Source of the DNA: Deltaproteobacteria bacterium
GTDB lineage: Bacteria; Desulfobacterota; Binatia; UBA9968; JAJDTQ01
Reading direction: 5' to 3'
Assembly (NCBI GenBank): GCA_028818775.1
Contig: JAPPNE010000146.1
Coordinates: 1-34,125 of the forward strand
DNA: 34,125 nucleotides
Shown: piece after piece, positions 1 to 34,125 of the stretch
How positions within the stretch are numbered: position 1 is the first letter of the stretch
Layout: every line of letters begins with the position of its first letter
Made by a program: the position numbers and the translations under genes
Notes under the pieces: generated by a model
What the model was told of the DNA's origin: nothing
What the model saw: only the letters and a program-made list of their open reading frames with translations
Database searches by the model: none

Positions 1-490
1 CGGGCTTGAGCAGCGGCTGGCGCTGCGCGTAGGTCATCATGCGCTGGTTCACCGAGGCGGCACCCATGCAGTTGGGGCCGCAACAGACGATGCCGCTCTC
101 CTCGCAGAACTCGGCCAGCTCGCGCCCGCGCTCGTGGCTCGTGGGATCGGTGCCCTCGCCGAAGCCGGCGCTGTAGATGGTGGCGGCCTTGACGCCCAGC
201 GGCGCCGCCTGCCTGAGCGTCGGGATCACCGCCCGGCTCGGCACCAGCATCAGCAGGTGCTCGGCGGGCTCCGGCAGCGCCTCCAGGCTCGGATAGCACG
301 GCGCGTCCCAGAGTTCCTCGTAGTTGGGATTGATCAGGAAGACGTTGCCGGGGAACTCCGCGTCCTTGAGGCTGTGGAAGAGCAGGTTGGGCCAGTTGCC
401 CTTGGGCGAGGCGCCGACAATGGCCACGCTCTTGGCGTGCAGCAGGTCGGCAGCCGGACGGATGGTGGTTCTCTCGATCGTTTCGGTCAT
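1..490 (-). CDS. NDP-forming acyl-CoA synthetase / CoA-binding protein, N-terminal part
   Basis: Partial gene cut by the left window edge; the first 163 residues are visible, starting MTETIERTTIRPAADLLHAK. Residues about 21-37 (SVAIVGASPKGNWPNLL) are the glycine-containing Rossmann CoA-binding motif of the ADP-forming acetyl-CoA synthetase/acyl-CoA synthetase family. Later segments (VFLINPNYEELWDAPCYPSL, then GPNCMG near residue 140) also match that fold. Family members join an acid to CoA with NTP, or act as CoA-binding subunits. It lies 118 bases downstream of tctB, after a large palindromic repeat, so it may or may not share the transcript. No strong Shine-Dalgarno is visible before the ATG at 490. 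Inference: it activates the acid imported by TctABC. The ligase and ATP-grasp parts cannot be seen. Confidence 0.8.
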   Translation of the reverse strand, partial: MTETIERTTIRPAADLLHAKSVAIVGASPKGNWPNLLFHSLKDAEFPGNVFLINPNYEELWDAPCYPSLEALPEPAEHLLMLVPSRAVIPTLRQAAPLGVKAATIYSAGFGEGTDPTSHERGRELAEFCEESGIVCCGPNCMGAASVNQRMMTYAQRQPLLKP

Positions 491-510
491 GTTGTGTTCT
501 TTTCCGATCG

Positions 511-598
511 GCGTCCTTCGACTTCGCTGCGCTGGCGCCTGTCCTGAGCTTGTCGAAGGGCTCAGAACAGGCGCCAGCGCAGCGAAGTCGAAGGACGC
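511..598. repeat. Long perfect palindromic repeat (REP-like, copy 1)
   Basis: Two 32-base arms (511-542 and 567-598) are exact reverse complements. An inner 6-bp stem (544-549/560-565) sits around a 10-base loop, so the whole 88 bases can fold into one hairpin with a single mismatch (543/566). The core CCTTCGACAAGCTCAGGA, read on the minus strand, recurs at 7365-7433. It lies between tctB and the acyl-CoA synthetase and could also stop or stabilise the transcript. Repeats with this core are, from memory, dispersed in many uncultured bacterial genomes. Confidence 0.85.
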
Positions 599-608
599 TC
601 CAAATCCC

Positions 609-1127
609 TTAAAACAGCTCGATGCCGAGGGCGCGCCACAGCTCCCCCTCGTACCACGATGCGTGGATCACCTGGTCGAACACGCCGTAGAGAAAGGCGA
701 TGATGCATACGGTGAGGCCCACGGAGATGAGCCAACTCTCGCCGGAACCCACCTTCAGGTACAGGAAGACGAACAGCGGCAAGGCGATCATCTGGCCCAG
801 GAGCCACGTGCCCGCGATGATGCTCAGTATCCACAGGGCGATGACCGCGGTGCGGACGAGCGCTTCACCGCTCCGCAGGTTCACGTCAAGGAAGATGTCC
901 GCCGCTCCTCCCGCTTCGCCCGGGGTGGGCGCCTCGCCTCCCTTCACTCCGGTCCACAATGCAAGGGCGGCGGCGATGACGCAGCCGGCAACGCCGATGA
1001 GCATGGGAAAAAGCGCGGTTTTCCAGGGCCATCCTCTGGCCGTGAACAACGCCGCGGCGAAGATCACCGCCAGCAGGAGGATGAAGAGGCTTTCGATGTA
1101 GTGTTCACGAATCTTTGGCGTGGTCAT
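609..1127 (-). CDS. tctB: Tripartite tricarboxylate transporter small membrane subunit (TctB family)
   Basis: A protein of 172 residues with four hydrophobic segments (about 11-28, 38-58, 92-113, 116-145), matching the usual size and topology of TctB. The subunit pairs with TctA in the inner membrane to form the secondary, binding-protein-dependent TTT carboxylate importer. The start at 1127 has GAGGTGG a few bases upstream. Its start lies 37 bases after the stop of tctA, in the same direction. The order here is tctC-tctA-tctB, whereas C-B-A is the more familiar arrangement. Family assignment is by size, hydropathy and neighbours, since TctB sequences are poorly conserved. Substrate unknown. 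Confidence 0.88.
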   Translation of the reverse strand: MTTPKIREHYIESLFILLLAVIFAAALFTARGWPWKTALFPMLIGVAGCVIAAALALWTGVKGGEAPTPGEAGGAADIFLDVNLRSGEALVRTAVIALWILSIIAGTWLLGQMIALPLFVFLYLKVGSGESWLISVGLTVCIIAFLYGVFDQVIHASWYEGELWRALGIELF

Positions 1128-1164
1128 CGCCCACCTCGACGGTCTTGCCGCACGTAAGCCATCC

Positions 1165-2649
1165 TCACGAGGCCTCCGCCTCCTGTTGGCGCGACTGGCT
1201 CCTGGTCGCGTAGAACACGGTCGCCAGGGTCATGAGTATCAGGGCGATGACGATGGGCCGCTGCCACACCCACGTCCAGCCGTAACGGCTCACGGCGATG
1301 TCCAGGTAGCGTTCCATGATGGGACCCAGGACGATCCCGAGGGCGATGGGCGGCCGCGGCCAGCCCCAGCGCTTCATGAGGTAGCCCAACGCTCCCGCGG
1401 ACACCAGTACCACCCAGTCACCCAGATCCTGCGTGGCCATCCACGAACCCATGAACACCAGCACCAGGATGATGGGAATGATCAGGCTGCCGCGGATGGT
1501 GGTGACCTTGGCCAACTGGGTGGTGCAGCCCATCAGCACGACGGCGGTGATGACGTTGGCGATGACCAAGGCCCATATCACCGAGAAGGTGACGTCGAGA
1601 CGCGTGCTCAGGAGTTCCGGGCCCGGGTAGATCCCGTGGATCAGGAAGGCGCCCAGCAGGATCGCCATGGTGGCGCTTCCCGGGACGCCGAAGGCGATGG
1701 TCGGAATGAGCGAGCCGCCCTTCATGGCGTTGTTGGCGCTCTCGGGCGCGATCACCCCGCGTATCTCGCCCTTGCCGAATTCGGCCTCGGGATCCCTGTT
1801 GGACTGCACCGCGTGGCCGTAGGCCACCCAGTCGACGATGCTCGCGCCGAGGCCCGGAATGAAACCAATATAGGCGCCGATCACCGCACACCGGAGCGCC
1901 AGCCACCAGTTCCGCACCGCGTCGCGCACGCCGTCCCACATGCCCTTCCCCATCTCCGGCACCTCCGCGAGGGTGCCCCGGCGCACCGCCAACTCCACGA
2001 CCTCCGGCAGCGAGAACAGGCCCAACACGCACGGAACGATGGGAAGCCCTTCCAGGAGATAGGGCGTGTTGAACCAGTAGCGCGGGATGCCGTCCTGCGG
2101 TGAATAGCCCATCATGGAGAGCTGAAGGGCGAACAGCCCCACCAGGATGCCCTTGGCCGGGGCGCTGCCGCTCAGGGCGCCCACCATGGCCATGCCCAGG
2201 ACACCCAGGAGAAAGAACTCGGGGGCGCCGAAGGACAGCACCAGCGGGCTCAGGATCGGGATCGAGAGGACCAGCAGGACGGCGCCCACCACTCCGCCGA
2301 ACGCCGACACCGTGTAGGCGGCGCCGAAGGCCCGGGCCGCCTCCCCCTTCTTGGCCAGGGGATAGCCGTCCATGATGGTGGCTTGGGAGCCGGCCGTGCC
2401 CGGCACGCCCAGCAGCACCGACGATATGGTGTCCGAGGTGGAGGTGATGGCGTACATGCCCATGAGCAGCGCCATGGCCTCGTAGGGTCCGAGGTCGAAG
2501 GTGAAGGGCAACAGGATGGCCATGCCGGAGAGCCCGGAAAGGCCCGGCACCATGCCGAAGAAGACGCCCAGGCCGACGCCCAGCAGAAGATAGCCGAAGG
2601 CCGGCCAAGACAAGATTCCCAGGAGTGCCTGGTGGGCAGCCTCTAGCAT
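1165..2649 (-). CDS. tctA: Tripartite tricarboxylate transporter large permease (TctA family)
   Basis: A 494-residue polytopic membrane protein, full family length. The N-terminal region carries the glycine/proline signature of TctA (GVFFGMVPGLSGLSGMAILL, about 28-47). A second related element (FIPGLGASIVDW) sits near the middle, reflecting the family's internal repeat. A stretch resembling FGVPGSATMAILLGAFLIHG is also typical. TctA forms the transport channel with TctB and takes substrate from a periplasmic TctC/Bug-type binding protein, driven by an ion gradient. The ATG at 2649 has only a weak Shine-Dalgarno. It is preceded by tctC (82-base gap) and followed by tctB. Family certain, substrate not predictable from the permease. 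Confidence 0.95.
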   Translation of the reverse strand: MLEAAHQALLGILSWPAFGYLLLGVGLGVFFGMVPGLSGLSGMAILLPFTFDLGPYEAMALLMGMYAITSTSDTISSVLLGVPGTAGSQATIMDGYPLAKKGEAARAFGAAYTVSAFGGVVGAVLLVLSIPILSPLVLSFGAPEFFLLGVLGMAMVGALSGSAPAKGILVGLFALQLSMMGYSPQDGIPRYWFNTPYLLEGLPIVPCVLGLFSLPEVVELAVRRGTLAEVPEMGKGMWDGVRDAVRNWWLALRCAVIGAYIGFIPGLGASIVDWVAYGHAVQSNRDPEAEFGKGEIRGVIAPESANNAMKGGSLIPTIAFGVPGSATMAILLGAFLIHGIYPGPELLSTRLDVTFSVIWALVIANVITAVVLMGCTTQLAKVTTIRGSLIIPIILVLVFMGSWMATQDLGDWVVLVSAGALGYLMKRWGWPRPPIALGIVLGPIMERYLDIAVSRYGWTWVWQRPIVIALILMTLATVFYATRSQSRQQEAEAS

Positions 2650-2731
2650 TGCGTGTCAGCCCCTGTGATGAAGCCGCCGTGGCTCCCGTTGCCGGACGGG
2701 TGCGGTCCGGCAACGGGAAGCGGTGGGTGAT

Positions 2732-3817
2732 TTATTTTGAGCCCGCCTGCTTGCGGCCCTGCTCGACGTACTTGAGCCGGAACTGCTTCATCTCGTCACC
2801 CGCGGTCGTCCACGGCTTCATGGCGTTGGCAATGGACTTGGGATCGGTCAGCATCTGCGGCTCGATACCCACGGTTTTCTTGTATTCCGCGAGAAACTCC
2901 GGGTCCTTGCTCATATTCGCGAAGGCCGTCCGCATCGCATCGACGGCCGCCTGGGGGACTCCCGGCGGGGCCAGGATCTGGCGGTAGCTGCTCAGGATCT
3001 CGAAGAGCTGCCACAACGGTCCCTCGGGAGCCTTGCCCGAGAGCTGCTTGACGAAATCCCGCGCGGGCACGCCCGGTGCGATGGCGGGAATGTTCGCGTC
3101 GCTGCCATACCACAGGGGCGAGGCCTCGCCCTTGTCGACGGCGATGGGCTTGACCCGCGTCAGGTAGAACGGGGTGCTGCCGTCCACGTAGTTGATCTCG
3201 TCGCGCAGGAACGCTGACAGGAGGCCGGCGGACCCCTGGTACCCGGTGACGTACTTGTACTTCACGCCCGCCAGGTCGAACAGCGCGCGGAACTTGAGGT
3301 CCTTGCTGCTGTCGGCGCGGAACCCGCCCACGGTGAGGTTCGTGGCTTTCTTGAGGTCCCCGAGCTGCTTGTACGGGGGGGTGAGCTTGGTCGACACCAC
3401 GCCCACGCTCACCACCGGGGTGAACATGACCGGGATGATCTCCTCCATGTTGGCCCGCAGACCGGCGGCCTTGGGATCACCGACAAACCACTCCTGGTAG
3501 CGGCCGCTGGCGGTCTGGCAGCCCATGACCGTGCCGTTCCGGCGCGCCCGCTCGTAAATCCAGTTCATGGCCAGCGTGCCGCCGCCGCCCGGCTTGCTCG
3601 TGACCACGATAGTGGGATCGCCCTTCAGATGCTTCTTGAGATGCCGGGCGTAGATGCGGCACTCGATGTCGGTGGGGCCGCCCGCCGAGAAGTCGATCAC
3701 CAGCCTCAAGGTCTTGCCTTGAAAAAACGGTTTGTCCGCGGCCAGTGCCGGGGTCGCGAGCAACAGTGCGAGCACCAGCACGGCGCAAGTGGAAAGCACG
3801 TGTAAGGTTGACTTCAT
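2732..3817 (-). CDS. tctC: TctC/Bug-type periplasmic solute-binding protein
   Basis: A protein of 361 residues with a clear Sec signal peptide: a hydrophobic run at 11-22 and a likely cleavage after PALA at residue 26. The mature start resembles the TctC family: a strand followed by LVIDFSAGGPTDIECRIYA, then a KPGGGGTLAMN loop that in this family contacts the ligand carboxylate. It is longer than the usual ~320 residues. It captures a carboxylic acid in the periplasm for TctAB. AAGGAGGGAGC precedes the ATG at 3817. It follows the crotonase pair by 114 bases on the same strand, which links the imported substrate to CoA-thioester chemistry. The ligand itself cannot be inferred. Confidence 0.87.
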   Translation of the reverse strand: MKSTLHVLSTCAVLVLALLLATPALAADKPFFQGKTLRLVIDFSAGGPTDIECRIYARHLKKHLKGDPTIVVTSKPGGGGTLAMNWIYERARRNGTVMGCQTASGRYQEWFVGDPKAAGLRANMEEIIPVMFTPVVSVGVVSTKLTPPYKQLGDLKKATNLTVGGFRADSSKDLKFRALFDLAGVKYKYVTGYQGSAGLLSAFLRDEINYVDGSTPFYLTRVKPIAVDKGEASPLWYGSDANIPAIAPGVPARDFVKQLSGKAPEGPLWQLFEILSSYRQILAPPGVPQAAVDAMRTAFANMSKDPEFLAEYKKTVGIEPQMLTDPKSIANAMKPWTTAGDEMKQFRLKYVEQGRKQAGSK

Positions 3818-3865
3818 CGCTTGCTCCCTCCTTGAATCTGTGAATGCCGTCTTCCGGCTGTTGGA

Positions 3866-3895
3866 GCATCGGTCCGGGCGCCGCCGGGCCGATGC
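3866..3895 (-). terminator. GC-rich hairpin between crotonase A and tctC
   Basis: GCATCGG (3866-3872) pairs with CCGATGC (3889-3895), and an inner CCGG/CCGG stem (3874-3877/3884-3887) closes a six-base loop. The gap pair is a mismatch on the transcribed (minus) side. No T-run follows, so it could be a weak terminator, an attenuator or an mRNA-stabilising stem between the crotonases and the transporter genes. Confidence 0.35.
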
Positions 3896-3931
3896 CTCGC
3901 CCTCCTGACTGTCACACCTGCCGCCTACCGG

Positions 3932-4768
3932 CTAGGAAGCCTTGTTGACCCGCGCCATGGGGCCGAACCCAGGCTTGTAGGTCTTGTCGTCGATGAACTG
4001 CTTGATGCCCTGGTCGTAACCGCCCTCCCGGTCCTGCATCTTGATCTGCGCGCCCTTGGCGGCCAGATAGTCCTCGGCCTGGGAGTAGTCCATGTTGCGC
4101 ACGAGCTTGTAGGCCTGCTTGGTGGCGCGTAGCGCCCAAGGGTTCTTCTCCATGAGCTTCCTGGCCAGCTTCACGGTTTCGTCCCGGAGCTGGTCCGCCG
4201 GCACCGAGTAGTTCACGAGCCGCATCTCCGCGGCCTTCTTGCCGTCGAAGGGATCGCCGGTCATGGCGTGGTAGAGGCCGTCGCGCAAGGACAGCATGTC
4301 CGTGACCACCCGGCTCACGAGGCCGCCGGGCAGGATGCCCCAGTTGACCTCGGAAAGCCCGAAGACGGCGTCATCCGCGGCGATGGCGAAGTCGCAGGCC
4401 ACCAGCGGCGTGAACGCCCCGCCGAAGCAGAAGCCGTTGACCATGGCGATGGTGGGCTTGGGGAAGGTGAAGAGCTTGCGCCAGCGCCACTCCTGGCTGC
4501 ACCAGCTCGCCTGCCGGCGCAGCGCCGGGTTCTTGTCGCCCTCGCGGAAGTATTCCTTGAGGTCCTGGCCGGCGCACCAGCTATTGCCCGCGCCGGTGAT
4601 GACCATGACCTGGGTCTCGGGATCTCCCTCGGCCTCGGTCACCGCGTCGTACATGTCGAAGTGGAGCTGCGGGCTCATGGCGTTGCGCTTCTCCGGACGG
4701 TTGAGGATGACCCAGGTGAGGCCGTCCTCCTTCTCCACCAGCACGGTCTTGTACTCTTTCGTTGCCAT
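3932..4768 (-). CDS. Hydroxycinnamoyl-CoA hydratase/lyase-like crotonase, copy A
   Basis: A crotonase-fold protein of 278 residues starting MATKEYK; AAGGAGGT lies about 9 bases before this ATG, so a frame extension upstream (MFQGGTRL) is rejected. From recall, it resembles bacterial p-hydroxycinnamoyl-CoA hydratase-lyase (feruloyl-CoA to vanillin plus acetyl-CoA) along its length: ILNRPEKRNAMSP, GGAFTPLVACD, then FGLSEVNWGI. The Glu at 140 matches the family's catalytic Glu143, and Tyr73 matches the substrate-contacting Tyr75. Differences from that enzyme are Gln68 (Met70), Thr120 (Ser123) and Ala236 where the phenol-binding Tyr239 is expected, so the substrate may not be ferulate. Its near-twin lies immediately upstream in the operon. 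Enoyl-CoA hydratase of another pathway is the alternative. Confidence 0.82.
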   Translation of the reverse strand: MATKEYKTVLVEKEDGLTWVILNRPEKRNAMSPQLHFDMYDAVTEAEGDPETQVMVITGAGNSWCAGQDLKEYFREGDKNPALRRQASWCSQEWRWRKLFTFPKPTIAMVNGFCFGGAFTPLVACDFAIAADDAVFGLSEVNWGILPGGLVSRVVTDMLSLRDGLYHAMTGDPFDGKKAAEMRLVNYSVPADQLRDETVKLARKLMEKNPWALRATKQAYKLVRNMDYSQAEDYLAAKGAQIKMQDREGGYDQGIKQFIDDKTYKPGFGPMARVNKAS

Positions 4769-4864
4769 TAAACGTGTACCTCCTTGGAACATTCAAGTGA
4801 TTGAGATTCCGCCAACTCTATGCAGTCGGGTTGCCGGAGTCAAGGCGCGGACAAACCCGAGGCG

Positions 4865-5701
4865 TCAGGAACCCTTGTGGACGCGGGCCATGGGGCCGAA
4901 CCCCGGCTTGTAGGTCTTGTCGTCGATGAACTGCTTGATGCCCTGGTCGTAACCGCCCTCCCGGTCCTGCATCTTGATCTGCGCGCCCTTGGCGGCCAGA
5001 TAGTCCTCGGCCTGGGAGTAGTCCATGCCGCGCACCAGCTTGTAGGCCTGCTTGGTGGCCCGCAGCGCCCAGGGGTTCTTCTCCATGAGCTTCCTGGCCA
5101 GCTTCACGGTCTCGTCCCGGAGCTGGTCCGCCGGCACCGCGTAGTTGACCAGCCGCATCTCCGCGGCCTTCCTGCCGTCGAACGGGTCGCCGGTCATGGC
5201 ATGGTAGAGGCCGTCGCGCAGGCTCAACACGTCGGTGACGACACGGCTCACCAGGCCGCCGGGCAGGATGCCCCAGTTGACCTCGGACAGCCCGAAAATG
5301 GCGTCCTCGGCGGCGATGGCGAAGTCACAGGCAATCATCGGGCTGAAGGCGCCGCCGAAGCAGTAGCCGTTCACCATGGCGATGGTGGGCTTGGGAAAGG
5401 TGAAGAGCTTGCGCCAGCGCCATTCCTGGCTGGCCCACGCCACCTGCCGCTGAAACTCGGGGTTCTTGTCGCCCTCGCGGAAGAACTCCTTGAGATCCAT
5501 GCCGGCGCACCAGCTCTGGCCCGCGCCGGTGATGACCATGACCTGGGTCTCGGGGTCTCCCTCGGCTTCCGTCACCGCGTCGTACATGTCGAAGTGGAGC
5601 TGCGGGTTCATGGCGTTGCGCTTCTCGGGACGGTTGAGGATGACCCAGGTGAGGCCGTCCTCCTTCTCCACCAGCACGGTCTTGTATTCTTTTGTCGCCA
5701 T
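4865..5701 (-). CDS. Hydroxycinnamoyl-CoA hydratase/lyase-like crotonase, copy B
   Basis: A protein of 278 residues, identical in length to copy A and differing at 22 positions (92% identity). AAGGAGG lies 7 bases before the ATG, and this ribosome-binding region is also shared with copy A, so the unit was duplicated with its leader. Conserved: oxyanion-hole loops (AGMDLKEF and GGAFSPMIACD) and the catalytic Glu140 in FGLSEVNWG. Compared with copy A it has Met68, Phe73 and Ser120: Met and Ser match the characterised hydratase-lyase (Met70, Ser123), but Phe replaces its Tyr75. Ala236 occupies the Tyr239 position in both copies. It starts 28 bases after the stop of the dienelactone-hydrolase gene. 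Probable role: hydration and/or retro-aldol cleavage of an aromatic or alkenoyl-CoA. Confidence 0.82.
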   Translation of the reverse strand: MATKEYKTVLVEKEDGLTWVILNRPEKRNAMNPQLHFDMYDAVTEAEGDPETQVMVITGAGQSWCAGMDLKEFFREGDKNPEFQRQVAWASQEWRWRKLFTFPKPTIAMVNGYCFGGAFSPMIACDFAIAAEDAIFGLSEVNWGILPGGLVSRVVTDVLSLRDGLYHAMTGDPFDGRKAAEMRLVNYAVPADQLRDETVKLARKLMEKNPWALRATKQAYKLVRGMDYSQAEDYLAAKGAQIKMQDREGGYDQGIKQFIDDKTYKPGFGPMARVHKGS

Positions 5702-5729
5702 CGGATGCCTCCTTGGAAATGTTGGTGCT

Positions 5730-6470
5730 CTACCCCTTCAGGTGCCTGGCCAGGAACGCCAGCGTCTTGGGCCAGACGTCCTTGGCGGAGGCCTCGTGGT
5801 AGCTCGGGCGATCGTCGCAGAAGAACGCGTGGCCCGCGTCGTCGTACAGGTGCCACTCGTAGTCTACGGCGTTGGCCTTCAGCGTGTCCTCGATGGCGTC
5901 CCGGGCCTCCTGGGGGATGCCCTGGTCCTGCCCGCCCCATACGCACTGCATCGGGATCTTGATGTTGTTCCCCTGGGTCACGGGCTCCACCGGGCTCTTC
6001 TCGCCGCGCTGACCGCCGGCGATCTGGCCGCCGTAGTACAGGCTGCTGCACGCAAGCCCCGGGCAGTTGCACGCCGCCATCCACGACACCCGGCCGCCGA
6101 AGCAGTAACCGATGATGCCCACCCGGTCCGGGTCCACGTCGTCGCGCCCCTTGGCGTAGGCAATGGCGCGGTTCAGGTCCTCGACGACCTTGGTGTCGTA
6201 AAGGGTGCCGCGGGCGGCAAAGGCGCCGTCGCGGTCGGTGTTGGGGATGACGCGCTCGTCCAGGCGATAGTAGAGATCCGGCGATACTGCCACGTAACCC
6301 TCGTTGGCGAAGCGTTCGGTGACATCCTTCATGTGCGCGTTGACGCCGAAGATCTCCATGATCACCAGCAGCGCCGGCTTCCTGCCGTCGCCGTCGGGCG
6401 CGGCCACGTACAGGCCCATGGACTTGCCGTCTTCGGCGGGGATGTCCACCGTTGCGAGGTTGATGCTCAT
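5730..6470 (-). CDS. Dienelactone hydrolase family protein
   Basis: An alpha/beta-hydrolase of 246 residues and typical family length. The triad is visible: nucleophile Cys123 in GYCFGG, Asp182 in GGQDQ and His214 in DAGHAFF. Glu39 in IMEIFG matches the glutamate that activates the cysteine in dienelactone hydrolase. The start at 6470 (MSINLATVDIPAEDG) is chosen because AGGAGGA precedes it by five bases; the open frame continues 48 codons upstream without such support. The classical enzyme opens dienelactone in chlorocatechol and related ring-cleavage pathways, but many relatives hydrolyse other esters or lactones. It is the first gene of the minus-strand catabolic run and is probably cotranscribed with crotonase B. 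Confidence 0.9.
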   Translation of the reverse strand: MSINLATVDIPAEDGKSMGLYVAAPDGDGRKPALLVIMEIFGVNAHMKDVTERFANEGYVAVSPDLYYRLDERVIPNTDRDGAFAARGTLYDTKVVEDLNRAIAYAKGRDDVDPDRVGIIGYCFGGRVSWMAACNCPGLACSSLYYGGQIAGGQRGEKSPVEPVTQGNNIKIPMQCVWGGQDQGIPQEARDAIEDTLKANAVDYEWHLYDDAGHAFFCDDRPSYHEASAKDVWPKTLAFLARHLKG

Positions 6471-6527
6471 CGTGTTCCTCCTGTGGGTTGTGTTTTGTTC
6501 AGATTCGATGGGATCGACGAGAGTTCT

Positions 6528-6556
6528 CATTGACACGGGGTTCGCGAAGCTGTCAA
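6528..6556 (-). promoter_or_regulatory. Candidate promoter of the catabolic operon
   Basis: On the minus strand a perfect TTGACA (6551-6556) is followed after 17 bases by TCAATG (6528-6533). The second hexamer is a poor -10 match. The position, 58 bases before the dienelactone-hydrolase ATG at 6470, suits a promoter for the leftward operon. No operator could be recognised. Confidence 0.4.
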
Positions 6557-6628
6557 GGACGGGTCCGCGGGGAATGACGCTCGGTTGGCCCGTGGCCGGT
6601 GAGTTGTGACGCAACCTGGATGGACGTT

Positions 6629-6656
6629 TTGTTACCGCTGGGCGTTGTGCTACTCT
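6629..6656 (+). promoter_or_regulatory. Candidate promoter of the ThrH-like gene
   Basis: TTGTTA (6629-6634), a 16-base spacer, then TACTCT (6651-6656), preceded by TTGTGC. The -10 region resembles those proposed at 12790 and 26571 (TAGTGT and TAGTCT). It would give a leader of roughly 85 bases before the ATG at 6748. Confidence 0.35.
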
Positions 6657-6747
6657 CCCGATTTCGGGCCTGCGTCACCCCGCGGGCCAACCCCAATTCC
6701 CGACGCCCTCGCCGGTGCTCGGAATTCGACCGGGACGTATCGATATC

Positions 6748-7341
6748 ATGCAAATCTGCTGTTTGGACCTGGAGGGAGTCCTCCTGCCGGAAATCTGGAT
6801 CGCGGTGGCCGAGCATTTCCACAACGACGACCTGCGGCTCACCACGCGCGACATCTCCGACTACGACCAGCTCATGCAGCACCGCCTGAAGGTGCTCCGG
6901 AGGAACCGCATCCGGCTGGCGGACATCCAGGGCGTCATCGCCGGCATGGAGCCGCTGCCCGGGGCCAGGGACTTCCTCGACGACCTCTATCAGGACTTCC
7001 AGGTGGTGCTGCTGTCGGACACCTACTACGAGTTCGCCATGCCGCTGATCCGGAAGCTGGGGAACCCGACGCTCTTGTGCAACTGGCTCACGGTGAGCCG
7101 GTCGGGGTACATCGCGAACTACATCCTCCGCCAGAAGGACGGCAAGCGCAAAGCCGTGAGGGCGTTCAAGCAGATCGGCTTTCGCGTGGTGGCGGCGGGG
7201 GACTCCTACAACGACCTGAGCATGCTGCGCACCGCCGACCGCGGCGTGCTGTTCAACCCGCCGGAGGCCATCGTCAAGCGGTACCCGGCTTTTCCGGTCT
7301 CGCGCGACTACGCGACGCTGTCGCGGTTGCTGAGACAGTAA
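6748..7341 (+). CDS. thrH: ThrH-type phosphoserine phosphatase / homoserine phosphotransferase
   Basis: A HAD-superfamily protein of 197 residues. Motif I is CLDLEGVLLPEIW (Asp7 as nucleophile, Glu9 in the second position), which is the peculiar ThrH form rather than DxDxT. Motif II is LLSDTYYEF, then LRQKDGKRKAV supplies the lysine, and GDSYNDLSML is motif IV. The order and the wording (TLLC, LRQKD) follow Pseudomonas ThrH closely. That enzyme dephosphorylates phosphoserine and can move the phosphate to homoserine, linking serine and threonine synthesis. ATG 6748 is chosen because the family begins directly with this strand; upstream codons are not conserved. A stand-alone gene, followed by a palindromic repeat. 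Confidence 0.9.
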   Translation: MQICCLDLEGVLLPEIWIAVAEHFHNDDLRLTTRDISDYDQLMQHRLKVLRRNRIRLADIQGVIAGMEPLPGARDFLDDLYQDFQVVLLSDTYYEFAMPLIRKLGNPTLLCNWLTVSRSGYIANYILRQKDGKRKAVRAFKQIGFRVVAAGDSYNDLSMLRTADRGVLFNPPEAIVKRYPAFPVSRDYATLSRLLRQ

Positions 7342-7364
7342 AGTACCTTCAACGGCGCCGTTCG

Positions 7365-7433
7365 GTCCTGAGCCCTTCGACAAGCTCAGGACAGGCTTAG
7401 CGGAGCGCAAGCGAAGCGACGTCGAAGGACGCC
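7365..7433. repeat. Palindromic repeat (REP-like, copy 2)
   Basis: GTCCTGAGC (7365-7373) and GCTCAGGAC (7384-7392) form a 9-bp stem around a loop containing CCTTCGAC. GTCGAAGGACGC follows at 7421-7432. It shares the core CCCTTCGACAAGCTCAGGAC with copy 1 at 511-598 but has only one flank preserved. It lies in the gap between thrH and the cyclic amidohydrolase gene and ends 24 bases before the latter's start. Confidence 0.8.
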
Positions 7434-7456
7434 GACAGCAACCAAGGAGAACTTCC

Positions 7457-8848
7457 ATGCTCGACGTGCTGATTTCCAATGCCGAAATTATCCATGCCAA
7501 GGGCCGCTACAACGCCTCGGTAGGCGTTCAGGACGGCCTCATCGCCGGAATCTACCAGCCCGGGGCCGAGCCCGAGGCGGGCGAGGTGGTGGACGCCTCC
7601 GGGCTGGCGCTGATCCCCGGCGCGGTGGACATGCATTCGCACCACCGCGAGGGCGGCGAGCCCGGCGGCTACGACTACAAGGAGAACATCCACACCGCCA
7701 CCATGCAGTGCGCCGCCGGCGGCGTCACCACGTCGGTGGCCATGCCCAACGTGACGCCGCCGCCCAACACGGTGCCGCGCCTCGAACAGTTGTTCTCGGT
7801 CTACGAGCGCGAGTCGATCATCGACTTCAACGTAAACCCGGCCGGCACCATCCCGGAAGAGATCCCCAAGCTGGCCAAGATGGGCATCGGCGCATTCAAG
7901 GTGTTCATGGTGGTGGACACCGGCCGGGACTATCCGCACATGCCGGGCATCGGCGTCCACGACCACGGCAAGATCATGGAGATCATGGAGGCCTGCGCGG
8001 CGGCCAACGTACCGCTCATGGTCCATCCCCACGACCAGCCTCTCATGGACTACATCGAGAAGAAGTACTGGGACCGGGGGGAGCGCGACTGCCTGGCCTA
8101 CGCCAAAGCCTATGCCGAACACGACGGGGTGATCTGGGAAACCGCCATCCAGTTCCTCATCCGCCTGCAGGCGGCCACCGGTGTGCACCTGCACGTGCTG
8201 CACGTCCAGACCGAGGGCACCGTGGAGATGATCCGCCGCGCCAAGGACGCCGGCCGGCGGGTGACCGCCGAGGTCAACCCCTGGGCGATCTTCCTGGGGT
8301 CGGACTGGAGCGAGATCGAGCGGCTGGGCTCCTACGCCCTCTCCTACTGGATCCCGGAAAAGAACTCGCCGGCCCTGTGGGAGGGTCTGCGCGACGGCAC
8401 CATCGACATCGTCGCCACCGACCACGCGCCGCACACGCGCGAGGAGAAGGAGATCGGCTGGGAGGACGGCTGGAAGGCGCACACCGGCACGCCGTCCGCG
8501 CAATATTACATGAGCCTGCTCATGGACGCCGCCTCCAAGGGCAAGATCTCGCTGGAGCGCATGGTCGAGGCCACCTCCACCCTGCCGGCGCGCATCTTCG
8601 GCGTGCACAACAAGGGCCGCATCGAGGTGGGCTACGACGCCGACCTGGCGCTGGTGGACCTGAACGCCGAGAAGGAGATCCGCGACGAGGACGTGCTCAG
8701 CAAAATCGGCTGGAGCCCCTACGCCGGGCGCACGCTCAAGGGCTGGCCGGTACGCACGTTCGTGCGCGGCACCACCGTGTACCGCGACGGCAAGGTAGTG
8801 GGAAAGAAGGGCCACGGCCGGCAGGCCAAGGCCACGTACCCCGGGTAG
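7457..8848 (+). CDS. Dihydroorotase/hydantoinase-like cyclic amidohydrolase
   Basis: A metal-dependent amidohydrolase of 463 residues with the full binuclear site visible: His60 and His62 in DMHSHH, Lys148 (bridging carboxylated lysine) in GAFKVFM, His190 in MVHPHD, a histidine around 246 in VHLHVLH, and Asp322 in VATDHAPH. The N-terminal strands and the C-terminal segment GYDADLALVDL form the small beta domain of the family. Such enzymes open cyclic amides: dihydroorotate, hydantoins, allantoin. No pyrimidine or purine catabolic genes adjoin it, so the substrate is open; a hydantoinase or allantoinase-like role is as likely as dihydroorotase. AAGGAGA lies six bases before the ATG. Confidence 0.9.
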   Translation: MLDVLISNAEIIHAKGRYNASVGVQDGLIAGIYQPGAEPEAGEVVDASGLALIPGAVDMHSHHREGGEPGGYDYKENIHTATMQCAAGGVTTSVAMPNVTPPPNTVPRLEQLFSVYERESIIDFNVNPAGTIPEEIPKLAKMGIGAFKVFMVVDTGRDYPHMPGIGVHDHGKIMEIMEACAAANVPLMVHPHDQPLMDYIEKKYWDRGERDCLAYAKAYAEHDGVIWETAIQFLIRLQAATGVHLHVLHVQTEGTVEMIRRAKDAGRRVTAEVNPWAIFLGSDWSEIERLGSYALSYWIPEKNSPALWEGLRDGTIDIVATDHAPHTREEKEIGWEDGWKAHTGTPSAQYYMSLLMDAASKGKISLERMVEATSTLPARIFGVHNKGRIEVGYDADLALVDLNAEKEIRDEDVLSKIGWSPYAGRTLKGWPVRTFVRGTTVYRDGKVVGKKGHGRQAKATYPG

Positions 8849-8872
8849 CCGGCTCAGAACGCCTGACGCCGG

Positions 8873-9628
8873 TCAAGCGATAAACACCCGGCCGCCGTCC
8901 ACGTTGATCACCTGCCCGGTGATCATGTCGCTGTCGTCGGAGGCGAGAAACGCCACGACTCCGTCGAGGTCGCTCGGAAGGAGGTGGCGCTCGACGCAGC
9001 GCTGGCGCAGCATGTGCTCGGAGGGCGTTTCCGGCGCTTCCCGCGCCTGCGAGGTGTCGACGCCGCCCGGAGCGATGGCGTTCACGTTGATGTTGAAGGG
9101 GCCGAGGTCCGTGGCCAGGGCTCGGGTGAGGCCGATGACGCCCATCTTGGACGACACGTACTCGTGGCTCAGGGTGCGGCCGTGGAGCGCCACGCCGGAG
9201 CTGATGTTGACGATCTTCCCCTTGGGCGAGCGCTTCATGTAGGGCACCACCGCCCGGGCCGCGAGATACGTCCCGGTGAGGTTCACCGCGATGATGCGGT
9301 GCCAGTCCGCCACGTCCGCCTCTTCGATGGGCACCCTTGGTGTGTTGCGCACGATGCCGGCGTTGTTCACCAGGATATCGATGCTGCCGAAGTGGTCGAA
9401 GGCCTTCCTGGCTCCGTCGAGGGTCTGCTGCTCGGAGGTCACGTCCATTTCGAGCGCCAGGGCCTTGCGGCCCTCCGCCGCCACCAGCCGGGCGGTCCCT
9501 TCCACCCCGGCGAAGTTCACGTCGGTGGCGCACACGTGGGCGCCCTCCTCCGCTAGCCGCACCGCATAAGTTCGCCCCAGGCCCGTGGCCGCGCCAGTGA
9601 CCAGCGCAACCCGATTAAGGAGCCGCAT
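8873..9628 (-). CDS. Short-chain dehydrogenase/reductase
   Basis: A classical SDR of 251 residues: NAD(P)-binding TGAATGLG at 11-18, NNAG at 88-91, and the catalytic Ser around 143-144 with Tyr157 and Lys161 (EYVSSK). The C-terminal end TGQVINVDGGRVFIA is typical of FabG-like reductases. An acidic Asp36 after the second strand (CATDVN) favours NAD over NADP. The substrate is not predictable. Its ATG lies inside the end of the ogt gene (14-base overlap), so the two are translationally coupled although their functions are unrelated. It converges with the amidohydrolase gene, with only 24 bases between the stops. Confidence 0.92.
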   Translation of the reverse strand: MRLLNRVALVTGAATGLGRTYAVRLAEEGAHVCATDVNFAGVEGTARLVAAEGRKALALEMDVTSEQQTLDGARKAFDHFGSIDILVNNAGIVRNTPRVPIEEADVADWHRIIAVNLTGTYLAARAVVPYMKRSPKGKIVNISSGVALHGRTLSHEYVSSKMGVIGLTRALATDLGPFNINVNAIAPGGVDTSQAREAPETPSEHMLRQRCVERHLLPSDLDGVVAFLASDDSDMITGQVINVDGGRVFIA

Positions 9629-10181
9629 GCCCTTGCTCCGGTTCCCGACCGAACGGGTCCGCTGTCGTACCGGACCGCAGCCCTGTGGCCGCTTCCCGCA
9701 TGTTGCCGACGACGTGACGCCGTTCCAGGTCCAGCAGGTACTTCTTGATGTCGAGGCCGCCCGCGTACCCCGTCAACCGCCCGTCTCCGCCGATGACCCG
9801 ATGGCACGGAATGATGATGGGAATCGGGTTGCGCCCATTGGCCGCCCCCACCGCGCGCACCGCTGCCGACTGCCCCAAGGCGCGGGCCTGTTCGCCGTAG
9901 GAACGGGTTTCACCGTAGGGGATGTCCTGCAAAGCGCGCCACGCGCGCAACTGAAACGGGGTGCCCGCGGGCGCCACCGGCAGGTGAAAGGCCTTGCGCC
10001 GCCCCGCGAAGTACTCGTCGAGTTGGCGCCGCGCCTCCGCCACCACCGTCCCGCCCCGGCGCCAGCCGTCCTCCACCTTGCCGGGATGCCGCCCCCGAGA
10101 GAAGCTGATCATCCTGAGCGCGGACTCGTCCGCAACGATCAAGAGTGCGCCGAGAGGACTCTCCATCCAATCGTAGTACAT
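9615..10181 (-). CDS. ogt: Methylated-DNA--[protein]-cysteine S-methyltransferase (Ogt/MGMT)
   Basis: A protein of 188 residues. The suicide cysteine Cys126 lies in IIIPCHRVIG, preceded by the DNA-binding helix segment RAVGAANGRNPIP and the QLRAWRALQDIPYGET motif. It transfers O6-methyl groups from guanine in damaged DNA to itself. The start at 10181 (MYYDWMESPLG) is preceded by GGGAGGGGAGC; an earlier in-frame start is unsupported. About 25 extra residues after the conserved core form a charged tail that contains the overlap with the SDR start, which suggests the coding end was extended. No Ada-type N-terminal zinc domain is present. Confidence 0.95.
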   Translation of the reverse strand: MYYDWMESPLGALLIVADESALRMISFSRGRHPGKVEDGWRRGGTVVAEARRQLDEYFAGRRKAFHLPVAPAGTPFQLRAWRALQDIPYGETRSYGEQARALGQSAAVRAVGAANGRNPIPIIIPCHRVIGGDGRLTGYAGGLDIKKYLLDLERRHVVGNMREAATGLRSGTTADPFGREPEQGHAAP

Positions 10182-10251
10182 GCTCCCCTCCCTAGTAGTT
10201 TGTCCGGTTCGTTCGCACGACAATCCGCGGGATCGCTCGGTCGCCAGCCAG

Positions 10252-10881
10252 CTAACCTTCCGCCTTCGCGGCCGCCGCCTTGCGCGCCTCCAGTTCCGCC
10301 GCCTCGGCGGCGGTCTTGCCCCACATGGGCGGATCCTTGAGGTACTCGTCCTCTTCCGGCGTGTTGGGGCGGCCCAGGACCGCGTTGCGATGGGGGAAGC
10401 GGCCGAAGCGCTTGATGGCGGCGTGGTGGCCGACCGCCGAGCGCATGGAGTCCTCGACCCCGAGGCTGCCGTACAGCACCAGCGCGCGTTCCTGGTCGGC
10501 CAGTTGCTCGCTGTGCTCGAACGGCAGGTAGATGAAGGTCCTGGGCCAGCGGGAGAGGCCGCGGTCGTAACCCTTTGCCAAGGCGTAGCCGGCCACCTCG
10601 CGCGCCTTGGGGTCGGTAGCGAAGGCGCGCGGCGTGCCGCGAAAGATGTTGCGCGGGAACTGGTCCAGGCACAGGATCAAGGTCAGGCAGTCTTCGACGG
10701 TCTCCTTGAAGTGGTCGAACTCGCCCGCCGCGGCCCGCTCCTGGACTTCGGTATAGTGGTCGACCAAGTATTGATCGAACTCCGGCGTGGAGCGGAACCA
10801 AACCTGGCGCTTGTCCATCTCCGTGCTCAGGTCCAGCGTTTCAAACCAGAAAGTGAGTATTTCTTTCGATAAGGGTTCCAC
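10252..10881 (-). CDS. DUF924 family protein
   Basis: A protein of about 209 residues of the DUF924 family, recognisable by LTFWF near the N-terminus, LCLDQFPRNIFRGTPRAFATD in the middle (two segments) and the FEHSEQLADQE stretch. The fold is an all-helical repeat and the biochemical function is not known to me. I choose the GTG at 10881 (VEPLSKEIL) because GGAGGG precedes it and homologues start just before the LxFWF motif. The frame stays open upstream to 10992, but those codons look non-coding. The C-terminus is alanine/lysine rich. The gene diverges from the arsS-like gene. Confidence 0.82.
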   Translation of the reverse strand: MEPLSKEILTFWFETLDLSTEMDKRQVWFRSTPEFDQYLVDHYTEVQERAAAGEFDHFKETVEDCLTLILCLDQFPRNIFRGTPRAFATDPKAREVAGYALAKGYDRGLSRWPRTFIYLPFEHSEQLADQERALVLYGSLGVEDSMRSAVGHHAAIKRFGRFPHRNAVLGRPNTPEEDEYLKDPPMWGKTAAEAAELEARKAAAAKAEG

Positions 10882-11003
10882 GCGCCCTCCGTGGGTACGG
10901 CGGTGGCGAGCGGGCGAAACCGCTGAACGCGTTGTCAGAGGGGCTCCGACGCCGGCACCGTGCCAAATAAATTGGCTGCAAGTCTTGACCAAGACAAACC
11001 CAA

Positions 11004-12023
11004 TTGCAACACTGCCGGGAACCCCGTCGTTCGGGGGTAGAATTCCGTGCCCGGGAGGCTGTCACGCTATATTTCGACGACAAGGTCAGGGCCAGCGGCC
11101 GCTCGCTGCGAAAGCAGAAGCTCCAAGTGCTCCAGGTGAACATGGGGAAGTACTGCAACCAGTCGTGCTTCCACTGCCACGTGGAGGCCGGGCCCGGCCG
11201 CAAGGAGATGATGGACCGGAACACCGTGGACGACGTGCTGCGGTTCCTGGAGAAATCCGACATCCCCACCGTGGACATCACCGGAGGCGCGCCCGAACTG
11301 AACCCCCACTTCGACCACCTGGTAGAGTCCTGCAAGGCTCTCGGACGCCACGTCATGGACCGGTGCAACCTCACGGTGTTCTACGAGGAGGGCAAGGAGT
11401 ACCTGCCCGAGTTCTTCAAGAGCCACCAAGTCGAGGTTGTCTGCTCGCTGCCCTGCTACACCAAGGAGAACGTGGACAGCCAGCGCGGCAACGGCACGTT
11501 CGAGTTGAGCGTGCGCGGATTGCAGGAGCTCAACCGCCTGGGCTACGGACAGCCCGATTCAGGGCTTGAGCTCAACCTCGTCTACAACCCCATGGGCAAC
11601 TACCTGCCGCCGCCCCAGGAGGAACTCGAAGGCGACTACCGGCGCATGCTCGGCGACGATTTCGGCATCGTCTTCAACCACCTCTATTGCCTGACCAACA
11701 TGCCCATTACCCGCTTCAAGAAGTTCCTCAAGCAGCGGGACCAGTACGACGACTACCTGCAGCTCCTGGAGGACAACTTCAACGCCGAGACGGTGGAGAA
11801 GGTGATGTGCCGGGACCTGTTGAGCGTGGGATGGGACGGCGCGGTGTACGACTGCGACTTCAACCAGATGCTCGAGATGCCGCTGGGCCAGGTCAACGGG
11901 ACCCGGCCCCACATCCGGGATCTCGCCGCGGCCGACTTCGAGGATCAGCCCATCCTCACGGGGAACCACTGCTACGCCTGCACCGCCGGCACCGGCAGCA
12001 GTTGCGGCGGCGCGTTGCTTTAA
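11004..12023 (+). CDS. arsS: ArsS-type radical SAM enzyme (arsenosugar biosynthesis)
   Basis: A radical SAM protein of about 339 residues. The 4Fe-4S motif CNQSCFHCHVEAGP follows VLQVNMGKY, and ITGGAPELNPHF is the SAM-binding GGxPE-like segment. A second C-terminal domain ends in HCYACTAGTGSSCGG, a cysteine motif characteristic of ArsS-type proteins; some relatives carry selenocysteine there, but this copy encodes Cys (TGC). In the arsenosugar route such an enzyme builds the adenosyl-arsenic intermediate after ArsM methylation; ArsM is not in this window. The start is doubtful: the only in-frame start codon before the motif is TTG at 11004, without a Shine-Dalgarno. The next gene is the usual partner glycosyltransferase, 33 bases on. 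Confidence 0.85.
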   Translation: MQHCREPRRSGVEFRAREAVTLYFDDKVRASGRSLRKQKLQVLQVNMGKYCNQSCFHCHVEAGPGRKEMMDRNTVDDVLRFLEKSDIPTVDITGGAPELNPHFDHLVESCKALGRHVMDRCNLTVFYEEGKEYLPEFFKSHQVEVVCSLPCYTKENVDSQRGNGTFELSVRGLQELNRLGYGQPDSGLELNLVYNPMGNYLPPPQEELEGDYRRMLGDDFGIVFNHLYCLTNMPITRFKKFLKQRDQYDDYLQLLEDNFNAETVEKVMCRDLLSVGWDGAVYDCDFNQMLEMPLGQVNGTRPHIRDLAAADFEDQPILTGNHCYACTAGTGSSCGGALL

Positions 12024-12056
12024 GACGAAACCGTCCGGCGGGCGACCCACCCGTCC

Positions 12057-12734
12057 ATGCGGCTCTCCATCATTATTCCCGTCCTCAACGAGGAGCGGAC
12101 CATCGCGGCCACCCTCGCGGATCTCGACCGCACGGAGGCCTTCGAGGTCATTGTGGTCGACGGCGGCAGCACGGACCGGACGGCGGAGGTCGTGCGCGCA
12201 ACCTCCGCGCGGCTCGTGGTCTCGCCCAGAGGCCGGGCCATGCAGATGAACGCGGGCGCGCGCCAGGCCGCCGGCGACGTGCTGCTCTTCCTGCACGCCG
12301 ACACCAGACTCCCCGCCGGCGCGAGCCGGGACATCCGCGAATGCATGGCGGACGCCCGCTGCGTGGGCGGACGCTTCGACATCCGCCTGGACAGCACACG
12401 CCCGCTGCTCCGCCTCGTCGGGCGCATGATCAGCCTGCGCTCCCGGCTGACCCGGGTCGCCACCGGCGACCAGGCCATCTTCGTGCGCCGCGCCGTGTTC
12501 GAGCGTCTCGGCGGCTTCCCGGAAATGCCGCTCATGGAGGACGTGGCGTTCTCGCGCGCGCTCAAGAAGGAAGGGAGCATCGCGTGTCTCCGGGCGCGCG
12601 TGACAAGCTCGGCGCGCCGCTGGGAGCAGCACGGCCCGGTACGCACCATCCTGCTCATGTGGGCGCTTAAGCTCCTCTATCTCGCCGGCGTGCCGCCGAC
12701 CCGGTTGAAGCGCCTGTACGGCGACGCGCGCTAG
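12057..12734 (+). CDS. TIGR04283-type family 2 glycosyltransferase
   Basis: A GT-A fold glycosyltransferase of 225 residues: SIIIPVLNEERTI at the N-terminus, VVDGGSTDRT for nucleotide binding, GRAMQMNAGA, then the metal-binding LFLHADTRLP. The later segment ATGDQAIFVRR and GGFPEMPLMEDVAFSRALK are the acceptor-side elements of the TIGR04283 group. Members often sit beside ArsS-like radical SAM proteins, as here, and are thought to take part in arsenosugar-type synthesis; the donor and acceptor are unproven. No clear ribosome-binding site precedes the ATG, which suggests coupling to arsS translation. Confidence 0.88.
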   Translation: MRLSIIIPVLNEERTIAATLADLDRTEAFEVIVVDGGSTDRTAEVVRATSARLVVSPRGRAMQMNAGARQAAGDVLLFLHADTRLPAGASRDIRECMADARCVGGRFDIRLDSTRPLLRLVGRMISLRSRLTRVATGDQAIFVRRAVFERLGGFPEMPLMEDVAFSRALKKEGSIACLRARVTSSARRWEQHGPVRTILLMWALKLLYLAGVPPTRLKRLYGDAR

Positions 12735-12789
12735 TGGACATGACAATCCGGCAGGCTCCCCGCTCCCGGCGCTTCGGAAGCCGCGAACT

Positions 12790-12819
12790 TTGACCGTTTC
12801 ACGGGCTTTGTGCTAGTGT
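12790..12819 (+). promoter_or_regulatory. Candidate promoter of the aminotransferase/permease operon
   Basis: TTGACC (12790-12795), an 18-base spacer and TAGTGT (12814-12819), preceded by TTTGTGC. It lies 39 bases before the aminotransferase ATG, in the only sizeable gap after the glycosyltransferase. It resembles the candidate promoter at 26571-26600. Confidence 0.45.
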
Positions 12820-12857
12820 CCTTTGTTTCAGCGAGGGTTGGACATACGGAAATTCAC

Positions 12858-14150
12858 ATGGAATCGAGCAGGCAGCAGGAGATCGTCGCAAAGCACAAGG
12901 AGTACCTGTTCTCCTGCGTGGCCAACTACTACGAAGAGCCGCTGGTGGTGGACCACGCCAAGGACTCGCTGGTCTACGATGTGGACGGACGCGAGTACCT
13001 GGATTTCTTCGGCGGCATCGTCACCATCAGCGTCGGCCACTGCAACGACACGGTGGTGGCGGCCATCGAGGAGCAGGTCCGCAAGGTCCAGCACACCTCC
13101 ACGCTCTACCCCACCGAGCCCCACGTGCGCCTGGCCGAGAAGCTCGCGGCCATCACGCCCGGGGCGCTCCGGAAGTCCTTCTTCACCAACAGCGGCACCG
13201 AGGCCAACGAGACCGCGGTGCTGGTGGCGCAGCTCTATACCCGCTCCCAGGACGTCATCGCCCTGCGCCACGGCTACAGCGGCCGCACCCAGCTTGCCAT
13301 GAGCCTCACCGGGCACTACACCTGGCGCCTGACCCCCACCGCGAGCCCGAACATCCACCACATCCCCAACGCCTACTGCTACCGCTGCCCGTTCGGGCTC
13401 ACGTACCCGAGTTGCGACCTCAAGTGCGCCAGGGATCTGGAGGGCGCCATTCAGACGGCCACGTCGGGCAAGGTCGCCGCCTTCATCGCCGAGCCCATCC
13501 AGGGAGTCGGGGGTTTCATCACGCCGCCCAGGGAATACTTCCGGGAAGTAGCGGACATCGTGCACAAGTACGGCGGCCTTTTCATCTGCGACGAAGTGCA
13601 GACGGGTTGGGGCCGCACCGGCGGCAAGATGTTCGGCATCGAGCAATGGGACGTGGAGCCCGACATCATGACCTTCGCCAAGGGCATGGCCAACGGCGTG
13701 CCCATCGGCGGCACCATCACCCGGCCGGAGATCGCCGACAGCGTCAAGGGGCTGTCCCTCTCCACCTTCGGGGGAAATCCGGTGACCTGCGCCGCGGCGC
13801 TGGCCACCATCGAGGTGGTCGAGAACCAGGGGCTGGTGGCCAATGCGGCGGAGCGCGGGCATCAGCTCCGGGAGGGCCTGCTGGGCCTCCAGCAGAAGTA
13901 CCCGCTCATGGGCGACGTCCGCGGCATGGGCCTCATGCAGGCCGTGGAAATGGTGGGTCCGGACAAGACGCCGAGCCCGGAAGCCGTGGCCCGGCTCTTC
14001 GAGCTGACCAAGCAAAACGGCCTGCTCGTCGGCAAGGGCGGGCTCATGGGCAACGTCATCCGCGTCACCCCGGCGCTCACCGTCACCAAGGACCAGGTGG
14101 ACGAGGCGCTGGAGCGGCTCGACCGCTCGCTGGGACAGATGGGACTATAG
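12858..14150 (+). CDS. Class III PLP-dependent aminotransferase
   Basis: A fold-type I aminotransferase of 430 residues. NSGTEANE (111-118) binds the PLP phosphate, Asp245 in ICDEVQTGWGRTG contacts the pyridine nitrogen, and Lys275 in MTFAKGMANG forms the Schiff base. This is the AGXT2/ornithine/GABA-transaminase group, annotated generally as an aspartate aminotransferase family protein. The insert CYRCPFGLTYPSCDLKC (174-190) with four cysteines marks the subgroup. The ATG at 12858 is chosen over an earlier frame start because the conserved sequence begins there. The two ABC permease genes start 10 bases after its stop. Probable role: transamination of the amino compound or amino acid the transporter imports. 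Confidence 0.9.
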   Translation: MESSRQQEIVAKHKEYLFSCVANYYEEPLVVDHAKDSLVYDVDGREYLDFFGGIVTISVGHCNDTVVAAIEEQVRKVQHTSTLYPTEPHVRLAEKLAAITPGALRKSFFTNSGTEANETAVLVAQLYTRSQDVIALRHGYSGRTQLAMSLTGHYTWRLTPTASPNIHHIPNAYCYRCPFGLTYPSCDLKCARDLEGAIQTATSGKVAAFIAEPIQGVGGFITPPREYFREVADIVHKYGGLFICDEVQTGWGRTGGKMFGIEQWDVEPDIMTFAKGMANGVPIGGTITRPEIADSVKGLSLSTFGGNPVTCAAALATIEVVENQGLVANAAERGHQLREGLLGLQQKYPLMGDVRGMGLMQAVEMVGPDKTPSPEAVARLFELTKQNGLLVGKGGLMGNVIRVTPALTVTKDQVDEALERLDRSLGQMGL

Positions 14151-14160
14151 GACCGGTCGA

Positions 14161-15153
14161 ATGATTCGGCGCAGGATAATCGGAGCCGTGCCCGTCCTGA
14201 TCGGGATGTCCTTCCTGGTCTTCCTGCTGATGCAGCTCGCGCCCGGAGACCCGGTGACGCTGCTGCTCGGCGAGGACGCGGAGCCCCACGAAATCGAGGA
14301 GGTCACGCGCGAGTGGGGGCTCGATCAACCCATCATCGTGCAGTACTGGCAGTTCGTGTCCCAGGCGGTCCAGGGGAACTTCGGCGAGTCCATGCGTTAC
14401 GGCGAGCCGGTGACGCAACTCGTGGTCGAGCGCCTTCCGGCCACCGTGGAGCTGGCGCTGGCGAGCCTGCTGGTCGCCATCATCATCGCGCTCCCCATCG
14501 GGGTCTACTCCGCCATCAAACACAACTCCATGTGGGACCACTCGGGCATGACCGTGGCGCTGATAGGCATATCGCTGCCCAACTTCTGGCTCGGCATCAT
14601 GCTCATCTTCTTCCTCGGGGGTCAGCTCAACCTGCTGCCGGTGGCGGGCCGGCTCACCTACGGCGTCAACGTGGTGCCGGTGACCAACCTCATGCTCGTG
14701 GACGCCCTGATCGCCGGCGACCTCGCGGCCTTCTGGGACGCGCTCAAGCACATCCTGTTGCCCGCCATTACCCTGGGGACGAGCTTCGCCGCCATTATCA
14801 CGCGCATCTCGCGCTCCAGCGTGCTGGAGGTCATCCGCCAGGACTACATCACCACCGCCCGCGCCAAGGGACTGAGCGAGCGCACGGTGATCTGGAAGCA
14901 CACGCTCCGGAACGCGCTCATCACCATCATCACCATCCTGGGGCTTCAGCTCGGCGCCCTGCTGAGCGGCTCGGTCATTACCGAAACGGTGTTCTCCTGG
15001 CCGGGCATCGGCAGCCTGCTCATCCAGGCCATCACCACCCGGGACTACAAGCTCGCCCAGGGGGTGATCTTCTTCTTCGCCATGGTCTATTTCTTCGTCA
15101 ACCTGACGGTCGACCTGCTGTACACCTGGGTCGATCCGAGGATACGGCTGTGA
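14161..15153 (+). CDS. DppB-type peptide/nickel ABC transporter permease
   Basis: An inner-membrane permease of 330 residues with a TM helix at 7-27, a periplasmic loop containing GDPVTLLLGEDAEP, and five more TM helices. The start MIRRRIIGAVPVLIGMSFLV and the LAPGDP loop are hallmarks of the DppB/OppB family. The ATPase-contacting EAA-type loop is the stretch RQDYITTARAKGLSERTVIW. It pairs with the next gene to form the membrane channel. The stop overlaps the GTG of the partner by four bases. No ATPase or binding protein genes lie in the window, so the transporter must borrow them. Confidence 0.94.
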   Translation: MIRRRIIGAVPVLIGMSFLVFLLMQLAPGDPVTLLLGEDAEPHEIEEVTREWGLDQPIIVQYWQFVSQAVQGNFGESMRYGEPVTQLVVERLPATVELALASLLVAIIIALPIGVYSAIKHNSMWDHSGMTVALIGISLPNFWLGIMLIFFLGGQLNLLPVAGRLTYGVNVVPVTNLMLVDALIAGDLAAFWDALKHILLPAITLGTSFAAIITRISRSSVLEVIRQDYITTARAKGLSERTVIWKHTLRNALITIITILGLQLGALLSGSVITETVFSWPGIGSLLIQAITTRDYKLAQGVIFFFAMVYFFVNLTVDLLYTWVDPRIRL

Positions 15154-15989
15154 TCGGCTGGCGGCGCTACGCGAAAGTCATCAGCGGCGGCATCATCGTG
15201 CTGCTGCTGTGCATCTGCGGGCTGGGAGCGCCCCTGCTGGCGCCCTACGACCCCCAGGAGCAGAGCCTGGAGCAGCGCCTGCGCCCGCCTTCGCTGGACC
15301 TGGCAACCAACCCGCACATCATGGGCACGGACAACCTGGGGCGCGACCTGCTGAGCCGGGTCATCTACGGCTCGCGCATCTCGCTCATGGTGGGAGCCGC
15401 CACCGTTTTCCTGGCCGGGATCCTGGGCTGCTTTCTCGGTGCCGTGGCGGGCTACTTCGGGGAACTGATCGACGAAACCATCAACAAGACCACGGAGATA
15501 TTCCTGGCGTTCCCCTTCCTGCTGCTGGCCATCGCCATCATGGCGTTCCTGGGGCAAGGCCTGGTGAACCTCATCATCGCGCTGGTGCTGAGCCGCTGGG
15601 TGCAGTACTGCCGGGTGGTCCGGGGCGAGGTGCTGTCGCTCAAGGAACGCGAGTTCGTGCAGGCGGCGCGGGCGCTGGGCGCCAGCAATCGCTACATCAT
15701 CCTGCGCCACGTGATCCCCAACACGCTGCCCAGCGTCATGGTCATCGCGACGTTCGCCATGGCCGTGGTCATCATCACCGAGGCGAGTCTGAGCTTCCTG
15801 GGGCTGGGCGTGCCGCCGAGCATCCCCACCTGGGGCTCCATGCTGAGCGAAGGCCGCAGCTACATGTACCGCGCCCCCTGGCTCACCATCTTCCCGGGCA
15901 TCGCCATCTTCGTCACCGTGCTCGGCATCAACCTGCTCGGCGACGGCCTGCGCGACATCATTGATCCCAAGCTGATGCGTACCCGCTGA
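15150..15989 (+). CDS. DppC-type peptide/nickel ABC transporter permease
   Basis: A permease of 279 residues, the DppC/OppC partner. It starts with GTG at 15150, overlapping the stop of the DppB-like gene (GTGA), so translation is coupled. A first TM helix (10-31) precedes the family motif HIMGTDNLGRDLLSRVIYGS, and the EAA-type loop reads LKEREFVQAARALGASNRYI. A longer open frame running in from 14313 is only an out-of-frame continuation and is not part of this gene. The operon ends here, since recQ converges 14 bases later. Substrate unknown; the adjacent aminotransferase hints at a peptide or amino compound. Confidence 0.93.
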   Translation: MIGWRRYAKVISGGIIVLLLCICGLGAPLLAPYDPQEQSLEQRLRPPSLDLATNPHIMGTDNLGRDLLSRVIYGSRISLMVGAATVFLAGILGCFLGAVAGYFGELIDETINKTTEIFLAFPFLLLAIAIMAFLGQGLVNLIIALVLSRWVQYCRVVRGEVLSLKEREFVQAARALGASNRYIILRHVIPNTLPSVMVIATFAMAVVIITEASLSFLGLGVPPSIPTWGSMLSEGRSYMYRAPWLTIFPGIAIFVTVLGINLLGDGLRDIIDPKLMRTR

Positions 15990-16003
15990 GACGTTGAGGG
16001 GCG

Positions 16004-17833
16004 TCAGCACCCGTCCCCGATCGTGCTCTCGATGGCCGCAAGGAACGGTTCCGCGAAGGCCGCGAGCTTGGCCGCGCCGACGCCGTTCACCTCTGCGAAC
16101 TCCTCCTCGGTACGGGGCTTGCGCCGCGCCATGTCGATGAGGGTGCGGTCGGAAAACACGATGTAGGCGGGGACGCCGCGCTCCCGGGCGAGTTGGAGAC
16201 GCAGCGCCTTGAGGGCTTCCAGCAACGCCGCCTCGGACGCGCTCAGCGGGACGCCGTCGGGTTCCTTCCGGCGCCGGCCTCCGGCCTCCCGAGCGGACGC
16301 GTCCGGCCGTGGGCTCACCGTGTCCGGGCGATAGAGGAACGTCTCCTCTCCCTGCAACAGGCCGCGGCCCTTGCCGGTCATGGAGATGCCGCCGTAGCCG
16401 CCGATGTCGAGCCGGAGGAAACCCGTGGCCACCATCTGGCGGATGAGCGAGCGCCATTCGTTCTTGCCCCGGTCCGCACCCACTCCGAACGTGGACAACC
16501 GGTCGTGGCCGGCGCGTTCGATCTTCTCCGTCGCGGCGCCGCGCAGCACGTCGATCACGTGGGCGGCGCCGAAGCGCTGGCCGGTGCGATACACCGCCGA
16601 CAGGACCTTTTGCGCGTCTTCGGTGCCGTCGAGCCGGTCCACGGGGTCCACGCAGATGTCGCAGTTGCCGCAGGGCTCGATGCGCTCCCCGAAATACTCC
16701 AGCAGCGTCACCCGCCGGCAAGCGGGCGCCTCGCAATAGCCCAGCAACGCGTCAAGCCGCTTGTGCTCCCGCAGCCGTCGCTCCGGGCCCGCGTCCTCCT
16801 CCTCGATGAACTGGCGGCGCATGCGGATGTCCGCCAGGCCGTAGAGCATGTGCGCTTCCGCGGGCTCGCCGTCGCGTCCGGCGCGGCCGATCTCCTGGTA
16901 GTAGGCCTCGACGCTGCCCGGCAGGTCGGTGTGCAGGACGTAGCGCACGTCCGCCTTGTCGATGCCCATGCCAAAGGCGATGGTGGCCACCATTACCACT
17001 CCGCTGTCGGTCATGAAGGCGTTCTGGTGTGCGTCCCGGTCCTCCTTGTCCATGCCCGCGTGATACGGAAGCGCGCGCACGCCGTCCGCCGCCAGCACGG
17101 CCGCGGTCTCCTCCGTCTTGCGACGCGAAAGGCAGTAGACGATGCCGCTCTCGCCTCGATGGCGCGCCAGGAAGCTCCGGGTCTGGCGTTTCCACTCGTG
17201 CTTCAACTCCACCGCCAACCGGATGTTGGGACGGTCGAAGCCCAGCACGAACGAGTCCACGTCGCCGCCGAACAGGCGCTCGGCGATGTCCTCGCGGGTG
17301 ATGGCGTCGGCGGTGGCGGTCAGCGCGGCGATGGGGACCTCCGGGAAGAGATGCCGGAGGCGGCACAAGTCTTCGTACTCAGGGCGGAAGGACGGTCCCC
17401 ACTGCGAGATACAGTGGGCCTCGTCGACGGCGAACAATCGAACAGGCAGCCGGCCCAGGGCCTCCAGCATGCGCTCGGTCATGAGCCGCTCCGGCGCCAT
17501 GTACAGGAGCCGCGTGTCGCCCGCCACGGCCCGGCGCCATGCGGCGACGTTGGCGGGCCTGGTGTTGGCCGAGTTGATCGTGTCCGCCGCCACCCCGGCG
17601 AGGCGCAACGCCGCCACCTGGTCCTGCATGAGGGCGACCAGCGGCGAAACTACGACGGTCAGGCCGCCCAGCGCCAGCGCCGGGACCTGAAAGCACAGCG
17701 ACTTGCCCGAGCCCGTGGGCATCACGGTGAGCACGTGACGCCCCGCCAGCAGCGCCTCTATGGCGCCCTCCTGGCCGGGACGGAAGCGGTCAAAGCCGAA
17801 AGTGTCCCTGAGTATCCGTTGCGCGGCGCTCAT
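16004..17833 (-). CDS. recQ: ATP-dependent DNA helicase RecQ
   Basis: A protein of 609 residues, the same length as E. coli RecQ. Walker A is MPTGSGKS with Lys44, the DEAH box is at 137-140, and YHAGMDKEDR plus the QEIGRAGRDG motif VI follow. Four zinc-binding cysteines lie in CEAPAC and CGNCDIC (around 370-400). The winged-helix RQC region comes next, then an HRDC domain at about 525-600 that ends the protein. It unwinds DNA 3' to 5' in recombinational repair and fork restart. No Shine-Dalgarno is evident before the ATG at 17833. It is the last gene of a three-gene minus-strand run, 37 bases after the GMC oxidoreductase. Confidence 0.97.
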   Translation of the reverse strand: MSAAQRILRDTFGFDRFRPGQEGAIEALLAGRHVLTVMPTGSGKSLCFQVPALALGGLTVVVSPLVALMQDQVAALRLAGVAADTINSANTRPANVAAWRRAVAGDTRLLYMAPERLMTERMLEALGRLPVRLFAVDEAHCISQWGPSFRPEYEDLCRLRHLFPEVPIAALTATADAITREDIAERLFGGDVDSFVLGFDRPNIRLAVELKHEWKRQTRSFLARHRGESGIVYCLSRRKTEETAAVLAADGVRALPYHAGMDKEDRDAHQNAFMTDSGVVMVATIAFGMGIDKADVRYVLHTDLPGSVEAYYQEIGRAGRDGEPAEAHMLYGLADIRMRRQFIEEEDAGPERRLREHKRLDALLGYCEAPACRRVTLLEYFGERIEPCGNCDICVDPVDRLDGTEDAQKVLSAVYRTGQRFGAAHVIDVLRGAATEKIERAGHDRLSTFGVGADRGKNEWRSLIRQMVATGFLRLDIGGYGGISMTGKGRGLLQGEETFLYRPDTVSPRPDASAREAGGRRRKEPDGVPLSASEAALLEALKALRLQLARERGVPAYIVFSDRTLIDMARRKPRTEEEFAEVNGVGAAKLAAFAEPFLAAIESTIGDGC

Positions 17834-17870
17834 CGGTTGTCAAAACAGGGCCACCGCGACGACAGGCGCT

Positions 17871-19526
17871 TCAGTGAATGAGATTTCCCTTGCGCGCTTC
17901 CGTCACCATGTAGTCGCAGACGCGGAAGGCGTTGGCCTGGATGGTGAGGGTGGGGTTGAGACCGGCGCCGGTAACGAACACGCTGGCGTCGACGATGAAG
18001 AGGTTGGGCACGTCGTGGGAGCGGCACCACTTGTCCACCACCGACGACTCGGGGTCGTTGCCCATGCGGCAGGAACCCATCTGGTGGTTGTGGAGCTTGC
18101 GGGTCTCGGGCTTGGGCACGATGATGCGGGCCGCCCCCGCGGCCTCGTAGATCTCCCGTGAACGCTCGCCCAGGTAGGTGGCCAACCGCACGTCGTTCTC
18201 GTGGCTGGTGTAGGTGATGCGAGCCACCGGCAGGCCGTAGCAGTCCGTCACCTCGGGGTCCAGATCCACGGCGTTGCTCTCCACCGGAAGGCTCTCGCCG
18301 GTGCAGTGGCTGTGCAGGTAGTGCCGCCAGGTCTCGCGCATGGAGTCCTTGTGCTCCTTGCCCCAGCGCTTGCCGTGGATGGGCCTCAGCGCCAGCTCGA
18401 TGGGGTCGCCGCCGTGGGCCCGGGGGTGCATGAAGCCGCCGCGGATGAATCCCCGCCTGGCGTCGGTCTTGTAGAAGTCCTGGAGCACCCGAGTGCTGGA
18501 GGTCCCCTTGTGCCCGTCCAGCGGCTCGGGAAACGTCACCACCAGGGTCACCCCCGGGGAGTGGAACATGAGGTTCCTGCCCACCAGGCCGCTGCGGTTA
18601 CCCAGCCCCTGGGGAAACCGCGCGGACTCGGACAAGAGCAGCAGCCGCGCCGTCTCCACGCCGCCCGCGGCCATCACCACCAGGCGGGCCGGCTGGTGCT
18701 CCTCTTCGCCCTCCGCGTTGAAGTAGGTCACCCCGGAGGCCCTTCCCTCCCGGTCCACGGTGATCTCCCGCGACAGGCAGAGGGGCCGGATCTCCAGGCG
18801 CCCGGTGGCCAGCGCCTTGGGCAGCAGCGACTCCAGGGTGCTCGATTTCGCCCCCACCGGACAGCCGTAGGACGAGCACATCCCCTTGCCGATGCAGCCC
18901 GGACGGCCGTCATAATCGCCGGTGAGGATGGCCAGCGGAGTGGGAAAGGGGTGCAGGCCGAGCTCGCGGGCGCCCTTCTCCAGGGCGGCTCCGGGGCTGT
19001 TGCGCGCCGCCGGCCCCACCGGGTAGTCGCGGTTGCGCGGCGGGTCGAAGGGATTGGACCAGCCCTTGCCCGACACGCCGACGGTCCATTCCGCCTTCTC
19101 GTAGAAGGGCTCCATGTCGTCGTAGGAGATGGGCCAGTCCTCGATGGTGGTGCCCGCCACCGGGCCGTCCTCGGATTTCACGCGGAAGTCCGACTCGTGG
19201 AAGCGCCAGGATAGCCCGCTGTAGTGGATGGTGCCGCCGCCCACGCACATGGCGTTGGAGAAGGTCTGGGTCTTGGTGGAGAGGACCTCGGAGGGGCTGT
19301 CGGCGTTGGGCCGCCAGGTGCGCGGCTCCAGCTCCACCGTAGGCCAGAAGAAGTTGCGCCGCTTGTACATGAGCTCGTCGCCCAAGGCGAAATCCTCGCG
19401 CTTGTACCAGGGGCCGCGCTCCAGCACGCATACGGTCATGCCCGCCTCGGTCAGTTCCTTGGCCGCCACCAGTCCCGAGGCTCCGCCTCCCACGATGCAG
19501 ACGTCCACCGTCTCGTGCTGTGCCAT
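17871..19526 (-). CDS. GMC-family FAD-dependent oxidoreductase (gluconate-dehydrogenase large-subunit type)
   Basis: A flavoprotein of 551 residues. The FAD-binding GGGASG (13-18) and VLERGPW stretch start it, an AMCVGGGTIHYSG segment marks the GMC fold, and the C-terminal end holds the active-site histidine region HNHQMGSCRMG and the SVFVTGAGLNPTLTIQANAF end motif. Such proteins oxidise alcohols, sugars or sugar acids. The close homologues are large subunits of membrane-bound gluconate/2-keto-gluconate dehydrogenases that pass electrons to a cytochrome c subunit. No signal peptide is visible. GGAGGAAACAG precedes the ATG. The gene 67 bases upstream encodes the matching subunit 3. Confidence 0.93.
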   Translation of the reverse strand: MAQHETVDVCIVGGGASGLVAAKELTEAGMTVCVLERGPWYKREDFALGDELMYKRRNFFWPTVELEPRTWRPNADSPSEVLSTKTQTFSNAMCVGGGTIHYSGLSWRFHESDFRVKSEDGPVAGTTIEDWPISYDDMEPFYEKAEWTVGVSGKGWSNPFDPPRNRDYPVGPAARNSPGAALEKGARELGLHPFPTPLAILTGDYDGRPGCIGKGMCSSYGCPVGAKSSTLESLLPKALATGRLEIRPLCLSREITVDREGRASGVTYFNAEGEEEHQPARLVVMAAGGVETARLLLLSESARFPQGLGNRSGLVGRNLMFHSPGVTLVVTFPEPLDGHKGTSSTRVLQDFYKTDARRGFIRGGFMHPRAHGGDPIELALRPIHGKRWGKEHKDSMRETWRHYLHSHCTGESLPVESNAVDLDPEVTDCYGLPVARITYTSHENDVRLATYLGERSREIYEAAGAARIIVPKPETRKLHNHQMGSCRMGNDPESSVVDKWCRSHDVPNLFIVDASVFVTGAGLNPTLTIQANAFRVCDYMVTEARKGNLIH

Positions 19527-19593
19527 CTGTTTCCTCCGCTTGAATGCCCCTGGCCCCGAATCTTCGTCACCGCTCCGTCACAGGGGCCGCATG

Positions 19594-20208
19594 TCAGGAC
19601 GAGCGATCCTTCTTCTCCTGAGCGAACTCGTCCGGCTCGTTGGCGTCGTACCAGCCGTAGGGTTTCTCGTTGCCGTGCGGGAAGCTCGGACCGGGATAGT
19701 CCAGAACCTGCCAGCCGACCCGGTCCTTGTTGCCGCCGTGCCGCGGGTGGCCGTAGAAGCCCTCCATGGTGTGGGTCAGCAGCAGCGTGAAGAACGGGTC
19801 CTTGCGCTCGTCCAGCACTGTCAGGACCTGGTCCTGCCCTTCGTCGTCCAGGCTGCGGAAGTCCTTGCCCGACGCCAACTCCGCAGCCACGCGGTCCAGC
19901 TCCAGCACCCCGTCGCGATAGGCCCGGAGGTGCCGGCTGCCCGTGCCGTGGAGCTTGAACAACGTCGCCTGCTGCTCCTCGGTGCGCCCGCCCATGCCCC
20001 CGAGGATGAAGTTGGCGTACTCCTTCTTCTCCCGCGGACTGATGTCCGTGTCCACCTCGTCCGCGGCCAGCAAACCCTCGATGTAGTCGATGACCCCGGC
20101 CTCGCGCGCGCCGGCGCCGTCGTCCGACGGGACGATGCGCGCGGCCGCCGCCTCGATGGTGGCACGCTCGTGGTCCGAAAGCACCGTATCTGAACCCGTT
20201 CCGCTCAT
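19594..20208 (-). CDS. Gluconate 2-dehydrogenase subunit 3 family protein
   Basis: A protein of 204 residues in the gluconate dehydrogenase subunit 3 family: LSDHERATIEAAAARIVPSD near the N-terminus, then a helical body ending with FFTLLLTHTMEGFYGHPRHGG and WQVLDYPGPSFP. Subunit 3 acts as small partner and export escort of the GMC subunit. Here the N-terminus (MSGTGSDTVLSD) carries no twin-arginine signal, unlike the usual periplasmic subunits. The start at 20208 agrees with the conserved region; the frame extends 17 codons further with no support. It forms a pair with the GMC gene; the cytochrome c subunit is missing from the window. Confidence 0.88.
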   Translation of the reverse strand: MSGTGSDTVLSDHERATIEAAAARIVPSDDGAGAREAGVIDYIEGLLAADEVDTDISPREKKEYANFILGGMGGRTEEQQATLFKLHGTGSRHLRAYRDGVLELDRVAAELASGKDFRSLDDEGQDQVLTVLDERKDPFFTLLLTHTMEGFYGHPRHGGNKDRVGWQVLDYPGPSFPHGNEKPYGWYDANEPDEFAQEKKDRSS

Positions 20209-20337
20209 GCTGAACCTGCTTCCGTGTTGGACTCGCCCCGCGGGCGGTTCCCCGGCCATTGGGATGCGTCAGCATACAACAGAGGAAGGCCGGTGAGAAG
20301 TTGCGTGGGCGACATCCCAACGTCCCGCCGGAACCCA

Positions 20338-20366
20338 TTGACATTGATTGCGACATCAGTTGATGT
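20338..20366 (+). promoter_or_regulatory. vapBC promoter with overlapping palindromic operator
   Basis: TTGACA (20338-20343), a 17-base spacer, then TGATGT (20361-20366). The palindrome ACATCA-GT-TGATGT (20353-20366) covers the -10 hexamer, exactly where an autorepressing VapB dimer would bind. It is an AT-rich island in a GC-rich context, 41 bases before the antitoxin ATG. Confidence 0.55.
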
Positions 20367-20406
20367 TAGCTTTGAGCCTTGGTTCAGTTTGCTTGGGAGC
20401 ATCGAT

Positions 20407-20619
20407 ATGAGAACGACCCTGAACATAGACGACGAACTGCTGGCGCGGGCACGTGAGCTTACCAACATCACCACCAAACCAGCGCTGATCCGGGAAGCCC
20501 TTCGAGCCCTCGTGGAGCGGGAAAGCGCGCGACGGCTCGCCAAACTCGGCGGCAGTCAGCCTGACTTGCAACCGGTTCCACGGCGGCGCCCCGCCGACGA
20601 CGCTCCGTCCAGCCCATGA
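20407..20619 (+). CDS. vapB: VapB-type antitoxin
   Basis: A protein of 70 residues starting MRTTLNIDDELLARARELT, the ribbon-helix-helix VapB signature that binds operator DNA. ALIREALRALVERESARRLA forms the following helices, and a proline/arginine-rich tail (PVPRRRPAD) is the probable toxin-wrapping end. It neutralises VapC and represses the operon. GGGAGC lies about 7 bases before the ATG. Its stop overlaps the toxin start by four bases (ATGA), the standard toxin-antitoxin coupling. Confidence 0.88.
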   Translation: MRTTLNIDDELLARARELTNITTKPALIREALRALVERESARRLAKLGGSQPDLQPVPRRRPADDAPSSP

Positions 20620-20978
20620 TCCTGATCGATACCTCGGTATGGATCGAGCACCTGCGCACCGGAGACCGGGAATTGACGCACCTGCTGGAAACCGATCAAG
20701 CGCTTGTCCATCCTTTTGTCATCGGCGAGTTGGCGTGCGGCAATCTTGCCCGACGCCAAGAGATCCTGGCGATGTTGCAGGACCTGCCCACCCTCCCCGC
20801 CGCGGAAGATTCCGAAGTGCTTTATTTCATTGGACGAAACCAGTTGATGGGACGGGGCATCGGGTACATTGACATGCATCTGCTGGCAGCCGCGGCCCTG
20901 GCTCCCCCAGCGCGACTGTGGACACGAGACAAACGTCTGGGAGCCGCAGCCGACAGGCTTGGCCTGGCTCACCGATGA
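20616..20978 (+). CDS. vapC: VapC-type PIN-domain ribonuclease toxin
   Basis: A PIN-domain protein of 120 residues. Acidic metal-binding residues are visible: Asp5 in LIDTSVWIEH, Glu39 in VIGELACGN, an Asp in GYIDMHLLAAA and the last Asp in WTRDKRLGAAA. Members cleave tRNA or rRNA when freed from VapB. It is complete and in frame, so the module appears functional. It converges with the AbiEii gene, 59 bases from stop to stop. Confidence 0.92.
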   Translation: MILIDTSVWIEHLRTGDRELTHLLETDQALVHPFVIGELACGNLARRQEILAMLQDLPTLPAAEDSEVLYFIGRNQLMGRGIGYIDMHLLAAAALAPPARLWTRDKRLGAAADRLGLAHR

Positions 20979-21037
20979 ACTACGGCATCCCGACGACAAG
21001 GGCTTCTTCCATCTTGACGAGAACGAGCGCTTTGACG

Positions 21038-21847
21038 TTACCGCTGTTGGGCCAATAGTCGCGCCGCGTTCTCCCGCGTGACCCAAGCGACGTCCTCGGC
21101 ACGTTCCAGAAACGGCCGGACATCCGCCGCCACCCGATCCCACGCCAAGGCGTCGAGCCGGCCAAGGATCGTGGTCCGCCAGTTGTCGGCATGTAGGGTA
21201 TCGCCCTCCCAGCCGGTCTGCCGCAAGGCCGTGTTGAGCAACGTCAGGTTCGGCGCGGGCCAGCCCGGATCGCCGAGGTACCAGATCAGGTCGTACAGGT
21301 CCCGTCCCTTGGTGTAGGGACGCTGCAGGAGGGCGTGCAGCTTGCCGGCGAGAAGCGACGCGCGGTCGTGATGCTGAAGGCGCAGGGTTACGTGGCGGCG
21401 CACCAAGCGGGTCTCCAGAACGGCGCCCGCCGGTGGCCGGGTATCGATCTCGATCCTGATGGCGAGGCTCTCCTCGCGACGGGGGGAGAGGCCCGCTTCG
21501 TACGATAAGCCCGGGAAACGCACGAACGCGCTGTGAACCGGATTCCGGTCCCGCACCGCGAGGCCGACGGCATATCCCTCGCGGGAGAGTTGCGCACGAA
21601 TGGCCGCCAGCCACCCGCGCAGATCGTAGACGGCGGGATCGCCTTCCAACGTCAGGTCGAGGTCTTCCGAGTACCGCGGCAGGTTGAAGAGGAAGCGCAG
21701 GCAGGTGCCGCCCTGAAACGCCAGCGGCACCATCGCCCTCTCGCGTTGGAGTATCCCCAGAATGCGTGCCTGGAGGTATTCCCGAGCGATGTTGCGGCCC
21801 TGCCGCGGATCGGCCGCTCGCACCAAATCGATCAAGTGAACCTTCAC
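21038..21847 (-). CDS. AbiEii/AbiGii-type nucleotidyltransferase toxin
   Basis: A protein of 269 residues starting with GTG at 21847, which overlaps the stop of the upstream antitoxin (GTGA). The nucleotidyltransferase core is GGTCLRFLF (46-54) followed by RYSEDLDLTL (58-67). The signature KLHALLQRPYTKGRDLYDLI lies in the later half and is diagnostic of AbiEii proteins. AbiEii transfers nucleotides to tRNA acceptor ends and causes abortive phage defence as the toxin of a type IV module. The upstream AbiEi-type gene is its cognate antitoxin. The reading frame continues far upstream of the GTG across the antitoxin gene, but that part is a shadow. Confidence 0.92.
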   Translation of the reverse strand: MKVHLIDLVRAADPRQGRNIAREYLQARILGILQRERAMVPLAFQGGTCLRFLFNLPRYSEDLDLTLEGDPAVYDLRGWLAAIRAQLSREGYAVGLAVRDRNPVHSAFVRFPGLSYEAGLSPRREESLAIRIEIDTRPPAGAVLETRLVRRHVTLRLQHHDRASLLAGKLHALLQRPYTKGRDLYDLIWYLGDPGWPAPNLTLLNTALRQTGWEGDTLHADNWRTTILGRLDALAWDRVAADVRPFLERAEDVAWVTRENAARLLAQQR

Positions 21848-22482
21848 AGCGCCTCGTAGGAAAGGTTGGGATCTTCGGCCAACGCGCGCACGTGTCGCGC
21901 CGCCCGCAACAGTTTGGGCTTGCCCGCGGCCCGCGCCAGCCGATCCAGTTCGTCCAGGTCTAGAGCCTCGAAGTCCAACCGCAACTCGGCGATGCAGGCC
22001 GGTTCGTCGCCGCCGGGGCACAAGTGGACGACATCGAGCAGGGCCTTCTCGGGCAGTGCCACGAACGCCGTCTGTCCAGGGTCCAGGTCGATCTGCCGGT
22101 AACCGTAGAGCAGATCGTTCTTGACGTAGCGGAACGAGAAGCGGCCCAGCGGAGTCTGGCGCAGGTGCGGCCTCGCGACCGCCACGCTGGTGACCTCCGG
22201 AACGTATTCGGGAATGCAATGCCAGTGCTCCAGTGCCGATAGTCCACTCACGTAGGACCCCGGCACGAGGCGGTTGGCGATCAGGAACGGATGGGGCATG
22301 CGCTTGCGGTAGGGCGGAGCCAGCGCGTACAGTTCGCGACGAAGTTGATGGATTCGCCCAGCCCGGGTCCACCGGGCGAGTTGATGTCGAATCCTCACGG
22401 GGTCGGCGCGCCCGCAAAGCAGCAGCCCGGTCTCGAACACCGGTTCGTCGCCGATCATCTCAAGCAACTCGGAAAATCGCAT
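21844..22482 (-). CDS. AbiEi-type antitoxin / transcriptional repressor
   Basis: A protein of 212 residues. An N-terminal winged-helix-like region (to about 60: LLEMIGDEPVFETGLLL, QLARWTRAGRIHQLRRELYA) binds DNA. The C-terminal domain has YVSGLSALEHWHCIPEYVP and the ALPEKALLDVVHL motif typical of AbiEi/type IV antitoxins. It represses its own operon and counteracts AbiEii. The ATG at 22482 is the first codon after a good promoter only 6 bases upstream, so its mRNA may be leaderless. The overlap with AbiEii makes a two-gene operon. Confidence 0.9.
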   Translation of the reverse strand: MRFSELLEMIGDEPVFETGLLLCGRADPVRIRHQLARWTRAGRIHQLRRELYALAPPYRKRMPHPFLIANRLVPGSYVSGLSALEHWHCIPEYVPEVTSVAVARPHLRQTPLGRFSFRYVKNDLLYGYRQIDLDPGQTAFVALPEKALLDVVHLCPGGDEPACIAELRLDFEALDLDELDRLARAAGKPKLLRAARHVRALAEDPNLSYEAL

Positions 22483-22488
22483 CGATTC

Positions 22489-22517
22489 AAACTACCATTT
22501 TCGTCAAGTTACAGCAA
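22489..22517 (-). promoter_or_regulatory. Promoter of the AbiE operon
   Basis: On the minus strand TTGCTG (22512-22517), a 17-base spacer and TAGTTT (22489-22494). The start codon at 22482 begins six bases later, so transcription would begin at or next to the ATG. The region is AT-rich against a GC-rich background. CCCAGG (22527-22532) and CCTGGG (22551-22556) form a loose inverted repeat just upstream, of unknown meaning. Confidence 0.5.
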
Positions 22518-22571
22518 TAATTTTACCCCAGGACTGACGACAGGAATGGCCCTGGGCCATCAGCAACAGTC

Positions 22572-24101
22572 ATGCACATGGACCGCTCCCCCGCGCCCAT
22601 CCGCCCGGACTACTCCGCTTCCACCGCGCAGTGGTCGCTTGTGATCCACCGGGTCGGCGCCACTTCGGCCGAGGCATGGGTGGGGACCCTGTTCCCCGCC
22701 CTGAAGATGCCGGAGCGGGCGCGGGTGCGGCTCTTCCGTGACGAGCGAGAGGTGCGCTCGGCGCTGATTTCAAGGGACGACTGGCGGCGGCCGTTCCGCG
22801 GTATGAGGCGGCGCTTCTTCCGGGTCGTAACCTTCAGGCGGCTTGAGGCCGGAAGCGAGTACCGGGTCACGTTCGAGCGGCTCGTTGAAGGGAATGCGTC
22901 CGCGGGACCCGTCCGAGGGTGGCAAGAACTGCGCGCGGGCACGTTCCGCACGCTGCCGCGGCGCCTCCCGCTCAAGGGCGAAGGCGCCTTCACCATCGGC
23001 CTCGGGAGCTGCTTCTACAACCATCGCGACGGCGGGCGGGCGGCGGCCTCGTACCGGGCGCTCTACGAACGTGGCGCCGGCACCGTCCGCCCGGACATCA
23101 CCGCGCTTACCGGCGATCAGGTCTACCTGGACATCGGCTTCGATTCGCTCTCGCTGATACCGCGCGAAATACGCGAGCGCATCGCCGACGACTACGCGCT
23201 CCACTGGCAAGCACTGGACGGAATCCTCGGCCGGGGCGGCACATGGATGCTGCCGGACGACCACGAGTACTGGAACGACTACCCCTTCGTCGACTCGCCC
23301 ATCCCCGCCCTTTGGTCGCTCAGGTTGCCGCACGTCCGCGCGCACTGGGAAGCGGCCGCGCGCGACGCCGTTACGAACATCCAGCGCTCGCCCGTAGTGG
23401 AGACGCTGGCCATCGGCCAGGATCTCACCCTCTGCTTCGCCGACCTGCGGTCGCACCGCACGGAAGAGGCGTTTCTTCCGGCGGCTCCTTTCGGGAAGCT
23501 GCTCGACTGGGCGCGGCGCAGGACGTGTCCAGGGGTGCTCATCCTTCCGCAGCCGCTGATCGTCCGGCAGAGTCGCGCGGAGCGGAACCTGCGTAGCTAC
23601 CAACAACAATTCGCGGCGTTGCTCGACGCCCTCGGCGCCGTCCCCCACGACGTGGTCGTCCTGAGCGGCGACGTGCACTTCGGACGCATCGCCGGCGTCC
23701 CCATCGGCACCCGCGGCGCGCACCTCTTCGAGATCATCTCGTCACCCCTGTCGAACCTCACCGGTCTCAACGGCGTGGCCACGAGCACCGCCACGAGCAG
23801 GCCTGAGCGCTTTCCTCCGGCCGGGACAGCCCGCGACCTGGGTTGGCCGACCCGCAAGGTGAACTACTACAAGAACCGAGCGGGACGCGGGCGCTTTTTC
23901 GTCCCAATCCGCAAGGGGCGGCTGTTGTCGGATTATCCGAGGAAGCGTACGCGGGAACACTTCATGACGGTGAGCCTGTGCCGCACGGACGGCGGGAGCA
24001 TCGAATTGACGGCCGATGCCTGGCTGGTGCGCGAGCGAACAGGCGCCGGGAACCTGCCGGCCAGAGGCTTCCGGCGCCCCTTCCGCGCCGTGCTGCGGTA
24101 A
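22572..24101 (+). CDS. PhoD-like metallophosphatase
   Basis: A protein of 509 residues. The metal-binding motifs of the PhoD/alkaline phosphatase D group are present: GDQVYLDIG at 181-189, LPDDHEYWND at 227-236 and SGDVHFGRIAG at 365-375. A fibronectin-like beta region with WVGT precedes the phosphatase domain. It acts on phosphoesters with two metal ions, probably Fe/Ca in the classical enzyme. There is no signal peptide, whereas classical PhoD is exported by Tat, so this copy is probably cytoplasmic. ATG 22572 or 22578 are both possible starts; no Shine-Dalgarno is clear. It runs away from the AbiE operon. Confidence 0.85.
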   Translation: MHMDRSPAPIRPDYSASTAQWSLVIHRVGATSAEAWVGTLFPALKMPERARVRLFRDEREVRSALISRDDWRRPFRGMRRRFFRVVTFRRLEAGSEYRVTFERLVEGNASAGPVRGWQELRAGTFRTLPRRLPLKGEGAFTIGLGSCFYNHRDGGRAAASYRALYERGAGTVRPDITALTGDQVYLDIGFDSLSLIPREIRERIADDYALHWQALDGILGRGGTWMLPDDHEYWNDYPFVDSPIPALWSLRLPHVRAHWEAAARDAVTNIQRSPVVETLAIGQDLTLCFADLRSHRTEEAFLPAAPFGKLLDWARRRTCPGVLILPQPLIVRQSRAERNLRSYQQQFAALLDALGAVPHDVVVLSGDVHFGRIAGVPIGTRGAHLFEIISSPLSNLTGLNGVATSTATSRPERFPPAGTARDLGWPTRKVNYYKNRAGRGRFFVPIRKGRLLSDYPRKRTREHFMTVSLCRTDGGSIELTADAWLVRERTGAGNLPARGFRRPFRAVLR

Positions 24102-24158
24102 GAGCGGAGTTCTTGCACAGCCTGGGAGCGGGTATGACGGATTCAGGTTTGGTGTCGG

Positions 24159-24494
24159 TTACGGCTTGACCACCTTCGCCACCGTGGTCACGAGCGTGGT
24201 CACGGCCTTCAGGTAGGCCTCGATCCGGTGGAGTCTCTCCCTTGCCCGATCGAGGGCGCGGAGGCCGCGTTCCAGCTCTTTTCCGTTATCGACGAGTTCC
24301 CCGCGGATGGCCATGACGCGCGTGTTCTCGAGCCGGCGGATGGCGAGGCAGACATCCAGCAGCGCCGTGGCCGCCGCCGTGCGCTCGGCCTCGGGAAGAT
24401 CGTTTACCGCGGCAAGCCATTCGGCGGACATCATGTCCTTCCGCGCCCGGCGCAACTCGGACAGAGTCTTCCCGCGGATTTCTCCCGGCGTCAT
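24159..24494 (-). CDS. Small helical protein of unknown function
   Basis: A protein of 111 residues, entirely helical by appearance. Charged heptad-like stretches (around 70-95, ERGLRALDRARERLHRIEA) suggest a coiled coil, and the last 20 residues are hydrophobic and valine rich. I do not recognise a family. Its ATG overlaps the stop of the upstream lipoprotein gene by four bases (ATGA), so the two are made together and are probably partners. It converges on the PhoD-like gene. Confidence 0.65.
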   Translation of the reverse strand: MTPGEIRGKTLSELRRARKDMMSAEWLAAVNDLPEAERTAAATALLDVCLAIRRLENTRVMAIRGELVDNGKELERGLRALDRARERLHRIEAYLKAVTTLVTTVAKVVKP

Positions 24495-25420
24495 CGGGCC
24501 GCCCTCCCCGCTTGGGCGCCGAGGCGTGACACAATCTCCACGAACCCCTCGACGGTAGTGGCCAATTCGGCTTCCTGACCGGCGTCCAGGCGCCCCTCGA
24601 CGGCGGCCACGTACGCCTGCCTCAGTGCGCGGACGGCCTGCTCCGCGGCCAACGCCGCTTCCACGTCAACGGGCTCCCGCAGGCTCTTCAGCCGCCGTGC
24701 CGGCCACGTCTTGGGCAGCCGCTTGGCGCTCACGTAGGGCGCCACCACCTCGTCGTTGTGAAACGCCGCCGACAGGATCTCCCGATCCGCGCGCACCTGC
24801 CGTGCCAGCGCCGTCACCAGGGCCTCCTGCAAAGCCAGCTCGCGTTCGATGGCCGGGCCGCGCGCCTCCAATTCGCGCCGCAAGGCCGCGGACCTGAACG
24901 AGGCTACCGTCATCACAACGGCGGGCTCCACCAAACCGCTTACCGAAACGTCCCCCATGCGCACCTTCTTGAGGCTCGGTGAGAGCTTTCCGAGTTCCGC
25001 CATCAACCGCTTCGCGGCGGTGCCGCTCGCCTTCGGCCCACCAGACTCCAGCAGCGCCCGCAGGGCGACGAAGTACGACCTCAACAACTCGTTGTGGCGC
25101 TTGGCGGCTTTGTAGTCCGTCATACGTTCCGCCATGACCGCGTCGAACTGTTGCAGCGCCTCCCGCCGCTGTTCCTCCGGCAGGCCATCCCGCGCTTCCA
25201 CCAGCGCACGTGAATCCACCGCCATCGCGGTCTCCAACGCCCGGTCCAGCAAGGGCGGCGCCTTGGCGGCGTACGCGATGCCCGCCTTGACAACGGTGTC
25301 GAGCCGGGCCGTGTCGGCCGACGCAGTACAGCCGCCGGCCGCGAGCGCCAGGACCCACAGCCACAGCAAGCGGCTGCGGAGGGAGTCGTTGCGGAGGGTG
25401 GGTGAGCCCTTGATCCTCAT
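24491..25420 (-). CDS. Putative helical lipoprotein of unknown function
   Basis: A protein of 309 residues. After basic residues, a hydrophobic stretch (about 18-28) ends at AAGGC, a plausible lipobox with Cys31 as the lipidated residue, though not the canonical LxGC form. The remaining part is helical and rich in Ala, Leu, Arg and Glu (for example EEQRREALQQFDAVMAERM), like a long helical bundle. The start at 25420 is set by AGGAGGCCCATC; the frame runs about 137 codons further upstream but that part looks non-coding. No family recognised. It forms an operon with the small helical protein after it. Confidence 0.65.
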   Translation of the reverse strand: MRIKGSPTLRNDSLRSRLLWLWVLALAAGGCTASADTARLDTVVKAGIAYAAKAPPLLDRALETAMAVDSRALVEARDGLPEEQRREALQQFDAVMAERMTDYKAAKRHNELLRSYFVALRALLESGGPKASGTAAKRLMAELGKLSPSLKKVRMGDVSVSGLVEPAVVMTVASFRSAALRRELEARGPAIERELALQEALVTALARQVRADREILSAAFHNDEVVAPYVSAKRLPKTWPARRLKSLREPVDVEAALAAEQAVRALRQAYVAAVEGRLDAGQEAELATTVEGFVEIVSRLGAQAGRAAR

Positions 25421-25552
25421 GATGGGCCTCCTGACAACTCGGGACGCTGGAACGGTGAAACGGTTCGAGGACCGCACAACAGGCGGTCGCGGTTTTCTAA
25501 AACGAACGATCCATGTGTTGCACAGAACGGCCGGAATGTCTAAGGGTGACGG

Positions 25553-26485
25553 ATGGCCGGGACACCGGGGAACATGGAGCCGGAAGCGCCGGAAGCGCGA
25601 CACTCGGACAGCAATGCCCACGGCCCCACGATCGGAGCCTCGGCCGTGGTGCGCGAGTCCCTTGCGGCGCTCTTGAGACATTTCGTGCCGTTTCTGCTCC
25701 TGGCGTCGGTGGTCGGCTGGGCGGTGGGAACGGTGTTGTTTCTCACCGGGCTGGCGCCGTTTCTCGTCGTCTCGCGGACGCCGGAGTTCGCCGCCCTGTA
25801 CTACCGACAGATCGCTTCCGTCGTCTTTCACGCTTTCTCGCAGGTTTCCGTGGAAGCCGTGATCGCGCTGGTGGTGTGGGCGGAACTGAACGGGCGCCGT
25901 ATGACGTTGAGAGGTTCCGTGATCTCGGCCGCAAGGGCGATTCCAGGCGTTCTGGGTTGGCCGTTCTACGTGTTTGTCTCAAGGGTGTCCGCGGTCGCCA
26001 TCCTGCGTGCCCTCCTCTATCTGCCGCAGCACGCTGCGGCTGTCGTCGTCCTCACCTCGGAGTTCGAACCGTCCACGAAGGGAATGCTCCTGGTCCTGAC
26101 CACCGCGGGCGGTGCACTCAATGGTCTCGTCGACAGCCGGCTGCTCATGTTGATCCCGGTAGCGGCCATCGAGCGCACCGGTGTTCTCGACAGCTTCAGG
26201 CGGTGCTGGCAGTTGAGCTCGCGTCATTGGATTCGCGTACTCGCCATTATCGTTTTCGTGGCGTGCGGCGTGGCAGCACTGAAGTACACATCGAGCACTC
26301 TGCTCAAGTCCGTGGCCGGCTACCTCCGAGAGAACGACCTTGCCGTGTTGTTGTCGGTGGCGCTCCTTGCTGTAAACGCACCCATCAGAGCCTACTGGGC
26401 CATCGTTGCCACCGTCTGCTATCGGCATATTCGCGTGGCCAACGGCGATATTGCTCCTGGAGCGGCCACAGGTCACCCGACATGA
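25553..26485 (+). CDS. Multi-pass membrane protein of unknown function
   Basis: A protein of 310 residues with an acidic soluble start of ~25 residues and about six hydrophobic segments (near 43-66, 90-112, 133-150, 175-200, 225-245 and 265-285). No catalytic motif is visible, and the segment GVLDSFRRCWQLSSRHWIRV resembles DUF975/glycerophosphoryl-diesterase-type membrane regions only loosely. AAGGGTGACGG precedes the ATG. It diverges from the lipoprotein pair; both could share the intergenic region 25421-25552. Function unknown. Confidence 0.75.
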   Translation: MAGTPGNMEPEAPEARHSDSNAHGPTIGASAVVRESLAALLRHFVPFLLLASVVGWAVGTVLFLTGLAPFLVVSRTPEFAALYYRQIASVVFHAFSQVSVEAVIALVVWAELNGRRMTLRGSVISAARAIPGVLGWPFYVFVSRVSAVAILRALLYLPQHAAAVVVLTSEFEPSTKGMLLVLTTAGGALNGLVDSRLLMLIPVAAIERTGVLDSFRRCWQLSSRHWIRVLAIIVFVACGVAALKYTSSTLLKSVAGYLRENDLAVLLSVALLAVNAPIRAYWAIVATVCYRHIRVANGDIAPGAATGHPT

Positions 26486-26570
26486 ACACGGAGAACGCCG
26501 GTCTGGACTGGTCCGTCGCATGCCGGCGCCTCCGTCGGCCGACTCGGCTTCGGCGTCGCGCCCGCGGTCA

Positions 26571-26600
26571 TTGACCGTGCGTCCGCACTTGCTGTAGTCT
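26571..26600 (+). promoter_or_regulatory. Candidate promoter of the amidohydrolase gene
   Basis: TTGACC (26571-26576), an 18-base spacer and TAGTCT (26595-26600) after CTTGCTG. The start would be about 65 bases before the ATG at 26674. The -10 element resembles that at 12790-12819. The 188-base gap from 26486 holds nothing else recognised. Confidence 0.45.
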
Positions 26601-26673
26601 CGACTCAGCGAAAACCGAACGGCGGACAAGGCGCGCGGGACACCGCGATCCGCCGCGACAGGGAGGAACGACC

Positions 26674-27915
26674 ATGAAAGACGGCCTGCGTTTCGTCGAC
26701 AGCGACATGCACATTCAGGAGCCGGGAAACCTGCTGGAGAAGTACCTGGATCCCGAGTTCAAGCACCGCGTGACCTGGGCGGTCGACGCCAATGGGAAGA
26801 TCAGCCGGCGCACCTGGACCATCGACGGGCTTGCCACGGGCGCGGACTCCGAGTTGCAGCAGCACCGCAAGAGGGCCGCTTCCTCCAAGGCCGCGGGACC
26901 GATGATCGGCGCCGCCACCGGCGTGTTGTCGGCCTCCCGCCTCGCGGACACCGGACGCATGGACTTCGCCATCGAGCGCGGCTACGACGAGGAAGCCCAG
27001 ATCATGGGCATGGAGATGGAAGGTATCGACATCGCCGTGCTCTTTCCCACGGGTGGACTGGGTCTTTTGGCACGGGACAACATGGACCCGCATCTCTCGC
27101 ACGCCCTCAGCCGCGCCTACAACGACTGGATCCACGACTTCTGCCAGCACTGTCCCGAGCGCATGAAGTTCGCCGCCATGCTGCCGCTGCACGACGTGAA
27201 CCTCGCGTGCCGGGAACTCAAGCGGGCGGTGCAGGAGCTCGGCGCGGTGGCCTCGTTCATCCGGCCCAACATGGTCAACGGGCACTTCTGGCACTCCAAC
27301 TACTGGGAACCGCTCTACAGCCTGCACGAGGAGTTGAACGTGTCCTGGTGCTTCCATGAAGGCACGGGTGCGTGGAACTCCCACATGAACGCGCTGTACG
27401 GCGAGAACCGCTTCTATCGCCACGTGGCCAGCCACTGGATCGAGATGCAGCAGGCGCTCATCGCCATGATCATCGGCGGCGTCTTCGAGTTCCATCCCAA
27501 CCTCCGAGTGGGCTACCTGGAAGCGCAGAACTCCTGGGTGCCCGGCATCCTGACGCGCATCGAGTGGGACTACGCCAACTATCACACCTCCCACGCCCCT
27601 TATCTGTCGCTGACGCCCAGGGAATACTTCCAGCGCAACTGCTGGGCCGCGGTGGAAGGCAGCGAGCCCGAGATCGCCGGCACCGCCGAGCTCATCGGCG
27701 CAGACCGGATGTGCATCTCCACCGACTACCCGCACTTCGACTCGAACTTCCCCAACGTCTCCACGAACCTGCTCAACAACGTGTCGCGGGAAATCGCCGC
27801 CGCCATCTTCATGGGCGGCGCCAGCCTGTACAACTTCAACGAGGAAGACTTCCAGAAGGCCCACGCGGCCGCCGAAACGAACCGGACGCGGCAGACGGCG
27901 GTGGGGGAAGCCTAG
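26674..27915 (+). CDS. Amidohydrolase family (ACMSD-like) metal-dependent hydrolase
   Basis: A TIM-barrel protein of 413 residues. The start holds the metal motif DSDMHIQEP (Asp11, His13), a middle histidine lies in CFHEGTGAW (His228), FEFHPNLRVGYLEAQNSW resembles the later conserved barrel strand, and the final Asp is in CISTDYPHFDSN. This is the amidohydrolase_2 branch (decarboxylases and hydrolases such as ACMSD, and relatives in aromatic degradation). The reaction is unknown. GGGAGGAACGACC precedes the ATG. It is a single gene facing the M23 peptidase gene, with a strong hairpin between them. Confidence 0.9.
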   Translation: MKDGLRFVDSDMHIQEPGNLLEKYLDPEFKHRVTWAVDANGKISRRTWTIDGLATGADSELQQHRKRAASSKAAGPMIGAATGVLSASRLADTGRMDFAIERGYDEEAQIMGMEMEGIDIAVLFPTGGLGLLARDNMDPHLSHALSRAYNDWIHDFCQHCPERMKFAAMLPLHDVNLACRELKRAVQELGAVASFIRPNMVNGHFWHSNYWEPLYSLHEELNVSWCFHEGTGAWNSHMNALYGENRFYRHVASHWIEMQQALIAMIIGGVFEFHPNLRVGYLEAQNSWVPGILTRIEWDYANYHTSHAPYLSLTPREYFQRNCWAAVEGSEPEIAGTAELIGADRMCISTDYPHFDSNFPNVSTNLLNNVSREIAAAIFMGGASLYNFNEEDFQKAHAAAETNRTRQTAVGEA

Positions 27916-27946
27916 CGGATTGCGGCCAAGACCTCGTGCGGGAGGA

Positions 27947-27976
27947 GGGGGTGAAGGCGCACATGCCTTCACCCCC
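27947..27976. terminator. Bidirectional hairpin terminator
   Basis: GGGGGTGAAGGC (27947-27958) pairs perfectly with GCCTTCACCCCC (27965-27976) around a six-base loop. It lies in the 79-base gap between the convergent amidohydrolase and M23 genes, where one hairpin could end both transcripts. No T-run follows on either side, so termination would rely on the stable stem. Confidence 0.7.
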
Positions 27977-27994
27977 TTCGTGTATCGTCCGGTT

Positions 27995-28864
27995 TCACTT
28001 CGGCATCGGCCCCACCAGCAGCGCGGCGTCGAGGCGGCGGCCGAAGAGGTTGATGCGCCAGTCGAGATGGGGGCCGGTGGAGCGGCCGGTGGAGCCGACC
28101 TCGGCGATGGGCTGTCCCTGCTTCACGCGCTGGCCCTTCTTGACCAGGATGCGCGAGAGGTGGAGGAAGGCGGACGAGAGTCCGTGGCCGTGGTCGACGA
28201 TCATGGTGCCGCCGGAGAAGTACATGTCGCGATGCACCAGGGTGACCACGCCGGCGGCGGGCGCCACCACCCTGGTGCCCTTGGGCGCGGCGATGTCGAT
28301 ACCGTAGTGGGGGCGCCGGGGCTCGCCGTTGAGGATGCGCTGGGAGCCGTAGACGCCGCTGATGCGGCCCTTGACCGGCCATCGGAAACCGCCCAGGAAA
28401 TCGGTGCGCGGGTCGTCGACGGTACGCGCGCGCTTTACCAAGGCGACCTCCTTGCGGATGCGCACGAGATCCTTCTTGCTGGGCGTGACCTTGCTGGGCG
28501 GCAGGCCGTCGATGCGCTGGATGCGGTACTTGCGCGGCTTCACCGCCAGGCCGTAGCGCTCGCGTTTGCCGTCCGGGAACACCACCGACAGCACGGCCTT
28601 TGCCGGCGCGTCGCGGCCGAAGCCGATGAGGAACCAGCCCTCCCTGGAGACGCGCACCGGCTCGCCCTCGAACTCCACCTTGGAGCCCGGCGGCACGCGT
28701 CCGCGCACCAAGCCGCCCTGGATCCGCGGGCCGTCAAGCTGGATGCCCGGCTCGGCGGACCCCGAGGCCGCGGGCGGCCACAATGCCACGGCCAGCCACA
28801 AGCCGACGACCGCCCACGCTACGGCGAACCCTTTCCTTGATCGGACTGTTTTCATGGCACGCAT
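27995..28864 (-). CDS. M23-family metallopeptidase (periplasmic, LytM-type)
   Basis: A protein of about 289 residues. The N-terminus (MRAMKTVRSRKG plus a hydrophobic run ending near PPAASGSAEPG) is an export signal. The C-terminal domain has the M23 zinc motifs: RRPHYGIDIAAPKGTRV (first His and Asp), DHGHGLSSAFLHLSRI (HxH with Asp at the start) and the GRSTGPHLDWRINLFG end. Such proteins cut peptidoglycan cross-links or activate amidases. A beta-rich domain around residues 40-140 is novel to me. ATG 28864 is used because GGAG lies 7 bases upstream; ATG 28855 is the alternative. It converges on the amidohydrolase gene. Confidence 0.9.
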   Translation of the reverse strand: MRAMKTVRSRKGFAVAWAVVGLWLAVALWPPAASGSAEPGIQLDGPRIQGGLVRGRVPPGSKVEFEGEPVRVSREGWFLIGFGRDAPAKAVLSVVFPDGKRERYGLAVKPRKYRIQRIDGLPPSKVTPSKKDLVRIRKEVALVKRARTVDDPRTDFLGGFRWPVKGRISGVYGSQRILNGEPRRPHYGIDIAAPKGTRVVAPAAGVVTLVHRDMYFSGGTMIVDHGHGLSSAFLHLSRILVKKGQRVKQGQPIAEVGSTGRSTGPHLDWRINLFGRRLDAALLVGPMPK

Positions 28865-29014
28865 CCACGTTCTCCGGTTGAGCAAGGCCCAGCCAACGCC
28901 GCATTCGCGAACCGCCGAGCAACCGCGTATTCTCCCCTCCCTATAGTGCCGGCAGGTTCGTAGCTCCACCACATATGGGGGATAGCGGATCGGGTGTCAA
29001 CCAACTGCGTCGAC

Positions 29015-29046
29015 TTGACATGGACGCCGTGCGGTGCTGCGATAAT
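29015..29046 (+). promoter_or_regulatory. Promoter of the Rieske/cyt b/octaheme operon
   Basis: GATAAT (29041-29046) is preceded directly by TGC, an extended -10. A consensus TTGACA lies at 29015-29020, but the spacer is 20 bases, longer than usual, so the extended -10 may do most of the work. Start of transcription would be about 45 bases before the Rieske ATG. Confidence 0.5.
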
Positions 29047-29097
29047 ATTGGGACATGCCCAGTGGGCCAAGGGGCCCGAAGCCAAGAGAGAGGCCCG

Positions 29098-29583
29098 ATG
29101 ACACAGTCCGGCGACGGTTCCAGCGGCGGCGCCACCCGCCGCGACACGCTCGCGCTGCTCCTCATGGGCGCGGGCCTAGCCCTGAGCTATGGCCTGCTGG
29201 CCGCCGAGGGCTTCCTGTTCCTCCTGCCCCGGCGCCTCGAACCTCGGGTCCGCTGGCTCTTCGCGGGACGGCTGGACGAGTACCCTGAAGGCGCGGTGCG
29301 CGGGTTCACGGGGCTCGACGGCACGGAAATCCTCATCAAGCGCAAACCCGAAGGCGTCGAAGCGTTCAGCTCGGTGTGTCCGCACCTGGGATGCCGCGTC
29401 CACTGGGTGCCGGACCGGAAAGAGTTCTTCTGTCCCTGCCACAACGGCGTGTTCGACGGCGACGGCGTGGCGGTGTCCGGACCGCCCGCGGACGCGGGAC
29501 AAAGCCTCGCGCGCGTGCCGCTTAGGGTCGACGACGCCGGCGAGGTCGTCTACATCGGCGTCAGGGACACGGGCAAGGCGTAG
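29098..29583 (+). CDS. Rieske 2Fe-2S subunit of a cytochrome bc-type complex
   Basis: A protein of 161 residues with an N-terminal membrane anchor (about 17-43) that follows a twin-arginine (TRRDTLALLL), suggesting Tat-dependent insertion with the cluster domain outside. The cluster motifs are CPHLGC (Cys94, His96) and CPCHNG (Cys112, His115), with the disulfide cysteines 99 and 114 in place. It accepts the first electron from quinol at the Qo site. It starts the operon, and cytochrome b begins 8 bases after its stop. AGAGAGG lies before the ATG. Ordinary length for a bc-complex Rieske protein. Confidence 0.92.
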   Translation: MTQSGDGSSGGATRRDTLALLLMGAGLALSYGLLAAEGFLFLLPRRLEPRVRWLFAGRLDEYPEGAVRGFTGLDGTEILIKRKPEGVEAFSSVCPHLGCRVHWVPDRKEFFCPCHNGVFDGDGVAVSGPPADAGQSLARVPLRVDDAGEVVYIGVRDTGKA

Positions 29584-29591
29584 GGACGGCC

Positions 29592-30650
29592 ATGGGCAAG
29601 CCATCCGTGGGCGACCGCCTCCAGGCCATGTTCCCGTTCGACTGGGAACTGCTGAGGCACGCGGGCGCCGAGCCCATCCCCCACCACCTCAAGAAATGGT
29701 GGTTCTGCCTCGGCGGCACGGTCCTCTACCTCTTCGTCGTGCAGGTGGTCACCGGCATCGCCCTGACCTTCTACTACGTGCCCTCGCCCGAGGAGGCCTA
29801 CGCCAGCGTGGCCGCCATCACCCACGAGATCCGCTTCGGCTGGTTCATCCGCTCGCTCCACAAGTGGGCCGCCAACCTCATGATCATCGCGGTGATCCTG
29901 CACATGCTGCGGGTCTTCTTCACCGGCGCTTACCGCCATCCGCGGCAGCTCAACTGGTGCGTGGGCTTCCTGCTGTTGATGGCGACCCTCGCCTTCGGAT
30001 TCACGGGCTACTCGCTGGTCTTCGAGCAACTGAGCTTCTGGGGCGCCACCGTGGCCGCGAACCTGGCCGAGGCGGTGCCGCTCGCCGGCCCGTGGATGGC
30101 CTGGTTCCTGCGCGGCGGCCCGGAGGTCGGCGGCGCCACGCTGACGCGCTTCTACGTCCTCCATATCGGCCTGCTGCCCACGGTCACCTTCGTACTGCTG
30201 GCGCTGCATATCCTGTTGATCCGGCTCCAGGGCGTGACGGAGCTGGAGACGACGGACCAGACCGCCAAGGCGGAGGAACGCCACTTCCCGTTCTGGCCGG
30301 ACCACGCCACCACCGAGATCCTCATCGGCGTGCTGCTCATGTACCTGCTGACCATCCTGGCACTGGTCTTCCCCGCGGGCCTCGGGCCGCCGGCGGATCC
30401 CACCCAGACCCCGGACCACATCAAGCCCGAATGGTTCTTCTACTTCAGTTTCCGCCTGCTCAAGCTGACGTCGCTGCGCGTGAGCGTGGCGCTGACCGTA
30501 GCCATGGGGGTCATCGCGTTTTTCTGGCCCTTCATTGAGGAGTGGTGCCGTCGGCGCTGGCGCGTGCCCGACGGCGTCCCCGTGACGCTGGGGACCCTGG
30601 CGTTCCTGTTCTTCCTCGTGCTGACCGTATGGGAGTCGTTCGCGAGCTAG
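29592..30650 (+). CDS. Cytochrome b (fused b6/subunit IV type)
   Basis: A membrane protein of 352 residues. Haem ligands: His90 in SLHKWAAN, His104 in ILHMLR, His191 in YVLHIGLLP and His206 in ALHILLI. The 14- and 15-residue spacings between pairs are like cytochrome b6 rather than mitochondrial cytochrome b. The Qo motif is PEWFF (279-283), with Phe for the usual Tyr, after DPTQTPDHIK. There are about seven TM helices: four of b6 type followed by three of subunit IV type, so the two proteins are fused. It carries quinol oxidation with the Rieske protein. The next gene (25 bases on) is the octahaem cytochrome; no c1 is seen. Confidence 0.94.
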   Translation: MGKPSVGDRLQAMFPFDWELLRHAGAEPIPHHLKKWWFCLGGTVLYLFVVQVVTGIALTFYYVPSPEEAYASVAAITHEIRFGWFIRSLHKWAANLMIIAVILHMLRVFFTGAYRHPRQLNWCVGFLLLMATLAFGFTGYSLVFEQLSFWGATVAANLAEAVPLAGPWMAWFLRGGPEVGGATLTRFYVLHIGLLPTVTFVLLALHILLIRLQGVTELETTDQTAKAEERHFPFWPDHATTEILIGVLLMYLLTILALVFPAGLGPPADPTQTPDHIKPEWFFYFSFRLLKLTSLRVSVALTVAMGVIAFFWPFIEEWCRRRWRVPDGVPVTLGTLAFLFFLVLTVWESFAS

Positions 30651-30675
30651 TCCGTCGCAACCAGGAGGCGTTCCC

Positions 30676-32271
30676 GTGAGCCTTGCATTCAAACGCTATC
30701 TCATCGCCGGTCTCTCGTTCCTCTTCCTCGCCGCGCTGCTGCTGGTGGCCTGGCAGGAGTCGCGCCGGCACCGGGTGGAAGAAGGCCGGGAGGCCGTGGT
30801 CACCGCCGCCAACCAAGCGTGCGTGACCTGCCACAAGGTGGACTCCCCGGCCATGGTCATGCAATGGGAGCAGTCCCGCCACGCCCAGTTCGGCGTGGGC
30901 TGCGTGGATTGCCATCGGGCCAACGAAGGCGAAGTCGACGCCTGGATGCACGAGGGGCGGCTGATTTCGGCGCTGGTGACGCCCACGGACTGCGCCCGCT
31001 GCCACGTGCGCGAACACCGGGAGTTCGCCCGCAGCCACCATGCGCGCGCCGGCGAGATCCTGGCCAGCCTCGACAACGTGCTGGCCGAGAAGGTGGCGGG
31101 CATGCCCGGCAACATCGCCGACGCGGTCAACGGCTGCTGGCAGTGCCACGGCAGCCTCGTCAAGTTCAAGCGGGACGCGGACGGCGCGATCCTGCGCACC
31201 GGCAAGGAGAACAAGCCGGTCATCGACCCGGACACCTGGCCCAACAGCGGCATGGGGCGGCTCAATCCCGACGGCTCCAAGGGCTCGTGCCACGCCTGCC
31301 ACTCACGCCATTCGTTCCAGGCCAAGCTGGCGCGCGCCCCGGAAAACTGCGGCAAGTGCCACATGGGTCCCGACCACCCGCAGATCGAGATCTACAACGA
31401 ATCGAAGCACGGCATCGCCTTCCACGCCAACCGTGCCCACATGGCGCTGGACAAGGAGGGCGAGTGGGTGCTGGGACGGGACTACGCCGCCGCGCCCACC
31501 TGCGCCACCTGCCACATCAGCAGCCACATGACGCCGCAGGGCGTGAAGAGGGGCAACAAGCACGACGTGGGCGAGCGCATAAGCTGGACGCTGCGGCCCG
31601 TGATCAGCACCAAGCTGAACCGGGTGATCTTCAAGGACGGTTACCAGGAAGACTATCCGGACACGCGGGCGCTGCCGAAGGTCGGCGACACCGTGGAAAC
31701 CGTCGAGAAGGTGGTGCGCAACGAGAGGCTGGTGAACCGCACGTTGGAGCGGCGCGTGGCCCGCATCGTGACCTGGGAGCAGCGGCGGGAGAACATGAAG
31801 CAGGTCTGCCGCAACTGCCACAACGACACCTACATCGACAACTTCTACCACCAGTTCGACCAACTGGTGGTGCTGTACAACGAAAAGTTCGCCCGGCCGG
31901 CGCAGCAGATCATGAACGAGCTCAAGGCCGACGGCGTGCTCAAGGCCAACGCGCCGTTCGCGCACGACGTGCAATGGACCTTCTGGGAGCTGTGGCACCA
32001 CGAGGGGCGCCGGGCGCGGCACGGCGCCAGCATGATGGGTCCGGACTACACCCACTGGCACGGCATGTACGAGGTCTCGAAGCACTTCTACTTCAAGTTC
32101 CTGCCGCACGTCATCAAGGCCGCCGCCACCAAGGGGCCGGAGATGAAGCAGAAGTACGAGCGGCGCGTCCAGGCGTTGCTGGCACGGCCCGAGAACCTGT
32201 GGCTCAAAGGCCTCAGTGCGGAGGAGGCGGAGGCGCTCCGAAAAACCTACGAGGAGCGCTACGACCAGTAG
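30676..32271 (+). CDS. Membrane-anchored octahaem HAO-like cytochrome c
   Basis: A protein of 531 residues starting with GTG (AGGAGG seven bases before). Residues 7-26 form a TM anchor with no clear cleavage site. Eight CxxCH haem sites follow, at residues 49, 76, 106, 154, 205, 225, 276 and 378. From recall, the segment WPNSGMGRLNPDGSKGSCHA, then CGKCHMGPDHPQIEIYNESK, matches hydroxylamine oxidoreductase closely. HAO oxidises hydroxylamine (to nitrite or NO) or, in its reductive relatives, reduces nitrite or hydroxylamine; a tyrosine cross-linked to haem P460 distinguishes the oxidative type. GPDYTHWHGMYEV near residues 455-467 supplies candidate tyrosines (458, 464). Position after Rieske and cytochrome b suggests it exchanges electrons with that complex. 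Its natural substrate is not proven. Confidence 0.9.
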   Translation: MSLAFKRYLIAGLSFLFLAALLLVAWQESRRHRVEEGREAVVTAANQACVTCHKVDSPAMVMQWEQSRHAQFGVGCVDCHRANEGEVDAWMHEGRLISALVTPTDCARCHVREHREFARSHHARAGEILASLDNVLAEKVAGMPGNIADAVNGCWQCHGSLVKFKRDADGAILRTGKENKPVIDPDTWPNSGMGRLNPDGSKGSCHACHSRHSFQAKLARAPENCGKCHMGPDHPQIEIYNESKHGIAFHANRAHMALDKEGEWVLGRDYAAAPTCATCHISSHMTPQGVKRGNKHDVGERISWTLRPVISTKLNRVIFKDGYQEDYPDTRALPKVGDTVETVEKVVRNERLVNRTLERRVARIVTWEQRRENMKQVCRNCHNDTYIDNFYHQFDQLVVLYNEKFARPAQQIMNELKADGVLKANAPFAHDVQWTFWELWHHEGRRARHGASMMGPDYTHWHGMYEVSKHFYFKFLPHVIKAAATKGPEMKQKYERRVQALLARPENLWLKGLSAEEAEALRKTYEERYDQ

Positions 32272-32333
32272 GCTTACAGAGCAAACCGCTGTAGATACCG
32301 CGCGGGTCCGGACACCTGCCGACTGCCGCGGAA

Positions 32334-33644
32334 TCAGGGCTTGGTGCCCACCGCCGAGTGGAACGGCTGCGAGATGAAGAACTGGTTGCCGGCCGCGACG
32401 ATGGCCTGACGCCACTCCTCTGCTTCCTCCGGGTCGAGCCGCACGACCATGCGTTCCTGCTGCTGGTGCAGCCGTTCGCCTGACGAGTACGTCGCCCACT
32501 GAGGCATCATGACCACACCCTCCAGGCCCGCCCGCTCCATGCGTTCGTACAGGCTCGCGTCCGCGCACCCGCCCTCCACCATGTCGCCGTACCCGGTCTG
32601 GGCCTTGAGCTTGAGGTCGGACCGGAGCGGCAGATTCACCCACCACGGCATGTCCAGGGAACGGACCACGACGGCCACCTTGCCGCCGGGCCGGGTCACC
32701 CGCACGCACTCGGCGAGCATGGCGTCGGCGTCGCCCTCCTCCATGACCGTGAACGCCAAAGTCGCGTCGAAGCCGTTGTCCGGGAAGGGCAGCGCGTGGC
32801 CGTTGGCGTTGTGCAGCTCGATGACGTCGCCGACCCCTTCCACCGCGGCCAGCTTCGCGGCCTCGCGCAACAGGTAGGCATTGATGTCCGCGCCCACGAT
32901 GGGGTTGCGCTTCCCCGTATGCCGCGCGAGCCAACGCGCCACCGTGCCCGCGCCGCAACCCACCTCCAGCACCCGCTGACCGGGCTCCAGCGCCACCTCG
33001 GCCACGGCCCCGCGCACCACTCGGAGATAGCCCTCGGCGCGGGATTCCAGGAAAGCCACCATGCCCAGATGCGCGCCGCCCAAGGTGATGGTCGTGAAAC
33101 GCTCTGCCAGCACCGCCAGGACCGGCTCCCACTGCGACGCCGCCAGCGCCAGCGGGAAAAGCAGCAGCGGCGGCCCCGAACCCCGGACCGTGTAGGAAAC
33201 GCCCGCGACCTCGCCCTCCCCCGCCGGGAGACGCACCGCCGAAGCCGGGCTCTCCCCTTCCATGCGCGCGAGAAACTCCAGCATGGCCGGCCTCGCCTCG
33301 TCGCTGCGGTCCGCCATGATGTCCGCCCACATGGGGCTGTAGTAGTCGCGCAGCACCGTCAGCGCGGCGCCGGGCAGCTTGTCCATGGCGCCCATCAGCT
33401 CCGCCACCTCGTTGCCGCCGTCGCCCGTGACGACCATCATCCGGTCGCAATGGGGACGCACCAGTTCGATCTTCATACCCCGGGGACAGATGAGCGTCAG
33501 CGACGCCACCGCCGACGAGTGCCGTTCCAGCAACCCGCTCCAGTCCCCGGGCAGATAGGCCGCCACGTGAGCCTTGTCGATGCCCAGGTGCCGCAGCAAC
33601 TCGACGACACGTTCCTCCACCGGCTGAGATTCCTGTGCTACCAA
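32334..33644 (-). CDS. SAM-dependent methyltransferase fused to an alpha/beta-hydrolase-like region
   Basis: A protein of 436 residues starting with TTG at 33644; GGGAGGAACGCG lies just before it. Residues 222-340 are a class I methyltransferase: VLEVGCGAGTVARWLA (226-241), then VGADIN and a late strand (RPGGKVAVVVRS). Residues 1-130 resemble the C-terminal half of an alpha/beta-hydrolase (SLTLICPRG, MMVVTGDGGNEVAEL), and 146-195 the N-terminal strands of one (VSYTVRGSGPPLLLFP, ERFTTITLGG), with the nucleophile elbow missing. No catalytic triad is visible. Substrate unknown. The fusion is described by me from sequence and is not a known architecture I can name. Confidence 0.75.
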   Translation of the reverse strand: MVAQESQPVEERVVELLRHLGIDKAHVAAYLPGDWSGLLERHSSAVASLTLICPRGMKIELVRPHCDRMMVVTGDGGNEVAELMGAMDKLPGAALTVLRDYYSPMWADIMADRSDEARPAMLEFLARMEGESPASAVRLPAGEGEVAGVSYTVRGSGPPLLLFPLALAASQWEPVLAVLAERFTTITLGGAHLGMVAFLESRAEGYLRVVRGAVAEVALEPGQRVLEVGCGAGTVARWLARHTGKRNPIVGADINAYLLREAAKLAAVEGVGDVIELHNANGHALPFPDNGFDATLAFTVMEEGDADAMLAECVRVTRPGGKVAVVVRSLDMPWWVNLPLRSDLKLKAQTGYGDMVEGGCADASLYERMERAGLEGVVMMPQWATYSSGERLHQQQERMVVRLDPEEAEEWRQAIVAAGNQFFISQPFHSAVGTKP

Positions 33645-33777
33645 CGCGTTCCTCCCTTGGGTGATGAGGGGCAGCGTTAGAGGATTTCCCAGCCGGTAGC
33701 AAGTCCGTGCCATGGGGTCGCTACGCTCGCGCCAACGGAATCCGGCCGCTGGTCGAATGACCCATCCCCACCCCTGG

Positions 33778-33797
33778 ATTCCCGCTTTCGCGGGAAT
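33778..33797. repeat. Dispersed palindromic repeat (TTCCCGC-TTTC-GCGGGAA type)
   Basis: ATTCCCGC (33778-33785) and GCGGGAAT (33790-33797) pair around TTTC, within CTGGATTCCCGCTTTCGCGG and GAATGACGG. This sequence is a well-known dispersed element that yields spurious frames reading VIPAKAGIQ or SRESGNPG. It sits in the 294-base gap 33645-33938 that otherwise holds only a weak promoter-like TTGACC at 33838. Confidence 0.75.
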
Positions 33798-33938
33798 GAC
33801 GGTTTCGGGACGTTGGCACGTTGAACCAGCGGCCACCTTGACCCGTTTCCCCATTCACGCCACTATGAGCAGGCGACGCGCGTGAGCGCCGGGCACCACG
33901 ACCCACGAGACGCGATACAGGTTCAGTCGGGAGACATC

Positions 33939-34125
33939 ATGAGCGACATTCACTTCATCGACACCACGCTGCGGGACGGCAACCAGAGCCTCTGGGCGCT
34001 CAACATGAAGACCGCGGCCATGGTGGAGGCGGCGGAGCAGATGGACCAGGCGGGCTTCGAGTCCATGGAGTTCTTCGTCACCAACATGTTCAAGAAGTAC
34101 GTGCGCGAGCACAAGGAGAACCCGT
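33939..34125 (+). CDS. Carboxyltransferase/HMGL-like (pyruvate carboxylase subunit B type), N-terminal part
   Basis: Partial gene cut by the right window edge; 62 residues are visible. The start MSDIHFIDTTLRDGNQSLWA carries the metal- and substrate-binding DTTLRDGNQS motif of the DRE-TIM/carboxyltransferase family (oxaloacetate decarboxylase alpha, pyruvate carboxylase B, methylmalonyl-CoA carboxyltransferase). The LWA after it is typical of the biotin-dependent carboxyltransferases rather than of isopropylmalate synthase. A GGGAGA lies before the ATG. The biotin domain and active-site lysine lie outside the window, so the substrate cannot be told. Confidence 0.85.
   Translation, partial: MSDIHFIDTTLRDGNQSLWALNMKTAAMVEAAEQMDQAGFESMEFFVTNMFKKYVREHKENP

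Follow-up and report, generated by a model that had tools for sequence, protein, structure and literature searches.

An anchored HAO-like octahaem cytochrome in the place of cytochrome c1 or f in a Rieske/cytochrome b operon of Binatia: a candidate quinol:nitrite oxidoreductase

What does an octahaem HAO-like cytochrome c (OCC) do directly behind a Rieske protein and a cytochrome b, in the place of a cytochrome c1 or f? The question is raised by a locus in a 34,125-nt stretch of DNA (the window, by which we mean the whole stretch analysed) that belongs to a Binatia metagenome-assembled genome (MAG), in keeping with the initial annotation's view that this is not an anammox genome. The gene order described there, three consecutive plus-strand genes (Rieske, then cytochrome b, then OCC) with gaps of 8 and 25 bases, was confirmed by the coordinates, as was the claim that the operon contains no cytochrome c1 or f. 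The trio stands alone, flanked by an M23 peptidase gene and a methyltransferase gene, and a scan of the locus for promoters and terminators gave nothing useful. The features, as read from the sequence, are as follows:

29098..29583, plus strand: Rieske [2Fe-2S] protein, 161 aa (PF00355, E 1.9e-10)
29592..30650, plus strand: cytochrome b, b6 and subunit IV fused, 352 aa (PF00033, E 9e-57; PF00032, E 8e-8)
29706..29708, plus strand: Cys39 of cytochrome b, in an F-C-L-G-G motif (19 of 20 linked homologues have Cys here)
30426-30437: Qo motif PEWF of cytochrome b
30676..32271, plus strand: OCC, 531 aa, eight CXXCH
30676..30783, plus strand: N-terminal membrane anchor of OCC, residues 1-36, motif M.L..KR.[VIL][VI][AG]
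31372..31377, plus strand: Asp233-His234 pair of OCC (alignment to 1fgj; invariant in 44 of 44)
32053..32055, plus strand: His460 of OCC, at the P460-crosslinking Tyr position of HAO/HOX (hhalign, HOX and HAOr profiles)
29014..32310 (approximate, since the junctions were read visually at the empty site of G006), plus strand: cassette that six genomes of the genus lack at this site (flanks adjacent, L152-L157)

The first two genes encode a module of b6/f type. The Rieske protein begins with a twin-Arg anchor region and carries complete cluster motifs (CPHLGC and CPCH), whose Cys and His residues are invariant in 20 linked homologues. Both Cytochrome_B and Cytochrom_B_C were found by Pfam search within the single cytochrome b chain; its four b-haem His (90, 104, 191 and 206) form two bis-His pairs and are invariant in the same 20 homologues, and its Qo motif is of the PEWY type, with PEW invariant and followed by F or Y. 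Cys39 we take to be the equivalent of b6 Cys35, the haem c_n Cys. The component of a b6/f-type complex that is missing is cytochrome f or c1, in whose stead all linked loci found have an octahaem protein.

OCC itself is a member of the HAO-type octahaem family (PF13447 superfamily), as anticipated: it has exactly eight CXXCH motifs, and it matches Multi-haem_cyto/Cytochrome_C554 and PF13447 (E 6e-23) in Pfam. The AlphaFold model, in which pLDDT falls below 50 at 226-233 and 451-459 (parts of the active-site region), gave fold matches to 4qo5, 4n4j, 6h5l and 1fgj that exceed those to unrelated entries (Z 12.8-18.3), the nearest solved structure being the Ignicoccus octahaem cytochrome 4QO5 (Z 18.3), while a family missing from the VIA-align listing is not thereby excluded. 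Asp233-His234 aligns with the catalytic Asp267-His268 of Nitrosomonas HAO (1fgj), and other active-site residues are likewise invariant in all 44 sequences. Nitrosomonas HAO and Kuenenia HOX and HDH, which share the octahaem fold and the catalytic Asp-His with OCC, carry the Tyr that crosslinks to haem 4 (P460), whereas OCC has His460, set by hhalign opposite the HOX Tyr and opposite a Trp of HAOr; this position is His in 43 of the 44 aligned sequences and Phe in one. Tyr458, suggested as the crosslinking residue by a local 'YT' motif, was rejected on the same alignment. As reductive HAOs are known to do without the crosslinking Tyr (PMC12758564), OCC is predicted to be a reductase.

Is OCC the partner of this particular quinol module? 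A Rieske protein and cytochrome b lie directly upstream of OCC, in the same contiguous order, in 21 further loci from about ten phyla, so that OCC homologues are by no means always unlinked from them, and a c1 gene linked to this Rieske/cytochrome b was found in none of the loci examined. Pairwise distances correlate among the three proteins (r 0.70-0.85; none of 2000 permutations was as high). Within the window's genus three of nine genomes have the trio; the other six (L152-L157) lack it cleanly at this site, their M23 peptidase and methyltransferase genes being adjacent, which indicates that the three genes are gained or lost together. From the further loci, the correlated distances and the joint gain or loss, we conclude that the arrangement is not due to chance. 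In the OCC model residues 3-31 form a hydrophobic N-terminal helix, and such an anchor is found in 22/22 OCCs linked to Rieske/cytochrome b and in 0/52 unlinked ones (Fisher p 2.7e-19, which is not a true probability since the rows share ancestry). Among linked OCCs the anchor is conserved nearly to the level of the core (identity 0.62 vs 0.71), whereas solo copies with an ATG start have an N-terminal identity of 0.11 vs 0.69 for the core. That OCC serves the Rieske head as its partner in lieu of c1 or f, as the initial annotation had suggested, is well supported by the linkage, the partner-specific anchor and the all-or-none cassette, from which a physical complex would be expected.

Our main reading, to which we assign a probability of roughly 0.6, is that the trio forms one complex, in which the anchored OCC replaces c1 or f, and which works as an electrogenic oxidoreductase of quinol and nitrite (or another N-oxide). 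In it a Rieske/cytochrome b module resembling that of b6/f would be joined to an octahaem cytochrome of the reductive HAO family that is anchored by its N-terminus; quinol would be oxidized at the Qo site (PEWF), the first electron passing from the Rieske cluster to OCC and thence to the open haem of its active site, and that haem would reduce nitrite, or a different N-oxide (hydroxylamine or NO, for example), while the second electron would recycle via haems bL, bH and c_n, making the reaction electrogenic. Nitrite would be the first choice of substrate, with ammonium or NO as the product. Our literature search found no biochemistry for this OCC clade with Rieske/cytochrome b. HAO-family enzymes are trimers; the mismatch in stoichiometry with a cytochrome b dimer counts against the proposed complex.

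The genomic context raises the alternative that OCC is an electron wire, a c1/f substitute that passes electrons from the Rieske protein to a soluble carrier and on to a separate terminal reductase or oxidase. In the window MAG the only cytochrome b seen is that of the trio, though others may have been lost in binning; among the eight other genomes of the genus COX1 is found in seven and a second b6-like cytochrome b in all eight. These counts weaken the idea that the trio is the organism's sole Rieske/cytochrome b complex and the organism hence an anaerobe; rather, the genus is generally aerobic, so that the trio complex would be accessory. The housekeeping Rieske/b6/IV complex of the genus, which apparently serves aerobic respiration, has its c1 position filled by a cytochrome of 909 aa that carries eight CXXCH and several Cytochrom_C domains, so that a multihaem protein in place of c1 is nothing unusual for this lineage. 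That precedent and COX1 favour a wire, but the 909-aa cytochrome belongs to a different family from OCC, the catalytic Asp-His and other active-site residues would hardly be invariant in a wire, and a wire would have no need to occur, as OCC also does, alone and exported where there is no Rieske/cytochrome b. We therefore regard the wire as unlikely. NrfA, considered as a competing nitrite reductase, was found in none of the nine genomes of the genus, and no Nar/Nap nitrate reductase was recognised among seven scanned molybdopterin proteins of the window MAG; as the trio does not lie beside nap genes either, nitrite would need an outside source.

Electron direction and substrate are best approached through the neighbours of OCC in other lineages. 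The same OCC, with a signal-peptide-like N-terminus (L072-L081), is found behind a 4Fe-4S protein and NrfD in Desulfobulbaceae and Campylobacterota; as these form a known kind of quinol module, electron flow from quinol to OCC is suggested. Like the window, the locus described in Thermosulfurimonas and Dissulfuribacter links an octahaem HAO-like protein (a HaoA homologue) to a quinol module, there of NrfD and 4Fe-4S type rather than Rieske/cytochrome b; it occurs in organisms that reduce nitrate to ammonium and have no NrfA, and in Thermosulfurimonas it lies beside nap (PMC5276818). The trio has neighbours resembling NapA, NapD and NapM in L009 and in L015, and one resembling NapA in L004; the only other locus with nap-like genes nearby is the contig-end locus L028. 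A substrate other than a nitrogen oxide (sulfite, tetrathionate or selenite) for the same quinol-linked complex is improbable, although octahaem reductases are promiscuous (PMC6449678), tetrathionate or polysulfide was left possible for the Thermosulfurimonas locus (PMC5276818), and the top NCBIfam score of the N-terminal half of cytochrome b, below the cutoff, is to ExtP of selenite/tellurite operons. Nitrogen oxides are nevertheless favoured, both by the active site of HAO type and by the Nap linkage seen in three or four loci. Least probable of all is the oxidative direction, in which OCC would oxidize hydroxylamine, NO or the like and feed electrons through Rieske/cytochrome b to the quinone pool, since, for all its HAO-family fold and the precedent of bc complexes that run in reverse in acidophilic iron oxidisers, His460 stands where oxidative HAO, HOX and HDH have their characteristic Tyr, and the exchange with NrfD modules and the Nap linkage in relatives point to reduction.

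A trio outside anammox bacteria is genuine here, yet it is not the first. In Caldithrix abyssi a Rieske/cytochrome b/epsilon-Hao cluster (Cabys_2558-2556) lies within a nap cluster in the absence of NrfAH, and electrons were proposed to pass from quinol through Rieske/cytochrome b to an octahaem nitrite reductase, directly or via NapM (PMC5317091). The published cluster has the same three genes in the same order, and, with that arrangement and a similar proposal in print since 2017, the window trio joins a kind already known; the window trio differs in lying between peptidase and methyltransferase genes. One of the 21 further loci, from a Calditrichota MAG (L015), has an OCC 71% identical to that of the window.

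The comparison with anammox bc-type complexes, raised by the initial annotation, holds as a parallel and fails as a kinship. The R/b complex kuste4569-4574 (bc-3), reported to comigrate as a complex (PMC12954380), likewise brings together a Rieske/cytochrome b of b6/f type and an HAO-like octahaem protein, there with a proposed conversion of nitrite to NO, but has separate b6 and IV genes as well as NAD(P) oxidoreductase and hexahaem subunits that the window operon lacks. Its octahaem protein is not orthologous: the kuste4574-type protein of the K. hertensis operon (L104 in L142) is 26% identical to the window OCC, falls in another clade, on the opposite side of a starred branch, and has an apparent C-terminal membrane helix. 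Kinship was rejected on these grounds, and the comparison sets the window complex apart from its anammox counterpart, for which another octahaem protein was recruited.

We would give slightly less than even odds to a fuller account, in which the complex is a self-contained, energy-conserving quinol:nitrite oxidoreductase, a complex III with a built-in anchored terminal reductase that works without soluble cytochrome c. An exported octahaem reductase would have acquired an anchor at its N-terminus when it became joined to a cytochrome b of the fused b6/IV type, an event separate from the origin of the anammox kuste4574 complex, and the cassette would have been gained and lost as a unit, scattering it over about ten phyla. 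When NrfA-type enzymes reduce nitrite to ammonium, the reductase step is generally regarded as non-electrogenic; a Rieske/cytochrome b that feeds an octahaem reductase directly could couple the same reaction to a Q-cycle. A single reductase family appears behind two quinol modules (Rieske/cytochrome b and NrfD) and alone, with the anchor only in the first setting, so that coupling could be put to the test in relatives that can be cultured, Caldithrix abyssi for one.

The closest relatives of the window OCC are stand-alone OCCs of anammox bacteria (64-70% identical) in sequence, together with the Ignicoccus protein in fold. Unlike the window OCC, neither these nor IhOCC (4QO5) are linked to Rieske/cytochrome b, and the anammox proteins have signal-peptide-like or lipoprotein-like N-termini; as HAO5A groups with Ignicoccus in a published tree (PMC12758564), the anammox OCCs found here are presumably HAO5.

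The trio lies on the plus strand of the window, a single contig (C146) of a 4.1 Mb MAG:

29098-29583, plus strand: Rieske protein
29592-30650, plus strand: cytochrome b
30676-32271, plus strand: octahaem HAO-like cytochrome c (OCC), 531 aa

The initial annotation had placed these three ORFs here, separated by 8 and 25 bases, and had read them as an operon lacking a c1 or f gene; both points are borne out. Pfam agrees with its naming of the Rieske protein, of the cytochrome b (b6 and subunit-IV parts in one chain) and of a multihaem cytochrome, which has eight CXXCH motifs and an N-terminal hydrophobic helix. The OCC is 88% identical to its homologue on the uncultured Candidatus Binatia chromosome OY282432. 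The 20 linked homologues compared (those with Rieske and cytochrome b genes directly upstream of the OCC gene; the window counts as one) all keep the Rieske Cys/His ligands and the four b-haem His, and 19 of them, the window among these, have the b6-type haem c_n Cys (Cys39). The PEW of the Qo motif is likewise invariant, followed by F in the window and by Y or F elsewhere. Such residues in the Rieske protein and cytochrome b are characteristic of a b6/f-type core that works rather than one that has decayed.

The trio is real and conserved, and its gene products most likely form one complex. A collection scan with the OCC as query returned at least 80 loci, and among the matches listed at least 21 other loci have the Rieske and cytochrome b genes directly upstream; the neighbourhood survey proposed in the initial annotation thus finds that the homologues are not all unlinked. 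By record title, the linked loci come from Binatia, Latescibacterota, Ignavibacteria, KSB1, Zixibacteria, Gemmatimonadota, Acidobacteriota, Calditrichota, Deltaproteobacteria and one FCB-group MAG. Correlations of pairwise distances among the three proteins are 0.70-0.85, a level reached in none of 2000 permutations. In ten of the matches listed (Desulfobulbaceae, Deltaproteobacteria, Campylobacterota), a 4Fe-4S protein and/or an NrfD-type membrane protein precedes the OCC, and in the remainder, among them loci of anammox bacteria, Elusimicrobia and Verrucomicrobia, a survey by gene clusters recognised no quinol module next to the OCC. Six trio loci (L005, L006, L008, L015, L018 and L048) share a further gene after the OCC, about 1.6 kb downstream of the OCC start; its conserved product, about 206 aa long and without a Pfam match, may have an accessory role or act in maturation. 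In L072-L081 (Desulfobulbaceae, Campylobacterota), roughly half of the copies or more have the 4Fe-4S/NrfD/OCC genes flanked by those for a tetrahaem cytochrome of about 181 aa and a protein of about 232 aa with no assigned identity.

The membrane anchor of the OCC is partner-specific. Exactly 48 residues precede the first CXXCH in all 22 linked OCCs, the window's included, and the N-terminal motif M.L..KR.[VIL][VI][AG] occurs in 22/22 linked and 0/52 unlinked proteins. Identity in the linked OCCs is 62% at the N-terminus and 71% in the core, whereas in solo ATG-start OCCs it is 11% and 69%, their N-termini mostly resembling cleavable or lipoprotein signals. The linked label requires four changes on the OCC tree, and because the OCC rows are related, the Fisher p for anchor against linkage is not a true probability. 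Such conservation suggests that the helix makes a specific contact with the membrane partner.

The nearest relative of the window's OCC in both sequence and fold is the Ignicoccus OCC 4QO5 (profile E 1e-61; Z 18.3), followed by HAO, HOX, HAOr and HDH. Its Asp233-His234, invariant in 44/44 proteins, align with the catalytic Asp267-His268 of Nitrosomonas HAO, and in profile-profile alignment His460 stands opposite the HOX crosslink Tyr and an HAOr Trp. As proteins without this Tyr are classed as the reductive kind (PMC12758564), the OCC is predicted to be a reductase. The predicted model of the OCC places, between haems 7 and 8, a beta-rich segment (residues 303-365; 31582-31770) to which nothing in the HOX alignment corresponds.

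NrfD-type and Rieske/cytochrome b modules normally oxidise quinol. NapA-, NapD- and NapM-like genes adjoin the trio in two loci (L009 and L015), and a NapA-like gene is also the neighbour of the trio in L004 and, in L028, of an OCC at a contig end; for the L009 protein NapA gives the best NCBIfam score, yet one below the curated cutoff. The trio belongs to a kind already reported in Caldithrix abyssi, where it adjoins nap, NrfAH is absent, and nitrite reduction by the trio has been proposed (PMC5317091). Thermosulfurimonas dismutans and Dissulfuribacter, which lack NrfA and have an NrfD and HaoA-homologue locus next to nap, convert nitrate to ammonium quantitatively (PMC5276818). Given the quinol-oxidising modules, the reductive-kind active site and the nap-like neighbours, the simplest reading is that electrons would pass from quinol through the Rieske protein and the octahaem protein to nitrite, the second quinol electron being recycled via the b haems; we infer complex formation, electron direction, substrate and coupling alike. 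None of the seven molybdopterin proteins scanned in the window's MAG passes a Nar or Nap cutoff, and NrfA was not found in the genus.

The anammox bc-3 complex (kuste4569-4574) is a parallel case, and identity of the trio with it is rejected on operon content, sequence and tree position. The bc-3 operon of K. hertensis (L142) encodes Rieske, NAD(P)-oxidoreductase-like, b6, IV, hexahaem and octahaem subunits (names after PMC12954380). Its octahaem protein, only 26% identical to the window's OCC, has an apparent C-terminal helix (L104) and groups with HAOr, apart from the OCC clade, in a tree where branches are long and the separating branch is starred. Since the two octahaem proteins belong to different clades, Rieske/cytochrome b complexes have probably recruited such proteins twice. 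The clade of the window's OCC is represented in K. hertensis too, by two stand-alone proteins (L026, L032). What appears to be new here is the spread of the trio, its partner-specific anchor and cassette behaviour, the alternation of the OCC between Rieske/cytochrome b and an NrfD module, and the separation of the trio's OCC from kuste4574.

The absence of c1 is by itself unremarkable, because the genus's housekeeping Rieske/b6/IV complex also has a large multihaem cytochrome in its place:

L140, 6700-12520: housekeeping complex, 909-aa cytochrome encoded alongside
L141, 2957-8763: housekeeping complex, 909-aa cytochrome encoded alongside

This cytochrome has eight CXXCH motifs and several Cytochrom_C domains; the protein encoded after it matches cupredoxin weakly. 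The other eight genomes of the genus all have a second, b6-like cytochrome b, and seven have COX1. The window's MAG yielded no other cytochrome b, no COX1 and no match to the 909-aa cytochrome or the housekeeping b6 gene, which may reflect loss or a binning gap.

The three genes behave as a single cassette, gained or lost whole. In the genus, 3/9 genomes have the trio, and in the other six the M23 peptidase and methyltransferase genes that flank it adjoin, with only a short spacer between them. Outside the genus, only one of 26 other genomes of the order (G024, contig C29) has an OCC, an intact anchored copy. In this locus (L139, 6437-8501, minus strand) only the last 91 residues of the cytochrome b (the subunit-IV half) lie upstream of the OCC, the Rieske gene and b6 half being missing, so that this cassette has apparently decayed or been partly deleted. 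Elsewhere in the window, at 20616-20978, a small ORF immediately precedes a PIN-domain (VapC-like) gene, and the two may be a toxin-antitoxin pair.
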